Shown here: piece by piece, positions 1 to 64,000 of the stretch | Position numbering within the stretch: the stretch's first letter is position 1 | Layout: each line of letters opens with the position of its first letter | Assembly (NCBI GenBank): GCA_003224235.1 | Contig: QHYU01000152.1 | Coordinates: forward strand, 1 to 64,000 | From: Acidobacteriota bacterium | Lineage (GTDB): Bacteria > Acidobacteriota > Terriglobia > Acidiferrales > UBA7541 | Direction: 5' to 3' | Length of the DNA stretch: 64,000 nucleotides | The notes under the pieces: model-generated | Databases searched by the model: none | The model's input: only the letters and a program-made list of their open reading frames with translations | Told to the model about the DNA's origin: nothing | Made by a program: the position numbers and the translations under genes

Positions 1-1227
1 AACGCCGCCAGCGTCGCGGTTCCCACCGGCGCGAAGGTGCTCGACCTCAACGGCTATACCGTCATCCCAGGCCTCGTGGGAATGCACAACCATATGTATT
101 ACCCAGCGCCGAATGGCCCGCCGGCGATGTACCCGGAGCACGCCACCAGCTTTCCGCGCCTGTATCTGGCCGGCGGAGTGACCACAATCAGGACCACAGG
201 GAGCATTGAGACCTTCACCGACCTCGAACTCAAACGCATGATCGATGAAGGGCGAATGGCCGGGCCAAAGATGCACGTCACTGGGCCCTACCTCGAGGGC
301 GCAGGAGCGTTCACTCCACAGATGCACCAGCTCAAAGACGCAGAGGACGCGCGCAAGACCGCGGAATATTGGATGGATGAGGGCGCGACGTCGTTCAAAG
401 CTTACATGCACATCCGGCCGGACGAGCTGGCTGCGGTGGTGAAGGCAGCGCACGCGCGGGGAATCAAAGTCACCGGACATCTGTGCTCGATCGGCTTCCG
501 CGAGGCCGCGGCGCTCGGAATCGATGACCTGGAGCACGGCCTGGCGGTGGATACGGAGTTCTATTCGGAAAAGAAACCCGGCGTCTGCCCCGATGCTCAG
601 GCCGCGGCGAGAGAGATGGCGGAAAAAGTGGACGTAGGAAGCGCCTCAGTGCGGGAGATGATCCGCGACCTTATCGCCCACCATGTGGCAGTGACCTCGA
701 CTCTGCCGGTGTTTGAGACCTTAGTGCCGGGCCGGGCGCCGCTGGCGAAGCGCGTGCTGGACGCCATGACGCCCGAGGCGCGGATCGCGTATCTGAACCG
801 GCGGGCGAGCATTTCCGATGCTGCGGCGCAATCCTACTGGCCGGAATTGTTCAAGAAAGAGATGCAGTTTGAACGTGAGTTTGCAAAGGCGGGAGGATTG
901 CTGCTGGCGGGACTCGATCCGACGGGGTACGGCGGGGTGATTGCCGGTTTTGGTGATCAGCGCGAAGTGGAGCTGCTGGTCGAGGCAGGCTTTTCTCCGC
1001 TGGAGGCGATTCATATTGCCACCGCGAACGGCGCGGAATTTCTCGGCGAATCCAGCCGCATCGGCACACTGGCGCCGGGCAAGCAGGCAGATTTAGTGGT
1101 GATTCACGGGGATCCTGCGGCGCGTATCAGCGACCTCGAAAAGGTGGAAATCGTGTTCAAGAACGGAGTGGGGTACGACTCCGCGAAGCTAATTGAGTCA
1201 GTGCGCGGGATGGTGGGCTTGCGCTGA
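1..1227 (+). CDS. Amidohydrolase-family protein (imidazolonepropionase-like), 5' end outside the window
   Basis: The reading frame is open to the left edge, so the N-terminus is missing; the first GTG (position 37) is internal. It is a metal-dependent hydrolase of the amidohydrolase superfamily. Visible in order are the HxH metal motif (GMHNH, about 17 residues after that GTG), a candidate carboxylated lysine in TSFKAYMH, the metal-ligand histidines in TGHLCS and LEHG, and the aspartate in AGLDPTG. The C-terminal end returns to the small beta domain (GTLAPGKQADLVVIHGDP), as usual in this family. The substrate cannot be told from sequence; relatives act on cyclic amides, imidazolones and peptide-like compounds. 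It stops just before a palindromic element. Confidence 0.85.
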   Translation, partial: NAASVAVPTGAKVLDLNGYTVIPGLVGMHNHMYYPAPNGPPAMYPEHATSFPRLYLAGGVTTIRTTGSIETFTDLELKRMIDEGRMAGPKMHVTGPYLEGAGAFTPQMHQLKDAEDARKTAEYWMDEGATSFKAYMHIRPDELAAVVKAAHARGIKVTGHLCSIGFREAAALGIDDLEHGLAVDTEFYSEKKPGVCPDAQAAAREMAEKVDVGSASVREMIRDLIAHHVAVTSTLPVFETLVPGRAPLAKRVLDAMTPEARIAYLNRRASISDAAAQSYWPELFKKEMQFEREFAKAGGLLLAGLDPTGYGGVIAGFGDQREVELLVEAGFSPLEAIHIATANGAEFLGESSRIGTLAPGKQADLVVIHGDPAARISDLEKVEIVFKNGVGYDSAKLIESVRGMVGLR

Positions 1228-1252
1228 GCCGCACATTTGGGTGTCTTCAGGA

Positions 1253-1315
1253 GTGGGCGTCCATATAGGAAGTTAGCTGGACGCTTACAAGCGGTCAGTA
1301 CGGTAGGACGCCCAC
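1253..1315. repeat. Imperfect palindrome between convergent genes
   Basis: A 10-base arm GTGGGCGTCC (1253-1262) is matched by its exact complement GGACGCCCAC (1306-1315). A smaller internal dyad (GCTT/AAGC) lies between them. It sits between the end of the amidohydrolase and the end of the leftward membrane-protein gene, whose last codons lie inside it. There is no T-tract, so a simple intrinsic terminator is not supported; a REP-like palindrome or bidirectional transcription block is possible. Confidence 0.5.
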
Positions 1316-1870
1316 GGCCATCAGTGTCACCTTTATCGCTATCGCCAGGAGCAGTGCACCTGTACTCGCGAGGAACAATCCTCCAATCCGCATCCGAGTG
1401 CGCGGAGGGTGTCCGACCTCCTGCCCTTCGAGACGAATTTTGCCACCCGCCAACTCGTTCAGCCTGGCAGCAGCTTCTGGGCTGATGACCATAACACACC
1501 CGACGGAAATGAAACTCACCACCATGATGTAAAGCGTTGGCACAATCATCAAGTCAGTGGGTTGTGGTGGTTGCACATATACCAGCCACAGCAGGAAAGC
1601 AACGAAAACGACAGCGTAAGCCAGGAGCAAGCCGAACCAGACAGTCAGCGCATCCGCCTTGCGAAATAACCGCGAAGCTGAGGCTAACTTCCAGACGATA
1701 ATCGCCGCGTAAGCGGCACATGCGAAGAAGAGAATTCTGGGATGCCGTAAGAGCGAGTGAAGTGGAAAAAGGATGCCTAGTGGCATCCATAGCACTCGCC
1801 ACCCAAGAGAAAAGAGAACTGCAAGTCTTGCCTCCCGGAAGAGTTTCGCGTCTGTGGCTACGTCCAACAT
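1295..1870 (-). CDS. Hypothetical multi-pass membrane protein, 191 aa
   Basis: I do not recognise a family. The protein has about five hydrophobic segments (near residues 16-36, 45-62, 76-98, 105-126 and 163-188). A short polar loop before the last one contains GGKIRLEGQEVGHPPRTRM. The start is an ATG at 1870. It lies downstream of the pentapeptide-repeat gene on the same strand with a gap of about 120 bases. The last codons fall inside the palindrome at 1253-1315. Function unknown. Confidence 0.6.
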   Translation of the reverse strand: MLDVATDAKLFREARLAVLFSLGWRVLWMPLGILFPLHSLLRHPRILFFACAAYAAIIVWKLASASRLFRKADALTVWFGLLLAYAVVFVAFLLWLVYVQPPQPTDLMIVPTLYIMVVSFISVGCVMVISPEAAARLNELAGGKIRLEGQEVGHPPRTRMRIGGLFLASTGALLLAIAIKVTLMAVGVLPY

Positions 1871-1991
1871 ACAGCGAAATTATACGGCGCCAATAGATAG
1901 GAACAATAGAAAGATTTATGCCCTTGCGGCCCGGTGAGTAGCAGAACCACACCGCGGGGTCTGGGCGATGCCGCCGCTGCCAACAGAACAT

Positions 1992-3998
1992 CTACCTGAC
2001 AGGGCCGCACCGACCATCTACTGCATGTTGCAAGTCTTGGTCAAGCAGCACCGCGCGCCTACTCATAGAAGAACAGATCTGAGCAGCAGTAAGCCCGAAA
2101 GCGCCTCGCAAGTCAGCACCGTCCAGGTTGGCGCCGTCCAGGTCAGCCCCACGCAAAATGGCCCCTTGGAGGTTGGCCCCGCGTAACTCGGCTTTTCGCA
2201 GATCGGCTTCAATGAGGATGGCACCTCCGAGTTGGGCATCTCTTAACCGGGCTCCAGCCAGTTTAGCGAACCACAGATCAGCCCCGCGTAGGTCCGCGAG
2301 CGCCAGAATGGCATTTTCAAGATTGGCTTCGCGCAAATCGGCTTTTTCCAGACTCGATCGCGGCAGTTGGGCCTTCTGAAGGCTAGCCGAATACAGGCTT
2401 GCGCTGCCCAGTTTGGCGTCGGCGAGTACCGCGTCTTCCAGAGAGGCAAAGGAAAGATCGGCTTCGCGCAGATCGGTCCTTGTGAGATTGGCGCGGCGCA
2501 GGTCAGCCGTGGCAAGGATTGCTCGATTAACCCTGGCCCGATCGAGAATAGCCCCGCGAAGGTTGGCCTGGCGGAGATTGGCGCCGCGCAGGTCGGCCTC
2601 GGAGAGATAGGCACCTTGAAGGTCTGCCCTCCAAAGGCGGGCATTCACTAGAAAGGACCGATATGCTTGGGCGTAACGGAGGCTCACGCGAGCAAGCCGC
2701 GCTCCTTGCACTTGTGCTGGGTCTTCCTCTCGCGCGTTCCAGTTCGCCGGCCTGGGCGAAATATCTGCCTCTGTCAGTTCCGCGTACGGGCTGTAACCTG
2801 TCACCCCAAAAGCGTTGGCTGCCCATCTCCTAATGTCCGTAAGCTTTAATTCCGGTGCCCGGCTGCTGTCCTGGGGCACACCCCAAATGATGCCGAGGGA
2901 GAGAAGAGTCAAGATCAAACCAATCCCGAGGGTGGCGGCTCCGAAGGTGAAGACTTTCGATGCTTTCTTCGGTTCCTCCGGTTGGAAATACTCCGCGCGA
3001 AGTATTCTGCCAGCGAGTTCGGGTAGTATGGTAGCGAGCGCGACGGTTGCCACGGTCAAGAAGACATGAAACATGCTGTCTCGCAGATTCTGCCGCGTCA
3101 GGTACCTAGCCCAGATGAGAAGTAGCCCTGCCGGAACGACCCAATATGCCAGGAGGGTGGAAATTGCCGTCTCCACGGAAGACAACGGCGAGCGAGTCTC
3201 CCTCAGCCACCTGAAGTGACTGCGCACCAGCCCCATCACGAACCAGGGGCCACTCTTGTCCAAGGTGCTTCCGTCGGGAAAGACCGCCGGTAATCCCGCC
3301 AGGCCTCCCCACAGGCGCAGCAGGAAAAAATGGAAGGAGATGTAGAAGGCGAACAAGAGCAGGGGCACGCCCAAATAGAACCCGACCAAGGGTACAGCGT
3401 CTCCCAGGAGGGGAAGCGGCAAAGCAGGGGAATTCTTGAAGAGCCGAACGTCCGTCGTGCGGGCGATGATGAACCAAGTGAGGAGATTCACAAGCAACAT
3501 GGCGACAAATACCCAGCCGGCCCTTTTCGTTGCCTGACGAACCACCTGCGGTCGGATCAAGGCGGAGATTGGCTCTGGAAGCACGGCCCCGAAGAGATTG
3601 GTACCCCCGAGCCGCCCGACCCAAAGCCCTCTCGCATGCTCGAGATTCGCACCCTGAAGGTTAGCTTCCCGTAATTCGGCCCCCAGCACGTTTGCCTCTC
3701 GAAGGTCTGCCTGAATCAGCCAGGCGCCCCGGAGGTCAGCCAAAGAAAGATCAGCTCCCCTTAGGTTTGCCTTGTGCAGTAAAGCGCCTTGGAGATTGAC
3801 GCCAGTCAAGTCGGCTCCGCAGAGATTGGCTCCGCGCAGATTAGCCCTCTTTCCGAACTCTCCTTTTGATTCGACCCAATTCCGGTGTTGTTCAAGGACA
3901 AGGACACCGGGCACACCGGGCAATTCCTCCTTGGCAATCCCTCGGGACAGGGATTCTCTAGGGGCAGAAGTTTTTGTCTCTTCAATTCCCGCGGCCAT
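1992..3998 (-). CDS. Pentapeptide-repeat protein with a central membrane domain, 668 aa
   Basis: Two blocks of A(D/N)LXX pentapeptide repeats, which fold as a right-handed quadrilateral beta-helix, flank a hydrophobic centre. The first runs about residues 50-130 (ANLRG, ANLCG, ADLTG), the second about 430-640 (ADLQG, ADLRG, ANLRQ and many more). Between them are about five predicted membrane segments (near 165-185, 203-232, 288-308, 318-338 and 352-375). The start is ATG at 3998. The C-terminal tail (about 640-668) leaves the repeat. Membrane-anchored pentapeptide proteins are common, but their role is rarely known. The repeat is strongly imprinted on the DNA, so overlapping frames on both strands look open without being genes. 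There is no toxin or gyrase-protection signature. Confidence 0.88.
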   Translation of the reverse strand: MAAGIEETKTSAPRESLSRGIAKEELPGVPGVLVLEQHRNWVESKGEFGKRANLRGANLCGADLTGVNLQGALLHKANLRGADLSLADLRGAWLIQADLREANVLGAELREANLQGANLEHARGLWVGRLGGTNLFGAVLPEPISALIRPQVVRQATKRAGWVFVAMLLVNLLTWFIIARTTDVRLFKNSPALPLPLLGDAVPLVGFYLGVPLLLFAFYISFHFFLLRLWGGLAGLPAVFPDGSTLDKSGPWFVMGLVRSHFRWLRETRSPLSSVETAISTLLAYWVVPAGLLLIWARYLTRQNLRDSMFHVFLTVATVALATILPELAGRILRAEYFQPEEPKKASKVFTFGAATLGIGLILTLLSLGIIWGVPQDSSRAPELKLTDIRRWAANAFGVTGYSPYAELTEADISPRPANWNAREEDPAQVQGARLARVSLRYAQAYRSFLVNARLWRADLQGAYLSEADLRGANLRQANLRGAILDRARVNRAILATADLRRANLTRTDLREADLSFASLEDAVLADAKLGSASLYSASLQKAQLPRSSLEKADLREANLENAILALADLRGADLWFAKLAGARLRDAQLGGAILIEADLRKAELRGANLQGAILRGADLDGANLDGADLRGAFGLTAAQICSSMSRRAVLLDQDLQHAVDGRCGPVR

Positions 3999-4494
3999 TC
4001 TTTCTATTACCCCTACCGGGGATGTAGCATCGATAGAATCCCTATGGAGAATGGATTGTTTGTGGCTGCAAATCGTAAATAGGTCCGCCCGGCCTGTAAC
4101 AGGTAGTCGCTTGCGCAGTTACAGACGGCTAGCCGCGATTCGGTCTGCGCTTGTTTTTCTCGTTGGCTTGGCTGGGCCCGGGAAGATTATGTCCCAAGCG
4201 ACTTCAGGAAGTCGCCTGCCCAGAGGGCCAGGAAATGGACAGGTAATCCTTTACGAGCGGCCATCCAGACAACAGGGGGGCCGATTTCATGCGGCGGAGG
4301 GGCAGACAACGCTGCCGAAACTGATAACGGACCTTTACGCAAGCGACCGAGATTGCGCCTCCCCCGAAGCCTACGGTCCAAGTGGGCGCATCGTGGGCTT
4401 CTCGGAAACTCAGGCGAAAATGCGCCTTACTGAAACCAGTAGCTAGCCCCCACCAGCTTCAGTATGATGTGCCGCTTTGGGAGAATCCATTTCC
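3999..4494. other. Intergenic region between divergent genes, with two dyads
   Basis: About 500 bases separate the leftward pentapeptide gene from the rightward BNR gene. No coding frame here looks real. Visible structure is a nested dyad near 4112-4160 (GCGCAG and CAGAC arms matched by GTCTGCGC) and a perfect 8-bp palindrome GCGACTTC-AG-GAAGTCGC at 4198-4215. Promoters for both genes probably lie here, but I see no convincing -35/-10 pair. Confidence 0.5.
4198..4215. repeat. Perfect 8-bp inverted repeat
   Basis: GCGACTTC, a two-base spacer and GAAGTCGC form a perfect palindrome in non-coding DNA. There is no T-tract on either side, so it is more likely an operator-like dyad or REP-type element than an intrinsic terminator. 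Confidence 0.5.
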
Positions 4495-7400
4495 ATGATC
4501 TACCGGAAAGTTTGTCTTCTCGTGTTTGTCTTTCTTACTCCTCTTGCCTTCGCCGAGACAAAAAAACATTCGGAAACGCCGCCAGCACCACAGCCGCAGG
4601 CTTCCACGCCTACGGGACGCATCCCGGAGAGTCTGTTCGGCACGATGCGCTGGCGCCAGGTCGGCCCGTTCCGCGGTGGGCGCGCCCTGGCCGTGACTGG
4701 TGTTCCGGGAGAGCCCACCGTCTTCTATTTCGGCGCGGCCTCTGGCGGCATCTGGAGATCCTCCGACGCCGGGGCGAATTGGGAGCCCATTTTCGACAAA
4801 GAAGACATCGCCTCGATCGGCAGTATCGCCGTGGCGCCTTCGGACCACAACATCATCTACGCCGGCAGCGGTGAGGCCTGCATTCGCGGCAACATCACCT
4901 ACGGCAATGGGGTATACAAGTCGCTCGACCGTGGAAAGACCTGGAAAAACATCGGGTTGAAAAACACGCGGCACATCGGCGCGGTGATCGTGGATCCTAA
5001 AAACGCGAACGTCGTCTTTGTGGCCGCGCTTGGCCACGCCTACGGTTCCAACGAAGAGCGCGGCGTCTTTCGCACCACCGACGGCGGCGCCACCTGGCAG
5101 AAAGTGCTCTATAAGGACAACAAGACCGGCGCCATCGACGTGGTTTTCGATCCCAGTAATTCCAACACGCTGTTTGCCTCCTTGTGGGAGGTCTACCGCA
5201 CGCCCTGGAGCCTGAACAGCGGCGGTCCCGGCAGCGGTCTTTTCAAATCCACCGACGGCGGCAGCACCTGGACGCGGCTGGAAGGACACGGTCTCCCTGC
5301 GGGGATCATGGGCCGCATCGGCGTCTCGGTTTCGGGCGCGGACTCCAACCGCGTCTACGCCATGATTGAATCCAAGGAAGGCGGGCTCTACCGTTCCGAC
5401 GACGGCGGCGAAAACTGGATGCGCGTGAACGAGGATGGCCGTCTTCGCCAGCGCGCCTGGTATTTCACCCACGTCTTTGCCGACCCCAAATCAGCGGACA
5501 CGGTTTACGTGCTTAACACCGGAATGTTTCGCTCCGTGGATGGCGGGCGAAGGTTTGACCTGCTGCCCGCGCCACATGGAGACCACCATGGCCTGTGGAT
5601 TGATCCCGACAATCCTCAGAGACTCATCAACGGCAATGACGGGGGCGCTATCGTCTCTACTGACGGCGGAAAGACCTGGAGTACCCAGTACAACCAGCCG
5701 ACTGCGCAGTTCTACCATGTGATCACCGACGACCGCTGGCCCTACTACATCTATGGCGCCCAGCAGGACAACTCCACCATCGCCATTAAGAGCTACGACG
5801 ACGATGGCGTCATCGGCCGACAGGACTGGTATCAAGTCGGCGGCGGCGAAAGCGGTTACATCGCGCCCTATCCTCCTGAGCCCAACATCGTCTTCGCCGG
5901 TGCGGAGGGCTTCATCTCGCGTTTCGACAAACGGACCGAGCAGCTCGTGGACATCTCGGTGATGCCGCTCGATGTCTCCGGCAATGGAGCGGAAAAACTC
6001 TTACACCGCTTTCAGTGGACTTCGCCCTTATTCATCTCTCCGCATGATCCGAACACGCTCTACTCCGCAGCGGAGATGGTGTTCAAGTCCGCCAACGGCG
6101 GTCAAAGCTGGACGGCCATCAGCGGCGACCTGACCCGCAACGATAAATCCAAGCAGAAGCCCTCCGGCGGGCCGATCACGCTCGATATCACCAGCGTCGA
6201 GTATTACGGCACCATTTTCGCCCTCGCCGAGTCGCCCTTGAAGAAAGACATGCTCTGGGCCGGGACGGACGACGGCCTTGTGCATCTCTCCCTGAATGGC
6301 GGCCAGAGTTGGACCAACGTCACGCCCAAAGACCTGCCCGAGTGGAGCATGATCAGCATCATCGAAGCCTCGCACCATGACCCGGGCACCGCCTACCTTG
6401 CGGTGGACCGCCACAAGCTCGACGATTTTCGCCCATTCATCTACCGCACGCGCGATTATGGCAAGAGCTGGACCCTGATCGCCAATGGCATCCCCGAAGG
6501 TTCGTATGTCCGGGCCATCCGCGAAGACCCGAAGCGCAAGGGCCTGCTGTTTGCCGGAGCCGAGACCGGGGTGTACTTTTCCCTGGACGATGGCGCGAAC
6601 TGGCAGCCGCTCAAGCTGAATCTCCCCACGGTCCCCATTCATGACCTGAACATTCATAATGACGATGTGATCGTTGCCACGCACGGCCGCTCTTTCTGGG
6701 TGTTGGACGACATCACTCCCCTACGGCAGATTGACGCCAACTCCGCAAATGCGGAGATGATTCTCTATAAGCCCCGAGCGGGGCTGCGCCTGCATTTGCC
6801 CGATGCGATTGAGCGCCGCGGCCCCGTCGGTGATAATCCGCCCATGGGCGCCATTATTGATTACTACTTCAAAGAGGCTCCAAAGGAAGAGGTTAAACTG
6901 GAGATCCTTGACGCCGATGGCAAGTTGGTGCGCCGCTTCTCCAGCCGGCAAAAGAAAGAAGCAGAGCAGCCGCCGGAGTGGCCCGACCAGATAAAGGAGG
7001 TCACCACTCTTCCCGCCGCAGCGGGCATGAACCGCTATGCTTGGAACCTGCGCTGGGAGTCTCCCGTAAAAATTCCCGGAGCCTTCTACTCCGGCCTCGG
7101 CCCCCGCGGCCCCATCGCGCTCCCCGGCAAGTACAAAGTGCAACTGGCGGTCGGCGGCCGAAGCCAGAGGCAGACGCTGGAAATCGTGCTCGATCCGCGA
7201 GTGAAGAATGTGACCCAGGACGATCTGCAGAAGCAGTTTGAACTGGCCGTGCAGGTCCGCGAAGCCAATGCCGATCTCCATCGCGCCGTGAATCAGATAC
7301 GTGAGCTGCGCTCCGGAATCAAGGCGCTTCGCCCGCGCCTGGAGAACGATCCTCGGCTCAGGCTGTTCCTCGACCAGGCCGAGGCGCTCGACAGGAAAAT

Positions 7401-7689
7401 GACCCCAGTGGAAGACGCGCTGATCCAGGTAAACATGAAAGGCTCAGAAGCCAATCTGGCCTTCCCCAACATGCTCAACGAACAGCTCGACAGTTTCAGC
7501 GCCAGTGTACAGGCTGGCGACGGCACGCCTACCCAGCAGCAATACGAGGTGTTCAGGATGCTGCGCGGCCGGCTCGATCAGCAATTGGCCTCCTGGAAAC
7601 AGATTCTGGCTTCCGACCTCCCAGCATTGAATGAGTCAATTCGAAAGAGTGATCTGCCTGTCTTGTATTTGTCCGGGGCCGGAGAGTAA
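4495..7689 (+). CDS. Secreted BNR/Asp-box (sortilin/VPS10-like) beta-propeller protein, 1,064 aa
   Basis: The frame is open from a TTG at 4477, but the ATG at 4495 is preceded by GGGAG and starts directly into a signal peptide (MIYRKVCLLVFVFLTPLAFA), so 4495 is preferred. About ten Asp-box repeats are visible, for example DRGKTWKNIG, TTDGGATWQKV, STDGGSTWTRL, DDGGENWMRV, NGGQSWTAI and DYGKSWTLI. They predict one or two beta-propellers over roughly residues 50-740. The C-terminal third is a beta-sandwich-like stretch followed by a helical region. Relatives are often labelled glycosyl hydrolase, but no glycosidase catalytic set is evident. A periplasmic or surface binding or scaffold role is the safer reading. 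Confidence 0.88.
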   Translation: MIYRKVCLLVFVFLTPLAFAETKKHSETPPAPQPQASTPTGRIPESLFGTMRWRQVGPFRGGRALAVTGVPGEPTVFYFGAASGGIWRSSDAGANWEPIFDKEDIASIGSIAVAPSDHNIIYAGSGEACIRGNITYGNGVYKSLDRGKTWKNIGLKNTRHIGAVIVDPKNANVVFVAALGHAYGSNEERGVFRTTDGGATWQKVLYKDNKTGAIDVVFDPSNSNTLFASLWEVYRTPWSLNSGGPGSGLFKSTDGGSTWTRLEGHGLPAGIMGRIGVSVSGADSNRVYAMIESKEGGLYRSDDGGENWMRVNEDGRLRQRAWYFTHVFADPKSADTVYVLNTGMFRSVDGGRRFDLLPAPHGDHHGLWIDPDNPQRLINGNDGGAIVSTDGGKTWSTQYNQPTAQFYHVITDDRWPYYIYGAQQDNSTIAIKSYDDDGVIGRQDWYQVGGGESGYIAPYPPEPNIVFAGAEGFISRFDKRTEQLVDISVMPLDVSGNGAEKLLHRFQWTSPLFISPHDPNTLYSAAEMVFKSANGGQSWTAISGDLTRNDKSKQKPSGGPITLDITSVEYYGTIFALAESPLKKDMLWAGTDDGLVHLSLNGGQSWTNVTPKDLPEWSMISIIEASHHDPGTAYLAVDRHKLDDFRPFIYRTRDYGKSWTLIANGIPEGSYVRAIREDPKRKGLLFAGAETGVYFSLDDGANWQPLKLNLPTVPIHDLNIHNDDVIVATHGRSFWVLDDITPLRQIDANSANAEMILYKPRAGLRLHLPDAIERRGPVGDNPPMGAIIDYYFKEAPKEEVKLEILDADGKLVRRFSSRQKKEAEQPPEWPDQIKEVTTLPAAAGMNRYAWNLRWESPVKIPGAFYSGLGPRGPIALPGKYKVQLAVGGRSQRQTLEIVLDPRVKNVTQDDLQKQFELAVQVREANADLHRAVNQIRELRSGIKALRPRLENDPRLRLFLDQAEALDRKMTPVEDALIQVNMKGSEANLAFPNMLNEQLDSFSASVQAGDGTPTQQQYEVFRMLRGRLDQQLASWKQILASDLPALNESIRKSDLPVLYLSGAGE

Positions 7690-7868
7690 GGCTCGACGGG
7701 TTTTGTCTATAGAAGCTCAAAGTCACGGACCGCATCTCGACAGGCGCCGTGTCCCGATGAAGCTCGCTCAGTTCGGGTTGACACTTTGCAGTGCGGGGAA
7801 GATAATCGCGGCGATTTTCTCCGACATCGAGAATCAAGCATCGATAAATTAAAGAAGGAGGCGAGCCA

Positions 7869-8305
7869 ATGCCTGCTATCACAGGTCATTTTCTGGAAAG
7901 GTGAGAGTGCAAACGGCCATTTCCGTGCCTGACCAGCTCAACCACGAGCTGAACCTGGCCGAGATCGCTGGGACCCAGAAGTCCCCGGACGAGAAATGGA
8001 ATAACGCAGCGATCACCTACTGGGGCATCACGGATCTGGTCGAAGGCAAAGGCACCCAGCGAGGCTACTTTGTTAACGTCCACGGCGAAGTTGATCGCGA
8101 CTGGGGCACGTTCGAGGGCAGAGTCGCGACGACCGGCGGCCAGATCACGGTTGAAGGAACATGGCAATTCACCGGTGGCGACGGAAAGTTCAAAGGACTC
8201 ACCGGCGGCGGCACGTTCAAGACCAGGCTGAGTTCGCCTACGCAAGTCGAGGCTTCCTGGCAGGGCAACTACGAGCTGGCCACGGTAAAAGCCCAGGCTC
8301 GCTGA
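7869..8305 (+). CDS. Small beta-barrel-like protein with an apparent frameshift in its start region
   Basis: The body of the protein is open from GTG 7901 to 8305. The only strong ribosome site (AGAAGGAGG, just upstream) points to ATG 7869 in another frame, which ends after 11 codons (MPAITGHF...). Adding one T to the TTTT run at 7889-7892 joins MPAITGHF to SGKVRVQTAISVPD and gives a smooth 145-residue protein. The alternative is a short leader peptide coupled to GTG 7901 through a GTGA overlap. The body is glycine-rich with alternating beta-strand motifs (GTFEGRVATTGG, TGGDGKFKGLTGGGTF). This resembles small allene-oxide-cyclase/DUF3224-like barrels, but I cannot name a function. No signal peptide is seen. 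Confidence 0.6.
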
Positions 8306-8446
8306 GATCAGCGAGACACGGTTTGCGAATGGGGCCGGGGCTGTTGACCCTCGGACCCTCTGAGGAGGGTGTTAGTGTGTCCCCAGTTCGGCAGTGTCCT
8401 TATTTAAATGCCTCTGAAAAATAACTCGATCGAAAGGAGTGAAGGG

Positions 8447-8878
8447 ATGCAACGCAAAGCGACTGCAATTTGGCGAGGGGATCTGAAAAGCGGTAAGGGA
8501 TCGTTATCGACGGAGAGCACTGTCCTGAAGGAGGCGTCGTATTCGTTCAGCACGCGATTTGAAAACGGCATCGGTACCAACCCCGAAGAGCTGCTCGCTG
8601 CTGCACACGCGGGATGCTTTGCCATGGCGCTTTCCGCGCAACTGGGTAAGGCAGGATTGAAGCCCGAGAAGCTGGAAGCCACCGCGACCGTAACTTTAGA
8701 AAGGGTCGGCGGGGATTTCGCGATCACGAAAAGCCATCTCGACCTGCTAGCTCAGGTTCCCGGCGCGAGCCAAGAGAAATTCGATGCCGCCGTCAAAGCC
8801 GCTGAGACCGGTTGTCCTGTGTCGAAGCTTTTCAAGGCTGAAATTTCTGTCGACGCACGGCTTCAAGTGACGGTCTGA
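8447..8878 (+). CDS. OsmC/Ohr-family peroxidase, 143 aa
   Basis: OsmC-family proteins reduce organic hydroperoxides with two cysteines in a dimeric cytoplasmic enzyme. Both expected cysteines are present: [11 protein letters not shown] in the middle helix and ETGCPVSKL near the C-terminus. The frame is open further upstream, but ATG 8447 has a good ribosome site (AAAGGAGTGAAGGG) and gives the usual family length, starting [18 protein letters not shown]. OsmC rather than Ohr is favoured by the [27 protein letters not shown] context. It is monocistronic and faces the convergent sugar-transport operon. Confidence 0.88.
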
Positions 8879-9029
8879 CCGCCGGAGCGCCGCCAGCCCG
8901 TCGTTTCCGAAGAACGCTTCGTCGTAGTCCGAAGCAAAGCCGGAGGCATCCACGCGGGTGCCGTCAAGGACACCCGGCCTCTCCTTTCCGGGCCCCGCCA
9001 AATCGAATCAGCTTCATGCCAACACCGCA

Positions 9030-10037
9030 TCAAGAAGAGGCGTGAAGAGCGCGAAGCCGGTCCACTGCAACAGCTAAGACAATGATCCCGCCAATGATGA
9101 TTTCCTGAATGTAGTTGGGCCATCCGATCTGCTGGCATCCGTTCCGCAGGAAGGCCATGATCAGCGCTCCGACCATCGATCCTAAGATGCTGCCTTCCCC
9201 TCCGGTCAGGCTTCCTCCGCCGATCACAACTGCGGCAATTACGTCGAGCTCCACGCCTACAGCTACCGTCGGATCACCTTGTCGCAATCGCGACAGTTGC
9301 ATCACTCCGGCCAAGCCAAAGAAAAGGCCGGCAAGGCTGTAGATCCACAGCTTCAGCCGAGCAGTGTAGATGCCACACGCGCGCGCCGCGGCTTCATTCG
9401 AGCCCAGCGCGAACACATGCCGGCCAAAGATAGTGTTCTGCAAGAGCACGGCCACGAAAATGGCAAGCAAGAGAGCGATCCACACGCCGGGAGCGACAAT
9501 GAGCCAACGCTGCTTAGGGAACGTAACGGCAAGCTCGTTGACCCAAGTGGGAGGCACATTCACCGTCTGTTCCCCTGCCGCCCACTTGGCCGCTCCCCGC
9601 GCAATCCCGAGCATCCCCAGAGTGGCGATGAAAGGAACCACTCGAAGCGAAGTGATCGCCAGCCCGTTGACCAAGCCCACCAGGCCGCCGACGATAATTC
9701 CACCCAGCAGCGCTACGCTTGGCGGCCAGGAGTGCCTAAGCGCCAGAGCTGTCACCACGCTGGTCAAAGCGATGTTCGATCCAACGGAAAGATCAATCCC
9801 TCCGCTGATGATGATCAGAGTCATGCCGATCGCGCCGAGCGCCACGATCATGGTTTGCGAAAGCACGATGCGGAGGTTCGAGATGGAGAGGTATTTTCCC
9901 GGGGATCCGGTCAACAGCGCGAAAATAAGAACCACCAGCCCCAGTCCTGCGAAGGGTCCCAAAGTCCGCAGCCACATGAAAATCCGAGGGCTTATTCGAG
10001 GAGCAGCCCTTGCCTGAAGGACCGAGGATGATTTCAT
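9030..10037 (-). CDS. Ribose-type sugar ABC transporter permease (RbsC-like), 335 aa
   Basis: This is a BPD_transp_2 family inner-membrane permease, the channel subunit of a CUT2/ribose-type sugar importer. About eight to ten hydrophobic segments and family motifs are visible (GMTLIIISGGIDLSVGSNIAL, the DLSVG signature; GLAITSLRVVPFIATLG; GGSLTGGEGSILGSMVGA). A longer frame from TTG 10103 would begin with an Arg-Glu run encoded by a hexanucleotide repeat. ATG 10037, which lies 34 bases after the ATPase stop, gives MKSSSVLQARAA and is preferred. It is the last gene of a four-gene leftward operon. Confidence 0.9.
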   Translation of the reverse strand: MKSSSVLQARAAPRISPRIFMWLRTLGPFAGLGLVVLIFALLTGSPGKYLSISNLRIVLSQTMIVALGAIGMTLIIISGGIDLSVGSNIALTSVVTALALRHSWPPSVALLGGIIVGGLVGLVNGLAITSLRVVPFIATLGMLGIARGAAKWAAGEQTVNVPPTWVNELAVTFPKQRWLIVAPGVWIALLLAIFVAVLLQNTIFGRHVFALGSNEAAARACGIYTARLKLWIYSLAGLFFGLAGVMQLSRLRQGDPTVAVGVELDVIAAVVIGGGSLTGGEGSILGSMVGALIMAFLRNGCQQIGWPNYIQEIIIGGIIVLAVAVDRLRALHASS

Positions 10038-10040
10038 GGC

Positions 10041-10070
10041 CTCTCGCTCTCGCTCTCGCTCTCGCTCTCG
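10041..10070. repeat. Five tandem copies of a hexanucleotide in the ATPase-permease junction
   Basis: CTCTCG is repeated five times perfectly, followed by one degenerate copy. On the coding strand it is a GAGAGC-type purine-rich tract just ahead of the permease ATG (10037), so it also acts as, or abuts, the ribosome-binding region. Its end overlaps the stop region of the ATPase gene. Confidence 0.85.
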
Positions 10071-10071
10071 C

Positions 10072-11577
10072 TCACGTTCGTTCCCTGCGCTGCTCTCCGC
10101 CAATCGCGACTTGCAAAACCGAGTCAGGTGTCCACTGATCGATGGGCAGCGCGGGAGAAAGCGTGCCCCGCGTCATCACTGCCAGCCGGTCACTAATGCC
10201 GAACAGCTCAGGAAGATAAGAGCTAGTCATAAGGATTGCTTTACCGCCAGCAGCCAGTTGGTTGATCTGTTCGTAGATCTCCTTCTTGCTGCTGATGTCA
10301 ACTCCGCGAGTAGGCTCGTCGAGCAACAGGACGTCGGGGTCCTGGTGCAGGAGGCGCGCCAGCAAAACTTTCTGCTGGTTGCCTCCTGACAGGCCCCGCA
10401 CCGGACTGGCTGAATCGTGAGCTTTGATCTTCAGCCTCAACATCCAGTCCGCCGCCTGCTTTGCCTCGACACGGCTACGGATCCAACCCCAGCTGGAGGA
10501 AATCCGGGTGAGGGTGAGGTTGTCTTTGATGGACAGGTGGCTCAGAAGGCCTTCGCCGTTTCGGTCCTCGCTTAGATATCCCATTCCGTGCTGGATGTTC
10601 CGAGATGGACTACGCGCTGGGGCGGCCACTGGCTGCCGCCGTATTTTCACCTCGCCAGCAGCGGCAGACTCCAGCCCAAACAAAGTGCGAATCAGTTCCG
10701 TGCGGCCCGAACCAACCAAACCGGCAATGCCTAGGACCTCTCCGCGATGCAGCTCGAAGCTGACGTTCTTAACCGCAGGCAGCGCTTGCAGTCCGTTCAC
10801 CTCGAGAATGACTTCACCAGGCAGTTGTGACCTTCTGCGCGCAAACAAGGACTGCACTGGACGCCCGACCATGTGCGCGATCAATTCGCCGTCCGCCGTA
10901 GCGCTCAACTGCCCGGTGCAAACGGTTCTGCCATCGCGCAACACGGTAAAGCGGTCGGTAATCTCGCGCACTTCTTCGAGGAAATGACTGATGTAAATGA
11001 CTGCTATTCCTTTCGCGCACAGGCCGCGGATCGTGGCGAACAAACGTTCCACATCGGTTCTTTGCAAGCTGCTGGTGGGCTCATCCATTAGGATGATCCT
11101 GGCATCCCAGGCTAGCGCCCGGCAGATCTCAACGATCTGTCGAGTGGACGGCGGCAGGTCTGCGACGCGGGTGTCAGCTCTAACCTCAGTATGGCCAAAG
11201 TTTGCAAGTAGCTCGTCGGTCCGGCGCAGAAGCGCACCGCCTTGCAACCAGCCAAACTGCCCCGGCTCGACACCGAGCAGGATGTTTTCGGCGACCGACA
11301 GGTGAGGACACAACGAGAGCTCCTGATGTATGTGGGCAATCCCTTGCCGTTTCGCGTGCAGTGGGTTCGCAGGCGCATATTCGCGGCCACCAACTTCCAT
11401 TCTGCCCGTATCCGGACGATAAGCGCCCGCAAGGATATTCATCAAAGTGCTCTTGCCGGCTCCGTTTTCCCCGATGAGGGCAAGAACCTCACCCCGGCGC
11501 AAATCCAGATCCGCTCCGTCCAGTGCCACCGTTGCGCCGAAGCTCTTGTGAATGCCGCTCAACTTCAGAAGCGCCAT
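10072..11577 (-). CDS. Ribose-type sugar ABC transporter ATP-binding protein (RbsA-like), 501 aa
   Basis: This is a fused double ATPase of the carbohydrate uptake transporter-2 class. The first domain has an intact Walker A (GENGAGKSTLMNIL, about residue 36) and Walker B (RIILMDEPTSSL). The second has the typical degenerate Walker A (GLVGSGRTELIRTL) but a good signature (LSGGNQQKVLLARLL) and Walker B (VLLLDEPTRGVD). Length fits the family. It lies between the binding protein (49-base gap) and the permease (34-base gap) on the same strand, so the three form one importer. The sugar is not deducible from this subunit. Confidence 0.93.
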   Translation of the reverse strand: MALLKLSGIHKSFGATVALDGADLDLRRGEVLALIGENGAGKSTLMNILAGAYRPDTGRMEVGGREYAPANPLHAKRQGIAHIHQELSLCPHLSVAENILLGVEPGQFGWLQGGALLRRTDELLANFGHTEVRADTRVADLPPSTRQIVEICRALAWDARIILMDEPTSSLQRTDVERLFATIRGLCAKGIAVIYISHFLEEVREITDRFTVLRDGRTVCTGQLSATADGELIAHMVGRPVQSLFARRRSQLPGEVILEVNGLQALPAVKNVSFELHRGEVLGIAGLVGSGRTELIRTLFGLESAAAGEVKIRRQPVAAPARSPSRNIQHGMGYLSEDRNGEGLLSHLSIKDNLTLTRISSSWGWIRSRVEAKQAADWMLRLKIKAHDSASPVRGLSGGNQQKVLLARLLHQDPDVLLLDEPTRGVDISSKKEIYEQINQLAAGGKAILMTSSYLPELFGISDRLAVMTRGTLSPALPIDQWTPDSVLQVAIGGEQRRERT

Positions 11578-11626
11578 GAATGTGGTTCCCGTCGGGATTG
11601 CGCAATCTCAGAGACGCCGAAGGCGA

Positions 11627-12634
11627 TCATTTCAGGTATTGATCCAGTGGGGGATGTAGTAGCTGCCGCGACTCGGGGCTGTCCAAGTTCTCGGGAGTAA
11701 TGAGTTGAACTCCCGTGTCAATCTTCTTTGGTACGGGGCGGCCGAGCAGATGATCCACCATGGTCTTTACGCCCCATTCGCCCATGCGGAACGGGTTCTG
11801 GACAACGATACCTTGGAGCTTCCCTTCGCGCATGGCCTTCAGGAATGGCTCGCTGGAATCGAAACCTAGGAACACGATCTTGCCCGCTTTATTGATGTCC
11901 TCCAACGCCAGCAACGTACCAGCCGTTGAAGATTCGTTGGGTGTGAACATCCCCTGGATCTGGTCGCCATATCGGTTCAACAGGTTCTCGGCGGCTCTCT
12001 TAGCGGTGTCCCGGGTAGCGCCGGCATACTGGTTGGAAGAGAGCAATGCAATGTTTGGGTAGCTGGACTTCATCTTTTCCAGAAAACCTTGTTCCCGGGC
12101 TTCGGTGCTGGCAGAGCCTTCCTGATATCGGAGCATCAGGACTTTACCTTTTCCCGCCAGCAGTTTGCCCATCAGGTCTGCGGCAAGTTCGCCGCCATGG
12201 TAGTTATCGCTGGCCAAGAAACTGACCACGTCATCTGAATCCAACGCCGAATCAATCACAATAGTGGGAATACCGGCGCGCTTGGCTTCCTCCACAGGCC
12301 GGACCAGCGCACGACGATCGAACGGAGCTAGTACAATCCCATTTATGCCCTGGCTCAGGAAGCCCTCCACCACTTGCACCTGCTGCTCGCGGTCATCTTC
12401 ACGCAGAGGTCCTTTCCACAACACAGAGACTTCGAGTCCAAGGCCTGCGAGATCGCGCGACGCCTTATTGGCACCTGCATGGATGCTTTTCCAGAATTCG
12501 TGAGTGGATCCCTGAGGAACGACCGCGATCGTGAAATGTTTGGACGATCCTTTATCGCTCTTGCAGGCCGCGAACAGAGACATCGCCGCCAGCGACACCA
12601 CTAGGATGAACCGGTTGCACTTGACGATGCTCAT
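11627..12634 (-). CDS. Sugar ABC transporter substrate-binding lipoprotein (RbsB-like), 335 aa
   Basis: This is a periplasmic-binding-protein family-4 domain. The frame is open further upstream, but ATG 12634 has an AGGA site and begins a lipoprotein signal peptide (MSIVKCNRFILVV, with the lipobox cysteine at about residue 24 in LFAACKSDKG). Typical motifs follow: PQGSTHEFWKSIHAGANKA, GINGIVLAPFDRRALVRPV, IPTIVIDSALDSDDVVSFLASDN and NESSTAGTLLALED. It binds an unknown sugar outside the membrane and delivers it to the permease and ATPase encoded downstream. A Gfo/Idh/MocA gene lies upstream in the same operon. Confidence 0.93.
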   Translation of the reverse strand: MSIVKCNRFILVVSLAAMSLFAACKSDKGSSKHFTIAVVPQGSTHEFWKSIHAGANKASRDLAGLGLEVSVLWKGPLREDDREQQVQVVEGFLSQGINGIVLAPFDRRALVRPVEEAKRAGIPTIVIDSALDSDDVVSFLASDNYHGGELAADLMGKLLAGKGKVLMLRYQEGSASTEAREQGFLEKMKSSYPNIALLSSNQYAGATRDTAKRAAENLLNRYGDQIQGMFTPNESSTAGTLLALEDINKAGKIVFLGFDSSEPFLKAMREGKLQGIVVQNPFRMGEWGVKTMVDHLLGRPVPKKIDTGVQLITPENLDSPESRQLLHPPLDQYLK

Positions 12635-12800
12635 TCTCTTTTTCCTGGGTTTTCGGGCATGGGCCAGGTTCCTCGCTGCCACCGGCGTCGCCTGCGAGCG
12701 GTCGGAGAACACTTTCACGCTTTTGATCTCGTACAGCCGAGTGTGTACGGTGCCATCCAGCACCTCCGCGTGTAAACCGGGCTCGGGAGAGCACGTCCTC

Positions 12801-14048
12801 TTATCCGTGCGCTGCGGCCGCCTTGACCATCTCCTGCGTGGCACGCTGTTTCTGCCGATAGGCCATGTTGGCCAGGTGCGCTGCGATCGCGGAGCGGTAA
12901 CCGATCTCCACCGGCGCGTTGGGCTGCTTGCGGGTGCGCACGCAGTCGATGAAATTGGCCATGTGATTCCGATCCGGAGTCTCGCCCTTAAGCATCGCGC
13001 CGTCCGGGCGATTGACCTGTTCCGGATAGTAATAAATCCCTGACTCGGCTTTGCCCGTGACCATGTCCGTGGTGCCCATCAGATGCTCGATGGTCCCATC
13101 GCTTCCCAGCAGCCGCTCCCCGATCCCGTAATGTTTGTTGCTGAAGGTGGAGTGCCAGGTGACGACGAGGTCATTGGGGAAGTCGAAGGTGACGGCAATC
13201 GTGTCTGGCACTTCCCGGCCGTCCTTTTCCGAGAAGACGCCACCCGACATATAGGCAGCGGTGGGAAGCGGCAAGTCGAGAGCGCGCATAATCCAGGCGA
13301 TCTGATGCACCATATTCTCCGTCACGTTTCCGCCCGAGAACTCCCAGAACAGGCGCCAATTGATAAACGCGTAGGGATCGAACGGCCGCGCGCTTCGGCC
13401 ATTGAGGAACAGGTCCCAGCTCACGTTGGCGGCTGTGCAGTCCGGCGGCACGGAGCGCACCCACTGGCCTTGTCCGTGCGGGGTGTTACGGCTCATCCAA
13501 GCTTCGACCTGGGTCACTTTGCCTATGGTGCCGTCCTTGATCCACTGTTTCGCATCGGCCAGGGCGCCGGAGCTCTGGTGTTGCAGCCCGATGGTCACGA
13601 TTTGACTAGAGCGCTTGGCCGCCGCGAGACACTCCTCCGCCTCCGCGATCGACCAGGTCATGGTCTTCTCGCAGTAGAGGTCCTTGCCCGCGGCAAGCGT
13701 GTCGAGAAAGTGCCGCGCGTGGATGTGGAGCGGGCTCGCCACAAGCACAGCATCGATGTCTTTCCGATCGAGCAGCCGCCGGTGATCCCTTACCGCGCTG
13801 ACGCCCGGCACGATCTGGCGGGCTTCATCGTCGCGGCGCGTGTAGACATCGGCGACGGCCACGCATTCGACCTTGGGAAGCGCGACTACCTGCTTGAGCA
13901 ACTCCTGCCCGCGTGCGCCCGCGCCGATCAGGCCAATGCGGACGCGATCATTGGCTCCGAGCACCCGAGCAGGCGGGTAGGCCAGCCACGCGGCGCTGCT
14001 GGCAGCGAGTCCTAGAAACTTGCGGCGATCCATGGCGCTATCTGCCAT
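12801..14048 (-). CDS. Tat-exported Gfo/Idh/MocA-family oxidoreductase, 415 aa
   Basis: It begins with a twin-arginine signal (MDRRKFLGLAASSAAW), so it is probably exported folded with its cofactor. A Rossmann NAD(P) motif follows (RIGLIGAGARGQELL). The family EKP motif appears as CEKTMTW, and the GFO_IDH_MocA C-terminal domain fills the rest. Such proteins interconvert sugar hydroxyl and keto groups, and some do so in the periplasm with a tightly held NAD(H). It is the first gene of the leftward sugar-ABC operon and is divergent from the TonB receptor. A second, cytoplasmic relative is encoded at 24780-25838. Confidence 0.88.
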   Translation of the reverse strand: MADSAMDRRKFLGLAASSAAWLAYPPARVLGANDRVRIGLIGAGARGQELLKQVVALPKVECVAVADVYTRRDDEARQIVPGVSAVRDHRRLLDRKDIDAVLVASPLHIHARHFLDTLAAGKDLYCEKTMTWSIAEAEECLAAAKRSSQIVTIGLQHQSSGALADAKQWIKDGTIGKVTQVEAWMSRNTPHGQGQWVRSVPPDCTAANVSWDLFLNGRSARPFDPYAFINWRLFWEFSGGNVTENMVHQIAWIMRALDLPLPTAAYMSGGVFSEKDGREVPDTIAVTFDFPNDLVVTWHSTFSNKHYGIGERLLGSDGTIEHLMGTTDMVTGKAESGIYYYPEQVNRPDGAMLKGETPDRNHMANFIDCVRTRKQPNAPVEIGYRSAIAAHLANMAYRQKQRATQEMVKAAAAHG

Positions 14049-14269
14049 TTCCGTACTCCTTTGTTGTCTTGCGTGTGTGTCTTATCCCGGCCAGCGTGGT
14101 CGGCATGGGTAGGTCGCATGATAAGCTTGCGCTACCCCACTGCCAAGGCCAGATGGCCCGCGGGCATGCCCCGCAGCCTTCTCACCCCAGCCTTGACAGA
14201 GAAAGCGAATCATGCCAGCCTTCCGTCACTAAATGCAACCCTATTTCAATAGGCGAAACGGAGGTTGCC
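14049..14269. promoter_or_regulatory. Divergent promoter region of the sugar locus
   Basis: About 220 bases separate the start of the leftward oxidoreductase/ABC operon from the rightward TonB receptor. Both transcripts must start in or near it. No confident -35/-10 pair or obvious IclR-type palindrome can be picked by eye; the ACGGAGG ribosome site of the receptor is at 14258-14264. Confidence 0.5.
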
Positions 14270-17200
14270 ATGAGATCAACGTGGTGGGGTGTAGCGATCC
14301 TTTTAGTAACCGGGCTGCTGCTGGTGTTCGCTAGCAGCCGGCTGCAAGGGCAGGCGGTCAATGCAACGCTGCTCGGAACTGTCACTGATGTCTCTGGTGC
14401 GGTGGTGCCCGGGACTAAAGTCGAGATCCGGGAAGTGAACACGGGGAGCACGCGTAGCATTGTAACGAACGAAAGCGGAAATTACGTGTTCGCGGAACTG
14501 CCGCCGGGGCAGTACCAAGTGTCGGTCGAGAAGCAAGGCTTTAAGAAGGAGGTCCACGCTGCAGTGGACGTGCTGGTGAACAGCACGGTTCGCGTGGACC
14601 TGAAGCTGCAGCCCGGGGCTCTCAGCGAGACGGTCGAGGTAACTGCCGAAGTCCCGAATCTGCAAACCGATCGCGCAGACACCGGACGGAAAATCGAAAC
14701 GCGGCAGGTGGAAGACCTTCCCCTGACAATGAACCGGAACTTCCAGGGCTTGCTCAATCTGGTGCCTGGGACGACTCGCGCCCACCGGGAGCACTCCGCA
14801 TTCTTTAACGCCCAGGACAGCCTCAGGACCGAGGTGAATGGGCAATCTGGGCTGGCCAACAACCTGCAGTTCGAAGGAGTAGACGACAACGAGCGTACGG
14901 GGCTCTTGCAGGTCTACATCCCCCCTATCGAAGCCATTCAGACCGTGGACGTTACAACCAGCAGTTACGACGCAGAATTGGGGCGAGCCGGTGGGGCAGT
15001 GACGAACGTTATCCTCAAGTCAGGCACAAATGAGTTTCACGGTGCCGCGTACGAGTTCAACCGGATCAGCGCCCTAGCGGCGCTACCCTTCTTCCAGAAT
15101 CCCAAGGTCACACCGAAGAAGCCAAGCGTCTACAACTATTACGGGGCCAATACCGGCGGGCCCATTTGGAAGAACAAGACCTTCTTCTTTGGCGATTTCC
15201 AGCGAATCAACGACCACCAGAGCCAGTTCCAACAGGCCACGGTGCCACCCTTGGCCTTTCGCAACGGTGATTTCAGTGGCACGACGACGCAAATCTTTGA
15301 CCCAACTACTGGCGCTCCAGATGGTAGCGGTCGAAGCCAGTTCTCGTTTAACGGCAAGCCAAACGTGATCGATCCGGCTCGAATCAGCCCCATCGCCAAG
15401 GCGATCTTGGCGAAGGTGCCGCTTCCCAATGTACCCGGAGCGGCGCTCACCGCCACCAACAACTTTCAAGGGACGACGAAATTCATCAAAGATACCACCT
15501 CGTTTGATGTGAAGATTGACCACAACGCCAGCCAGAATGACCGTCTCTCCGGGCGATTCAGCTTCTCGAACCAGGACCTTATCCAGACGCCGATCTTCGG
15601 CCTGGCAGGCGGACCCTCCAATGGCGCTTTCTCAGGGACTGGAACGCAGCGTATTTGGGACACGGCAGTCAGTTACAACCACATCTTTTCATCCACCCTG
15701 ATTACAGAGGCCCGCGCCGGCGTTAACCACTATCGGAACGTGGCGAACAATACCGACCGTGGCACAAACGCCTCGAATGACATCGGCATCCCCGGCGCGA
15801 ACCTGGGCGACCCGAATACGAGCGGACTCGTCTGTATTAGCTTTACCAACTACAATAATGGCGATTGCCTGGTTGGCTATTCCGCAAGCCTGCCCTGGGT
15901 TCGCGGCGAAACGAACATCAACTTCGTCAATAACTGGACCAAGACGCGGAGCAACCACACCTTCAAGTGGGGAGTTGATGTGCGCCGAGTCCGCGACGAC
16001 CTGGCACAATGGCAGTCCCAGAATCCGCGCGGCGTCTTCCGCTTCAATAATTCGGTCACGGCGAAGCCCGGCTCCCAGACGAACACTCAGGTCAATACAG
16101 TTGCGGGTTTCTTGGTGGACGGGCCCAATTCCGTGGGCCGAGATGTTCCGATAGCCGCCAAGACTTTTCGAGGAACAGAGCTTTTCACCTACGTACAGGA
16201 TAAATGGCAGGTCACTCAGAAGCTGACGCTGGACGTTGGGCTGCGTTGGGAGTTCTATCCGCCGTTCACGCCGAAGGGCCCGGGGCGGTTCTCGAACTAT
16301 GATCCGACTACCAACAGCCTTGTCATTGCAGGGATTGGCAGCAACCCACTCGACCTGGGGCGGAAAACGCACTACAAGGACTTTGCGCCGCGGTTCGGCA
16401 TTGCCTATCGCCTGACCGAGAAGACTGTCGTGCGTGCGGGGTTCGCCATCAGCTACTCGCCGTACCCGGACAACGACTACGCTTTTGACTTTCCAGTGCT
16501 GCAAAACAACGTATTTTCTGGCCTGAATGACTTTAGTCCAGCGCGGCAGCTTATCTCGGGGCAGCTTGTCTCAATGTCCAGTGGATTCCCCCCGCCCATA
16601 CTAGCGACGATTCCCTCGAACGGGATTATCCCTGTTACAGGCAACCTCTTAAATCAAGCATACACGGTAGTTAATCTGAATTTTCGTGAGCCATACGCCG
16701 AATCCTGGAATTTGGCCTTACAACGTTCGCTGCCCGGAAAGTTGGTACTGGAAATGGCGTACGTGGGCAATCACGGCGTAGCTTTGCCGACGGTCTTTAA
16801 TCTGAACGCGGCTCGGGCTGCGGGAGTGGGACAGCGAGGACGAGCCCTATTCCCGACCACGGGGATCACAGGAGACGTCGCTCTCAAACACGTGGGGACC
16901 AGCTCGAATTACCACGCGCTTCAGATGAAGTTCGATCGGAAGATCTCGGGCGGCTTCCTGATGACCACCGCCTATACCTACAGCAAGGTGCTTGGGTTCA
17001 AGACGGACGGCGGGGGAGTCACAATCAACAGTACAGTCGGTGCACTCGCGTTCTACATCGGCGATTTTCGCAGGAATTATGGCCCGCTGGAGTACGACCG
17101 CAGGCACACGTTCGTACAGAGTTTGATCTACGAGCTACCCTTTGGGAAAGGGAAAACCTTGTTGGCTTCTGGTGTAGGTAGCAAGTTTCTCGGTGGATGG

Positions 17201-17644
17201 CAGGTCAGCACCATTCTCACTTTGATGACAGGTACGCCTTTGATCTTCGACGGTGGGGGAGCTCTAAACGCCCCCGGGAACCGCCAGGTGCCGAACCTCA
17301 ACGGATCCTTCACGATATTCCACGGTATTGGCAAGAACCAGCCATGGTTCGACACGACCGTATTTTCGAAAGGTCCGGATAATGCCTTGGGGACTGCGCC
17401 CCGCTTGGCGTTTAGCGGGCCGGGGTTCGTTAACCTGGACGCTTCGCTATTTCGGCGGTTTTCAATCAAAGAACGCGCCGGCCTTGAGTTTCGTGCCGAA
17501 GCCTTTAGCGTGACGAATACACCTCAATTCAGCAACCCGATCACGAATATTAACTCAAGCAGCTTCGGGTTTGTGACCAGCACACGTGGAGGTGGAGGTG
17601 GAGGCAACCGATCGATCCAATTCGGCGCAAAAATAACCTTCTAA
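14270..17644 (+). CDS. Oar-like TonB-dependent outer-membrane receptor, 1,124 aa
   Basis: The frame is open from 13913, but ATG 14270 has an ACGGAGG site and starts a signal peptide (MRSTWWGVAILLVTGLLLV). Next is a carboxypeptidase-regulatory-like beta-sandwich (about residues 30-110: GTVTDVSGAVVPGTKVEI, ESGNYVFAELPPGQYQV). Then come a TonB plug (GRKIETRQVEDLPLTMNRNF, and DVTTSSYDAELGRAGGAV) and a long barrel ending in a terminal Phe (GAKITF). This architecture is expanded in Acidobacteriota and is usually tied to uptake of plant oligosaccharides or other large solutes. Its position ahead of a KDG pathway and an ExuT-like transporter suggests uronate-containing oligosaccharides as cargo (inference). 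Confidence 0.9.
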   Translation: MRSTWWGVAILLVTGLLLVFASSRLQGQAVNATLLGTVTDVSGAVVPGTKVEIREVNTGSTRSIVTNESGNYVFAELPPGQYQVSVEKQGFKKEVHAAVDVLVNSTVRVDLKLQPGALSETVEVTAEVPNLQTDRADTGRKIETRQVEDLPLTMNRNFQGLLNLVPGTTRAHREHSAFFNAQDSLRTEVNGQSGLANNLQFEGVDDNERTGLLQVYIPPIEAIQTVDVTTSSYDAELGRAGGAVTNVILKSGTNEFHGAAYEFNRISALAALPFFQNPKVTPKKPSVYNYYGANTGGPIWKNKTFFFGDFQRINDHQSQFQQATVPPLAFRNGDFSGTTTQIFDPTTGAPDGSGRSQFSFNGKPNVIDPARISPIAKAILAKVPLPNVPGAALTATNNFQGTTKFIKDTTSFDVKIDHNASQNDRLSGRFSFSNQDLIQTPIFGLAGGPSNGAFSGTGTQRIWDTAVSYNHIFSSTLITEARAGVNHYRNVANNTDRGTNASNDIGIPGANLGDPNTSGLVCISFTNYNNGDCLVGYSASLPWVRGETNINFVNNWTKTRSNHTFKWGVDVRRVRDDLAQWQSQNPRGVFRFNNSVTAKPGSQTNTQVNTVAGFLVDGPNSVGRDVPIAAKTFRGTELFTYVQDKWQVTQKLTLDVGLRWEFYPPFTPKGPGRFSNYDPTTNSLVIAGIGSNPLDLGRKTHYKDFAPRFGIAYRLTEKTVVRAGFAISYSPYPDNDYAFDFPVLQNNVFSGLNDFSPARQLISGQLVSMSSGFPPPILATIPSNGIIPVTGNLLNQAYTVVNLNFREPYAESWNLALQRSLPGKLVLEMAYVGNHGVALPTVFNLNAARAAGVGQRGRALFPTTGITGDVALKHVGTSSNYHALQMKFDRKISGGFLMTTAYTYSKVLGFKTDGGGVTINSTVGALAFYIGDFRRNYGPLEYDRRHTFVQSLIYELPFGKGKTLLASGVGSKFLGGWQVSTILTLMTGTPLIFDGGGALNAPGNRQVPNLNGSFTIFHGIGKNQPWFDTTVFSKGPDNALGTAPRLAFSGPGFVNLDASLFRRFSIKERAGLEFRAEAFSVTNTPQFSNPITNINSSSFGFVTSTRGGGGGGNRSIQFGAKITF

Positions 17645-17745
17645 GACGCGCTCGCGGTGCGCGACGCGTTCGAGCGGCGCCATTTGCGTCTTGATTCGGA
17701 TCGTATTCCGTGCTCGCATGTCGGAATGCGATTCTTGCGCGAAAT

Positions 17746-18585
17746 ATGAAACTACCCAGAACCACGGATCACCAATATGTAGTGGAGGCGGTGGCGAAAG
17801 CTCTTGACCTCTTGGAGGCTTTTCGCGACTCGGAAGAGCTGAGCCTGAACGAAATCAGCCGGCGGGTTGGGCTCAACAAGAGCCGGAGCTTCCGCCTGCT
17901 GCACACGCTCGCCGAGCGCGGGTATGTGGAAAAGATTGCGGATGGCGGGCGATACAGGCTCGGCGTAAAACTCTTCGAGCGCGCGGCCCACATGGGAAGA
18001 GATCTCAGGCGGATTGCGCAACCCTTCATACGCCAGCTTCATGAGCAATTCAATGAGACAGTGAACCTGGGTGTTATCCACGACGCTGAAGTCCTGTATA
18101 TCGACATTTTGGAGAGCTCGCAGGCGTTCCGGATGGCGGCGCGGGCCGGCAGCCGCATGCCTATCTTTTCGACATCGCTCGGGAAAGCCATCGCGGCACA
18201 CTTGCCCGAATCCGAGGTCGCAAACCTGCTCTCCGCTCAACAGATGTCCAAATCTACAAAGCGGACCGCGGCCGAAAACCAAGCGCTGAGGAATGAGCTG
18301 CAGGCGGTGCGCCGACGAGGCTATGCGCTGGACAACGAGGAGAACGAACCTGGCGTGGCCTGCCTCGGTGCGCCTATATTTGACCATACCGGTCGAGTGC
18401 TTGCGGCGATCAGTGTATCCGGCCCGGTGGGGCGCATCTTGGGAACCCAAAACCGGATCGCAGGATCGCTGGTGAGCATTTGCAAGGAGATATCGGGAAA
18501 GCTGGGCTTTTTCGAGAGCCTAGAGGGCGGCTCCAACAACAGTTCGAAGAGGGTACCATTGTCCCGCTCTGGAAAAACCCGCTGA
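17746..18585 (+). CDS. IclR-family transcriptional regulator, 279 aa
   Basis: An N-terminal winged helix-turn-helix (about residues 15-75: LSLNEISRRVGLNKSRSFRL, LLHTLAERGYVEK) precedes an IclR effector-binding domain (ETVNLGVIHDAEVLYIDILE, MPIFSTSLGKAI, GVACLGAPIFDHTG). The start is uncertain: ATG 17746 or GTG 17710, neither with a clear ribosome site. KdgR, the KDG-responsive repressor of pectin/uronate genes, belongs to this family. The next genes encode KduI/IolB, ExuT, KdgK and KDPG aldolase, so a KdgR-like role is likely by context. The effector cannot be read from sequence. Confidence 0.9.
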   Translation: MKLPRTTDHQYVVEAVAKALDLLEAFRDSEELSLNEISRRVGLNKSRSFRLLHTLAERGYVEKIADGGRYRLGVKLFERAAHMGRDLRRIAQPFIRQLHEQFNETVNLGVIHDAEVLYIDILESSQAFRMAARAGSRMPIFSTSLGKAIAAHLPESEVANLLSAQQMSKSTKRTAAENQALRNELQAVRRRGYALDNEENEPGVACLGAPIFDHTGRVLAAISVSGPVGRILGTQNRIAGSLVSICKEISGKLGFFESLEGGSNNSSKRVPLSRSGKTR

Positions 18586-18608
18586 TCTGTACGGAAGGCA
18601 GCTTGGTC

Positions 18609-19430
18609 ATGAAGACTCATATCGCTATAGCGCAAAATTTGATTTTTCGGCGCACGGCTTCACACAAAGGACGGCATCTGGCGGTCACCCCCAACAACAG
18701 CGCCATGAGGCACCTCTCCTACGGCCGAATCATCGTTGATGCCGGCATGGCGTCCGTGAGGTTCGCCACCGGCGAGCGCGAAACAGGCCTTACTTGCCTG
18801 TCAGGCCACGGCATTGTGGCGGTGGATGGCAACTCCCATGAGCTGGGCTGCTACGACTCCATCTATATTCCGCGCGACTCATCGGTCCAGGTGGCGGCCA
18901 GCAACCAGGCTGATTTGGTCGAGTGCTCGGCAGAGGTTGAGGGCAGATACCCGCTGCAACTCGTGCGGTACGCGGACGTCGAGAAGGACAGCTCGCTGAA
19001 GTTCAGCACTGGCGGGCCCACCGCTCGCAGGACCGTGAATATCCTGCTGGGCAAGAACGTGAAAGCGGGACGCATCCTCGCCGGGTTCACGGCCTCGGAG
19101 GAGGGCAATTGGACTAGTTGGCCGCCGCACGAGCACGCTGCAATGCTGGAAGAGGTGTACGTGTACCACCACATGCCGGCGCCCAGCTTCGCCGTACAGT
19201 TGGTTTATACCGATCCGAATGAGCCGGAGTTTGTCGGAATCGTGCGGGAAGGAGATGCGGTGCTGATCCCGGGAGGCTATCACCCGAACGTGGCTGTTCC
19301 TGGCCATCCAATCAACTTCGTGTGGATGATGGCCGCGCATCGCGAGGTGGAGGACCGCCAGTTCGGTGTGGTGAATGTCCAACCCGGCTTTGCTCAAGGT
19401 GGCTCCGGACTAGAAGCCAGCCGGAAGTAA
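18609..19430 (+). CDS. KduI/IolB-family sugar isomerase, 273 aa
   Basis: This is a bicupin isomerase of the 5-deoxy-glucuronate/5-keto-4-deoxyuronate family. The metal-site motif of the second cupin is visible (WPPHEHAAMLEEVYVYHH), followed by EGDAVLIPGGYHPN. The sequence details (GGPTARRTVNILL, PPHEH, LEEVY) look more like IolB than E. coli KduI. The neighbours are KDG kinase, KDPG aldolase and a hexuronate-type transporter, with no other iol gene nearby. Action on a keto-deoxyuronate is therefore favoured, but this is inference. ATG 18609, with GGAAG upstream, is chosen over a longer frame that overlaps the IclR gene. Confidence 0.82.
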   Translation: MKTHIAIAQNLIFRRTASHKGRHLAVTPNNSAMRHLSYGRIIVDAGMASVRFATGERETGLTCLSGHGIVAVDGNSHELGCYDSIYIPRDSSVQVAASNQADLVECSAEVEGRYPLQLVRYADVEKDSSLKFSTGGPTARRTVNILLGKNVKAGRILAGFTASEEGNWTSWPPHEHAAMLEEVYVYHHMPAPSFAVQLVYTDPNEPEFVGIVREGDAVLIPGGYHPNVAVPGHPINFVWMMAAHREVEDRQFGVVNVQPGFAQGGSGLEASRK

Positions 19431-19482
19431 GACGCTAAGGAGTCAAAGAAACCCTGGGAGTCGCGAGAGCGAAAGGGGTCGC

Positions 19483-20862
19483 GTGTCGCCATCCAACAAC
19501 TCCAGAAGGGCAGATTCGATTACCGCTGAGGTGATTGGAGCGGGAAGCACGGCTGAGGTTGCCGCGCTGGATCCGCCCGCAACGCAAACGCATCTATCAG
19601 CTCGCAGCGGGCACTACCGCTGGTCGATCTGCGCGTTGTTATTTTTTGCGGCGACCATTAACTACATCGATCGACAGGTCATCGGCATTCTAAAGCCGAC
19701 CCTGGAAAGCCAGCTCGGATGGAATGAGATTGATTACAGCAATATCGTATTCGCGTTTCAACTGGCCTATGCCATGGGTCTACTCCTGGTGGGCAGGGTG
19801 ATGGATTGGCTGGGGACCCGCAAAGGATTTTCACTTGCGGTGCTGGTGTGGAGCGTCGCGGCGATGACACACGCGCTGGCACGCTCGGTGCTGGGCTTCA
19901 GCGCAGCACGCTTCGCGCTTGGATTAGGCGAGTCGGGTAACTTCCCAGCATCTATCAAGACGGTAGCGGAATGGTTTCCCAGGAAAGAGCGCGCCCTGGC
20001 CACGGGCATCTTTAATGCCGGCACCAATGTCGGCGCTCTTACGACCCCGCTGGTTGTCCCCTGGATCACATACAGCTATGGATGGCGATGGGCATTCATC
20101 GCTACTGGCGCAATAGGCTTCCTATGGCTCATCGCCTGGCTGGCCATCTACGGCCCGCCGGAGCGCCACGCGCGCGTTTCCAAACCGGAGCTGGCTCATA
20201 TTCGAAGCGACCCGCCGGAGCCCACGGCCAAGATCGCCTGGGGCAGCCTCTTCCCGCACCGGCAAACATGGGCGTTTGCGGTCGGCAAGTTCATGACCGA
20301 TCCGATCTGGTGGCTTTATCTGTTCTGGGTCCCCGATTTTCTCCACAAGAGACACGGCATAACGTTGCTTAACATGGGGCTTCCACTGGTCACGATTTAC
20401 CTCATCGCTGACGTAGGCAGTATAGGAGGTGGCTGGCTCTCATCGTCCTTGATAAAGCGGGGATGGACTGTGAATGCCGGCCGCAAAACGGCAATGCTGG
20501 TTTGCGCGTTGGCCGTTGTGCCGATCGTGTTTGCCTCGAAGGTTTCGCATTTGTGGTTGGCCGTGGGACTAGTAGGCTTGGCGGCGGCAGCACATCAAGG
20601 TTGGTCTGCGAACATGTTTACTCTCGCTTCGGACATGTTTCCGCGCCGGGCTGTGGGGTCGGTTGTGGGGATCGGGGGCATGGCGGGCGCGGTCGGCGGG
20701 ATGCTGATCGCAAAAGTGGTTGGTTACGCGCTCCAATGGACGGGCTCATTTCTGCCGGCATTCATCATAGCTGGATCGGCATATCTGGTTGCTCTAAGCG
20801 CGATTCACCTGCTCGCGCCGAAGCTCGAACCTGCTCACATTGAGGCGGAGCAGTTGGATTGA
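19483..20862 (+). CDS. MFS transporter, ExuT-like hexuronate permease, 459 aa
   Basis: This is a twelve-helix major-facilitator protein of the anion:cation symporter group. Family marks include NYIDRQVIGILKPTLESQLGW in helix 1, the loop RVMDWLGTRKGF, and GLGESGNFPASIKTVAEWFP, the most characteristic ExuT-type motif. The start is a GTG at 19483 after a GAAAGGGG stretch, giving about 40 polar residues before helix 1. It should import hexuronates such as galacturonate or glucuronate across the inner membrane. It lies 52 bases after the isomerase and 24 before KDG kinase. Confidence 0.88.
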   Translation: MSPSNNSRRADSITAEVIGAGSTAEVAALDPPATQTHLSARSGHYRWSICALLFFAATINYIDRQVIGILKPTLESQLGWNEIDYSNIVFAFQLAYAMGLLLVGRVMDWLGTRKGFSLAVLVWSVAAMTHALARSVLGFSAARFALGLGESGNFPASIKTVAEWFPRKERALATGIFNAGTNVGALTTPLVVPWITYSYGWRWAFIATGAIGFLWLIAWLAIYGPPERHARVSKPELAHIRSDPPEPTAKIAWGSLFPHRQTWAFAVGKFMTDPIWWLYLFWVPDFLHKRHGITLLNMGLPLVTIYLIADVGSIGGGWLSSSLIKRGWTVNAGRKTAMLVCALAVVPIVFASKVSHLWLAVGLVGLAAAAHQGWSANMFTLASDMFPRRAVGSVVGIGGMAGAVGGMLIAKVVGYALQWTGSFLPAFIIAGSAYLVALSAIHLLAPKLEPAHIEAEQLD

Positions 20863-20886
20863 TCATTCTTATGAGGCGGCGGTGGT

Positions 20887-21996
20887 ATGGTTGACAGGGC
20901 AAAGTTGCAAATCAAACCGAAAGGGAATTGCCGCTGGGACCTGGTAAGTCTGGGCGAGGTAATGCTCCGATTGGACCCCGGCGATTGCCGGATCGCCACG
21001 ACGCGCGAGTTTCGAGTGTGGGAAGGAGGCGGCGAATACAATGTGGCCCGGGGGCTGAAGCGGTGCTTTGGCATGGACACCGCAATTGTTACGTCGCTAG
21101 CTGACAACCCGGTCGGGCGGCTGGTTCAGGATCTGATCTACCAGGGTGGCGTCGACCAGTCGCACATCAAGTGGGTGCCTTACGACGGCGCGGGACGCAG
21201 CGTGCGTAATGGCCTCAATTTCACGGAACGCGGCTTTGGGTTACGCGCCGCCCTGGGCTGTTCGGACCGAGGTCACACCGCAGTCTCGCAGCTGCGCCCG
21301 GGCGACATCGATTGGGAACAGATATTCGGTCAGGAGGGAACGCGCTGGTTTCACACCGGCGGGATTTTCGCCGCCTTGTCCGAAACCACACCCTTGCTGG
21401 CGAAGGAGGCGATCCATGCCGCGAAACGTCATGAGGTGACCGTGTCCTATGACCTGAACTACAGAGAATCGCTCTGGAAGTCGTTCGGCGGGCGCCAGCG
21501 CGCCCAACAGGTGAATCGAGAACTTGCAGCATGCTCAGACGTGATGTTCGGGAATGAAGAAGATTTCATCGCTGCGCTCGGCTACACGGTCGAGGGCCTG
21601 GATGAGAATCTTTCGAAGTTGGATGTGGAAAGTTTTCGCCGCATGATCGAGCGAGTCGTGGCAAATTTCCCCAACCTCAAGATCGTAGGGGTCACGCTGA
21701 GGCACGCAAAGACAGCCACCATAAATGACTGGAGCGCGGTGTGCTATTGCGAAGGCGAGCTATACCGTTCGGCGGCGCGGGAGAACCTGGAGATCTATGA
21801 CCGCATCGGCAGCGGCGATTCGTTCGCGTCGGGGTTGATCTACGGCTTGATGACCGGGCGAGGGCCGCAGTGGGCAGTCGAGTGCGGCGCGGCACACGGA
21901 GCGCTGGCAATGACTACGCCAGGCGACACCACGATGGCTACCTTGGCTGAGGTGGACAAAGTAATGAAGGGCGCCAGCGCGCGCGTTGCGCGCTGA
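20887..21996 (+). CDS. kdgK: 2-dehydro-3-deoxygluconokinase (PfkB family), 369 aa
   Basis: It phosphorylates 2-keto-3-deoxygluconate (KDG) to KDPG with ATP. The PfkB fold is clear: N-terminal LVSLGEVMLRLDPGD, the sugar-side GGGEYNVARGLKR, and the C-terminal ATP/catalytic signature IGSGDSFASGLIYG with the catalytic Asp. The combination is typical of KdgK rather than of ribo- or fructokinases. KDPG aldolase follows 35 bases later, so the two consecutive enzyme steps are adjacent. Confidence 0.9.
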   Translation: MVDRAKLQIKPKGNCRWDLVSLGEVMLRLDPGDCRIATTREFRVWEGGGEYNVARGLKRCFGMDTAIVTSLADNPVGRLVQDLIYQGGVDQSHIKWVPYDGAGRSVRNGLNFTERGFGLRAALGCSDRGHTAVSQLRPGDIDWEQIFGQEGTRWFHTGGIFAALSETTPLLAKEAIHAAKRHEVTVSYDLNYRESLWKSFGGRQRAQQVNRELAACSDVMFGNEEDFIAALGYTVEGLDENLSKLDVESFRRMIERVVANFPNLKIVGVTLRHAKTATINDWSAVCYCEGELYRSAARENLEIYDRIGSGDSFASGLIYGLMTGRGPQWAVECGAAHGALAMTTPGDTTMATLAEVDKVMKGASARVAR

Positions 21997-22031
21997 GTCC
22001 TGATCGCTCTCAAGGAGAGCGGGGGCGAGCT

Positions 22032-22724
22032 ATGAACAAATCCGAAATCATGCAACACATCGCGGAAATCGGCGTAATCCCGGTTGTGCGCGCCGAATCG
22101 GCGGACATCGCGCTGCGGGCCATTGACGCGATCCGGGCAGGTGGCATCTCCGTTCTGGAGATTACGATGACGGTTCCAGGAGCAATCCGTATTATCGAAG
22201 AAGTAGCACAAAAGCTTGGGTCGAAAGCCGTAGTCGGCGCTGGAACCGTGCTCGACGAAGTCACCGCGCGCCAGTGCATCCTGGCAGGGGCGCAATTCAT
22301 CGTCAGTCCGGCGCTTAATCTCGATACCATTTCCTGCTGCCATCGATACGGGATCGTGGTCATACCCGGGGCGATGACTCCCACCGAAGTCGTCACCGCG
22401 TCGTCCGCTGGTGCCGATTGGGTGAAAGTCTTTCCAGCTGGAGCGCTTGGAGGACCGAGCTACATCAAAGCGCTGAAGGCGCCATTGCCTCACATTCAGT
22501 TGGTACCGACGGGCGGCGTATCACTGAAAACGGCTGCTGATTTCATCTTGGCAGGGGCGATCGCGCTTGGCGTCGGCACCGATCTGGTTGACACGAAGGC
22601 ATTGCGGGACGGAGAGGATCGTCTGATAACTCAGCGCGCCCGCCAATTCGTCGAGGTTGTAAAAGAAGCGCGGAGCGAACTCAAAGGGGCGCGCGCCGCA
22701 ACCTCAGTAGGGGATGGCCGCTAG
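22032..22724 (+). CDS. eda: KDPG/KHG aldolase, 230 aa
   Basis: This is a class I aldolase that splits 2-keto-3-deoxy-6-phosphogluconate to pyruvate and glyceraldehyde-3-phosphate. The TIM-barrel marks are present: IPVVRAE at the N-terminus, the catalytic Glu in LEITMTVPGA, the Schiff-base Lys in DWVKVFPAG and the phosphate-binding VPTGGVSL. Length is slightly above E. coli Eda because of a polar C-terminal tail. A ribosome site (AAGGAGAGC) precedes ATG 22032. Confidence 0.93.
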   Translation: MNKSEIMQHIAEIGVIPVVRAESADIALRAIDAIRAGGISVLEITMTVPGAIRIIEEVAQKLGSKAVVGAGTVLDEVTARQCILAGAQFIVSPALNLDTISCCHRYGIVVIPGAMTPTEVVTASSAGADWVKVFPAGALGGPSYIKALKAPLPHIQLVPTGGVSLKTAADFILAGAIALGVGTDLVDTKALRDGEDRLITQRARQFVEVVKEARSELKGARAATSVGDGR

Positions 22725-22824
22725 CCAAGATTGCGGGAGTCTGCGGGTTAACTCCATCGAACGATCGGGCGGAGCAAGTGCGGACGCCCGCCTACTTAGG
22801 TGAAGCTAAAACGAGGAGCTCAGC

Positions 22825-23799
22825 ATGTTGTCTCGGTTATCTCGTCGAGAATTTGTTACCGGCTTGGGCGCGGTGGTCGCGGCGTCTTTCCTGCCGGACC
22901 AGACGCTTGCACACTTCGAGCCACTGTACCCGCCAGTCGACCTCTCGTACTTCGAAAACCCGATCAGCCCGGCGCCAGCCGAGATCCGCTTTGGCTATGC
23001 CGCGATAACCTGGGGCGGCGATGACCGGCAGGCGATCGAAGACATTGCCGCGGTGGGCTTCCGGGGAATCCAGTTGCGCTCGAACGTTCTGCGGGAGTTT
23101 GGGGATCAACCTGGCGCGCTGCGCGAGCTGCTCGAAAAGCACCGGCTCACGATGGTTGCCCTGTCAAGCGGGAACGTGCGTATCGATCCGGCGATTGAAT
23201 CCGAGGAGCTGGCCAAGCACACGCGACACGCCAAGTTTGTGCATGACGTGGGCGGGCTGTACCTGCAGGTCATCGATGAGCGACCAAAGGGGCCAGCCGT
23301 AACGCGGGACGATTACAGGCGGCTCGGCCGGCTGCTCACCGAGATCGGCAAACGCAGCGCTGATCTAGGTATCTCGCTTGGATATCACAACCACATGAAC
23401 GCGCTCGGCGAGCGCCCGGAGGAGGTGGATTGGATCCTCGAAGCGGCTGATCCGCGCTACGCAAAGCTGGAACTCGACGTGGCCCACTACTTTCAGGGCG
23501 GCGGCAATCCCGTAAAAGCGATTGAGCGCTACCACGACCGGCTGCTGTTTCTGCACCTCAAAGATGTCGAGCGGTCGCCATCATCGGACGCGGCCGACGC
23601 GAAGCGCTCATACCGTTTCGTGGAACTCGGCCGCGGCCAAGTGGATCTGCCCGGCATATTCAAGGCGCTCCACCAAGTCGGTTTTCGCGGCTGGGCGATC
23701 GTTGAACTGGACAGCGTGCCCGATAAAGCCGGGACACCAAAAGACTCCGCGATTCTCAGCAAGAGGTATCTCCAAGAAAAGCTCGGATATGCCATATGA
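22825..23799 (+). CDS. Tat-exported sugar phosphate isomerase/epimerase-like TIM barrel, 324 aa
   Basis: This is an AP-endonuclease-2/xylose-isomerase-like TIM barrel. A twin-arginine signal is visible (SRREFVTGLGAVVAASFL), so the mature enzyme probably acts in the periplasm. Barrel motifs are ISLGYHNHMN, KLELDVAHYFQGG and LLFLHLKDVE, with the metal-ligand Glu/Asp/His set expected of the family. Relatives include inosose dehydratase, hydroxypyruvate isomerase and 3-keto-sugar epimerases or lyases, so the reaction is not fixed by sequence. It overlaps the next gene by 4 bases (ATGA), indicating translational coupling. Confidence 0.83.
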   Translation: MLSRLSRREFVTGLGAVVAASFLPDQTLAHFEPLYPPVDLSYFENPISPAPAEIRFGYAAITWGGDDRQAIEDIAAVGFRGIQLRSNVLREFGDQPGALRELLEKHRLTMVALSSGNVRIDPAIESEELAKHTRHAKFVHDVGGLYLQVIDERPKGPAVTRDDYRRLGRLLTEIGKRSADLGISLGYHNHMNALGERPEEVDWILEAADPRYAKLELDVAHYFQGGGNPVKAIERYHDRLLFLHLKDVERSPSSDAADAKRSYRFVELGRGQVDLPGIFKALHQVGFRGWAIVELDSVPDKAGTPKDSAILSKRYLQEKLGYAI

Positions 23800-24680
23800 A
23801 CTCTCCTTTCAGAGTTTCGGTCATCACCGACGAGCTCACGCAGGATTTCGGTCGTGCGCTCGAGATCGCTTCCCTCGATTTCGGCCTCAACTGGGTCGAG
23901 TTGCGTGGCATGTGGAACAAGAACCTCATGCGCCTGGACGCGAAGGAGATTGAGGAGGCGCGGCGGTTATTGGAACGCTACCGCTTGCGTGTATCCGATC
24001 TCGCCAGCCCGCTGTTCAAGGTGGACTGGCCGGGTGCACCGCGTTCGAAGTTCAGCCCGCAGCGCCGCGACCAGTTCGGCGCCGACTTTACCTTTGCGCA
24101 GCAGGACGAGGTGCTGGAACGCGGCCTTGAACTCGCGCGCGTGTTTCGCACCGATCGGCTGCGTTGCTTCGATTTCTGGCGCCTGGACGACCCGGCCCCG
24201 TACCGCGCGGCCATGGACGCGAAACTGCTCCAAGCAGCCACCAAGGCCGGCAACAAGGGTATGATCTTGCTCCTCGAGAATGAGCACGATTGCAACACCG
24301 CGACCGGCGTCGAGGGTGTCCGGACACTGAATGCCGTCCGCTCGCCTTATTTTAAGTTGAACTGGGACCCGGGCAACGCCGCCATGCACGGTGAGACGCC
24401 CTACCCGGACGGTTACGACCGCTTGCCGAAGGATCGCATCGGCCACGTGCATTGCAAAGACGTGGCCCGCAAGCCGGATGGCACCGGATATGAGTGGGCG
24501 GCAATGGGACGGGGTTTGATTGATTGGGTTGGGCAATTCCGCGCGCTAAAACGGGACGACTTCCACAATGCAATCAGTCTGGAAACGCACTGGCGCGGCG
24601 CCGGCACGGCGGAAGAGTCGACGCGGCAGAGCATGGCGGGGATGAAAGAGCAGCTCCGGAAAGCTGGAGCGTTGTCATAA
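23796..24680 (+). CDS. Cytoplasmic sugar phosphate isomerase/epimerase-like TIM barrel, 294 aa
   Basis: It belongs to the same superfamily as its upstream neighbour but lacks a signal peptide. Motifs include FRVSVITDELTQDF at the N-terminus, ILLLENEHDCNTA, FKLNWDPGNAAMHGE and IGHVHCKDVARKPDG, giving a Glu/Asp/His metal site. It is coupled to the exported homologue by an ATGA overlap, so the pair may act on the same compound on either side of the membrane (inference). The substrate is unknown. Confidence 0.82.
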   Translation: MNSPFRVSVITDELTQDFGRALEIASLDFGLNWVELRGMWNKNLMRLDAKEIEEARRLLERYRLRVSDLASPLFKVDWPGAPRSKFSPQRRDQFGADFTFAQQDEVLERGLELARVFRTDRLRCFDFWRLDDPAPYRAAMDAKLLQAATKAGNKGMILLLENEHDCNTATGVEGVRTLNAVRSPYFKLNWDPGNAAMHGETPYPDGYDRLPKDRIGHVHCKDVARKPDGTGYEWAAMGRGLIDWVGQFRALKRDDFHNAISLETHWRGAGTAEESTRQSMAGMKEQLRKAGALS

Positions 24681-24779
24681 ACGCAGCGGAAGAACGCCCA
24701 TGTCCACGGTGGGCACCCCACGGCGAACTTCCCTGGAGCCGGCGGGCGCATGTCTCGCCGCGGTTGTGCCCGGCAACTC

Positions 24780-25838
24780 ATGACTATCCACATCGGGCTG
24801 ATCGGCGGCGGAAACATTACGGATACGCACGCACGTGCTGCTCGGGCGATTCCCGCGGTCGACATTGCAGCAATCTACGGGACAAATACGGACAAGGTTA
24901 GGCACCTCTGCCAGGAGCACGGAGGGACCCCTTACGCCGACTTTGAGGCGTTCCTGGCGCATCGCCCGATGGATCTGGTGGCAATCGGAAGCCCGTCCGG
25001 GCTGCACGCAAGCCATGGCATTGCGGCCGCTCGGCGCGGGCTGCACGTGCTAGTGGAAAAACCGATCGATATCGTGACTGAACGGGCCGATGCCCTGATT
25101 GCCGAAACGGAAAAAGCCGGGGTCAAGCTCGGGGTTTTCTTCCAGGATCGTTTCAAGCCGGATATCTGCCGCTTGCAGCGGCTGGTCGACTCCGGGGTGC
25201 TGGGAACACCGATCCTGGCGGATGCCCGCGTCAAGTGGTATCGTCCGCCCGAGTATTATGCGAAATCGCGCTGGCGCGGCACCTGGGCGCTCGACGGGGG
25301 CGGCGCATTAATAAACCAGGGCGTGCACACAGTTGATCTGCTGCTGTGGCTGTTCGGGAATGTAGTGCGTGTGCAGGCTCGAATGGTTACGGCGCTGCAT
25401 GCCATTGAGGCGGAGGACACACTCCTGGCCCTTCTCGAGTTCTCCAACGGCGCTCTCGGAGTCCTTCAGACGGCGACATCGACGTACCCCGGGTACCCCC
25501 GACGGCTGGAGCTCACAGGCTCCCAAGGCACCGTGATTCTGGAGCAGGATAAACTCGTGGCGGCTCATTTGCAGAACCCCCACCCCGATCTGGTCGGGAG
25601 CGGGAATAGCGATCAGAACGAAAGCGCATCGTCGCCGGTCATCAGCGATGCGCGAGGACATCAAGCCGTTCTTGAGGACTTTATCCGCGCCATCAAGAAA
25701 AATCTCCGGCCCGCATGCGACGGCCGCGAGGCGCGGCGCAGCCTCGCGCTTGTGGAAGCCATCTATGCAGCATGCCGCACGGGAGAGCGTACGCCAGTTA
25801 GCTGCCGAGCTAGCGGAGATATTCCGGAGAGGACATGA
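24780..25838 (+). CDS. Gfo/Idh/MocA-family oxidoreductase, about 352 aa
   Basis: This is a cytoplasmic NAD(P)-dependent sugar dehydrogenase-like protein. It has a Rossmann motif [16 protein letters not shown], the catalytic EKP (LVEKPIDI) and a C-terminal GFO_IDH_MocA domain with [19 protein letters not shown], a common signature. ATG 24780 starts the Rossmann strand directly; ATG 24750 would add ten residues. Its stop overlaps the ManD start (ATGA). Unlike the relative at 12801-14048 it has no Tat signal. Confidence 0.87.
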
Positions 25839-27043
25839 AGATAAGCGATGCTAAGGTTTTTGTCTCGTGTCCCGGCAGAAACTTCGTCACCCTAAAAATC
25901 TATACGGATGAGGGTGTTTATGGGCTCGGGGATGGCACTCTCAATGGCCGCGAGCTTGCTGTTGTCTGCTATCTCCAGGATCACATAATTCCCTGCCTCA
26001 TCGGCAGAGATCCTTTTCAAACCGAGGACATCTGGCAGTACTTGTATCGGGGGGCGTACTGGCGTAGAGGGCCAGTAACCATGACTTCGATTGCCGCGGT
26101 GGACATGGCCTTGTGGGATATAAAAGGCAAGGCGCTGAACACTCCCGTTTACAATCTGCTGGGCGGTAAAAGTAGAACTGGGGTGCTGGTTTATGGGCAT
26201 GCGAACGGACGAAATATAGAGGAAACCGCCGATGAGGTCGGGAAATACATCGCTATGGGCTACCTCGCCGTTCGTGCCCAAACTGGAATACCAGGTTTGC
26301 CATCCACTTATGGTGTCGCTAAGGACAAGCTCTTTTATGAGCCCGCCGAAAAAGGCCTGCCGCCCGAAAACGTTTGGTCGACAGAGAAATATCTTCTCCA
26401 CGCCCCCAGGCTATTTGAGGCGCTGCGCCTGAAATACGGCGATGAGATTCATCTGCTCCACGACGTTCATCACCGGCTGACGCCGATCGAGGCGGCAAGG
26501 CTAGGGAAGAGTTTGGAACCGTACCACCTGTTCTGGTTGGAAGATGCCGTTACCGCCGAATTGCAGGAAGGTTTTCGCATTGTTCGTCAACACACCACAA
26601 CACCGCTCGCCGTCGGAGAAGTCTTCAACTCAGTCTGGGACGCGCACATTCTGATCTCCGAACAGTTGATCGATTATTTGAGGATGACGGTCGTCCATGG
26701 AGGTGGTATCACTCACTTGAGAAAGATCGCTGGGTTTGCCGAGATCTACCATGTTCAGACCGGCTGCCACGGGGCGACGGACCTCTCGCCTGTATCGATG
26801 GGAGCGGCGCTCCACTTCGACATTTCCGTTCACAACTTTGGAATACAGGAGTACATGCGGCACACCAGGGAAACCGATGAAGTTTTTCCACATTCCTATT
26901 ACTTCAAAAATGGCTATCTGCATCCTGGCGACGCCCCAGGCATCGGTGTCGATTTTGATGAGAAGCGGGCCGCCAGATTCCCTTACGAACGCGCCTATTT
27001 GCCAGTGAATCGGAAGTTGGATGGAACCATGTTCAACTGGTAG
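25835..27043 (+). CDS. manD: D-mannonate dehydratase, enolase superfamily (ManD/RspA type), 402 aa
   Basis: It dehydrates D-mannonate to 2-keto-3-deoxygluconate using Mg2+. The enolase-superfamily N-terminal cap and barrel are complete. Family marks include [50 protein letters not shown] (metal Asp), LFWLEDAV (metal Glu), [10 protein letters not shown] and [10 protein letters not shown]. The length matches characterised ManD proteins. Not all family members have high activity, so a related acid sugar remains possible. Its product would feed the KdgK and KDPG aldolase encoded upstream in the same run. It is coupled to the previous gene by an ATGA overlap. Confidence 0.9.
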
Positions 27044-27098
27044 GCCAACGGTCCTGCGCACCATGTGGCAACTAATGTAGGACTCAAGCCTGCCTACA

Positions 27099-27881
27099 GT
27101 GATTATGGGCTACAGTCGCCTAGAGTTGAAAGACAAAGTAGCCGTCGTGATCGGCGGAACATCCGGTATTGGGCGAGCCATCGCGCTCGGACTAGCTGAA
27201 GCCGGTGCAGACGTCGTGCCCACCTCGCGACGCATCGAGCAGGTTGAGACGGCCGCTCGTGAAGTGGAGGCGCGAAATCGCCGTTCTCTGCGCATTGCTT
27301 CTGATGTGAGCAGTCGCGCCTCTTTGCAGCGGCTGCTGGATTTAACCATCCAAGGATTCAAAAAAGTCGATATTCTCGTCAATTCGGCCGGTCGCACCAA
27401 GCGCGCACCAACTCTGGAGTTCGAGGAGGCAGATTGGAACGAGATTCTGGAGACGAATCTCACCGGCGTGCTGCGGGCGTGCCAAATTTTCGGTCGCCAT
27501 ATGCTGGAACGGCGGTATGGCCGGATCATTAACATTGCCTCGCTTGCGTCTTTCGTCGCGCTCTATGAAGTAGGCTGCTATTCGGCAAGCAAGGCGGGGG
27601 TCGCCTCGCTAACCAAGTCGCTGGCCATCGAGTGGGCACCGTACGGGGTGTGCGTGAACGCGATCGCGCCAGGCGTGTTTCGCACTGCGCTAAACCAAAA
27701 GCTTCTCGATGATACTCCTCGCGGGCGTGAGTTCCTCATGCGCACGCCTATGAAGCGGTTCGGGCAACCGGAAGAGTTGGCGGGAGCCGCCGTCTTCCTC
27801 GCTTCCGACGCGGCAACCTTTGTCACCGGCTCAGTGTTGGTGGTCGACGGCGGGTTCCTTGCCAGCGGCGTTAACCAGTGA
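27099..27881 (+). CDS. Short-chain dehydrogenase/reductase, KduD or gluconate-5-dehydrogenase-like, 260 aa
   Basis: This is a classical SDR with TGxxxGIG as GGTSGIGRAIALGLAEAG, NAG as NSAGRTK, the catalytic Ser in INIASLASF and YSASK with Tyr/Lys. The C-terminal end (PMKRFGQPEELAGAAVFLAS) is typical. The N-terminal LELKDKVAVVIGG style is common in KduD and gluconate 5-dehydrogenase. With a KduI-like isomerase in the locus, reduction of 2,5-diketo-3-deoxygluconate to KDG is a reasonable guess. Oxidation of a hexonate is the alternative. Start: GTG 27099 or ATG 27105. Confidence 0.85.
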   Translation: MIMGYSRLELKDKVAVVIGGTSGIGRAIALGLAEAGADVVPTSRRIEQVETAAREVEARNRRSLRIASDVSSRASLQRLLDLTIQGFKKVDILVNSAGRTKRAPTLEFEEADWNEILETNLTGVLRACQIFGRHMLERRYGRIINIASLASFVALYEVGCYSASKAGVASLTKSLAIEWAPYGVCVNAIAPGVFRTALNQKLLDDTPRGREFLMRTPMKRFGQPEELAGAAVFLASDAATFVTGSVLVVDGGFLASGVNQ

Positions 27882-28085
27882 GCAGGATTCGGGAGCCGTG
27901 GCCTCCTCGGCTTCCTTACACTACGCGCTCGTGCTATCAGGTTCCCGTTGACCGGGCCGCCTTGGAGGTGTAGCCTGCGCCCCCAACGGCCCGGAGGCGG
28001 CTGTGGTGATTCCATGGTCCTGGCGATCGCAGCGGACGCCAGAAGCCATCGGAAGAAAAACGCTCCTCAGCTTCGGAGTTCGCTT

Positions 28086-28688
28086 ATGGAAAGACGTGAG
28101 GCAATCCGACTTCTCGCCACGGCGGCAATCCTGCCGGTTTTCCCTCAGAAGCTCGTAACCCTCTGCCGGGGCGTTCACGCACAGTTGGCCCCAAGCGCTG
28201 CACTCCGGGTACTGAACGCCGACCAAGACGCCACGGTCACGGCGATGGCCGAACTCATTATCCCCACGACGGACACGCCGGGCGCAAAGGCGGCGCGCGT
28301 CAATGAGTTCATCGATCTGATGCTTGCCGAGTGGTACCCCGACGAGGACCGCGCCCGCTTCCTCGCGGGCCTGGCGGATGTCGACGCGCGCAGCCGCGTG
28401 GCCTACGGGAAGAACTTCGTGAACTGCGACGAGCGCGACCAGGTGGCCATTCTGACGGCGCTCGATGCAGAGGTCAGCCGGCTACGCGAATCCGAGAAAC
28501 CCAGTGATCTTTCGTCGAAAACACCGCCCCCCACGCCGTCGCAAAAGCACTTCTTCCATATGCTGAAGCACCTGACCTTGATCGGCTATTTCACTTCTGA
28601 GATCGGCACCCCGTCGGAAGAGCGCCACCAGTTCCTGGATCTTTACCGTCCATGTGCCCCGCTGCATGGGGAGCCAAAGGCTTCGTAG
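28086..28688 (+). CDS. Gluconate 2-dehydrogenase subunit 3-family protein, Tat-type, 200 aa
   Basis: This is the small partner of a membrane-side GMC sugar dehydrogenase. It begins with a twin-arginine-like signal (MERREAIRLLATAAILPVF), followed by the family core (AELIIPTTDTPGAKAARVNE, FIDLMLAEWY, and TSEIGTPSEERHQFL near the end). In relatives the small subunit carries the FAD-containing large subunit through the Tat system. ATG 28086, with GGAG upstream, is chosen over a longer frame. The GMC subunit follows after 10 bases. Confidence 0.87.
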   Translation: MERREAIRLLATAAILPVFPQKLVTLCRGVHAQLAPSAALRVLNADQDATVTAMAELIIPTTDTPGAKAARVNEFIDLMLAEWYPDEDRARFLAGLADVDARSRVAYGKNFVNCDERDQVAILTALDAEVSRLRESEKPSDLSSKTPPPTPSQKHFFHMLKHLTLIGYFTSEIGTPSEERHQFLDLYRPCAPLHGEPKAS

Positions 28689-28698
28689 AGGGTGGACG

Positions 28699-30384
28699 AT
28701 GCCTGAAAAGATTTATGATGCGATCGTCGTCGGCTCAGGGATTACAGGCGGTTGGGCAGCCAAGGAATTGACCGAGAAGGGGCTGAACACACTGGTCCTC
28801 GAAGCCGGAAGATCGATCACACCAGATGTGGATTACATCGAAATGGTGCCAGTCTGGCAGGTGCGCTTTCGCGGCCTCCGGGATCGCAAGCGGCTGGCGG
28901 AGGAGCAGCCGATCCAACGGCTTGGCGGAGGCTGCGACGAGTGGGCCAACAAATTCTTCGTAAGCGACAAGGAGAACCCTTACACGACGGAACCGGACAA
29001 GCCCTTCTTGTGGATTCGCGGGCGGCAGGTGGGGGGGCGCTCGATCACATGGGGGCGCCAGAGCTACCGCTTAAGCGAGTTGGATTTGCAGGCAAACGCG
29101 CGCGAGGGCATCGCAGTCGACTGGCCCATCGGTTATCGCGATTTGGCGCCCTGGTATGACTACGTCGAGGACTTTATCGGCGTGAGCGGGCAGGCCGAAG
29201 GACTTGCCCATCTCCCGGACGGAAAGTTTCTGCCCCCGATGCCACTGAATTGCGCTGAGGAATTGGTGAAGCAGGCCATCGCCAGACATTTCCCCGGCGA
29301 GCGGCTGCTGACTATCGGCCGCGCCGCCGTGCTGACCGCAAAACACAGGGGCCGGCTCGCCTGCCACTACTGCGGCCCGTGCCATCGGGGATGCATGACC
29401 CGCTCGTACTTCAGCAGCCTGAACGCAACACTCCCCGCCGCCGAGGCAACGGGCCGGCTCACTCTCCGCCCTTACAGTGTTGTCCAAAACCTGATCTTTG
29501 ACGCAAAAAAACGCAGAATAAGCGGGGTCCGTATAATCGACGGGCAGACGCTTCGCGCGCTTGAGTTTCGCGCCAAAGTGGTTTTCCTGTGCGCATCGGC
29601 GCTGGAATCCACGCGCATTCTTCTAAACTCGGCCACACCGGAATTCCCTAACGGACTGGCTAATTCCAGCGGCGAGCTCGGCCGCAACCTTATGGACCAC
29701 ACCATGGGCGGCGGCGCAAGTGGCACTCTCCTTGGCCTCGAAGAGCGCCGGGCCATTGGCAACCGCCCCAACGGCATCTATGTGCCGCGCTTCCGCAATG
29801 TGAAGAGCAAGCATTCCGGTTTTCTACGCGGCTATGGATTCCAGGGCGGCGCTGTGCACACGAATTGGAGGCGAGGCATCGAAATGTCGGGCTTCGGCGC
29901 GGACTTTAAGCACATGTTGAGGGATCCCGGCCCCTGGCGGTTCACCTTTTATGGGTTCGGCGAGTGCCTGCCGCGGCGCGACAATTACGTCGAGATCGAC
30001 AAGGAGAGGGTCGATGCCTGGGGCGTTCCCGTCCTGAAAATTCATTGCTCGTGGGGAGAAAACGAGCGGGCGATGTTGAAGGACATGGCCATTACGGCTG
30101 CAGAGATGCTCGCCGCAGCGGGCGCGCGCGACATCGAGCCCTTCGTCGAAAACAATCCGCCGGGCCTCACCATCCATGAAATGGGCACTGCACGCATGGG
30201 GAATGATCCGAAAACGTCAGTCCTGAATGGTTACTGCCAGGCACACGATGCAAAGAATCTTTTTGTGACCGACGGCGCGTGTATGACCTCGTCCGGGAAC
30301 CAGAATCCTTCCCTCACGTACATGGCGCTCACCTCACGGGCCTGCTACTACGCCGTCGAGCAGATGAAACGGGGGGCACTGTAG
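28699..30384 (+). CDS. GMC-family FAD-dependent oxidoreductase (sugar dehydrogenase large subunit), 561 aa
   Basis: The FAD-binding motif at the N-terminus (AIVVGSGITGGWAAKELTEK) and LVLEAG are intact. The middle has GRQVGGRSITWGRQSYR and a cysteine cluster (ACHYCGPCHRGC) that may bind an iron-sulfur or other metal centre. The GMC C-terminal active-site region reads IHEMGTARMGNDPKTSV ... CQAHDAKNLFVTDGAC with GNQNPSLTYMALTSR. It has no signal of its own; with the Tat-type subunit 3 just upstream it probably forms an exported sugar dehydrogenase that passes electrons to a cytochrome. The site of sugar oxidation (C1, C2, C3 or C5) cannot be decided from sequence. Confidence 0.9.
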   Translation: MPEKIYDAIVVGSGITGGWAAKELTEKGLNTLVLEAGRSITPDVDYIEMVPVWQVRFRGLRDRKRLAEEQPIQRLGGGCDEWANKFFVSDKENPYTTEPDKPFLWIRGRQVGGRSITWGRQSYRLSELDLQANAREGIAVDWPIGYRDLAPWYDYVEDFIGVSGQAEGLAHLPDGKFLPPMPLNCAEELVKQAIARHFPGERLLTIGRAAVLTAKHRGRLACHYCGPCHRGCMTRSYFSSLNATLPAAEATGRLTLRPYSVVQNLIFDAKKRRISGVRIIDGQTLRALEFRAKVVFLCASALESTRILLNSATPEFPNGLANSSGELGRNLMDHTMGGGASGTLLGLEERRAIGNRPNGIYVPRFRNVKSKHSGFLRGYGFQGGAVHTNWRRGIEMSGFGADFKHMLRDPGPWRFTFYGFGECLPRRDNYVEIDKERVDAWGVPVLKIHCSWGENERAMLKDMAITAAEMLAAAGARDIEPFVENNPPGLTIHEMGTARMGNDPKTSVLNGYCQAHDAKNLFVTDGACMTSSGNQNPSLTYMALTSRACYYAVEQMKRGAL

Positions 30385-30388
30385 CGCA

Positions 30389-31222
30389 ATGAACCGCCGC
30401 TCTTTCTTGGTGACGCTTACCGGCGCAGTTCTGAGCCAAGGCTTCAGTGTGGCTCAGAGTGGCGGGCGACGGCTCGGGAAGATCGGCCTCGAGCTCTACA
30501 CCGTCCGCCGTGAGCTGGAAAAGGATTTTGAGGGGACGCTCGTGAAACTCGCCGCTATCGGCTACGAGGAGCTTGAGTTCGCCGGTTACTTCAGTCACGC
30601 TCCCCGGGAGGTGAAAGCAATTCTTGATGGCCACGGGCTCGCGGCGCCCTCGGCGCACATTCCATTCGCGAGCCTCCGCGAGGGCTGGCAGGCCGTGCTC
30701 GACAGCGCGCACCTAATAGGGCATCGGTTCTTGGTATGCGCCTCGGTTCCTCCCGAAGCACGCCGGACTCTCGACGATTGGAAACGCGCCGGCGAACTCT
30801 TTGATCGGGTGGGTGAAGCAAGCAGGCGGGCAGGCATTCAGTTCGCGTACCACAACCACGACTTCGAGTTCGCTCAGGTCAACGGGCAGCTACCCTACGA
30901 TATCTTACTGGCGAAAACCGATTCGGCGCTGGTGCAACTGGAGATGGATCTGTATTGGATAACGAAAGGCGGGCAGGATCCTCTCAAGTACTTTGCACTG
31001 TATCCGGGGCGATTCCCTCTGGTCCACGTGAAGGACATGGACAGCACGCCGAGGCACTTTTTTACCGAGGTTGGACGGGGGACCATTGACTTCAAGCGGA
31101 TCTTTGCGCAGGCAACCGCGGCCGGGGTGAAGCACTACTTCGTCGAACAGGACGAATGTCCGGGTTCTCCGTTCGATAGCATCAAGATCAGCTTCGATTA
31201 CCTGAAGGAGTTGAAATTCTGA
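30389..31222 (+). CDS. Tat-exported sugar phosphate isomerase/epimerase-like TIM barrel, 277 aa
   Basis: This is the third member of the xylose-isomerase-like TIM-barrel group in this locus. The twin-arginine signal is MNRRSFLVTLTGAVLSQ. Barrel motifs are KIGLELYTVRRELEKD, IQFAYHNHDFEF, VQLEMDLYWITKGGQ and PLVHVKDMD, ending VEQDECPGSPFDSIKIS. This form (GLELYTVR, YHNHDFEF) commonly sits beside GMC/subunit-3 pairs and DUF1080 proteins. The gene starts 4 bases after the GMC stop, so it is in the same operon. A role in epimerising or eliminating a 3-keto sugar is inferred from context. Confidence 0.85.
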   Translation: MNRRSFLVTLTGAVLSQGFSVAQSGGRRLGKIGLELYTVRRELEKDFEGTLVKLAAIGYEELEFAGYFSHAPREVKAILDGHGLAAPSAHIPFASLREGWQAVLDSAHLIGHRFLVCASVPPEARRTLDDWKRAGELFDRVGEASRRAGIQFAYHNHDFEFAQVNGQLPYDILLAKTDSALVQLEMDLYWITKGGQDPLKYFALYPGRFPLVHVKDMDSTPRHFFTEVGRGTIDFKRIFAQATAAGVKHYFVEQDECPGSPFDSIKISFDYLKELKF

Positions 31223-31311
31223 TCGTGGCTGCAGTTCTTCCAATCCGCAGTCCAAAAAGCGGCACGGGATTCGGTGAGCAGAATGCTGGCTAATCAGCTC
31301 TGAGGTGAGTC

Positions 31312-31962
31312 ATGGCGCGGCGATGCGTTTTCGTTTGTATTCTCCTTGTGCTGGGAGCGCTATCGGCCAGAGGCCAGTCCGGCGAATGGAATCAGCTCTT
31401 CAACGGCAGGAACCTGGCCGGCTGGGAACACGTCGGTCCAGGAAGGTTCGTGGTCGAAGACGGATTGTTAAAGACCGAAGGTGGGATGGGTCTGCTCTGG
31501 TACACACCAGAGAAAATCGGAAATGCGGTGCTGCGCGTTGTCTACAAGACAGTGAAGAAAACTGACAATTCGGGCGTCTTCCTCCGTATCCCTGAAAAAC
31601 CAACCGAACCCTGGATGCCGGTCAACCGCGGCTATGAGGTGCAGATCGACGATTCCGAGGACGACTATCATGTCAGCGGCGTCCTTTATTCGTTGACCAA
31701 GGCTTTGGCGCGGCCCGGCAAGACCGGCCAATGGAATACACTTGAAATCACTTTGGAAGGTCCCCGGACAGTTGTATTTCTCAACGGGGTGAAGGTCACC
31801 GACTACACCAATGGCCAGGCAGTCCCGCCCAAACAAAAGCCCTGGGAACCAGACCGTGGCCCTCGGCCTGACAACGGCTACATTGGGCTACAAAATCACA
31901 GTGACAAGGACGTTGTTTATTTCAAGGAAGTGGCCGTCAGGTACCGGGGAGAAAAACCCTGA
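31312..31962 (+). CDS. DUF1080 (3-keto-disaccharide hydrolase-type) exported protein, 216 aa
   Basis: The N-terminal signal peptide (MARRCVFVCILLVLGALSARG) is followed by a concanavalin-like beta-sandwich: NQLFNGRNLAGWEHVG, FVVEDGLLKTEGGMGLLWY, SGVFLRIPEKP, GYEVQIDDSE and GYIGLQNHSDKDVVYF. These are the classic DUF1080 marks. Some family members cleave 3-keto-glycosides. The neighbours here (exported GMC dehydrogenase, exported TIM barrel) fit such a pathway. The gap of 90 bases and a GAGGTGAGTC site place it at the end of the rightward run. Confidence 0.88.
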   Translation: MARRCVFVCILLVLGALSARGQSGEWNQLFNGRNLAGWEHVGPGRFVVEDGLLKTEGGMGLLWYTPEKIGNAVLRVVYKTVKKTDNSGVFLRIPEKPTEPWMPVNRGYEVQIDDSEDDYHVSGVLYSLTKALARPGKTGQWNTLEITLEGPRTVVFLNGVKVTDYTNGQAVPPKQKPWEPDRGPRPDNGYIGLQNHSDKDVVYFKEVAVRYRGEKP

Positions 31963-32123
31963 GAGGTTTGTCAGGCTGTGCGACAAACGGGGCGGGCGAA
32001 CACCCTTCAGGACAGATGTCACCCGCTCAATGCGATGAATACTGTGTACTCCTAGCTCAGCTAGGCCAGCTTCAAATTAAGGTCAAACGGAACAATTAGC
32101 GTAACGCCAGGACGCACGCCAAT

Positions 32124-32957
32124 TCAGTTTTGCCCCTTGATACGGTTCAGAAAGGCAAGCAATCGCGCGCGATATTCCCCCGGGGCAACAAGCGATGCTT
32201 CCTCGTGGCATTCACTTTCGACCCGCCAGAAGAATTTGGGATCGCGGGCCTGGGCAAACACCTGCTCCCCAAGTGAGAACGCCAGCACAGGGTCGCGCGC
32301 GCAGTGCACGATTAGGATTGGCGTCCGAATACTTGCAAGCTTCCGGACAGTATCGAACTTCGACCGCACCACTAGGCTGAGGCCCGGCAAGAACGGATAC
32401 ACCCGCCGCGCCACCGCTCGTGCCGAGGGGAACGGTGCTTCAAGGACGACGCCGGCCACGTCTCGATTCGCGGCCAGGTCCACCGCCACCGCCGTCCCGA
32501 GCGACTGACCGTAGGAGATGAGACGGCTGGGTCGAATGCCTCGCTGCCGGGTCAGATAATCGTAGGCTGCTTGCGCGTCAACGTAGATACCCTTCTCGCT
32601 GGGGGAGCCTTCGCTGTGGCCGTAGCCCCGGTATTCTACCGCGAGGACATTGGCTGGAAGTGCGCGCAGGAAACGAAACACGTCTGCGCGAGCGGCCATG
32701 TTGGAGGCATTGCCGTGAAAGGCCACAAAGGTGAACTCGGCCCCCTCACCCGCGATCCACCAGCAATGAAGCTTTATCCCGTCCGTGGCTCGGAGCCACA
32801 CCTCCTCCACCGGTAGACCCTCCGGCTGCCAGTCGCCACCCAAGCGGTTGGGATAATCAGGGAAAAATATCAAACGGTGCTCAAAGACGCGGAAGATCAG
32901 CAAAATCAAGAGGTAGGCGAACGCTACAGCAGCGAGAAGCCGCATCCTCTTCAGCAC
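32124..32957 (-). CDS. Membrane-anchored alpha/beta hydrolase (BEM46/ABHD13-like), 277 aa
   Basis: An N-terminal transmembrane segment (about residues 5-24: RLLAAVAFAYLLILLIF) is followed by a serine hydrolase fold. Visible are the oxyanion-side FVAFHGNASNMAAR, AVEYRGYGHSEGSPSE, the nucleophile elbow ISYGQSLGTAVA, the acid in IVHCARDPVL and the His in ECHEE. This spacing is typical of BEM46-type hydrolases, whose natural substrates are mostly unknown. It stands alone, convergent with DUF1080. Confidence 0.86.
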   Translation of the reverse strand: MLKRMRLLAAVAFAYLLILLIFRVFEHRLIFFPDYPNRLGGDWQPEGLPVEEVWLRATDGIKLHCWWIAGEGAEFTFVAFHGNASNMAARADVFRFLRALPANVLAVEYRGYGHSEGSPSEKGIYVDAQAAYDYLTRQRGIRPSRLISYGQSLGTAVAVDLAANRDVAGVVLEAPFPSARAVARRVYPFLPGLSLVVRSKFDTVRKLASIRTPILIVHCARDPVLAFSLGEQVFAQARDPKFFWRVESECHEEASLVAPGEYRARLLAFLNRIKGQN

Positions 32958-33051
32958 GGAAGCGCGGGTTGAACGCTATCCCGGTCAGGTTGCGAGAGTG
33001 GAACCAAATTATCGGCTCAAATAAACGCGCCGGTGCTTGCCAACAGACGAA

Positions 33052-33570
33052 CTAACGCGCTTTGTTTGCGTACTGCTGCTTCACCCGGGCGCTCTTCTCC
33101 GCCACCGACCGCGCTAGCTCCTCCTTATAGGCCGCGAGCCGCCGCTCGATTTCCGGGTCGAACGTGGAGATGATTTCCGCGGCGTAGATCGCAGCGTTGA
33201 TCGCCCCCGGCTTATCAATCGCCATCGCCGCGACCGGGACGCCAGCGGGCATTTGAACACTGGAGAGTAGCGCGTCAACCCCGCTGAGCACGGTCGTGGC
33301 CATGGGGACCGCGATGACCGGGAGCGTGGTCAGCGCGGCGACCACGCCGGCCAAATGCGCAGCACCACCCGCTGCCACGATGATGGTTTTCAATCCCCTG
33401 CTGATCGCCGTGGAAGCGTACTCGTGCATCCGTGCGGGGGAGCGGTGCGCGGAGATTACTTCAATCTCATAGGAGATTTCGAATTTATCCAGCATCTTCG
33501 CCGTTTCGCTCATCACCGGCAGATCCGTGTCCGATCCCATGATGATTCCCACCAATGGCGGATGCAACAA
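33052..33570 (-). CDS. purE: N5-carboxyaminoimidazole ribonucleotide mutase, 172 aa
   Basis: This is a purine-biosynthesis enzyme that moves the carboxylate from N5 to C4 of the imidazole ring. The class I PurE motifs are present: VGIIMGSDTDLPVM, ISAHRSPARMHEY, AAGGAAHLAGVVAALT and PVIAVPMATTVLSGVDALLS SVQMPAGVPVAAMAI. The start is TTG 33570, 12 bases after the MOSC gene stop, with AGGAGAGGAG directly upstream. No purK is in the window. Confidence 0.95.
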   Translation of the reverse strand: MLHPPLVGIIMGSDTDLPVMSETAKMLDKFEISYEIEVISAHRSPARMHEYASTAISRGLKTIIVAAGGAAHLAGVVAALTTLPVIAVPMATTVLSGVDALLSSVQMPAGVPVAAMAIDKPGAINAAIYAAEIISTFDPEIERRLAAYKEELARSVAEKSARVKQQYANKAR

Positions 33571-33582
33571 GGCTCCTCTCCT

Positions 33583-34020
33583 TCAGCTCCCGACTCTCAT
33601 TAAGTCCACAACCTCAATGCCGTCGCCACGCCGGATCCGTCCCCCCTGAACCACCCGACACAGCATTCCCCGACGCCCACGCAACTCGTCCTGCAAACCT
33701 CTTCGGATCTCGTCCATGAGACGGCAAGGTTCGCAGGGGCACGCAACCTCCAGCATTGCCTCCCCCACTCGAAGTCGTTGCCCCACCTTCAACCCACGAA
33801 GAGCAAGCCCCCGCGTTGTGATGTTCTCCTTCACGACGCCAGGTCGGAGTCCCAATTCCTCCAGCGTCTCAGCCTCCATTAAGAGAACCTGCCGCCCGCT
33901 CCCTGCCCGGCCATGGGTGCACCCCTGAAGTCCCCTATTTTCAATCGCCACAGTTTCCTCCACCTCCCGCATCGGCTGCCGGTGGATCATGGAAACGAAC
34001 AGTCGTAGAACTTCTGCCAC
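33583..34020 (-). CDS. MOSC-domain protein, about 145 aa
   Basis: This is a single MOSC domain, the sulfur-carrier-like fold at the C-terminus of molybdenum cofactor sulfurases. Visible are ENRGLQGCTHGRAGSGRQV, LLMEAETLEELG, ENITTRGL, VGEAMLEVACPCEPC (with conserved cysteines) and CRVVQGGRIRRGD. The start is uncertain; GTG 34020 begins where family members begin (AEVLRLFVS), just after purD stops. It is sandwiched between purD and purE in one operon, a common but unexplained placement. Function unknown; handling of a sulfurated or molybdenum-related ligand is only a family-level guess. Confidence 0.82.
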   Translation of the reverse strand: MAEVLRLFVSMIHRQPMREVEETVAIENRGLQGCTHGRAGSGRQVLLMEAETLEELGLRPGVVKENITTRGLALRGLKVGQRLRVGEAMLEVACPCEPCRLMDEIRRGLQDELRGRRGMLCRVVQGGRIRRGDGIEVVDLMRVGS

Positions 34021-34033
34021 GGAAGGCAAGCGC

Positions 34034-35326
34034 TCAGTCCCCTGCCGCGCGGATCCCCGCAACGCCTTGCCGGCCGATGTCGTTTCGAAAATGAGCACCC
34101 TCAAACCAAATCTTCTCTACAGCCTCATAGGCCCTGTGTACAGCGGCGTCGAGACTCTCGGCAGATGCTGTGATCCCCAAAACTCTACCACTACTTGTGT
34201 AGTAATTCTCCCCTTCCCGCTTCGTGCCAGCGTGGAACACTCTCACGCCCTCCAGTGATTCCGCAGCCGACAATCCTTCTATCCGCCGGCCAGTCTCGAA
34301 ATTGCTCGGGTAACCCTTGGAGGCCATAACGATGCACACGCTAGCTCCATGGTTCCGTGCAGCTCTGATTTTCGCCAGACTCCCTGACGCTACGGCCTCC
34401 AGCGCCTCGGCAAGGTCAAAATCCATCTGTGCGAGGATGGCCTGCGCCTCCGGGTCACCCATGCGGCAGTTGAACTCCAGCAACTTGGGTCCGTCCACGG
34501 TCAACATAAGGCCGAAGTATAAGAATCCTTTGTATGGGCGCCCTTCCCCAGCCATCCCGCGGACCGCAGGCCGCACAATCGTCTCCAAGATCGTCTGCTC
34601 CAGATCGGGGGCAAGTAGGTCATGGCTCGAATAGGCGCCCATGCCACCGGTGTTAGGTCCCTGGTTACCGTCAAAAGCACGCTTATGGTCGCGCGCAGGC
34701 GCGAGCGGCAGGATGTCTTGCCCATCGGTAAGAACGATATAAGAGAGCTCTTCGCCCTCAAGTGCTTCCTCCAACAGTACGCGGCAGCCCGCCTCCCCAA
34801 ACTCGCGCTTCTCCATCAGCCGTTCGATAAACGCCGTCGCCTCATCAGGAGAAGCAGTCACCAACACACCCTTGCCGGCACACAAGCCATCGGCCTTTAT
34901 CGCCACTGGCCAGTCCACTGCGCACAGGGCGCTATAGGCGCCGCCGGGCGAGTCATGCACGCCGTACACCCCAGCGGTAGGGATGCCGTGGCGTTCTGCA
35001 AACTGCTTGGCGTAGACTTTACTGCCCTCGAGTTCTCCCGCCAGCTTCGAGGGCCCGGCTATCCGCAGGCCGCGGCGAGAGAACTCGTCCGCGACACCAA
35101 GCACTAGCGGTAGTTCCGGACCGACTACGGTCAAATCGGCCGCGAGTTGCTCGGCCAGCGCGGCTAGCGCAGCGACGTCCTGCGGGTTGACCGGTAAACA
35201 TTCGGCGTCCCGCGCAATCCCTCCATTACCCGGCGAGCACCAAAGCTTGCTGACGCGCGGGCTCTGCCGCAGTTTCCACACCAGCGCGTGTTCGCGCCCG
35301 CCGCCGCCGATGACGAGGATCTTCAT
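34034..35326 (-). CDS. purD: Phosphoribosylamine-glycine ligase, 430 aa
   Basis: This ATP-grasp enzyme joins glycine to phosphoribosylamine, the second step of purine synthesis. It has the N-terminal MKILVIGGGGREHALVWKL, VGPELPLVLGVAD, the ATP-grasp core (AIKADGLCAGKGVLV, LLEEALEGEELSYIVL), NTGGMGAYS and LEFNCRMGDPEAQ. The frame is open well upstream, but ATG 35326 starts exactly at the family N-terminus and gives the usual length. It is first in the operon purD-MOSC-purE. Confidence 0.95.
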   Translation of the reverse strand: MKILVIGGGGREHALVWKLRQSPRVSKLWCSPGNGGIARDAECLPVNPQDVAALAALAEQLAADLTVVGPELPLVLGVADEFSRRGLRIAGPSKLAGELEGSKVYAKQFAERHGIPTAGVYGVHDSPGGAYSALCAVDWPVAIKADGLCAGKGVLVTASPDEATAFIERLMEKREFGEAGCRVLLEEALEGEELSYIVLTDGQDILPLAPARDHKRAFDGNQGPNTGGMGAYSSHDLLAPDLEQTILETIVRPAVRGMAGEGRPYKGFLYFGLMLTVDGPKLLEFNCRMGDPEAQAILAQMDFDLAEALEAVASGSLAKIRAARNHGASVCIVMASKGYPSNFETGRRIEGLSAAESLEGVRVFHAGTKREGENYYTSSGRVLGITASAESLDAAVHRAYEAVEKIWFEGAHFRNDIGRQGVAGIRAAGD

Positions 35327-35682
35327 CCAGTTGCAACGATAGTAGGAGATTGCCCAAGAGTCAACCGCCCGGCGTTGACGCGCTCTGACGCCCACACTAA
35401 AGTAGCATTCCGGCACGCTGCAAACTGACTCGCTGCGTCGAGGCATGCACTCCCGGCACCCTTTTCTGTTTTTTTTCTTCTTCCGCGTAGCCCTATTCAT
35501 ATATAGAGTAATTCATACTACAGATAATTATACACCTCGGCGCCGCAGCCTTGCACTAACCAGTTTCCCCTACCTGCACCTTGCATAGCGCGTGGAAGGA
35601 TCACGATTCATGAAATTGCTTCGCGCCCTTGCTCTCCGCCGCTCGAAAGTGGTCTCATCCTCAGTTGTATGAGGTCGGCCCT
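35327..35682. promoter_or_regulatory. Divergent intergenic region upstream of purD and the CPBP gene
   Basis: About 356 bases with an AT-rich patch around 35500-35535, unlike the GC-rich surroundings. On the minus strand a perfect TATAAT (35527-35532), preceded by TG, could serve purD; no good -35 is seen. I find no gene and no clear purine-riboswitch core here. Confidence 0.45.
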
Positions 35683-36462
35683 ATGCCGTGGGACTTTGCC
35701 CTAATCCTATTCGCGCTGGGCGTCGTGGTGCCCTGGCGCGGCGCGGTTCGCATGAGAAAGCTTCTTGCCCGGCCGTCTCTGGAAACTGCAGATCGTCTTA
35801 TGCTCTATGTCTCCACAATTGTGTTTCAATGGCTTGCCGTCGCTGTGGTGGCATGGCGATGCTACGCGCGTGGGTTGAGCGCGCAACGCCTCGGCGTCGC
35901 GTTCCCTCAGCCCGTTCTGACCACCGTGATAGCGGTGGCGCTTTCCTTAGTGTTGGCTGCCAATCAATTCTTCGGCCTGCGACGGCTAGCCCGCCTTCCC
36001 GCGCAAGGCCGTAGTTTCCTCTACGAGATGGCCGAGAAGGTGATGCCACACAATTTCGTCGAGGCACTTGTTTTCATCGCCCTGGCCTTCACGGTCGCGC
36101 CCTGCGAAGAGTTTCTCTATCGCGGCTTCGTCTTTGCTGCGCTCGAGCGCGCGGCCGGTGGATCATTGCTCATTGCCACTGTCGGTTCGTCTGTCCTGTT
36201 TGGATTGGCCCACCTGTATCAGGGGCGCCGTGGCCTGATTTCTACGTCTCTCATGGGCTGCGTATTCGCCGCGGCGCGCATATTGACCGGAAGTCTCGCT
36301 CCGCCAATAGCTGCGCATCTGCTCGCGACTTGGTGGCGGGCCTGGCGGCGCCGCGCCTCCTCACGCCGAGTGGAGGTGCAGCGCCAAAGGCTTCGGTCGC
36401 AGCAATCGACACCACCGGGTCAGGGGAGGAGCAGTGAGCGGGTCGTCTTCACAAAGAGATAA
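35683..36462 (+). CDS. CPBP-family intramembrane metalloprotease, 259 aa
   Basis: This is an ABI/CaaX-protease-like integral membrane protein with about seven hydrophobic segments. The signature EExxxR is EEFLYRG at residues 142-148, and the later histidine motif FGLAHLYQG has His177. A third motif (PPIAAHLLATW) contributes another His. The C-terminal 35 residues are polar and Arg-rich. Bacterial members process membrane proteins or bacteriocin precursors; the target here is unknown. ATG 35683 follows a GAGG site. Its 3' end overlaps rsmG by 29 bases. Confidence 0.85.
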   Translation: MPWDFALILFALGVVVPWRGAVRMRKLLARPSLETADRLMLYVSTIVFQWLAVAVVAWRCYARGLSAQRLGVAFPQPVLTTVIAVALSLVLAANQFFGLRRLARLPAQGRSFLYEMAEKVMPHNFVEALVFIALAFTVAPCEEFLYRGFVFAALERAAGGSLLIATVGSSVLFGLAHLYQGRRGLISTSLMGCVFAAARILTGSLAPPIAAHLLATWWRAWRRRASSRRVEVQRQRLRSQQSTPPGQGRSSERVVFTKR

Positions 36463-37123
36463 TCAAGCTAAGTCAAACTTAACTAACAGCAAATCACTCC
36501 TGCCGGACGGCCTTGTGCGCGCCACGCTAGAGTCCTATCAGGTTGTCGTCTCCGAAGCCCAGGTTGAGGCTATTCGCAAGTACATGGATTTATTACTACT
36601 TTGGAATCATAAGGTTAGCTTGACATCTATCGTCGACCCTGGCGAGATCCTCGACCGCCACTTCGGGGAAAGCATGTTTGCGGCAGCAAGACTCTCAATT
36701 TTGAATGGTCGGCTGGCCGACGTTGGCTCCGGGGCTGGTTTCCCCGGGCTAGCTCTGAAGATCATTCGTCCCGAACTCCATGTCACGTTGATTGAGGCGA
36801 ACGCGAAGAAGTCTGCCTTTCTTGCTGAGGTAGCTCGCGATTTGGGCCTGAATGGAGTGGACGTGTTGCGGGCGAGATATGAGGATCTGCCTCTGGGAGC
36901 GATTCAAGCTGACTTCATCGCGGCCAGGGCTGTGGGGAGGCTGCAGAAATTGCTTGAGTGGGCCAGCGGTTCTCTCTCTCCAGCGGGACAAGTCGTTCTG
37001 TGGCTCGGTGCCCAGGATGCGGAGAACTTATTGCGCGTTAGAGAATGGAACTGGACAGCGCCTGTTCCAATTCCGAGATCGCGTCGACGCGTGCTGTTGG
37101 CTGGCCAGAAACCCGCGCCTTGA
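36434..37123 (+). CDS. rsmG: 16S rRNA (guanine527-N7)-methyltransferase, 229 aa
   Basis: This SAM-dependent enzyme methylates G527 of 16S rRNA. Visible are LLLLWNHKVSLTSI, the SAM-binding loop LADVGSGAGFPGLALKI, LIEANAKKSAFL and FIAARAVGRLQKLLEWA. The start is GTG 36434, with GGGGAGGAG directly upstream, inside the end of the CPBP gene. The rsmG-parA-parB order is widely conserved near bacterial origins. Confidence 0.93.
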   Translation: MSGSSSQRDNQAKSNLTNSKSLLPDGLVRATLESYQVVVSEAQVEAIRKYMDLLLLWNHKVSLTSIVDPGEILDRHFGESMFAAARLSILNGRLADVGSGAGFPGLALKIIRPELHVTLIEANAKKSAFLAEVARDLGLNGVDVLRARYEDLPLGAIQADFIAARAVGRLQKLLEWASGSLSPAGQVVLWLGAQDAENLLRVREWNWTAPVPIPRSRRRVLLAGQKPAP

Positions 37124-37134
37124 TAGGCATCAAT

Positions 37135-37150
37135 TGTTTCACGTGGAACG
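37135..37150 (+). other. parS centromere-like site 1
   Basis: TGTTTCACGTGGAACG matches the chromosomal parS palindrome (consensus TGTTNCACGTGAAACA) with two differences. It lies just after rsmG and ahead of parA. ParB is expected to bind it and load as a CTP-dependent clamp. Confidence 0.9.
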
Positions 37151-37167
37151 GCGGTGAGTTAGATTCT

Positions 37168-37183
37168 TGTTCCACGTGAAACA
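37168..37183 (+). other. parS centromere-like site 2
   Basis: TGTTCCACGTGAAACA is a perfect match to the parS consensus. It is 33 bases from site 1 start to start, about three helical turns, so both face the same side of the helix. It sits in the parA leader and may also couple segregation to parAB expression. Confidence 0.93.
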
Positions 37184-37240
37184 TCTTGCATCGTTTCGCA
37201 TTCTTCTGGTAAGTTTTCTCGCGTTCGCCAAGGAGAGATC

Positions 37241-38065
37241 TTGGGTCGCGTCATCGCTATTGCCAATCAAAAAGGCGGTGTCGGTAAGACTACGACAGCA
37301 ATCAATCTTGCGGCCTCGCTTGCTGCCGAAGAACAACGTACACTCATCGTTGATTGCGACTCTCAAGGAAATACAACGAGTGGCCTTGGTTTTCCAAAAG
37401 ACCCCGCGCGCAGAACGCTCTATCACTCTCTCATCCTAAACGAACCGATTGAGAGGGTTGTTCTCAGCACGCAAGTGGATGGTCTCGATCTAATCCCAGC
37501 AGATAAGAACCTAGTGGGCGCTGGCGTCGAGCTCGTCTCTCTGGAAGGCCGCGAGTATTTCCTCCGCAAAGCCATCGAGAGCATCAAAACCAACTATCGC
37601 TTCGTCATACTGGACTGCCCGCCCGCGCTGGACCTGGTGACGCTCAATGCCTTGGTGGCTAGCGACTCGGTCTTGATTCCTATCCAGTGCGAGTACCTGG
37701 CACTCGAAGGCGTTTCTGAACTCCTCGACACACTGATGAGGATCCGCAAGACACTAAATCCGGACTTGGCCGTCGAGGGCATCCTATTGACCATGTACGA
37801 CGAACGCACGACCCTTTCCCACCAAGTCGCCTCGGACCTGCGCAGCTTCTTTGGAGCACAAGTCTTCTCCACCGTAATACCAAGGAATGTCCGCCTGGCA
37901 GAGGCACCCAGCCACGGGAAACCAATCATTTTCTACGATATACACAGCAGAGGAGCCGAGAGCTACGTCCAGCTTGCCAAGGAGGTCATTGCCAATGACC
38001 AGAAACGCGCTGGGACGGGGCCTGAGTGCCCTGATCCGGGAGCCCGAGCCGCCACCGCAGGTTAG
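37241..38065 (+). CDS. parA: Chromosome-partitioning ATPase ParA/Soj, 274 aa
   Basis: This deviant Walker A ATPase moves origin-proximal ParB complexes. The motif KGGVGKTTTAINLA is near residues 11-24, followed by DCDSQGNTTSGLGF, ILDCPPALDLVTLNAL and IPIQCEYLALEGVSELL. It lacks an N-terminal HTH, so it is the short chromosomal (Soj) type. The start is TTG 37241 with AAGGAGAGAT upstream. It overlaps parB by 71 bases. Confidence 0.95.
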   Translation: MGRVIAIANQKGGVGKTTTAINLAASLAAEEQRTLIVDCDSQGNTTSGLGFPKDPARRTLYHSLILNEPIERVVLSTQVDGLDLIPADKNLVGAGVELVSLEGREYFLRKAIESIKTNYRFVILDCPPALDLVTLNALVASDSVLIPIQCEYLALEGVSELLDTLMRIRKTLNPDLAVEGILLTMYDERTTLSHQVASDLRSFFGAQVFSTVIPRNVRLAEAPSHGKPIIFYDIHSRGAESYVQLAKEVIANDQKRAGTGPECPDPGARAATAG

Positions 38066-38873
38066 TCCCCCAGCGACTCTGCCCTCGGCAACCGCCGGGG
38101 AACCGCAGCAAATCGACATTGACTTAATCGACCCCAGCCCCTACCAGCCGCGCACTCGCTTTCGGGAAGAACCCCTTGAGGAACTGGCACGCTCGATTCG
38201 CTCGAGCGGAATCATCCAGCCGCTGATTCTGCGTACGCACGGCTCACGCTACCAACTGATCGCCGGTGAGCGCCGATGGCGGGCCGCGCAACGGGCAGGG
38301 TTGACTCGCGTCCCGGCCATTGTCCGCGAAGTACCTGAGGAGATGGCCCTCGAGATCACCCTGGTTGAGAACATCCAGCGAGAGGACCTCAACCCGATAG
38401 AACAAGCGCGGGCTTTTGAACGCCTGATCGTGGACTTCCACCTGACGCAAGAGAACGTTGCCGAGCGCACGGGGAAGGACCGTACCACAGTGGCAAACGC
38501 CGTCCGCCTGCTCAAGCTAGAGAAACCCCTCCAAGACCTCATCGAGGACGGCCGCCTCACTGCCGGGCACGGCCGTGCCTTGCTGGCAATCCCCGACGCA
38601 GGATTACGACAGTCACTAGCACACCGCGCTGCTCGCGGCGGCCTCACGGTGCGGCAGATCGAGAGGGTTGCCGCCCGTAAGTCTGGCCGATCGGTGCCAC
38701 CACCTCCACCGGCACCCGACGCGAACACGCGCGCAGCACTTGAGGAACTCCAACGCCACCTGGGGACGCGCGTTACTTTGCGTCCTCGCACAAAAACGCA
38801 CCCCGGGCAGCTCATCTTGGAATACTACGACGATGCCCAATTGGTCGGTCTGTACGATCGCCTCATGAAATAA
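37995..38873 (+). CDS. parB: Chromosome-partitioning protein ParB/Spo0J, 292 aa
   Basis: This is a parS-binding CTPase clamp. The N-terminal peptide MTRNALGRGLSALI resembles the ParA-stimulating tail. The CTP-binding motif GERRWRAAQRAG and the ENIQREDLNPIEQA region are intact. The helix-turn-helix is TQENVAERTGKDRTTVANAV, and a C-terminal dimerisation domain ends the protein. ATG 37995 has a strong AAGGAGG site inside parA; longer in-frame starts would overlap parA without reason. Confidence 0.95.
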   Translation: MTRNALGRGLSALIREPEPPPQVSPPATLPSATAGEPQQIDIDLIDPSPYQPRTRFREEPLEELARSIRSSGIIQPLILRTHGSRYQLIAGERRWRAAQRAGLTRVPAIVREVPEEMALEITLVENIQREDLNPIEQARAFERLIVDFHLTQENVAERTGKDRTTVANAVRLLKLEKPLQDLIEDGRLTAGHGRALLAIPDAGLRQSLAHRAARGGLTVRQIERVAARKSGRSVPPPPPAPDANTRAALEELQRHLGTRVTLRPRTKTHPGQLILEYYDDAQLVGLYDRLMK

Positions 38874-38922
38874 CTACTATTTACGTAGTACGTCAGACGT
38901 AGAACACCCCGACTTTTCTCCC

Positions 38923-38951
38923 TTGAACTCGCAAACTCCGGGCGTTAGAGT
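38923..38951 (+). promoter_or_regulatory. Possible promoter of the bactofilin gene
   Basis: TTGAAC (38923-38928), a 17-base spacer and TAGAGT (38946-38951) resemble a sigma-70 promoter. A TAATAAT immediately after is an alternative -10. It lies about 30 bases before the bactofilin start. Confidence 0.4.
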
Positions 38952-38981
38952 AATAATACACGAGCTATCCCGGGGTGAACC

Positions 38982-39395
38982 TTGGCTTGGAAATGGCCTG
39001 GGCGTGGTGACGACCATCACGCTGACGAATGGACCGGGTTCCTGGAGAAGGGCGTCCGTCTGGAGGGGACGCTCGAGTTAGCTGGCACGTTCCGTGTAGA
39101 CGGCCAGATAAAGGGAAACATCCTCTCCGAGCACAGTTTGATTCTCGGCGAGGCGGCCAGAGTCGAGGGCCAAATTGAGGGCAATCACGTGGTCATCTCC
39201 GGGCGATTCGATGGGGTGATTTTTGCCAAGGGTCGAGTTGAGATCCAGGCCAAGGGGGTGGTGACGGGCGAGATTCACACACCTTGTTTGGTCATCGAAC
39301 CAGGCGGTATTTTCGACGGCCGGTGCCACATGCTAACCTCCTCTGAGGCTGCCAAGCCCCTTACCATTCCAATCCGCGCCGCGAATCAGGGGTAG
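38982..39395 (+). CDS. Bactofilin (polymer-forming cytoskeletal protein), 137 aa
   Basis: The DUF583/bactofilin beta-helix core shows the repeated GxxVEGxI-type pattern: GVRLEGTLELAGTFRVDG, QIKGNILSEHSLILGEAA, RVEGQIEGNHVVISGRFDG and VEIQAKGVVTGEI. Short polar tails flank it. Bactofilins polymerise without nucleotide and position cell-wall or chromosome-segregation proteins; placement right after parAB fits the ParABS link known in some bacteria. The start is TTG 38982 after CGGGGTGAACC. Confidence 0.9.
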   Translation: MAWKWPGRGDDHHADEWTGFLEKGVRLEGTLELAGTFRVDGQIKGNILSEHSLILGEAARVEGQIEGNHVVISGRFDGVIFAKGRVEIQAKGVVTGEIHTPCLVIEPGGIFDGRCHMLTSSEAAKPLTIPIRAANQG

Positions 39396-39547
39396 TCCCT
39401 CCTCGCGCCCTAGCCTCCTTCTTTGCAAAGCCAGTGAAATCCCTTAGGTCGAGATCCTCGCCTTGCTTTTAGCATGGCATTTCTGGGCATCCACAGCTTG
39501 AAATCGCTTCCGAGCGATCACTGAAAGCTGCCAACCGAAGGCTTTTC

Positions 39548-40801
39548 CTACTCGTACCGCAGGCAGCGGACGGGATCGAGGTTCGAGGCCTTCACGGCAG
39601 GATAAATCCCAAAAAACAAGCCGACACCAATTGAAATGATCATGCCCATAGCCGTCCAGAACAGCGACACGCGAGCCGGCAGGGAAGGGAAGAAGGCTGC
39701 TACGGAGACGCTTAAGAGCACTCCGATAGTGATGCCAATAATCCCGCCGACGCCGGTCAGCGTGATAGCCTCGAGCAGAAATTGCGCCCGGATATCTTTC
39801 CGGCGAGCCCCGACAGCCTTGCGCACGCCGATCTCAGCGGTGCGTTCGGTCACGCTGACCAGCATGATGTTCATCACCCCGATGCCGCCAACGACCAGGC
39901 CAATCGAGGCAATGATCAGCGTCAAGACGACGATGGCGCCGGTTAGCTGCTTCCAGAGGTCGGTGACGACGTCAGGCGAACTGATCTCGAAATCGTTCTT
40001 GCCCTTCGAGGGAACGTGGCGCCGGCGGCGAAGCACGTCGATGACTTCGTCCTGGGCTTTCCCCATCAGCGAGGGATCCTCCACGCTCACGACAATGATG
40101 ACCTCCTCGATCTCCGGATAGAGCTTCGCAAAAGTACGATAGGGAATGATCACAAACTGGTCCACGCCGGGTCCGCCAAACAAGCCCTGGTGCGGCTCGA
40201 AAACCCCAATCACCTTGAAGGGCAGGCCGTTGACGCGAACTTCACGGTCGATGGGATCGAGCGAGCCAAACAGAGAATCGGCAATGGACGCGCCCAAGAG
40301 GCACAGACGTTCAGCGTGCAGGTTTTCCTCCGCAGTGAAGAAGCGGCCCTCCTTCACCTGATAGACCGGCAAAACATCCACCAGGTCGGCCTCGCTGCCG
40401 CGAACGAAGGGGTTATCGACGCGGCTGTTCTGGAAGCGGATCTCATTCTCCTGGCCGAAGAACAACGCGCGCGTGAGCAGCGGCGACGCCCTGCGAGCGG
40501 ACGGGCACTGCTCGCGGATGGCCACCGCGTCGTCATAGGTCAGGTACTTGCGGCGCTGGATTTCGTCGGTAAAGCGCCCAAAAGTGAAAGCTTTGAAGCG
40601 CGTGACAAAGAACGACTGCGTGCCGATCTCGCGCACCTTGTCGGTGATGTGCTGGTTCAGGCCGTGGATGATCGCGGCCACGCTGATCACGCTGGCGATC
40701 CCGATCACCACACCCAACATGGTGAGGAAAGAGCGCAGCTTCTGGCTGCCAATCGTCGCCAGCGCCACGTCGAGGCTTTCTTTCCATTCCGCGCGCGTCA
40801 C
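39548..40801 (-). CDS. MacB/FtsX-type ABC transporter permease, 417 aa
   Basis: This is a four-helix MacB-like permease. It has TM1 near residues 25-48 (SFLTMLGVVIGIASVISVAA) and a large periplasmic MacB_PCD domain (about 50-280). Three C-terminal TMs follow, with the FtsX motif (GGIGVMNIMLVSVTERTAEI, GVRKAVGARRKDIRAQFL). The ending DPVRCLRYE is typical. The start is GTG 40801. No ATPase is encoded beside it; a second permease of this type lies at 42698-43912, with a rhomboid gene between them. Confidence 0.9.
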   Translation of the reverse strand: MTRAEWKESLDVALATIGSQKLRSFLTMLGVVIGIASVISVAAIIHGLNQHITDKVREIGTQSFFVTRFKAFTFGRFTDEIQRRKYLTYDDAVAIREQCPSARRASPLLTRALFFGQENEIRFQNSRVDNPFVRGSEADLVDVLPVYQVKEGRFFTAEENLHAERLCLLGASIADSLFGSLDPIDREVRVNGLPFKVIGVFEPHQGLFGGPGVDQFVIIPYRTFAKLYPEIEEVIIVVSVEDPSLMGKAQDEVIDVLRRRRHVPSKGKNDFEISSPDVVTDLWKQLTGAIVVLTLIIASIGLVVGGIGVMNIMLVSVTERTAEIGVRKAVGARRKDIRAQFLLEAITLTGVGGIIGITIGVLLSVSVAAFFPSLPARVSLFWTAMGMIISIGVGLFFGIYPAVKASNLDPVRCLRYE

Positions 40802-40901
40802 AACGGATACAGTAGCATTATTCGGGCGTGTGGACAGCGCCGTGGCGTGTTAACGAGCGTGCGCGCAACCCTGGGTTGCAGCAAGACGCTCGACACGCAA
40901 G

Positions 40902-42440
40902 CTAGAGTTTTGAAACGGGCGCTTTATCGAGTGGCGCAGAAGCAGAAGGCGAAGCCAGACCCGGCGCGGTGGCTTCCTTCAGGCCAGCTTGGATGGCGGC
41001 GTCCCAATCAAGGTGTGGAATGGGCGAGGCATCGGCCTGGCGATAGAGCCGCACGGCTTCCTCCCGGCGATTCAGCTTCTTCAAGTTGATACGGGCGGCA
41101 GAGATAAGCGCCGAGAGCGAGGCGCGGTCGCTGGGGTAGCCCTCCGCGAGCTTCTCGTACTCCACCGCGGCGCGCTCCCAGTTCTGCTGGGTCTCGAGAT
41201 AACGGGACAACTCGAGCCACGTTGCGCTGGGCAGGTTTTCCCCGCCGGCGCTGCAGTACTCTTCGTAATTTCGCCAGGCCACTTCCAGCTCCCGCGCCTT
41301 GACGTGCAGCCGGCACAGCGTAGCCAGCGTCTCCTTGTGTGCTTGAAAATCCTGTTTCCTCCAGTATGCTTGCAGCAGCAGGTCGTGCGCGTCGAGCAGG
41401 TCCGGCTCCTCTTGCAGAACCTGTTTGAGTTCGGCGATGGCCGGCTCCGGCTGATTCTGCGCGATGAACTCGCTGGCTTTGACGATGCGCGGGTCCGCGG
41501 TCCAACTGACCTGGGCCTCGATAGCCTGGTCCATCTTGTGTTCAATGCCCGTGGCGCGAAGTGCCAGCGCCCCCCCCACGCCGAAAACGAAGCCGCCGAT
41601 GTGCGCCCAGTAGGCTACTCCGCCGCCTGAACCGGTCAGCAACGCCCAGAATAGCTGCGTCACGAACCACACGGGCAGGACAGCGTAGGCCGGCGCAGAG
41701 AACCGGTGAAGGTACGGGCGAAACCCAAGCCACAAAAACAGCAGCAACTTGATGCGCGTTTTCGCAAAACGCACCAGAAATGCCCCCATCAGTCCGGCGA
41801 CGGCTCCCGAGGCGCCCAGGACAGGAACGATGCTGCCGGAAAAAACTCCCGCATGCACCAGCAACGCCACCGCTCCGGCCAACAAATAGAACAGGGGGTA
41901 GATCAACCGCCCCCAAGCGTCCTCAAGCACGCTGCCCGCAAGCCACAGAAACCACATATTGAAGATCAGGTGGAGCCATCCGCCGTGGAGGAAGCCCGCA
42001 GTGACGTAACTCGCGAGTGGATGCTTATTGGGGATGAAGGCGTACCGCTCGAGGATCGAATCGCGCTGCAAATCTGCAAGCTGCTGCGCCAGTGCCTCCA
42101 TCTGCGCATTGACCTCCGCGGAGTCCCAGTCGTGCATCTGGAGGTCCCAGAGGTCCTCCGGCCGGCGGTTGGCCGAGGCCATGCGCGCGAAAAGCTTTGG
42201 ATTGCTGCGCTGAACTCCTGCGATCAGTTGTTGCACCTCGGGCGTGGTTTGCACGTCCGGGTGGGCAGCAGCGAGCAACAGAATGTGCAACTTCACATCG
42301 GCGAGCTTGTGCGATTCGTCCTCGAGCCGCCAGTGCGTGCCGAGGAACACCACCAGGTTCAAGGCGATGATGACAATGCTGATGTAGGGCCAGCGCCGGC
42401 CCTTCAAGCTTTCGTGCGCGAGGGGAATCAGCACAACCAC
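40902..42440 (-). CDS. Rhomboid-family intramembrane serine protease with C-terminal TPR-like region, 512 aa
   Basis: The rhomboid core has about six to seven TMs. Catalytic residues are visible: Ser211 in the GASGAVAG loop and His280 in YWAHIGGFVFG, with the supporting HGGWLHLIFN (His152, His157, Asn161) in the second helix. Between TM1 and TM2 there is an unusually long soluble loop (about residues 38-140). After the last TM (about 295) comes about 210 residues of helical TPR-like sequence (EFIAQNQPEPAIAELKQVL, LLDAHDLLLQAYWRKQDF). The start is GTG 42440. The substrate is unknown. Confidence 0.88.
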   Translation of the reverse strand: MVVLIPLAHESLKGRRWPYISIVIIALNLVVFLGTHWRLEDESHKLADVKLHILLLAAAHPDVQTTPEVQQLIAGVQRSNPKLFARMASANRRPEDLWDLQMHDWDSAEVNAQMEALAQQLADLQRDSILERYAFIPNKHPLASYVTAGFLHGGWLHLIFNMWFLWLAGSVLEDAWGRLIYPLFYLLAGAVALLVHAGVFSGSIVPVLGASGAVAGLMGAFLVRFAKTRIKLLLFLWLGFRPYLHRFSAPAYAVLPVWFVTQLFWALLTGSGGGVAYWAHIGGFVFGVGGALALRATGIEHKMDQAIEAQVSWTADPRIVKASEFIAQNQPEPAIAELKQVLQEEPDLLDAHDLLLQAYWRKQDFQAHKETLATLCRLHVKARELEVAWRNYEEYCSAGGENLPSATWLELSRYLETQQNWERAAVEYEKLAEGYPSDRASLSALISAARINLKKLNRREEAVRLYRQADASPIPHLDWDAAIQAGLKEATAPGLASPSASAPLDKAPVSKL

Positions 42441-42697
42441 ACTCCGCCACGCACCCTCCGGCGCATGGCCTGCAATTGACCTCTCCGTCTACGCCTAAGG
42501 GCGCTACCCACGGGAAGCGGAGGTCGCCGCAATATTCTCCCAGTGTAGCGGGGGCCGGCAAACGACGGTGGATTCGCCAGTCAAGGTGTTCGCGAGGAGT
42601 TACTCCGAGCGGAGGGCGACGACACTTCGCCGGGTTTACCCTGAGCGCGAGCGAAGGGTTCAGAGCAAGCGGGTCGAGGCAGTGCGCGGGAGTCCGC

Positions 42698-43912
42698 TCA
42701 TTCGGAGCGCAAAGCAACAACTGGGTCCAAGCGGGCGGCCTTGATGGCGGGGTAGACGCCGAAGACCAGGGCAATCACGGAGGCCAGTCCCAGGCCCAAT
42801 AGTGCGACCCACGGCTTGACCGCAGCGGGGAACGGAGTCAACTGGCGCAGCACCAGGGCCAGGATGAACCCCAGCGCGACGCCAGTCAGACCCCCGACGA
42901 GGCACTGCGCCAGCACTTCGACGAGAAATTGTCGCGCGATATCGCGCTGGGTGGCGCCGACCGAGCGCCGTAACCCGATCTCCTTGGTGCGCTCGGTAAC
43001 GCTGACCAGCGTAATATTCATGATGACGATCCCGCCGACGATCGAAGCCACCGAGGAGACCAGCACGAAGACCAGAAAGAACACCGAGCTGATGTCCTTC
43101 CACAGATTGAGGTATGTGTCGGCAGTAGCGAAGTAGAAGTCGTCGGGGGCCTCAGGGGCGATGCGGCGTCGCCCGCGCAGGATCAGGCGCACTTCATCTT
43201 CGGCAGGGCCAAGCGGCGGCCGGCCCTTGATGTGGAAGATCAGGCTGCGGCGCGTGCCGAAGAGTTTTTGGAACGCGCTGATCGGAAAGATGACGAAGGT
43301 ATCTTGATCCTGTCCCAGGATCGCGCCGATGCGGTCAGCCACCCCGATCACGGTGAATTCTTCCCCGGCGATGCGGAGGGTTTTCCCGAGCGGCAAGCGC
43401 CCGGGGAAGAGTTTTTCGGCCACTTCCGCGCCGAGCACAGCCACCGGGGAGGCCGCGCGCTGCTCGCCTTCGGTGAAAAAACGCCCGGCCGAGACGTCGA
43501 GCGTGCTAATCCAGCCCATGTTGGAGGTCTCACCGCGCAGGGTGACGTCACCCAGGCTCTGCGCTTCACCGCGGACTTGTCCGAAGGTGGAAGCCTGAGC
43601 GCCCACGGCCAGGCAGCGCTGGCAGCGGTATTCGAGCGCGCGCCAGTCGTCAAAGGTCAGATCGCGGTGTTTCCGCGCCTTGAGAATTTCTTGGAAGTCG
43701 GTGGTGGCGAGGGGCACCTTTGAGACTTGAAAAATGTCTGTGCCGAGATTGGCGATTCTTGCTTCGACATATCCATTGGCTCCCTGGATCAGTGTCATCA
43801 CCAGGATCAGCGAGGTAACGCCAATAATCAGGCCAAGGAGGGTGAGCAGGGTGCGCAGCTTGCGCGCTGAAAGCGAGGCAAAAGCGAGCCGCAGTGTGTC
43901 TCCAAGCTGCAT
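42698..43912 (-). CDS. MacB/FtsX-type ABC transporter permease, 404 aa
   Basis: It has the same architecture as the permease at 39548-40801: TM1 (RTLLTLLGLIIGVTSLILVM), a large periplasmic domain, and three C-terminal TMs with SVTERTKEIGLRRSVGATQR and an end in DPVVALRSE. Similarity to its neighbour is clear but distant, so this is not a recent duplication. No ATP-binding subunit is nearby. The start is ATG 43912. Confidence 0.9.
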   Translation of the reverse strand: MQLGDTLRLAFASLSARKLRTLLTLLGLIIGVTSLILVMTLIQGANGYVEARIANLGTDIFQVSKVPLATTDFQEILKARKHRDLTFDDWRALEYRCQRCLAVGAQASTFGQVRGEAQSLGDVTLRGETSNMGWISTLDVSAGRFFTEGEQRAASPVAVLGAEVAEKLFPGRLPLGKTLRIAGEEFTVIGVADRIGAILGQDQDTFVIFPISAFQKLFGTRRSLIFHIKGRPPLGPAEDEVRLILRGRRRIAPEAPDDFYFATADTYLNLWKDISSVFFLVFVLVSSVASIVGGIVIMNITLVSVTERTKEIGLRRSVGATQRDIARQFLVEVLAQCLVGGLTGVALGFILALVLRQLTPFPAAVKPWVALLGLGLASVIALVFGVYPAIKAARLDPVVALRSE

Positions 43913-44055
43913 CGAGGCCCCTCAGCGATTCTAGCGTAGTCAGGTGTGTAGCGCGGGTCTCTTGCAGGAGTTTAAGCTCCGCGCCGTCGCACTCCAAAAC
44001 CACCTGTAGGACGCTGGCACTGCCGAGTGATAAAGCGAGTTGACCGGGGGGAGAG

Positions 44056-44061
44056 TATAAT
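44056..44061 (+). promoter_or_regulatory. Likely -10 element of selD
   Basis: A perfect TATAAT lies 33 bases before the TTG start of selD. A TTGACC just upstream is only 10 bases away, too close to act as its -35, so only the -10 is claimed. Confidence 0.4.
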
Positions 44062-44093
44062 CATCGAATCTTGCGCAGAGGAGGGAACGCGTC

Positions 44094-45146
44094 TTGGCGG
44101 AGGCCGTCAAGCTTACGGCCATGGTCAAGGCTGCGGGTTGAGCGGCGAAGCTGAGTCCCGGTCTGCTGGACTCCGTCCTGCGCCGCCTGCCGCGGCAAAC
44201 TGACCCGAACGTGCTCGTTGGGTTTGACACCAACGACGACGCCGGGGTGTATCGTCTCACGGACGACCTGGCCCTGGTGCAGACGGTGGACTTCTTCACG
44301 CCGATTGTGGACGAAGCCTACCTCTACGGGCAGATTGCCGCAGCCAATTCACTGAGCGACGTCTACGCTATGGGCGGCCGGCCCATCTCCGCACTTTCGA
44401 TCGTCGGCTTTCCGGACAAGGGCGATCCCGACGTGATGGAACAGATCATCCTGGGCGGGCTCTCCAAGATGGCGGAGGCAGGCTGCAGCGTGATTGGCGG
44501 GCATTCGATCCGCGATGACGACATCAAGTTCGGCTATGCGGTCACCGGCGTGATCAATCCGCAGCGCGTCTGGCGCAATGTTGGCGCGCAGCCGGGCGAC
44601 GTATTGCTGCTCACCAAGGCCATCGGCACCGGGGTGATTTCCACCGCGTTGAAGAAGCAGCGCGCATCGGAAGCGTCGCTCGCTGCTTCCGTGGCTTCCA
44701 TGACGCGGCTCAATCGCGATGCCGCTGAAGCGTTGCTGGAAGCGGACGGCGGCTCAGGCGCGATTCATGCTGTTACCGACATCACCGGTTTTGGCCTGCT
44801 GGGCCATGCGCGCGAGATGGCGGTTGGCAGCGGAATTTCGCTCGAGATCGATCACGCCAGGGTGGAGTACTTGCCGGGCGCAGTTGAAGCCGCGCGTGAA
44901 GGGCATCTGGCCGGCGGCCTGAAAAATAACCGCGAATTTCTAGGCGATTGCGTCGGCTTTTCTGCTTCGGTTCCCGAAGAGTTCCGCAACCTGCTCTACG
45001 ACCCGCAAACCTCGGGCGGCTTGCTGGTCGCCATCGCGCGAGAGAAGGCCGATGTCGCGATTGCTGCGCTGGCCCAACGCCGCGTCGCCACGCGCAGCAT
45101 CGGCACAGTGCTCCCCAAGCGCTCCCCCTTAATTCAGGTCATCTAG
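44094..45146 (+). CDS. selD: Selenide, water dikinase (selenophosphate synthase) containing selenocysteine, 350 aa
   Basis: It makes selenophosphate from selenide and ATP, the selenium donor for Sec-tRNA. Translation starts at TTG 44094 behind a strong GAGGAGGG site and reads MAEAVKLTAMVKAAG-U-AAKLSPG. The TGA at 44139-44141 (codon 16) falls exactly where SelD has its catalytic Cys/Sec (Cys17 in E. coli). The frame continues unbroken after it: FDTNDDAGVY, QTVDFFTPIVDEAY, NSLSDVYAMGGRP, CSVIGGHSIRDDD and YDPQTSGGLLVAI. A SECIS-type hairpin follows the TGA. A gene caller that stops at TGA would start it wrongly at about 44211. selA, selB and tRNA-Sec are not in the window. Confidence 0.95.
44153..44173 (+). 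promoter_or_regulatory. Bacterial SECIS element in selD
   Basis: Six base pairs (GAGTCC with GGACTC) close a nine-base loop, CGGTCTGCT. The loop holds GGTCT, as in the E. coli fdhF SECIS. There are 18 bases between the TGA and that GGTCT, the same spacing as in fdhF as I recall it. It should be bound by SelB to recode the UGA as Sec. Confidence 0.88.
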
Positions 45147-45170
45147 CGTGACTTTGGCCTTTCGTTGGGT

Positions 45171-45263
45171 TGTCATACTCAGCCCGCCGCGGCGAGCGAG
45201 GCATCCCTCCAGGAGATTCCGCGTCCGGAAAACAAGCTGCCTCAGGGCTCGGAATGACGGCAA
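45171..45263. repeat. Intergenic MITE/REP-like element, copy 1
   Basis: Begins TTGTCATACTCAGCCC and ends with its imperfect inverse (GGGCTCGGAATGACGGCAA), with GCGGCGAGCGAGG inside. A related copy is at 50239-50309 and fragments appear near 51740-51775 and 53132-53147. No protein is encoded, so it would be a non-autonomous or structural repeat. Confidence 0.6.
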
Positions 45264-45281
45264 CATCCGGGCACCAGCCTA

Positions 45282-46607
45282 ATGGACACCATCACACACG
45301 GCATTGTGGGCGCACTCCTAGGGAAAGCATTTTTCGCAGGACACGGCGATGCCACGCGAGCGGACGGCACCGCCGCGCAGGACGCTGCCGGACAATTCGG
45401 AGGGCTCGGGAGTCCGCGCCAGGCGCCGCGATGGAATCGCGGCGAGCGCGTGGCTATCGTTGCCGCGACACTTGGAGCGGTCTTCCCTGATGTTGACGTC
45501 ATTTTCGGTCCCATCGCGCGAAACGATCTGGCCGTCATCGAGCTGCACCGCAGCATCACGCATTCCTTGCTCTGTCTGCCGATTTTTGCGGTGGTGCTCG
45601 CAGCGCTGACGCGCTGGTACGCGCGACGTCGCGCGCTGGAGTCTCCCTCCTGGATTACGCTGTCGGGCATCTACGGCGTCGCGCTGGCGAGCCACATCCT
45701 GCTGGACTTGGCAACCTCGTTTGGAACGATGATCTGGAGCCCTTGGAAGCGCTCGCGCCCAGCGTGGGATCTGGTCTTCATCATCGATTTCACGCTGACC
45801 GCGATCGTCCTGCTGCCCCAATTGGTGGCGTGGGTATATCGACAGCGTGAGCGAAGTTTCCGGCGTGCGGCGCGTTTATGGGCTGTGTTCTCTGGTGCCG
45901 CGGTGCTCATCGCGTGGGGCACGCGCGCGGCGGGGTTTACGTTTTCCTACTGGGTTGTAGTCGCGGAGAGCGCGTTGCTGGCGGCATGGTTTTTTCTGCC
46001 GGCATGGGGAAGCTGGGGTTTTAGCGTGCCACGCGCAAGCTGGTGCCGTGCAGGTGTGTATGCACTGGCGGGGTATTTGTGCCTATGCGCGATGGCGCAT
46101 CAGGCCGCGTTACGCAGAGTCGAGCAATTCGCTGCGGCCCGCGGCCTGCGCGTCGTGCGCCTGGGCGCGTTGCCGCTTCCGCCCTTTCTCGCCTGTTGGG
46201 ACGCCCTGATTCGCACGCCCGAGGGAGTGTACGAGGCACGATTCGATCTGTTTCGCGGCTATCGGCGGGGGCTTGCGCTGGACTCTGCGAGCAACGCATC
46301 GAACGGGGGATTTCCAACATTTCATTTCTTCGCCGATTCCCCACCCAACGGCTACCTCGAGGCCGCGCGCCAGCTTCCCCGGGTTAAGACGTATCTTTGG
46401 TTTGCGCGCTTCCCGGTCTTTCGATATATGCAGAGCCCTGATCCAGGGCCTGTTCCGGCGAAGTCGGGAGAAGCAGGCAGCCTGCACATCATCGAGATCC
46501 GCGACCTGCGCTTTTTCCAGCTCGGACGCCGCCCGGCTCCGTTTACGTTTCGCGTAACGTTCGACGCCGCTGGCCACGTGGTCGAGCAGGGCTGGGCGCC
46601 GGACTAG
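45282..46607 (+). CDS. YdjM/LexA-binding-type membrane-bound metal-dependent hydrolase, 441 aa
   Basis: The N-terminal domain matches this inner-membrane family (DUF457): MDTITHGIVGALLGKAFFAG, FPDVDVIFG, LHRSITHSLLCLPIF and SHILLDLATSFGT supply conserved His/Asp metal-type positions. About five to six TMs lie before residue 280. The C-terminal 160 residues form a soluble domain (RVEQFAAARGLRVVRLGALP onward) with no recognised motif. A loop of about 30 residues between the first and second motifs is longer than usual. Catalysis in this family is not proven. Confidence 0.8.
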   Translation: MDTITHGIVGALLGKAFFAGHGDATRADGTAAQDAAGQFGGLGSPRQAPRWNRGERVAIVAATLGAVFPDVDVIFGPIARNDLAVIELHRSITHSLLCLPIFAVVLAALTRWYARRRALESPSWITLSGIYGVALASHILLDLATSFGTMIWSPWKRSRPAWDLVFIIDFTLTAIVLLPQLVAWVYRQRERSFRRAARLWAVFSGAAVLIAWGTRAAGFTFSYWVVVAESALLAAWFFLPAWGSWGFSVPRASWCRAGVYALAGYLCLCAMAHQAALRRVEQFAAARGLRVVRLGALPLPPFLACWDALIRTPEGVYEARFDLFRGYRRGLALDSASNASNGGFPTFHFFADSPPNGYLEAARQLPRVKTYLWFARFPVFRYMQSPDPGPVPAKSGEAGSLHIIEIRDLRFFQLGRRPAPFTFRVTFDAAGHVVEQGWAPD

Positions 46608-46779
46608 CAGCGTAATGATTAGCACGTAGAGGTATGCCGGGCCGGCGCACCGTGCTTTTCGAAAACGGCGCCGGTTCACCCGGAAGCGTCGGAATCTTCG
46701 ACCACGCCTTCTGTGGGGCCAAGGAATCTCTCAGAGGAGAGCCCTCGCCCGCCATGGCGGGCTCGGGAAGACACGACTT

Positions 46780-47304
46780 CTAGTTCTTTCCGGCGGGGTA
46801 GACGATCACTTGCCGCTGCTCGCCAACGCCTTCGCTGGCGGTGCGCACCCCAGGCTGCTCTTTGAGCACGAGGTGAATGATGCGGCGCTCGCGGGAACTC
46901 ATGGGGTTGAAGCGAAATGGCTGGCGAGTTTCACGAACGCGCTCGGCAGCGACCCGGGCAGAAAGCTTCAACTCCTCGATGCGCAGGGCGCGATAGCCAC
47001 CGGAATCGAAGCGCACGTGGTCGTAGAAGTGGGGATCGAGGCGCAGCCAGCGCAGGGCAATGTATTCGAGTGCCTGTAGCAGCTCGGCGTTTCGCTCAAG
47101 CAGCACATCCTGATCGCGCCCGCGGAAAACCACTTCGATTTCGGGACTTTCAACAGCGTCTTCAGCAGCGACGGAATCGCGAAGACAAATCTCGTAGGCC
47201 AGCTCGAACCGGGCAGAGCCGAGCAGCAGATCGAGAAAGCGGCGCAGCTCAGCCGTGAGCGCTACGCGGTCAATCTTTCCGTCTTGGACAAATGGCTGTA
47301 GCAT
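46780..47304 (-). CDS. khpB: KH/R3H-domain RNA-binding protein (Jag/KhpB-like), 174 aa
   Basis: It lacks the usual N-terminal Jag domain and goes straight into a KH domain (EIEVVFRGRDQDVLLERNAE, LLQALEYIALRWL). The R3H domain follows, with FRFNPMSSRERRIIHLVLK and PGVRTASEGVGEQRQVIVYP. KhpB pairs with KhpA in RNA binding; a khpA gene is present at 52335-52565. It is the last gene of the rpmH-rnpA-yidD-yidC cluster, 37 bases after yidC. Confidence 0.88.
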   Translation of the reverse strand: MLQPFVQDGKIDRVALTAELRRFLDLLLGSARFELAYEICLRDSVAAEDAVESPEIEVVFRGRDQDVLLERNAELLQALEYIALRWLRLDPHFYDHVRFDSGGYRALRIEELKLSARVAAERVRETRQPFRFNPMSSRERRIIHLVLKEQPGVRTASEGVGEQRQVIVYPAGKN

Positions 47305-47341
47305 ACTTCAAGAACCGTTCCGCGACCGTCGGTTCTCGCGG

Positions 47342-49066
47342 CTAGTTCTTCTTCACGATCTTTCCGGCCGACGGCTTGAGGCCCGGCGCGGTGCGATTCA
47401 GATACCACTGCTGGGCCATCCCGACCAGGTTGCTGGTGAAAATATATAGTACCAGGCCGCTGGACATACTAAAGAACAGCACGCCGAAGAAAAGCGGCAT
47501 CAAGTTCATCATGCGTTGCTGGGCTGGATCAGTGGCAGTCGCCGGAGTCATCTTCTGCATCAAGTACATCGTGACGGTCATCAGCACGGGCAGGATATAG
47601 TAAGGGTCCTTGGCCGAGAGGTCGCGAATCCAGCCGATCCACGGGGCGTGACGCAGCTCAATCGTGACGTTGAGCATGCGGTAGAGTCCGAACCAGATGG
47701 GCATCTGCAGCAGCATGGGCAGGCAGCCGCCCATGGGGTTGATGCCCTCGCGGCTGTAGACGGCCATAACTTCCTGGTTCATCTGCTGCTTGCGCGGGTC
47801 GCGCATGGAATACTTCTTGTAGCGCTCCTGAATAACCTTGACCTCCGGCGCCACCTTTTGCATTCGCTGCATGGAGCGCCAACTCTTCACTTTGAGCGGG
47901 AAAAGCAAAGTGTTGAGCAGGACAGTCATCAAGATGATGGCCCAGCCGTAATTGGGTACGTAGCGGTGCAGCCACTCGAGCAGGTAGAACAGCGGCGCAG
48001 CGATGAACTCGAGCCAGCCAAACTGAATCAGGTCGGTCAGCGGCGGGTTGAGTCTTTTGAGCTCGTCGAGGTCCTTTGGGCCGACGTAAAGGCGCAGGGC
48101 AAGCGGCCCGGGGGTATTCGAGCCCACGGCCATCTCCGCCACCGGCTCCTTGGCCGGCTTGCCGTCCTGCTGGACGTCACGCTCGAGTTTCCAATAGGTG
48201 AGCGCCAGGCTGCCGGCACGAGGTGAAAAAGCCGCCGCGAAGTAGTGGTCCTCAATGCCGGCGTAGTCAAACGGACCCGCCTGCCGCTGCCGCTGGGCCG
48301 GCTCACTGGCCAGGTTGAGCTTTTTGTGCGGGAGCTGCTCGAGCTTGCCGCCAGCACTCAAGAATACTTGGACGTTCTCCGCCGGCATGTAAACCGTCGT
48401 ATCACCAAAGCCGCCGCGCCAGGCGACGGAATGCGCGAGCGGTTTGCCGTCGAGCAACACGGACGTATCGATCTCGACGACGTAGCCACGGTCAAATTTC
48501 AGATGCTTGGAGACCTGAAGATGGGCGTCGCTCCACTCAAACCGAACCTCCTCCGGCGCTTCGAGGGTTGTACCCGAAGGAGTGACCTCAAACAACGCCT
48601 GATTGGCTGCCAATTCGAGTTGCGCGTCCTCCAATGCGAGCGAGAGCGGCCAGCCGCCGAGTTGCCGCGCGGCATCGGGATGAACCAGATCCAGGGTGCG
48701 CGGCGGCTTGGCATCGTCTTTGTACCTCTTCAATTGCCAACTCCGTACCACGGCGCCGCGGTTGGACATCTCAACGCGGTAGAGCCCACTTTCAACGATG
48801 ATGGTCTTCTCTTCGGTGGCGTACTTGGCCACGGCGGGTGGCGGCGCTGCCGAGGCAGCAAGCGCTTGCCCGGCCCCAGAGACGCCCGAGGGAGGCGCGG
48901 CTGTGCCAGCCGACTGCCCAACACTTGGGGACGCGGTTTGCGATGGGGCTCGGGCAGGAGGTTTTTGCGCCTGTGGCGACTTATAGAAATAGCTCCAGGC
49001 AATGATGACCAGGAGCGAGAGCACAGCGGCCAGCAGGGCGCGGCGTTCCGCAGAGAGTTCTTTCAC
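47342..49066 (-). CDS. yidC: Membrane protein insertase YidC, 574 aa
   Basis: It is the Gram-negative form. An N-terminal anchor (LLAAVLSLLVIIAWSYFY) is followed by an Ala/Pro-rich linker and a large periplasmic beta domain (about residues 75-330). The five-helix insertase core (FGWLEFIAAPLFYLLEWLHR, YGWAIILMTVLLNTLLFPL, PMGGCLPMLLQMPIWFGLYR) ends with a short Lys-rich tail. The start is GTG 49066, overlapping the yidD stop (GTGA), so the two are translationally coupled. Confidence 0.95.
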   Translation of the reverse strand: MKELSAERRALLAAVLSLLVIIAWSYFYKSPQAQKPPARAPSQTASPSVGQSAGTAAPPSGVSGAGQALAASAAPPPAVAKYATEEKTIIVESGLYRVEMSNRGAVVRSWQLKRYKDDAKPPRTLDLVHPDAARQLGGWPLSLALEDAQLELAANQALFEVTPSGTTLEAPEEVRFEWSDAHLQVSKHLKFDRGYVVEIDTSVLLDGKPLAHSVAWRGGFGDTTVYMPAENVQVFLSAGGKLEQLPHKKLNLASEPAQRQRQAGPFDYAGIEDHYFAAAFSPRAGSLALTYWKLERDVQQDGKPAKEPVAEMAVGSNTPGPLALRLYVGPKDLDELKRLNPPLTDLIQFGWLEFIAAPLFYLLEWLHRYVPNYGWAIILMTVLLNTLLFPLKVKSWRSMQRMQKVAPEVKVIQERYKKYSMRDPRKQQMNQEVMAVYSREGINPMGGCLPMLLQMPIWFGLYRMLNVTIELRHAPWIGWIRDLSAKDPYYILPVLMTVTMYLMQKMTPATATDPAQQRMMNLMPLFFGVLFFSMSSGLVLYIFTSNLVGMAQQWYLNRTAPGLKPSAGKIVKKN

Positions 49067-49323
49067 GACTGGGTCCCTCCGGCAGCGGAAGCCGGGTCAC
49101 CGGCTGGTCCCTCAAAGTCAAGTTCGCGTGTGGGCGCCGGGTCATAACCGCCAGGAGAAAATGGCCGGCAGCGCAGCAGGCGCAGCAGGGCCAGCCACCC
49201 ACCGCGACGCGCGCCGTGCAGCTCGATCGCGTGGTAAGCATAATGCGAGCAGGAGGGGTAGAACTTGCACGCCGAAGGCATTAGCGGCGAGAGGCAGCCC
49301 TGATAGACGCGCAGCAGAGCCAA
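49063..49323 (-). CDS. yidD: Membrane protein insertion efficiency factor YidD, about 86 aa
   Basis: The small family shows its cysteine signature LSPLMPSACKFYPSCSHYA, followed by HGARRGGWLALLRLLRCRPFSPGGYDP. An amphipathic membrane-associated N-terminus is expected. The start is not clear: the frame is open into rnpA, and the TTG at 49323 gives a family-like length. A longer C-terminal tail (about 20 residues) is present. Coupled to yidC by a GTGA overlap. Confidence 0.85.
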   Translation of the reverse strand: MALLRVYQGCLSPLMPSACKFYPSCSHYAYHAIELHGARRGGWLALLRLLRCRPFSPGGYDPAPTRELDFEGPAGDPASAAGGTQS

Positions 49324-49370
49324 AAACAGCGCGGCGATGGTACCCCGCGCCGGCGGCGCGCCGCTACGCG

Positions 49371-49709
49371 CTACTTCACGACGCTCCGCAACAGGCGAAG
49401 CAGCTCTGCCTGAAGCGAAGCAAACTCCGCCCTCGCCACCGTACTGCGTGGGTGAATGACGATATCCCATCCTGAAGGTATCTCCGACTGGCTGAGACGT
49501 AGAATTTCGCGGATGCGCCGCTTGATGCGGTTGCGAACCACGGCGCCGCCCAGGGCCTTCTTCACGCTGATACCAAAGCGGCTGTGCTCTCCCCCGTTCG
49601 GGCGGAAGAAGACGATAAACTGCTGGCTCGAGCGCCGCTGGCCGCCGCGGTATACCGCTTCGTACTCGCTGCGGCGTCCCAGGCGCAAGGCCCGGGGAAA
49701 TCCTCGCAC
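49371..49709 (-). CDS. rnpA: Ribonuclease P protein component, about 112 aa
   Basis: This is the protein subunit that helps the RNase P RNA mature tRNA 5' ends. The signature region is intact: RFGISVKKALGGAVVRNRIKR RIREILR, with YRGGQRRSSQQFIVFF before it. The frame is open upstream through rpmH; GTG 49709 is chosen because it starts just after the rpmH stop and matches the family N-terminus (RALRLGRRSEYEAV). No RNase P RNA gene is in the window. Confidence 0.9.
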   Translation of the reverse strand: MRGFPRALRLGRRSEYEAVYRGGQRRSSQQFIVFFRPNGGEHSRFGISVKKALGGAVVRNRIKRRIREILRLSQSEIPSGWDIVIHPRSTVARAEFASLQAELLRLLRSVVK

Positions 49710-49737
49710 CGGAACAGAGGATCGGCCGGCCGAGGGC

Positions 49738-49878
49738 CTAGATTTGCGTGAGGCGATGACGTCCCTTCCTGCGGCGAGCCGCCAGGACCTTGCGTCCACC
49801 TACGGACTTCATGCGCGCGCGGAAGCCGTGCGTCTTGTGGCGACGGCGCACTTTGGGTTGAAAGGTGCGTTTCGGCAA
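49738..49878 (-). CDS. rpmH: 50S ribosomal protein L34, 46 aa
   Basis: This small gene is easily missed. From TTG 49878 it encodes [17 protein letters not shown] and [20 protein letters not shown], then GRHRLTQI and a TAG at 49738-49740, a full-length L34. A clear AAAGGAG site lies upstream. It heads the conserved rpmH-rnpA-yidD-yidC-khpB cluster and has its own promoter at 49985-50013. dnaA, often its divergent neighbour, is absent; ffh is there instead. Confidence 0.96.
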
Positions 49879-49951
49879 CGAATTGTCTCCTTTGGGCGAG
49901 CAACCGCGTGCCGCAGCGGACCATGGCCGCCGAAGTGTCAGCTGCGACCCT

Positions 49952-49969
49952 AGTCCGCCGCAGCGGACT
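49952..49969. other. Hairpin in the rpmH leader
   Basis: AGTCCGC and GCGGACT pair over a four-base loop (CGCA), 7 bp. It lies between the predicted rpmH start of transcription and the gene. No T-tract follows, so it is not a simple terminator; a role in ribosomal-protein feedback is only a guess. Confidence 0.45.
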
Positions 49970-49984
49970 CAAATCAAAATGCAT

Positions 49985-50013
49985 AGTCTATTCGAGCCGC
50001 CTGGAACGGTCAA
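49985..50013 (-). promoter_or_regulatory. Sigma-70-like promoter of rpmH
   Basis: On the minus strand TTGACC (50008-50013), a 17-base spacer and TAGACT (49985-49990) form a good promoter reading toward rpmH about 110 bases away. Confidence 0.65.
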
Positions 50014-50334
50014 GGAACGTATGTGCTTGGAGTTAGATGAGTACGATGTACCCATCCAATTCCGTCCCTGCGCCACGCGTTGACCGTTGAGAGTGCATCC
50101 CCTAGAATGAATTGTTAGCGCAGGCGGCACGAAGGCCAGTGGAACGCCGGTGTCTCGCCAGCCATCTTCGAAACTTGAAATTGAAGAATACAAACTTGAG
50201 AAAACTACCGGCCAGAGACGGCGCAACGGCCCGGAAAGTTGTCATCTCAAGAGCGGCGAGCGATCCCCCAGAGAGACTCCTGGCCTGTCGCAGCGGGCTC
50301 AGAATGACACAGCCTGGGCAATTGCCCGGACAAC
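50014..50334. other. Intergenic region between the rpmH promoter and ffh
   Basis: Together with the rpmH leader this is part of a 456-base gap between rpmH and ffh. It holds the MITE/REP-like copy at 50239-50309. I see no DnaA-box cluster, no gene and no clear ffh promoter. Confidence 0.5.
50239..50309. repeat. Intergenic MITE/REP-like element, copy 2
   Basis: Starts TTGTCATCTCAAGAGCGGCG and ends GCGGGCTCAGAATGACA, so the ends are imperfect inverses built on GTCAT/ATGAC. It shares GCGGCGAGCGA with the copy at 45171-45263. It ends 25 bases before ffh, within its leader. Confidence 0.6.
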
Positions 50335-51678
50335 ATGTTTGAGAACCTGACCGAGAAACTGCAGCGGGTCTTCAAGAACCTCCGCGGGCAAGGAAAGCTC
50401 ACGGAAGAACACCTGGACGCAGCCGTGGGGCAGATCCGCGAGGCGCTGCTCGATGGCGACGTCAACGTCGGCGTGGCTGACGAGCTGCTCGCGAAAATTC
50501 GCGCGAAGGCCCAGGGGGCGGAGGTCATGCTCCAGCTCTCGCCGGACCAGCAGGTGGTGAAAATCGTCCGCGACGAGCTGACTGAGTTGCTCGGCAAGCA
50601 CGCCCGGCCACTATTTTCTTCCCGACCCCCATCAGTCTGGCTGATGGTCGGCCTGCAAGGCTCAGGCAAAACCACGACGACGGGCAAGCTCGCGAAGTGG
50701 CTTTCCAGCCATGGCCACCGGCCGCTGGTGGTTTCGACGGACGTCTATCGTCCCGCGGCCCGCGAGCAGTTGGCCCAGGTTGCCCGAGCCATCGGCCTGC
50801 CGTGCTGGGCCGCGACGGGGACGGATAAGCCACTCGAAATCGTCCGCGGCGCCATCCGCGAAGCAAAACTTTCCGCTTACGACGTGATCCTGGTGGACAC
50901 GGCTGGACGGTTACATATCGACAAAGAGCTGATGACGGAGCTCGGCGAGCTGAAACGCGAGCTGCAGCCGTCGGAAATCCTGTTTATCGCCGATGCCATG
51001 ATCGGCCAGGACGCGGTGCGCTCGGCGGGCGAGTTCCACCGCCGGCTGGGCCTAACCGGGGTAGTGCTGACCAAGCTCGATGGCGACGCCCGCGGCGGCG
51101 CGGCACTTTCGATCGGCAAGGTAACCGGCGCGCCGGTGAAATTCGTGGGCATCGGCGAGAAGTACGACGCGCTGGAAGCGTTTTATCCTGACCGCATCGT
51201 GTCGCGCGTGCTCGGCATGGGCGACGTGATGACGCTGATCGAGAAGGCCGAGCAATCCGTCGATGCCAAGAAAGCCGCGGAGTTCGAGCGCAAGCTGCGG
51301 CGGAACGAGTTCACCCTCGAAGACTTTCGCGACCAGTTGCGCCAACTGCGCAAGATGGGCCCGCTCGAGCAGATCATCGGCATGCTGCCGAAACTCGGGC
51401 CGCTCGCTAACCTCCCCAAGGATGCGCAGGTGGACGAGGGCAGACTCAAGCGCGTCGAGGCCATCATCAACTCGATGACCGCTGCCGAGCGTGAAGATCA
51501 TTCCCTCATCGACGGCAAGCGCCGCAAGCGCATCGCCAGTGGCAGCGGCACCTCAGTCCAGGAGGTCAACCAGGTGCTGAAGCAATACATGCAGATGCGC
51601 AAGATGATCAAGCAGTTTGGGCCTGCCGCGGCCAAAGGCAAGCTCCGCGGCCTGGGCAAGCTCTCCGGGCTTTCCTAG
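50335..51678 (+). CDS. ffh: Signal recognition particle protein Ffh, 447 aa
   Basis: It is the SRP54 GTPase that binds signal sequences and SRP RNA. The N domain (about residues 1-90) is followed by the G domain with GLQGSGKTTTTGKLAKWL, VSTDVYRPAAREQL, DTAGRLHIDKELM and TKLDGDARGGAALS. The methionine-rich M domain follows (MGDVMTLIEKAEQ to the end). ATG 50335 gives the family length. No SRP RNA gene with its GGAAGGAAGCA core is visible nearby. Confidence 0.96.
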   Translation: MFENLTEKLQRVFKNLRGQGKLTEEHLDAAVGQIREALLDGDVNVGVADELLAKIRAKAQGAEVMLQLSPDQQVVKIVRDELTELLGKHARPLFSSRPPSVWLMVGLQGSGKTTTTGKLAKWLSSHGHRPLVVSTDVYRPAAREQLAQVARAIGLPCWAATGTDKPLEIVRGAIREAKLSAYDVILVDTAGRLHIDKELMTELGELKRELQPSEILFIADAMIGQDAVRSAGEFHRRLGLTGVVLTKLDGDARGGAALSIGKVTGAPVKFVGIGEKYDALEAFYPDRIVSRVLGMGDVMTLIEKAEQSVDAKKAAEFERKLRRNEFTLEDFRDQLRQLRKMGPLEQIIGMLPKLGPLANLPKDAQVDEGRLKRVEAIINSMTAAEREDHSLIDGKRRKRIASGSGTSVQEVNQVLKQYMQMRKMIKQFGPAAAKGKLRGLGKLSGLS

Positions 51679-51823
51679 GACTGCCTCATAAGCGTTTCGA
51701 GTCTTGCGTCAGGACGCGGCTTGGCAGATCTCGAGCCAGCCGCGGCGGGTGAGGGATCTCTCATCAGTCTTTAAGCCGTCAGGTAAAAACCCCAAACTGG
51801 CTCAGTAGTTTTCCGCCCCCTGA

Positions 51824-51848
51824 TTCCACAATCCACCGGATTGTGGAA
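51824..51848. repeat. Perfect 11-bp inverted repeat upstream of rpsP
   Basis: TTCCACAATCC, a three-base loop (ACC) and GGATTGTGGAA. It lies in the 289-base gap between ffh and rpsP. No T-tract follows on either strand, so it may be an operator or an RNA hairpin rather than an intrinsic terminator. Confidence 0.6.
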
Positions 51849-51939
51849 ATCCTCGTTCGCAGATACTATACGGAGAACTACTACCGTTTGGTAACTGGGA
51901 CCAGCAAACTCAGCGATAGCCGAAATCGGTTTCACGGGC

Positions 51940-51945
51940 TATAAT
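51940..51945 (+). promoter_or_regulatory. Possible -10 element of the rpsP operon
   Basis: Perfect TATAAT, 23 bases before the rpsP start. The -35 is weak (TAGCCG at the expected distance). If used, the leader would be only about 15 bases, starting at the AGGAGG ribosome site. Confidence 0.35.
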
Positions 51946-51967
51946 ACCAAGCAGGAGGTACTAGCGA

Positions 51968-52207
51968 GTGTTGGCTATCCGCCTGGCAAGAATCGGCAAG
52001 ACCAAGAAGCCGTTTTACCGAGTGGTAGTGATTGATAAGCGCCGGCCGCGCAACGGCCGGTTTGTAGAAGTGGTGGGAACTTACGACCCGTTAAAAAAGC
52101 CGGCGGAGGTCAAACTAAAGGCCGAACGGATCCAATACTGGATCGGGTGTGGGGCGCAGCCCAGCGACACCGTCCGCAGCTTCCTGCGCAACCAGAAGAT
52201 CGCCTAG
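51968..52207 (+). CDS. rpsP: 30S ribosomal protein S16, 79 aa
   Basis: The N-terminal [20 protein letters not shown] and [21 protein letters not shown] are diagnostic. The start is GTG 51968 (or the TTG directly after) behind a strong AGGAGG. It heads the conserved order rpsP-khpA-rimM-trmD-rplS. Confidence 0.96.
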
Positions 52208-52334
52208 TGCGTCTGGACCCCGCATCTCACATTTCGTTGCTGATCTCGAAGCCTGGATCAGGAGTACATCCCACGTCCTCTGGGAAACGCACCGGCACAC
52301 TCCCCGCTGCTCCGGTTCATTGTGGAGACTCGTA

Positions 52335-52565
52335 ATGAAAGAGCTCGTTGAAGCGATTGCGAAGGCGCTTGTGGATAATCCCGACCAAGTTGTGGTCCGT
52401 GCCGTCGAGGGCGAACAGGTCACAGTACTCGAGCTACGCGTCCATCCCAGCGACCTAGGGAAAGTGATTGGGCGCCAGGGGCGCACGGCGAAATCCATCC
52501 GCACCATTCTGGGCGCGGCCGGGATGAAGCTGAAAAAGCGCCTCACGCTGGAAATCCTGGAGTAG
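52335..52565 (+). CDS. khpA: KH-domain RNA-binding protein KhpA, 76 aa
   Basis: This single-KH protein has the GxxG loop in [16 protein letters not shown] and an N-terminal [22 protein letters not shown] 52335 has a GGAG site and gives the usual length. It typically sits between rpsP and rimM, and partners with the R3H protein KhpB, here encoded at 46780-47304. Its stop overlaps the rimM GTG by one base. Confidence 0.93.
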
Positions 52566-53110
52566 TGCCCGGCGATTCTTTTGTTGGCGTGACCCTCGCG
52601 CGGATTCTGCGTCCGCGTGGGCGGCGGGGTGAAGTGGCCGCAGAGATTCTCACCGATTTTCCCCAGCGGCTAACTACCCTGCGCGAAGCCTATCTGTGGG
52701 ACGGCACAAACCCTCCCCGCCGCGTCAGCGTGCGCGCCTGTTGGCTGCACCAGCAGCAAGCCATCTTTCACTTCGAGGGGTCGGAGTCGATCGACGATGC
52801 GGCGCGTCTGCGTGGGCTCCAGGTGCAGATTCCACTCGCCGAGCGAATACCGCTACCCCCAGGCCGATACTACGTCACCGACCTTACCGGCTGCGAGGTG
52901 TGGGAGCACGGCGCATCGCAGCCCGGCCCCTCCACCTCTACCTCGACCCGCAAAAGCGTCTCCGGCACGCCGCTCCTGGTGATCGATACCCCGCAGGGGG
53001 AGTTGTTGGTTCCGCTCGCCGAAGAGATCTGCCCCCGCATCGACATCGCCGAGCGCCGGATCGAAGTCGCCCTTCCCGAAGGCCTGCGCGAGCTGAACCG
53101 TGAAAGATGA
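52565..53110 (+). CDS. rimM: 16S rRNA processing protein RimM, 181 aa
   Basis: This maturation factor binds the 30S head. The N-terminal barrel begins GVTLARILRPRGRRGEV with DFPQRL. The PRC-barrel domain has GRYYVTDLTGCEVW and DTPQGELLVPLAEEICPRID. An insertion of about 20 Ser/Thr/Pro-rich residues (near 118-138) separates the PRC strands. The start is GTG 52565, coupled to khpA (TAGTG). Confidence 0.9.
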   Translation: MPGDSFVGVTLARILRPRGRRGEVAAEILTDFPQRLTTLREAYLWDGTNPPRRVSVRACWLHQQQAIFHFEGSESIDDAARLRGLQVQIPLAERIPLPPGRYYVTDLTGCEVWEHGASQPGPSTSTSTRKSVSGTPLLVIDTPQGELLVPLAEEICPRIDIAERRIEVALPEGLRELNRER

Positions 53111-53178
53111 ACGTGCCCGGCCCTTGCAGAGCCTCAGAATGACAGCCCGGCGAATGGAGTAGAATCTCTCCGTCCGCC

Positions 53179-54069
53179 ATGCGCTTCGACATCATCACAA
53201 TTTTCCCGGAGTTTTTCGATGGGCCACTGGACTACGGCATCGTGCGGCGGGCACGCGACGCCGGCCTTATCGAGGTCGGCGTGCATGACCTGCGCGAATT
53301 CACTCGCGACCGCCACCGCACCGTAGACGACCGCCCGTTTGGCGGCGGCGAAGGCATGGTGCTGAAACCTGAGCCGCTGTTTGAAGCCGTGGAGTCGCTG
53401 CTACCGGGATCGACCACTCCGCTCGCCAAAAACTCTGCCTCTGAAGAGGTGGGTTACAGCACATCGTCAGGGACAGCCATCGTGCTGCTGTCAGCCTCCG
53501 GGGGACTCTTCCGGCAGGAGACCGCCCGCCGCTTTGCGAGTCTGGAGCGCATCGTGCTGCTTTGCGGCCGCTACGAAGGCGTAGACGAACGCGTCGCCGA
53601 GCACCTGGCGACGCAGGAAGTCGCTGTCGGCGATTTCGTGCTCTCGGGCGGCGAATTGCCCGCGGCGATGGTTATCGACGTGGTGACCCGCCTGCTGCCC
53701 GGCGCACTCGGCAATGAAGCATCAGCCGTGCACGAGTCTTTCAGCGCCATACCGAGCGGTGAGTCTTCAGCCCTCGGGGGTCAGCGTTCGGCCTGCGATT
53801 TACCAGCTCCAACCTCAGGTATCCAACCTCTGCCATCTGGCATTCTGGATTACCCGCACTACACGCGGCCGGCGGAGTTTCGCGGTTGGGGCGTGCCCGA
53901 GGTGCTGCTGGGCGGCAACCATGAGCAGATCCGCCGCTGGCGCCGCAAAATGGCCCTGGAAAAAACGCGGCGCAATCGCCCCGAGCTGTTGCCCCTGGCC
54001 CGTCTCACAGAGGAAGACTTCGCCCTCCTTGCCGAACTGCAAGCCGAAGAGAGAACCCGCGGGCAGTGA
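53179..54069 (+). CDS. trmD: tRNA (guanine37-N1)-methyltransferase, 296 aa
   Basis: This SPOUT-class knotted methyltransferase makes m1G37. It has MRFDIITIFPEFFDG, RTVDDRPFGGGEGMVLKPEP, LCGRYEGVDERV, VGDFVLSGGELPAAMVIDVV and LGNEASAVHESF. The C-terminal domain has LDYPHYTRPAEFRGW and VPEVLLGGNHEQIRRWR. At 296 residues it is longer than the usual 240-260: extra sequence is visible near residues 73-96 and 191-212, both away from the knot core. Confidence 0.93.
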   Translation: MRFDIITIFPEFFDGPLDYGIVRRARDAGLIEVGVHDLREFTRDRHRTVDDRPFGGGEGMVLKPEPLFEAVESLLPGSTTPLAKNSASEEVGYSTSSGTAIVLLSASGGLFRQETARRFASLERIVLLCGRYEGVDERVAEHLATQEVAVGDFVLSGGELPAAMVIDVVTRLLPGALGNEASAVHESFSAIPSGESSALGGQRSACDLPAPTSGIQPLPSGILDYPHYTRPAEFRGWGVPEVLLGGNHEQIRRWRRKMALEKTRRNRPELLPLARLTEEDFALLAELQAEERTRGQ

Positions 54070-54217
54070 ACCCAGAACGCCCGCGGCGGCAGAGAAACAT
54101 TCACCACAGAGCACACGGAGAGGCACAAGATCGACGGAGAAAAAACCTGTTGCGGATTTTTCTGCGCGCCATCGAATCCCTTCCTTTGCCGGCAAACCAA
54201 AGGCGAGAGAAAAGAGC
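54070..54217. other. Intergenic DNA after trmD
   Basis: The first part of a 395-base gap. It has a degenerate ACCACAGAG-type repeat at about 54103-54125 and otherwise no feature I can support. Confidence 0.4.
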
Positions 54218-54247
54218 TTGACACCAGGCCTATACGGTCGCTATCTT
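54218..54247 (+). promoter_or_regulatory. Sigma-70-like promoter ahead of the ATP-grasp/monooxygenase pair
   Basis: TTGACA (54218-54223), an 18-base spacer and TATCTT (54242-54247). Transcription would begin near 54254 and run through a structured leader to the terminator hairpin at 54418-54440. Confidence 0.55.
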
Positions 54248-54253
54248 CCAGGT

Positions 54254-54450
54254 CTCCAAGAGGGCCTTTCTACGTGATACCGAGTCGCACAAGCCGAACG
54301 ATCCCCACCGCAGCATCCGTCTGCGCCTGCATGTGTATGTGTAGCTGTACGTGTCGCGCGACGAGCGGACGCGGAGGTCCTTCGGTTTAGCTAAGTTTTA
54401 AATCAGAAGAGATCCCGAGGCCGCTCAAGTCGAGCGGCCTTTTTTATTTT
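54254..54450 (+). ncRNA. Candidate leader RNA or small RNA ending in an intrinsic terminator
   Basis: The stretch between the promoter at 54218-54247 and the terminator is about 190 bases with no coding frame. The terminator sits just before the ATP-grasp start, the layout of an attenuator or riboswitch leader. I do not recognise a known riboswitch or RNA family in it. Confidence 0.4.
54418..54450 (+). terminator. Strong intrinsic terminator
   Basis: AGGCCGCTC pairs with GAGCGGCCT (9 bp) over a five-base loop, followed by TTTTTATTTTT. It lies only 15 bases before the ATP-grasp start codon, so it either ends an upstream RNA or attenuates the downstream pair. Confidence 0.88.
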
Positions 54451-54464
54451 TGCGGAGAAGAAAT

Positions 54465-55424
54465 ATGAAAAGCCCAACGCGCCCCATCGCCATTTACCAC
54501 GAGCACCCCGACTGGTTCCGTCCGCTGTTTGCGGAGCTAGACCACCGAGGAACCCCGTATGTACGGATCGACGCGCGTCACCATCAGTACGACGTCGCCT
54601 CGAAAGACGGCCAGTATGCGCTGTTCTTCAACCGCATGAGCCCCTCCGCCTACCTGCGGGGTAACGGGCAGGGAATCTTTTTCACGCTTCACTATCTGGC
54701 GCATCTCGAGGAACTCGGCGTCCGCGTCATCAACGGCCTCCGCGCCTTCACCATCGAAACGTCGAAGGCCTTGCAACTCTCGCTGCTGGAATCGCTCGGC
54801 CTTCCTTATCCGCGCGCCCGCGTAATCAACCACCCTTCCGAGGCCGCTGCGGCCGCCAAATGCCTCCGCTTCCCGGTGGTAGTGAAACCCAACATCGGCG
54901 GGAGCGGCGCGGGCGTCATGCGCTTTGACCGGCCCGATGAGCTGGAACAGGCGGCCGGGGAAGGCCGCCTGAACCTGGGCATCGACCACACGGCGCTGGT
55001 GCAAGAGTTCATACCGGCGCGCGGCGGTTACATCACGCGCGTGGAAGTGCTGGGATACAAGTATCTCTACGCCATACAAGTGTTTCTCTCGGGCGAAGGC
55101 TTCAACCTCTGCCCGGCGGATATTTGCCAGACTGCTGGCGGGGTAGAGCTACGGCGGGCGGCTTGCCCTGTGGATGCGCCGAAAACGGGCTTAAGAGTGG
55201 ATGGCTACACGCCACCCGCGGAAGTTATCGCAGCGGTGGAAAGGATCATGGTGGCGGCCGGAATCGAAGTGGGCGGAGTCGAGTACGTCGTGGACGATCG
55301 TGACAGCCGACTGCTCTATTACGACATCAATGCGCTTTCCAACTTCGTGGCGGACGCGCCGCGCGTCATCGGGTTCGACCCCTATGCGCGCCTAGCGGAC
55401 TACCTCGAACAGGAGGCACGCTGA
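54465..55424 (+). CDS. RimK-type ATP-grasp protein, 319 aa
   Basis: This ATP-grasp ligase has an N-terminal pre-ATP-grasp domain (PIAIYHEHPDWFRPLFAEL, YALFFNRMSPSAYLRGNG). The ATP-grasp core is FPVVVKPNIGGSGAGVMRF, ALVQEFIPARGGYITRVEV and YVVDDRDSRLLYYDINALSNF, the last a metal-binding Asp/Asn motif. Such enzymes join a carboxylate to an amine or thiol, but the substrates here are unknown. ATG 54465 has a GGAG site. It is coupled to the next gene (TGATG) and interrupts the usual trmD-rplS linkage. Confidence 0.85.
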   Translation: MKSPTRPIAIYHEHPDWFRPLFAELDHRGTPYVRIDARHHQYDVASKDGQYALFFNRMSPSAYLRGNGQGIFFTLHYLAHLEELGVRVINGLRAFTIETSKALQLSLLESLGLPYPRARVINHPSEAAAAAKCLRFPVVVKPNIGGSGAGVMRFDRPDELEQAAGEGRLNLGIDHTALVQEFIPARGGYITRVEVLGYKYLYAIQVFLSGEGFNLCPADICQTAGGVELRRAACPVDAPKTGLRVDGYTPPAEVIAAVERIMVAAGIEVGGVEYVVDDRDSRLLYYDINALSNFVADAPRVIGFDPYARLADYLEQEAR

Positions 55425-56467
55425 TGCGCTACGGTTACTGGCTGCCGGTGTTTGGTGGATGGCTGCGCAACGTCGAAGACGAGAACATGGAGGCGAGTTG
55501 GGGCTACGCCAGCCGCCTGGCCCGGCGCAGCGAAGAGATCGGGTTCGATTTGACGCTCATCGCCGAATTGAACTTGAACGACATCAAGGGCCCTGAGGCT
55601 CCTTCGCTGGACGCCTGGTCAACTGCCGCAGCCCTGGCTGCGGTTACAAAAAGGCTGGAATTGATGGTCGCCGTACGCCCCACCTTCCATCTTCCCGCCT
55701 TGCTGGCCAAGCAAGCGGCAAACATCGATCACATCAGCCGCGGACGCCTCTCGCTCAATGTGGTGTCGTCCTGGTGGGCGGACGAGGCCCGGCAATACGG
55801 AGTCCCGTTCGAGCAGCACGATGACCGCTACGCGCGGACCGCAGAATGGCTAGAAGTGCTGGACGGCGTCTGGTCCCAGGACAATTATTCGTTCACGGGG
55901 AAATACTATCGCGTGGAAGAAACTATCCTGCAACCCAAACCGGCGTCGCGGCCGCGGCCGACGATTTACGCAGGGGGCGAGTCGCCCGCCGCCAAAGAGC
56001 TGATTGCCGCGCGGTGTGATGCGTACCTGATGCATGGCGATCCCCCCGCAAAAATCCGCGAAAAAATCGCCGACCTTTCGGCGCGACGCGAGCGGCGGGG
56101 CTTGCCGCAGATGAAATTCGGCGTGGCCGGGTACGTCATCTTGCGCGACACCGAGAAAGAGGCGCGGGCCGAGCTCGCCCGCATCACCGACGTCAAGCAG
56201 AGCGCCGCTGGATATCGAAATTACCAGCAATGGCTGGCCGGCACACAGCTAGAGCAGAGCGTGTCGCTCGAGGACTACTCGGTTTCTAACCGCGGCCTGC
56301 GCTCCGGTCTGGTGGGCACCGCGGAGCAAGTAGCGGCGAGAATCGCGCAATTCGAGGCCGCGGGGGTCGATCTGCTGTTGCTGCAGTTCAGCCCACAACT
56401 GGAGGAGATGGAACGCTTCGCCGATGCCGTGATTCGCCGCCATGCGTCTTTCGCCGCCGCGGTCTGA
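55424..56467 (+). CDS. LLM-class flavin-dependent monooxygenase (SsuD/SfnG-like), 347 aa
   Basis: This is a luciferase-like TIM barrel. The N-terminal RYGYWLPVFGGWLRNVEDEN and ARRSEEIGFDLTLIAELN, the central ANIDHISRGRLSLNVVSSWW, and the C-terminal GLVGTAEQVAARIAQFEAAG (followed by DLLLLQFSP) are typical of FMNH2-dependent alkanesulfonate or dimethylsulfone monooxygenases. It needs a flavin reductase from elsewhere. The start overlaps the ATP-grasp stop, so the two products probably work together on one substrate. The substrate is unknown. Confidence 0.88.
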   Translation: MRYGYWLPVFGGWLRNVEDENMEASWGYASRLARRSEEIGFDLTLIAELNLNDIKGPEAPSLDAWSTAAALAAVTKRLELMVAVRPTFHLPALLAKQAANIDHISRGRLSLNVVSSWWADEARQYGVPFEQHDDRYARTAEWLEVLDGVWSQDNYSFTGKYYRVEETILQPKPASRPRPTIYAGGESPAAKELIAARCDAYLMHGDPPAKIREKIADLSARRERRGLPQMKFGVAGYVILRDTEKEARAELARITDVKQSAAGYRNYQQWLAGTQLEQSVSLEDYSVSNRGLRSGLVGTAEQVAARIAQFEAAGVDLLLLQFSPQLEEMERFADAVIRRHASFAAAV

Positions 56468-56601
56468 GCGCACGGCGCGTCATTCCACCCAATACAGCGA
56501 AAGCAGAACATTTCTATCCGTCACATCTCTGTTTTGATCAGCCTCTGTGTCCTTGGTGTTTCCTCTCCTTGCTAAATTCGCGCAGAAACTCTGAGTTTCC
56601 C

Positions 56602-56631
56602 TTGGCCAAAAGATCTGAAATCCGCTATACT
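56602..56631 (+). promoter_or_regulatory. Probable rplS promoter
   Basis: TTGGCC (56602-56607), an 18-base spacer and TATACT (56626-56631), about 60 bases before rplS. It would give rplS its own transcript now that the ATP-grasp pair separates it from trmD. Confidence 0.5.
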
Positions 56632-56689
56632 CCCCGTTTGTCATTCATGCGCTGGCCCCACCTGAGCGGGTCTGCGGGGAAAAGCTACC

Positions 56690-57082
56690 ATGAATCGAGT
56701 AGTCGCCAGAGTTCAAGAGGTGCAACTGCGAAAAGGCATCCCCCATTTCCGTCCGGGCGACACTGTGCGCGTGCACGTGCGGCTGAAGGAAGCCGAAGGG
56801 GAAAAGGAACGCATTCAGCCGTTCGAGGGCGTCGTGATCCGCAAGCGCGGGAGCCTGGCTGGGGCCAGCTTCACCGTGCGGCGGGTCAGCTTCGGCATCG
56901 GCATCGAACGCATCTTCCCGATAAATTCGCCGACAATCAGCTCGATCGACGTAGTCAGCCAGGGCCGCGTGCGCCGCTCCAAGCTCTACTATCTGCGCGG
57001 GCGCAAGGGCAAGGCCGCGCGCATCAAACAAGCCGGCCGCGCCACGAGCGTCGAGGAGCCCGTTGCCCCCGCCGCCGGATAG
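56690..57082 (+). CDS. rplS: 50S ribosomal protein L19, 130 aa
   Basis: Diagnostic stretches are [58 protein letters not shown] and [21 protein letters not shown] 56690 starts [15 protein letters not shown]. Slightly long C-terminal tail. rnhB follows after 190 bases, as in many bacteria. Confidence 0.96.
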
Positions 57083-57272
57083 CCTCTGCTGACTTCTGTT
57101 TCCCGGGTTTATTCTTTTCTTCAAAGGAACCTCAGACAAACACAGAGAAGCGTAGTTGAGGGAAGAATCATTTCTTCTTCATAGTGTCCAGCTGTAGTGT
57201 TTCGCACGAATCCGTGTTCATTTCATCTGTGGTTCCAAAGGACCCTAGGCGCTGTGCTAAAATCGCGCGCCG

Positions 57273-57950
57273 ATGGGCCGGCTTTGCTCTTCCCGGTACG
57301 AACGCCAAGCGCGCCAGTGCGGCTGGCTGCGGATCGCCGGCCTCGATGAAGTGGGCCGCGGATCGCTGTTTGGCCCCGTAGTGGCTGCCGCAGTCATCCT
57401 GAACCCCAGGCATCGGATCGTCGGCCTGGACGACTCCAAGAAACTTTCGGCCGAGCGCCGCGCCGTCCTGGCCGAGCGCATCCGCGAGAACGCTCTGGCT
57501 TGGAGCATCGCCGAAGTGGACGCCCAGCGCATCGATGCCTGGAACATCTATCAGGCCAGCCGGCAGGCAATGGCCGCAGCGCTGGCGCTGCTCAAGATCG
57601 CGCCCGACTATCTGCTGATCGACGCCCTGCGGCTTGACTTACCCATCAAACAAAAAGCCCTCATCAAGGGCGACGCGCGTTCAGTCTCGATTGCGGCGGC
57701 GTCCATCGTGGCCAAGGTGGCGCGCGACTTGCGAATGGTCGATTGGGACAAGGAATTCCCGCAGTACGGCCTCGCCCACAACAAGGGTTACGCCACCCTG
57801 GAGCATCTCGAAGCGCTGCGCCGGCACGGCCCCACGCTGCTACACCGGTTTTCGTTTGCCCCGGTGCGCGAAGCCGCCTGCTGGGCCGCCAGCGCCAGGC
57901 AGGAACCCTTGCCACTCCACGCAGCCGAGGCTCCGCCGCTTGCGGAATAA
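57273..57950 (+). CDS. rnhB: Ribonuclease HII, 225 aa
   Basis: It cuts RNA in RNA-DNA hybrids, including single ribonucleotides. The active-site motif is IAGLDEVGRGSLFGPVVAAAV (Asp, Glu), with LDDSKKLSAERRAVLAERI, LLIDALRLDLPIKQKALIKGD and SIAAASIVAKVARD, then YGLAHNKGYATLEHLEAL. The start at ATG 57273 gives a Cys/Arg-rich first 12 residues. It follows rplS as in the conserved order. Confidence 0.95.
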   Translation: MGRLCSSRYERQARQCGWLRIAGLDEVGRGSLFGPVVAAAVILNPRHRIVGLDDSKKLSAERRAVLAERIRENALAWSIAEVDAQRIDAWNIYQASRQAMAAALALLKIAPDYLLIDALRLDLPIKQKALIKGDARSVSIAAASIVAKVARDLRMVDWDKEFPQYGLAHNKGYATLEHLEALRRHGPTLLHRFSFAPVREAACWAASARQEPLPLHAAEAPPLAE

Positions 57951-58368
57951 CCAGAGGCATCGCCCTGCCCCTCGTCTCGCCAGCGACTTTCCTTTTTTGC
58001 CAGCGGCTGGCTGAATCGTCGAACACGTCCAGCAATACGCTGGTATCTACGGCATCGCCGCTGGGCAGCCGATGCTCTGGGTTCCTTGGGCGCGCTGAGG
58101 CTCTCTACGATTTCATTCAACACCGGTGTCGAACCTCCAGGTGATTACTCGCTGAAAGCAGAGACGCGGAGTTACGTTGACGCGCCTGGGGGCGCATGCT
58201 AGCGTAAATTCGCTTCCGCCTGGCCTGCCATTTGCCGGCCTTCGCGGCGCCGGTGCGCTTTCGCGGACCACAGCGCGGAGGTTTTCGAGGCACGACAGGG
58301 CAAGCGCTGGAGCCCAGCGCGGGTGCGGCTGGGTTTCCCGCCACAGCGGGACAGGCAGAGCGTCACCG
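57951..58368. other. Intergenic region between rnhB and the TPR gene
   Basis: About 418 bases without a supported gene. A plausible promoter lies at 58177-58205 (TTGACG, a 17-base spacer, TAGCGT) reading into the TPR gene about 165 bases away. The GC-rich leader looks foldable but matches no RNA family I know. Confidence 0.4.
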
Positions 58369-61116
58369 ATGGCCTACAACAAGACCAAATCGGTCGAGTC
58401 CGCGCAGAAGTATCTCAACCTGGGGAAAGTCTCCCAGGCCATCTCCGAGTACCAGCAGATCCTGCGCAACGAGCCCCGGGATCAGGTCACGCTGATGACC
58501 ATCGGTGACCTCTACGTCCGCCAGGGCGAAACCTTCCAGGCGCTTGAATACTTCGAGCGGCTTGCCCAAATTTACTTGAGCGATGGATTTGTCACCAAGG
58601 CCATCGCCATCTACAAGAAGATTGCCAAGCTGGCACCGGAGGAGAGCAAAGCACTCGAGAAGCTGGCCGAACTCTACGTCCAGCAGGGGGTGATGAGCGA
58701 GGCCCGGCCGTTGTACTTGCAATTGGCTGAGGTCCACCTGAAGGCCGGCCGCAACCCGGAGGCGGTGACGCTGCTGCGAAAGCTGCTCGAAGCCGAGCCC
58801 GATAACCTACGCGTGCAATTGCGCCTGGGCGAGATCTACCACAAGATGGGCCGTGGCGCGGAGGCGGCAGGCACCTTTCTCGGCGCCGCGCAGCGCGTGT
58901 TCGACCAGAAAGAGTATGCCCAGGCGGAAAATCTCACCGAGAAGGCCCTCAAGCTCGACGCTAAGCACACTGGCGCGCTGGCGCTGAGGGCGCGCGCGCT
59001 AGCCGCCCTAGGCAAGCGCGCCGACGCCGCCAAATTGCTAGAAAAGATGCCGGATCTAGACTCCGGATCCGAGGCTGTGGCGCTGCAGCTCGACCTTTAC
59101 CTGCAAGGCGGGGAATCGGAGCGCGCGGCGAGCCTGGCGCGCAAAATAGTTGAGAGTAACCCGAAAAACTACGAACCGGTTTACAAGGCTGGCGTGGCTA
59201 TGGTGGACGCCGGAGAGCTCGACAGGGCGCTCGAGCTGCTGGGCCTGATCCGCGAGGTCATGATTGAGGCGGGCGAGCAGGAACGCCTGGCCCAGACGCT
59301 GAGCAAGGCTGCCCAACAGATGCCTGGGCGGTTGGAGCTGCTCGAGTGGCTCGTGGACCTCTACAACCGGACTAACGATTCGCTTCGGTTGCCCGACGCG
59401 CAGAGCCGACTCGCGGAAGCTGCCGCGGCCGCCGGGAAGCTCGAGCGGGCCAAACAAATCTACGAGCAACTCCTCGAACGCGACCCTGAGAATGAGGCCG
59501 TCCGGCCGCGACTGAATCAGGTGCGGGCGCAGTTGGGACTCGAACCGGTCCCGGGGTCATCGCCGGCGCCCAGTGTTGTCGCGATCCAGCCCGAAGCACC
59601 CGTGGTCGAAGCCAAGCCGCTGCCGCCGGTAGCACAGCCGGCGCTCGACGAGGACACGCGGCGGTTCGTCGCTCAGGCGCTCACCGATGTGGACCTATTC
59701 TCGAGCTATGGGCTGACACAAAAGGCCACGGATCTTCTGGAATCGGTGCTCCAGCGTGCGCCCCGCCATCCCGCGACACTGGAAAAACTGCTGGACCTGA
59801 ACCTTGGCGCCGGGAACGATCGCCGCACCGCCGAACTTGCCTCGATTCTCGAGCAGATCTACCTGGAGACTGACGAGCCCGGCAAGGCCGAGCGCTTTGC
59901 TGAATTGCGGCGGCGTTTCCAACGGGCTGCCGGGGTGCCCGAAGAGGTGGCCCTTCCGAGCCTTCCAGTCGCTCCCCCTGAGTTTCCTGTCCCGAAGGGG
60001 GAGGCCGAGCCGGCACCACAGGTCGCAGCACAGCCGGTGGTGGAAGAAGTTGAAGCGGTGCCCATCGGGGAAGCCGCAGTCCATGAGGTGGATCTCTCTG
60101 AGGAATGGGCGGCGCTGTCCCAGCAGATCGAGCAGGCTATGCACGCTTCAACGGCAACAATGGCACCTGCTGCCGCCGCGCCGGAAGTTGCGCCGCACGC
60201 GGAGGCGCCTGCTCTGGAGGCGGCCACCGCTGACGTGGAGGCCACGGCAACGAAGTCTGCTGAAATTTCGGAGCCCGCCCCCGCTCTCGCAGAGCTTATT
60301 CCAGTTGTGCCTGCGCTCCATGCCGAGCAGGCCGGGCAGGAATTGGGACAGCCCACTCGGGCCGTCGCCAATTCGCGGCCGGAGTACGAAGTTGAACTGG
60401 AGAGCGAGGAAGTTGTGGAAGCAGTTTTGCCGGACCAACCAGCAGCAACGCTGGGTGGGCTCTCCCCAGATCAGTTCCTCAGCGAACTGGCAACGGAATT
60501 GGGCGCGATGGCCGGCAAGCCCGGGGCGAGGGAAGAGCCGCGCGGCGACACTGTCCCCATCACGGGCCGTCCGCAGCCGCCGCCTGTTCCCGCAGGAGCC
60601 CGGGAGGCAGCGGCCTCGCCGGTGCGCCCTGCGATTGAAGCGCCGGCCAGCCCACGTGAAAGCGACGCGTCATTGCGCGAGGTCTTCGATGAGTTCCGCG
60701 CCGAGCTAGGCGAACTGAGCTCGGAAGAGGAGGATCCGGAGACGCACTACAACCTGGGGATCGCCTACCGGGAGATGGGCCTGCTCGATGAGGCCATCGG
60801 CGAGTTCCAGAAGGTCGCCAAGGGGAACGATAAAGGCCGGGCATTCCGTTATGCGATGCAGTGCTGTACACTTTTGGGGCTCTCGTTTATGGAGAAGGGC
60901 CAACCGCAAATCGCCGTGCTGTGGTACGAGCGAGCGCTGCAGACGCCGGGCCTCGACTCGGAGTCTGTCCTAGCGCTGAGGTATGATCTGGGCGTCGCCC
61001 AGGAACTGGCTGGCGATGAAGCCGCGGCGCGGAAGAGCTTTTCCCAGGTCTACGCCATGAACATTGACTACCGGGACGTCGCCGAACGCATTGCCACATC
61101 GGGGAAGCGCCGTTAA
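58369..61116 (+). CDS. Large TPR-repeat protein, 915 aa
   Basis: Cytoplasmic, without signal peptide. The N-terminal half (about residues 1-430) is a chain of tetratricopeptide repeats, such as AISEYQQILRNEPRDQVTLM, ALEYFERLAQIYLSDGFVTK and AVTLLRKLLEAEPDNLRVQL. A Pro/Ala/Glu-rich, low-complexity linker occupies about 460-480 and again about 590-800. A final TPR pair (ETHYNLGIAYREMGLLDEAI, AVLWYERALQTPGLD) ends the protein. ATG 58369 is chosen over a long Arg-rich upstream extension. A scaffold role is expected; similar proteins occur in Acidobacteriota and Myxococcota. Function unknown. Confidence 0.85.
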   Translation: MAYNKTKSVESAQKYLNLGKVSQAISEYQQILRNEPRDQVTLMTIGDLYVRQGETFQALEYFERLAQIYLSDGFVTKAIAIYKKIAKLAPEESKALEKLAELYVQQGVMSEARPLYLQLAEVHLKAGRNPEAVTLLRKLLEAEPDNLRVQLRLGEIYHKMGRGAEAAGTFLGAAQRVFDQKEYAQAENLTEKALKLDAKHTGALALRARALAALGKRADAAKLLEKMPDLDSGSEAVALQLDLYLQGGESERAASLARKIVESNPKNYEPVYKAGVAMVDAGELDRALELLGLIREVMIEAGEQERLAQTLSKAAQQMPGRLELLEWLVDLYNRTNDSLRLPDAQSRLAEAAAAAGKLERAKQIYEQLLERDPENEAVRPRLNQVRAQLGLEPVPGSSPAPSVVAIQPEAPVVEAKPLPPVAQPALDEDTRRFVAQALTDVDLFSSYGLTQKATDLLESVLQRAPRHPATLEKLLDLNLGAGNDRRTAELASILEQIYLETDEPGKAERFAELRRRFQRAAGVPEEVALPSLPVAPPEFPVPKGEAEPAPQVAAQPVVEEVEAVPIGEAAVHEVDLSEEWAALSQQIEQAMHASTATMAPAAAAPEVAPHAEAPALEAATADVEATATKSAEISEPAPALAELIPVVPALHAEQAGQELGQPTRAVANSRPEYEVELESEEVVEAVLPDQPAATLGGLSPDQFLSELATELGAMAGKPGAREEPRGDTVPITGRPQPPPVPAGAREAAASPVRPAIEAPASPRESDASLREVFDEFRAELGELSSEEEDPETHYNLGIAYREMGLLDEAIGEFQKVAKGNDKGRAFRYAMQCCTLLGLSFMEKGQPQIAVLWYERALQTPGLDSESVLALRYDLGVAQELAGDEAAARKSFSQVYAMNIDYRDVAERIATSGKRR

Positions 61117-61159
61117 GGAGGACGTCCCGCCCCAGATCCCTGCCGGGCGACCACCATTC

Positions 61160-61405
61160 ATGAACCGCCTGCTGCACGTGCTAGTGACGCTGATCTGCTT
61201 CGAGGTGGGAGCGCTGCTGGTGTTCCTGCCGTGGTCACACGCTTGGGAACACAACTATTTTCTGAATCGCCATCCGGCGCTGATCCCGTACGTGCTCAAT
61301 CCCTCTTTGCGCGGCGCCATCTCTGGACTGGGCGTGCTCGATATCGTCCTGGCGGCGGGGATGATCCGGCGCCGTCCTCCCTCCACCGTTGTCACACGAA
61401 ACTAG
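61160..61405 (+). CDS. Small hypothetical membrane protein, 81 aa
   Basis: Two hydrophobic segments (about residues 4-26, LLHVLVTLICFEVGALLVF; about 52-70, AISGLGVLDIVLAAGM) end in a basic tail (IRRRPPS). ATG 61160 is used; a longer frame would overlap the TPR gene. It overlaps thiE by 17 bases, so they are likely co-transcribed. No family is recognised. Confidence 0.65.
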   Translation: MNRLLHVLVTLICFEVGALLVFLPWSHAWEHNYFLNRHPALIPYVLNPSLRGAISGLGVLDIVLAAGMIRRRPPSTVVTRN

Positions 61406-62147
61406 ACCGATCCTATGTTACGTGACCGACTGGGCCGCCCTGTGCCGAGCCGCCGTGAGCAGAAGTGAGGATCCACGCGCCGATCCGCTTGCGGCGCTAG
61501 TCCTTCTGGGGCGCATCGGCCGCACGGTCGCTGCCCGCGTGGATTGGATCCAGATCCGCGAGAAAAACCTGCCGGCACGGCCCTTGGTTGAGCTGGCGCG
61601 GGGCGCGTTGGCGCTAGTCGCGACCCAGGCGGCCTCGATTGCTGTGGCCTCGCCGTGCGGCTCTTCACCTGCCACAGCCTCCGCCCCGCGGCCGATTCCC
61701 TCCACCCGGATTCTGATCAACGATCGGCTCGACGTCGCCGTGGCCGCCGGCGCGGCCGGGGTGCATCTGGGCGAAGAGTCATTGCCGGTGGCCGAGGTCA
61801 CGCGGTGGCGGAAAGAGGAAAAACCGCGTGCAGACTTTTCCGTGGGAGCTTCGTGCCACTCCTTGGCCGCAGCCGTTGAAGCTGAGCGCGCAGGCGCAGA
61901 CTACATCTTCTTCGGCCCGGTTTTCGCGACACCCTCCAAGGCAGCCTATGGCCCGGCGCGGGGGCTGGAGAAGCTCGGCGAAGTTTGCCGCAGCGTGCGC
62001 ATTCCTGTGCTAGCGATAGGCGGAATCACGCTGGAGAACGCCGCGACGTGTCTCGACTCCGGCGCCGCCGGGGTGGCCGCTATCCGTTTGTTCCAAGAAT
62101 CGGCCGATCCCGCCGCGGTTGTGGAGCAAATCCGCTCAGCGCGTTGA
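61389..62147 (+). CDS. thiE: Thiamine-phosphate synthase/TenI-like protein, 252 aa
   Basis: This TIM-barrel protein joins the thiazole and pyrimidine halves of thiamine. It has PILCYVTDW, VDWIQIREKNLPARPLVELA, ILINDRLDVAVAAGAAGVHLG, SVGASCHSLAAAVEAERAGA, DYIFFGPVFATPSKAAYGPA and PVLAIGGITLENAATCLDSG. The C(S)H in place of the usual STH is the TenI/ThiE-like variant, so TenI is an alternative. About 20 extra Ala/Ser/Pro residues lie before ILINDR. The start is TTG 61389. Confidence 0.87.
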   Translation: MSHETRPILCYVTDWAALCRAAVSRSEDPRADPLAALVLLGRIGRTVAARVDWIQIREKNLPARPLVELARGALALVATQAASIAVASPCGSSPATASAPRPIPSTRILINDRLDVAVAAGAAGVHLGEESLPVAEVTRWRKEEKPRADFSVGASCHSLAAAVEAERAGADYIFFGPVFATPSKAAYGPARGLEKLGEVCRSVRIPVLAIGGITLENAATCLDSGAAGVAAIRLFQESADPAAVVEQIRSAR

Positions 62148-62155
62148 GCAGAAAT

Positions 62156-62908
62156 ATGGAAGCCAAACCCTCGCCAACTCGCTCGACGCGCCGATCCCCT
62201 CGCAACGTGAAGCCTTTGCTGTGGCTCGCTACCGCGGTGATTGCGGCACTAGCCCTTCTGGTCGCTGGGACGAACTTGGGCCGCTCTCTGGCGGCGATTC
62301 GGCACGCCACGCCGGTTGCGACATCGGCGACATGGGAGGGGGCGCCGCAGGCCGACACCGCGCAGAAACCTGCCTATCAGATCCTGGACGCGGATCTCGA
62401 AACGCTGCGGCAGCGCTTCAACCAAGATGCGGACCAGCCGCGCATGCTCCTGCTGCTCTCGCCCACTTGAGCGGTATGCCGCCACGGCGTGACCGTGATC
62501 CGCGATCAGGTACTGGCCAAAATTCCTGGCCCGCGCCTCCGCATCTATGCTGTCTGGCTGCCGATTCCACGAACTGACGAAGACGATAAGGTGCCCGAGG
62601 CCACCCCAATTCTGGCGGCCGAGGCGCGCGCCAGCCAGTATTGGGACCCCAGCGGTGAAAGCGGTCGGCGCTTTGCGCGCACCCTGGACCTGCCATTGAA
62701 AACGCCCGCCTGGGACGTTTACCTGCTCTATGCGCCGAAGACACGCTGGGAAGCTGCTCCACCCCCGCCTGTCTTTTGGATGCATCAACTCAGTTTCATG
62801 CCGTTCACCGAAGCCTGGCGGCGCTTCGGCAAGAAACGGCTGGACGGCGCCCGCTTCCGTGAGGAAGTTGAGAAGCTGATCGCCACCCTGCCGCCGCAGC
62901 GGAAGTAG
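62156..62908 (+). CDS. Membrane-anchored thioredoxin-like selenoprotein with a UxxC motif, 250 aa
   Basis: From ATG 62156 a basic N-terminus leads into one membrane segment (about residues 20-40, PLLWLATAVIAALALLVAG) and a soluble domain. At codon 105 (62468-62470) an in-frame TGA falls in LLLLSPT-U-AVC-RHGV. A thioredoxin-fold redox pair CxxC sits at this point in relatives, so Sec would make UxxC. The same frame then stays open for 145 more codons, with normal codon use, to TAG at 62908 (VLAKIPGPRLRIYAVWLPI, GRRFARTLDLPLKTPAWDVY, YLLYAPKTRWEAAPPPPVFW). Hairpins follow the TGA. A stop-at-TGA gene caller would split it in two. Probable role: exported thiol/disulfide or peroxide reductant; not proven. 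Confidence 0.82.
62475..62493 (+). promoter_or_regulatory. Candidate SECIS-type hairpins after the TGA of the thioredoxin-like gene
   Basis: A seven-pair stem (TATGCCG with CGGCGTG, two G-U pairs) with loop CCA is possible. A competing short hairpin puts GGC (62486-62488) in the loop, 15 bases after the TGA, closer to the bacterial SECIS rule. The call is weaker than in selD. Confidence 0.4.
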
Positions 62909-63188
62909 CTGGGGAGACTTTTCCCGCTCTGGCCATCGGCGTGGGGTGATCTGGCGCGTCGAATGTTCCTGAAGCGTGAATCCTTTTGCCCTTCTGTAGT
63001 ATCTGAAAGGCATAGGCACAGACGCAGCCTATGACTGCGGGCGCGGCTCAGGGCGCGGGAGGCGTTGGCTGCGCGCTTTGAGCTAGGCCCGGGCCTCGAG
63101 TCGCGAATCACGCACGCTGGGATGACGGTTTCCGGGGCGATCGCTGTGAGCGGGGGAGGCTCCCTGGACAGAAGGGTGCAAGATAATT

Positions 63189-63431
63189 ATGCTGGATTGT
63201 CGCCAAGTATTGTCTGAGCTTTCTAATTATATAGACGATGGGATGACGCTTGAGGAGAAGTGTGCCTTCGAGGAACACCTGGCGCGATGTCGCCGCTGCT
63301 GGGTTGTCTGCGACACAACCCGCAAAACGATCGAGATCGTCTCCGAGAATATGCCGCCAGCCATGCCGCTGGCCGTCAGCGAACGGCTCCACGCGCGGCT
63401 ACGGTTGCTCTACGCATCTCGTGGAAGTTAG
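63189..63431 (+). CDS. Zinc-finger (zf-HC2) anti-sigma-like domain protein, 80 aa
   Basis: This is a lone ZAS-type zinc-binding domain. The Cys near residue 4 (LDCRQVLSELSNYIDD) and the H-x3-C-x2-C in FEEHLARCRRCWVV form the usual ligand set. No membrane segment follows, so it is either a soluble anti-sigma domain or a stand-alone regulator. No sigma-factor gene is adjacent within the window. It is followed 46 bases later by the cytochrome c gene. Confidence 0.8.
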   Translation: MLDCRQVLSELSNYIDDGMTLEEKCAFEEHLARCRRCWVVCDTTRKTIEIVSENMPPAMPLAVSERLHARLRLLYASRGS

Positions 63432-63480
63432 CCGGCCGCACTGGGGGACTTGCGGACTGGTGTGACCCAGGGGGAGATTG

Positions 63481-63960
63481 ATGCTACGTAGAGGTTTGCT
63501 CCTTCTCTTTTTGGCGCTGTTGCTCCTCGCCGCAGGGGCAACGGTTGCCCTGTATCACTTCAGCATGAGCGCGCTCAACGAGCCGGGGCGAATGGAGACT
63601 TACTTGGTCACCAAGGCCAAGTTCTGGATCATCTCTAGGAGCGCCCGGGGGCCTCTGCCGCAGGCGCCACCGTATGATGCGAGGAGCGTGGCGATCGGTC
63701 AAATGGCCTATGGTGGCGAGTGCGCGAACTGTCACGGCGTTGACGGCCGCACGCCGACCGATATTGGCCGGTGGATGTATCCACGCACACTTGCTTTGGA
63801 CTCTGCGGAAGTACAACAATGGTCCGACGCCGAGCTTTTCTGGATCGTCAAGAACGGCATTCGCCTGAGCGGAATGCCGGGCTTCGGCAAGATTCACAAC
63901 GACGAGCAGATTTGGCATCTGGTCCACTACGTCCGCAGCTTGGGTACGCCGCCGCGTTGA
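63481..63960 (+). CDS. Membrane-anchored cytochrome c, 159 aa
   Basis: An N-terminal membrane anchor (RRGLLLLFLALLLLAAGATV) is followed by a single-haem cytochrome c domain. The haem motif is CANCH (GGECANCHGVDGRT), and the axial Met is likely in LSGMPGFGKIH. ATG 63481 follows GGGGGAGATTG. Such cytochromes accept electrons from periplasmic dehydrogenases; the GMC sugar dehydrogenase in this window is a possible but distant partner. Confidence 0.88.
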   Translation: MLRRGLLLLFLALLLLAAGATVALYHFSMSALNEPGRMETYLVTKAKFWIISRSARGPLPQAPPYDARSVAIGQMAYGGECANCHGVDGRTPTDIGRWMYPRTLALDSAEVQQWSDAELFWIVKNGIRLSGMPGFGKIHNDEQIWHLVHYVRSLGTPPR

Positions 63961-64000
63961 GTGCAGGTGTCCCAAGTCAGCATGGCTCCGAGCGGGATCG

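Follow-up and report, generated by a model that had tools for sequence, protein, structure and literature searches.

The closest described counterparts of the protein reported here are the catalogued UxxC selenoproteins SaoT (NF040730), GOS_C (NF045500), the 'redoxin family protein' (PF08534) and the thiol:disulfide interchange protein (PF13098) (PMC13188914). All four resemble it in having a thioredoxin fold, selenocysteine (Sec) in the first position of UxxC, homologs with Cys and a bacterial SECIS hairpin downstream of the Sec codon. Mercury resistance proteins also proved to be relevant: MerP is a periplasmic scavenger of Hg(II) (PMC3466566), and among the MerT, MerP and MerTP proteins Sec-containing forms of MerT and MerT/CopZ are known (PF02411, NF045683).

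Here we analyse an in-frame TGA in a window of 64,000 nucleotides, meaning the whole stretch of DNA studied (contig QHYU01000152.1 of an Acidobacteriota bacterium, positions 1 to 64,000), in which a membrane-anchored, thioredoxin-like selenoprotein of a little-described family had been predicted. We consider it likely that this gene represents a genuine family of thioredoxin-fold Sec proteins, most probably extracytoplasmic selenol-disulfide oxidoreductases that in many lineages may serve the handling of mercury or other soft metals.

Results

The gene spans positions 62156..62908 on the + strand and, with TGA read as Sec (U), encodes 250 residues including Sec105 before a TAG stop; homologs can be aligned to it before as well as after the TGA. 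Read-through translation placed this codon, the single TGA of the frame, at codon 105 (62468..62470, + strand) within the motif SPT-U105-A-V-C108, so that the redox motif U105-A-V-C108 covers 62468..62479 (+ strand), in agreement with the original prediction. The GC content of the three codon positions did not change across the TGA (0.68/0.55/0.75 before, 0.68/0.51/0.72 after), in keeping with the coding character claimed for both flanks. The window copy has thiE upstream and a zf-HC2 protein and a cytochrome c downstream. As thiE itself terminates with a TGA, 8 nt ahead of the selenoprotein start codon, TGA is an ordinary stop here. An Rfam scan of the window returned nothing. An ATP-grasp gene (54450-55424) lies about 7 kb upstream in the window and about 3 kb upstream of the related copy L002 (L130), possibly reflecting synteny at the level of the order.

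The AlphaFold model, computed from a 68-row alignment, showed a thioredoxin fold with a mean pLDDT of 86.5 and values of 92-98 for most core blocks. Together with the alignments and Foldseek it delimits a thioredoxin-fold domain of residues 96-250 (62441..62905, + strand), which runs from the strand preceding Sec to the end of the protein. U105 lies just past strand 96-101 and at the start of helix 106-122, matching the predicted UxxC after a hydrophobic strand. The membrane anchor expected for the 250-residue protein appeared in the model as a hydrophobic N-terminal helix of residues 21-40 (62216..62275, + strand), preceded by an Arg/Lys-rich start. In Foldseek the model matched thioredoxin-fold proteins, namely GPX8 and other GPX as well as ResA/DipZ-like and SCO folds; the TM scores were modest, 0.2-0.4 when normalised to the query. 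Besides U/C105 and C108, the family conserves residues of its own: W134, R158, W186-D187, W198, P205 and a PPxPxFWMHQL motif. The invariant W186-D187 pair precedes strand 188-192, and a Pro at 184, a candidate for the cis-Pro expected ahead of the strand that faces the active site, is frequent without being conserved.

Scanning 68 members against Pfam and NCBIfam yielded no match to the core domain; the matches were confined to HMA in fused copies and isolated stray hits, and one of the 68 matched a SnoaL-like domain. The best E-value of the Redoxin model (PF08534) against family members was 0.017. The GOS_C model NF045500 (Omp28-like) did not match the locus, its best hit in the same genome being elsewhere (E 1.06), and a sequence search of the PDB gave no significant match. 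No counterpart was recognised among the 119 prokaryotic selenoprotein families of a 2026 review (PMC13188914), and a literature search with the SPTU motif returned unrelated papers only. This is therefore likely to be a novel, uncatalogued family of thioredoxin-fold selenoproteins, an outcome that goes along with its description as little-described.

Among 61 genomes related to that of the window, eight matches were found, the window copy and seven relatives of the same family, order or class with 32-42% identity. All eight carry exactly one in-frame TGA, at the aligned codon. Judged from these sequences, the in-frame TGA at 62468-62470 is far beyond chance, all seven first-found relatives having one at the same codon. 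When 396 genomes of the phylum were searched with a profile, 48 were positive, 37 with the TGA form and the remainder mostly open through the Sec site. A first scan of genome contigs using the whole single protein as query found no match; alignment patterns of the C-terminal half later succeeded. This half alone, a query free of any bias from the Cys/Sec codon, retrieved 80 named loci when one genome was scanned for each species. Their labels comprise Acidobacteriota, KSB1, Zixibacteria, Poribacteria, Planctomycetota, Eisenbacteria, Krumholzibacteriota, Gemmatimonadota, Eremiobacterota, Armatimonadota, Chloroflexi, Actinobacteria, Myxococcota, Proteobacteria, Calditrichia, Elusimicrobia and Nitrososphaerales archaeal MAGs; many of these loci come from MAGs, so single taxon assignments may be wrong. 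L004, a member of the window's family, proved to be on one and the same contig as L063, which bears the label Acidipila sp., and this assigns the window to the Acidobacteriota. Collections of phages and plasmids held no homolog.

Aligned at the site, 105 distinct homolog rows comprised 75 UxxC, 26 CxxC, two CxxU, one UxxU and one WxxS, so both the Cys homologs and the further UGA homologs that had been predicted exist, and 104 of the 105 carry Sec or Cys there. TGAs elsewhere in these rows occur solely at the ends of aligned segments, and conservation downstream of the TGA equals that upstream. Termination before the site, absence of Cys or Sec from it and pseudogenisation in relatives had all been named beforehand as outcomes adverse to the prediction. 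None occurred among the homologs compared, and full-length frames were kept in all but one frameshifted fragment (L040). When the Sec/Cys column is left out of tree building, the distribution of the two states over the tree requires 13 changes, at least seven of which are forced by strongly supported branches.

Some copies depart from the common architecture. In those of Olavius deltaproteobacterial symbionts (L082, L094, L101) Sec has moved or doubled, giving CxxU in two and UxxU in one. The Calditrichia copy L112 has lost both redox residues, WLIS replacing UxxC in an otherwise conserved domain, and the Zixibacteria copies L065, L069, L077, L097 and L106-L108 have a longer N-terminal extension.

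Most Sec members have a hairpin such as CUUCGGGG-GGC-CUCCGAAG, located 10-28 nt after the UGA; others have a shorter one, such as GCGCC-CGUGU-GGUGC, slightly further out. Covariation was examined in 47 rows picked as users of this register, plus the window. Across 45 distinct sequences 90.6% of cells pair, a figure biased upward by this choice of rows, and double changes, which that choice alone does not create, occur in six of the eight pairs. More specifically, 35 cells are doubly changed against 8.8 expected, a number reached in 0 of 500 shuffles, and pairing falls to 38-67% once the partners are slid out of register. With all forms compared at the same columns, 78% of cells are paired in Sec forms and 41% in Cys forms. 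Generic SECIS folding at a threshold of -7.5 kcal/mol or below was a poor separator, accepting 80% of Sec and 57% of Cys forms. The fixed-register comparison and covariation thus separate the two better than generic folding does.

The window copy has a candidate SECIS hairpin, CACGG-CGUGA-CCGUG, in the register of the covarying family hairpin at 62483..62497 (+ strand), its apical loop 18 nt after the UGA. It has five base pairs and a G in the second position of the loop. A competing fold is the more stable of the two, and the folding energy of the hairpin itself is -5.4 kcal/mol (z -1.9). This is weaker than the limit of -7.5 kcal/mol asked by the published bacterial SECIS model, and it is the weakest part of the Sec case for the window's own gene. 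The earlier description of the SECIS as not obvious and loose is thus apt for the energy of this one hairpin. It does not extend to its presence at 62483-62497, nor to most Sec homologs, in which the element is strong and covaries.

The window's genome encodes SelA (533.6 bits), SelB (366 bits) and tRNA-Sec (67.8 bits), all above their cut-offs. With the SelB cut-off applied through listed E-values, SelB passed it in 35 of the 37 genomes with the TGA form vs 219 of the 359 others (p = 1.6e-5), and the two TGA genomes that fall short are fragmented drafts. The window also holds the anticipated Sec-containing selD. In read-through translation its catalytic motif KAAGUAAK contains the Sec codon (TGA 44139-44141), and the part from this codon to the stop covers 44139..45146 (+ strand). 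A strong hairpin of -23 kcal/mol lies downstream of the TGA. The program-made ORF list begins selD only after its Sec.

A link to mercury genes, absent from the earlier sequence-only reading, emerged from the neighbourhoods of the homologs. The MerT profile detected MerT near 33 of the 105 copies, mostly directly upstream and on the same strand, against about 0.5 expected by chance under a generous assumption. Among these copies are L005, L006 and L007, whose family and class are those of the window. A MerR-like regulator lies near 28 of the 105, and MerT or MerR near 44; neither was seen at the other 61 in the flanking DNA examined, which is often short. Six copies are directly fused to MerT: one as MerT-SeTrx (L057), two as MerT-Trx with Cys (L015, L064) and three as MerT-HMA-SeTrx (L059, L067, L092). 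An HMA domain is also present in L013 and L022. MerT scored above the Pfam cut-off for L044, L054 and L057. The MerR and MerA neighbours match mer models below the equivalog cut-offs, the MerA sequences being partial, so 'mer-like' is the safe wording for them. A small thioredoxin-like protein (MKIEVLYFDGCPHHL...) recurs between MerR-like and MerT genes at about 18 loci, among them L005 (-843 to -523 from the site) and L007.

No mer gene lies near the window copy. A MerT search of its genome found none, and since the control genomes were likewise silent, absence of MerT from this genome is not proven. The same genome encodes MerA-like flavoproteins that score below the MerA cut-off. The stretch G000:C162:8280-8905 (L143) contains two adjoining fragments of such a MerA-like frame, one of them with an in-frame TGA. 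The closest kin of the window copy, L002 and L003 of the same order, are each followed by a DsbD_TM/CcdA-like gene, and L002 also by a glutaredoxin in its neighbourhood; in the window's genome a CcdA-like gene is found elsewhere, away from the selenoprotein.

Discussion

We regard it as almost certain that UGA-105 encodes Sec. A frame that stays open past the TGA could also mean that UGA is read as another amino acid, or has been reassigned in this lineage, but TGA terminates the neighbouring thiE and, it appears, several homologs, what usually replaces it at the site is Cys and not Trp, and the genome has the full Sec machinery; reassignment is highly improbable on these grounds and was rejected. 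Standard gene calling divides the locus into ORFs of 161 and 139 residues, as might be expected of a gene broken by a nonsense mutation or sequencing error, or of two genes, and the weak SECIS of the window would fit such an origin. Against this stand the same TGA in 75 independent rows, conservation that is equal past the TGA and the covarying hairpin, which already refute a pseudogene or error for the family and leave it a negligible probability, so that this reading too was rejected.

For a Sec-encoding gene, SelB and tRNA-Sec would decode UGA-105 under the guidance of the hairpin directly downstream, as covariation indicates for the family and the shared register suggests for the window copy. 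A single N-terminal helix would anchor the product and leave the redox domain extracytoplasmic, a topology suggested by the Arg/Lys-rich start before the anchor and by fusion to MerT at its C-terminus, the end that lies outside the cytoplasm. From the fold and motif we infer an oxidoreductase, in which U105-x-x-C108 would act in selenol/thiol-disulfide exchange; a CcdA/DsbD-type protein probably recharges it, given that the two nearest relatives have such a gene downstream. Overall, extracytoplasmic selenol-thiol redox chemistry is probable.

The proximity or fusion to mer genes suggests that members of the family may use selenium to handle mercury or other thiol-loving metals. In mer contexts the domain would most likely bind Hg(II) or another thiophilic ion, or free the ion from thiols, and then pass it to MerT; alternatively, it may keep the cysteines of MerT and MerP reduced. 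A direct mercury-handling role for the family is possible rather than probable. With similar reserve, we propose a selenium-dependent mercury module, in which an extracytoplasmic selenol protein coupled to MerT would capture Hg(II), or release it from thiols, and deliver it to MerT. Such a module may be common across uncultured phyla of soils and sediments and have escaped notice because gene callers truncate the gene at the UGA. The window copy stands alone behind thiE with no mer genes nearby, so a mercury substrate cannot be assumed for it. This position, the CcdA-like genes adjoining L002 and L003, the glutaredoxin near L002 and the best fold matches (GPX8, ResA-like, SCO) would all suit a genuine selenoprotein whose extracytoplasmic role is a general one in thiol-disulfide or peroxidase chemistry, of the TlpA/ResA or GPX kind, for which the mer linkage would be a secondary recruitment, uninformative on the window copy. 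MerT linkage, however, is found again and again, in clades far apart as well as in the family and class of the window (L005-L007), and direct fusions occur; we judge a purely general role to be somewhat unlikely.

The selenoprotein family described here extends over about a dozen phyla, Sec being commoner than Cys in the set found, and in standard gene calling every Sec copy falls apart into two broken ORFs. Frequent Sec/Cys exchange provides natural comparisons of both forms, and the repeated fusion to MerT and MerT-HMA suggests a testable reason for the use of selenium in resistance to mercury.

With MerT, MerP and MerTP, including the known Sec-containing forms, the new family has shared operons and direct MerT/HMA fusions, whereas its own domain is of the thioredoxin fold, unlike the HMA fold of MerP or the membrane protein MerT; the window copy differs from the mer-fused members in having neither MerT nor an HMA domain. 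ResA/TlpA, SCO1 and GPX8 have a similar fold by Foldseek and a single N-terminal anchor, and the closest kin of the window copy share a CcdA-like neighbour with such proteins; the structural scores are, however, modest and there is no significant sequence match. Lastly, none of the models of the four catalogued UxxC selenoproteins matches the new family significantly, the comparison with the 'redoxin family protein' (HEU0032618.1) being made through the Redoxin model, and W134, R158, W186-D187, W198 and the PPxPxFWMHQL motif distinguish the new family from them.
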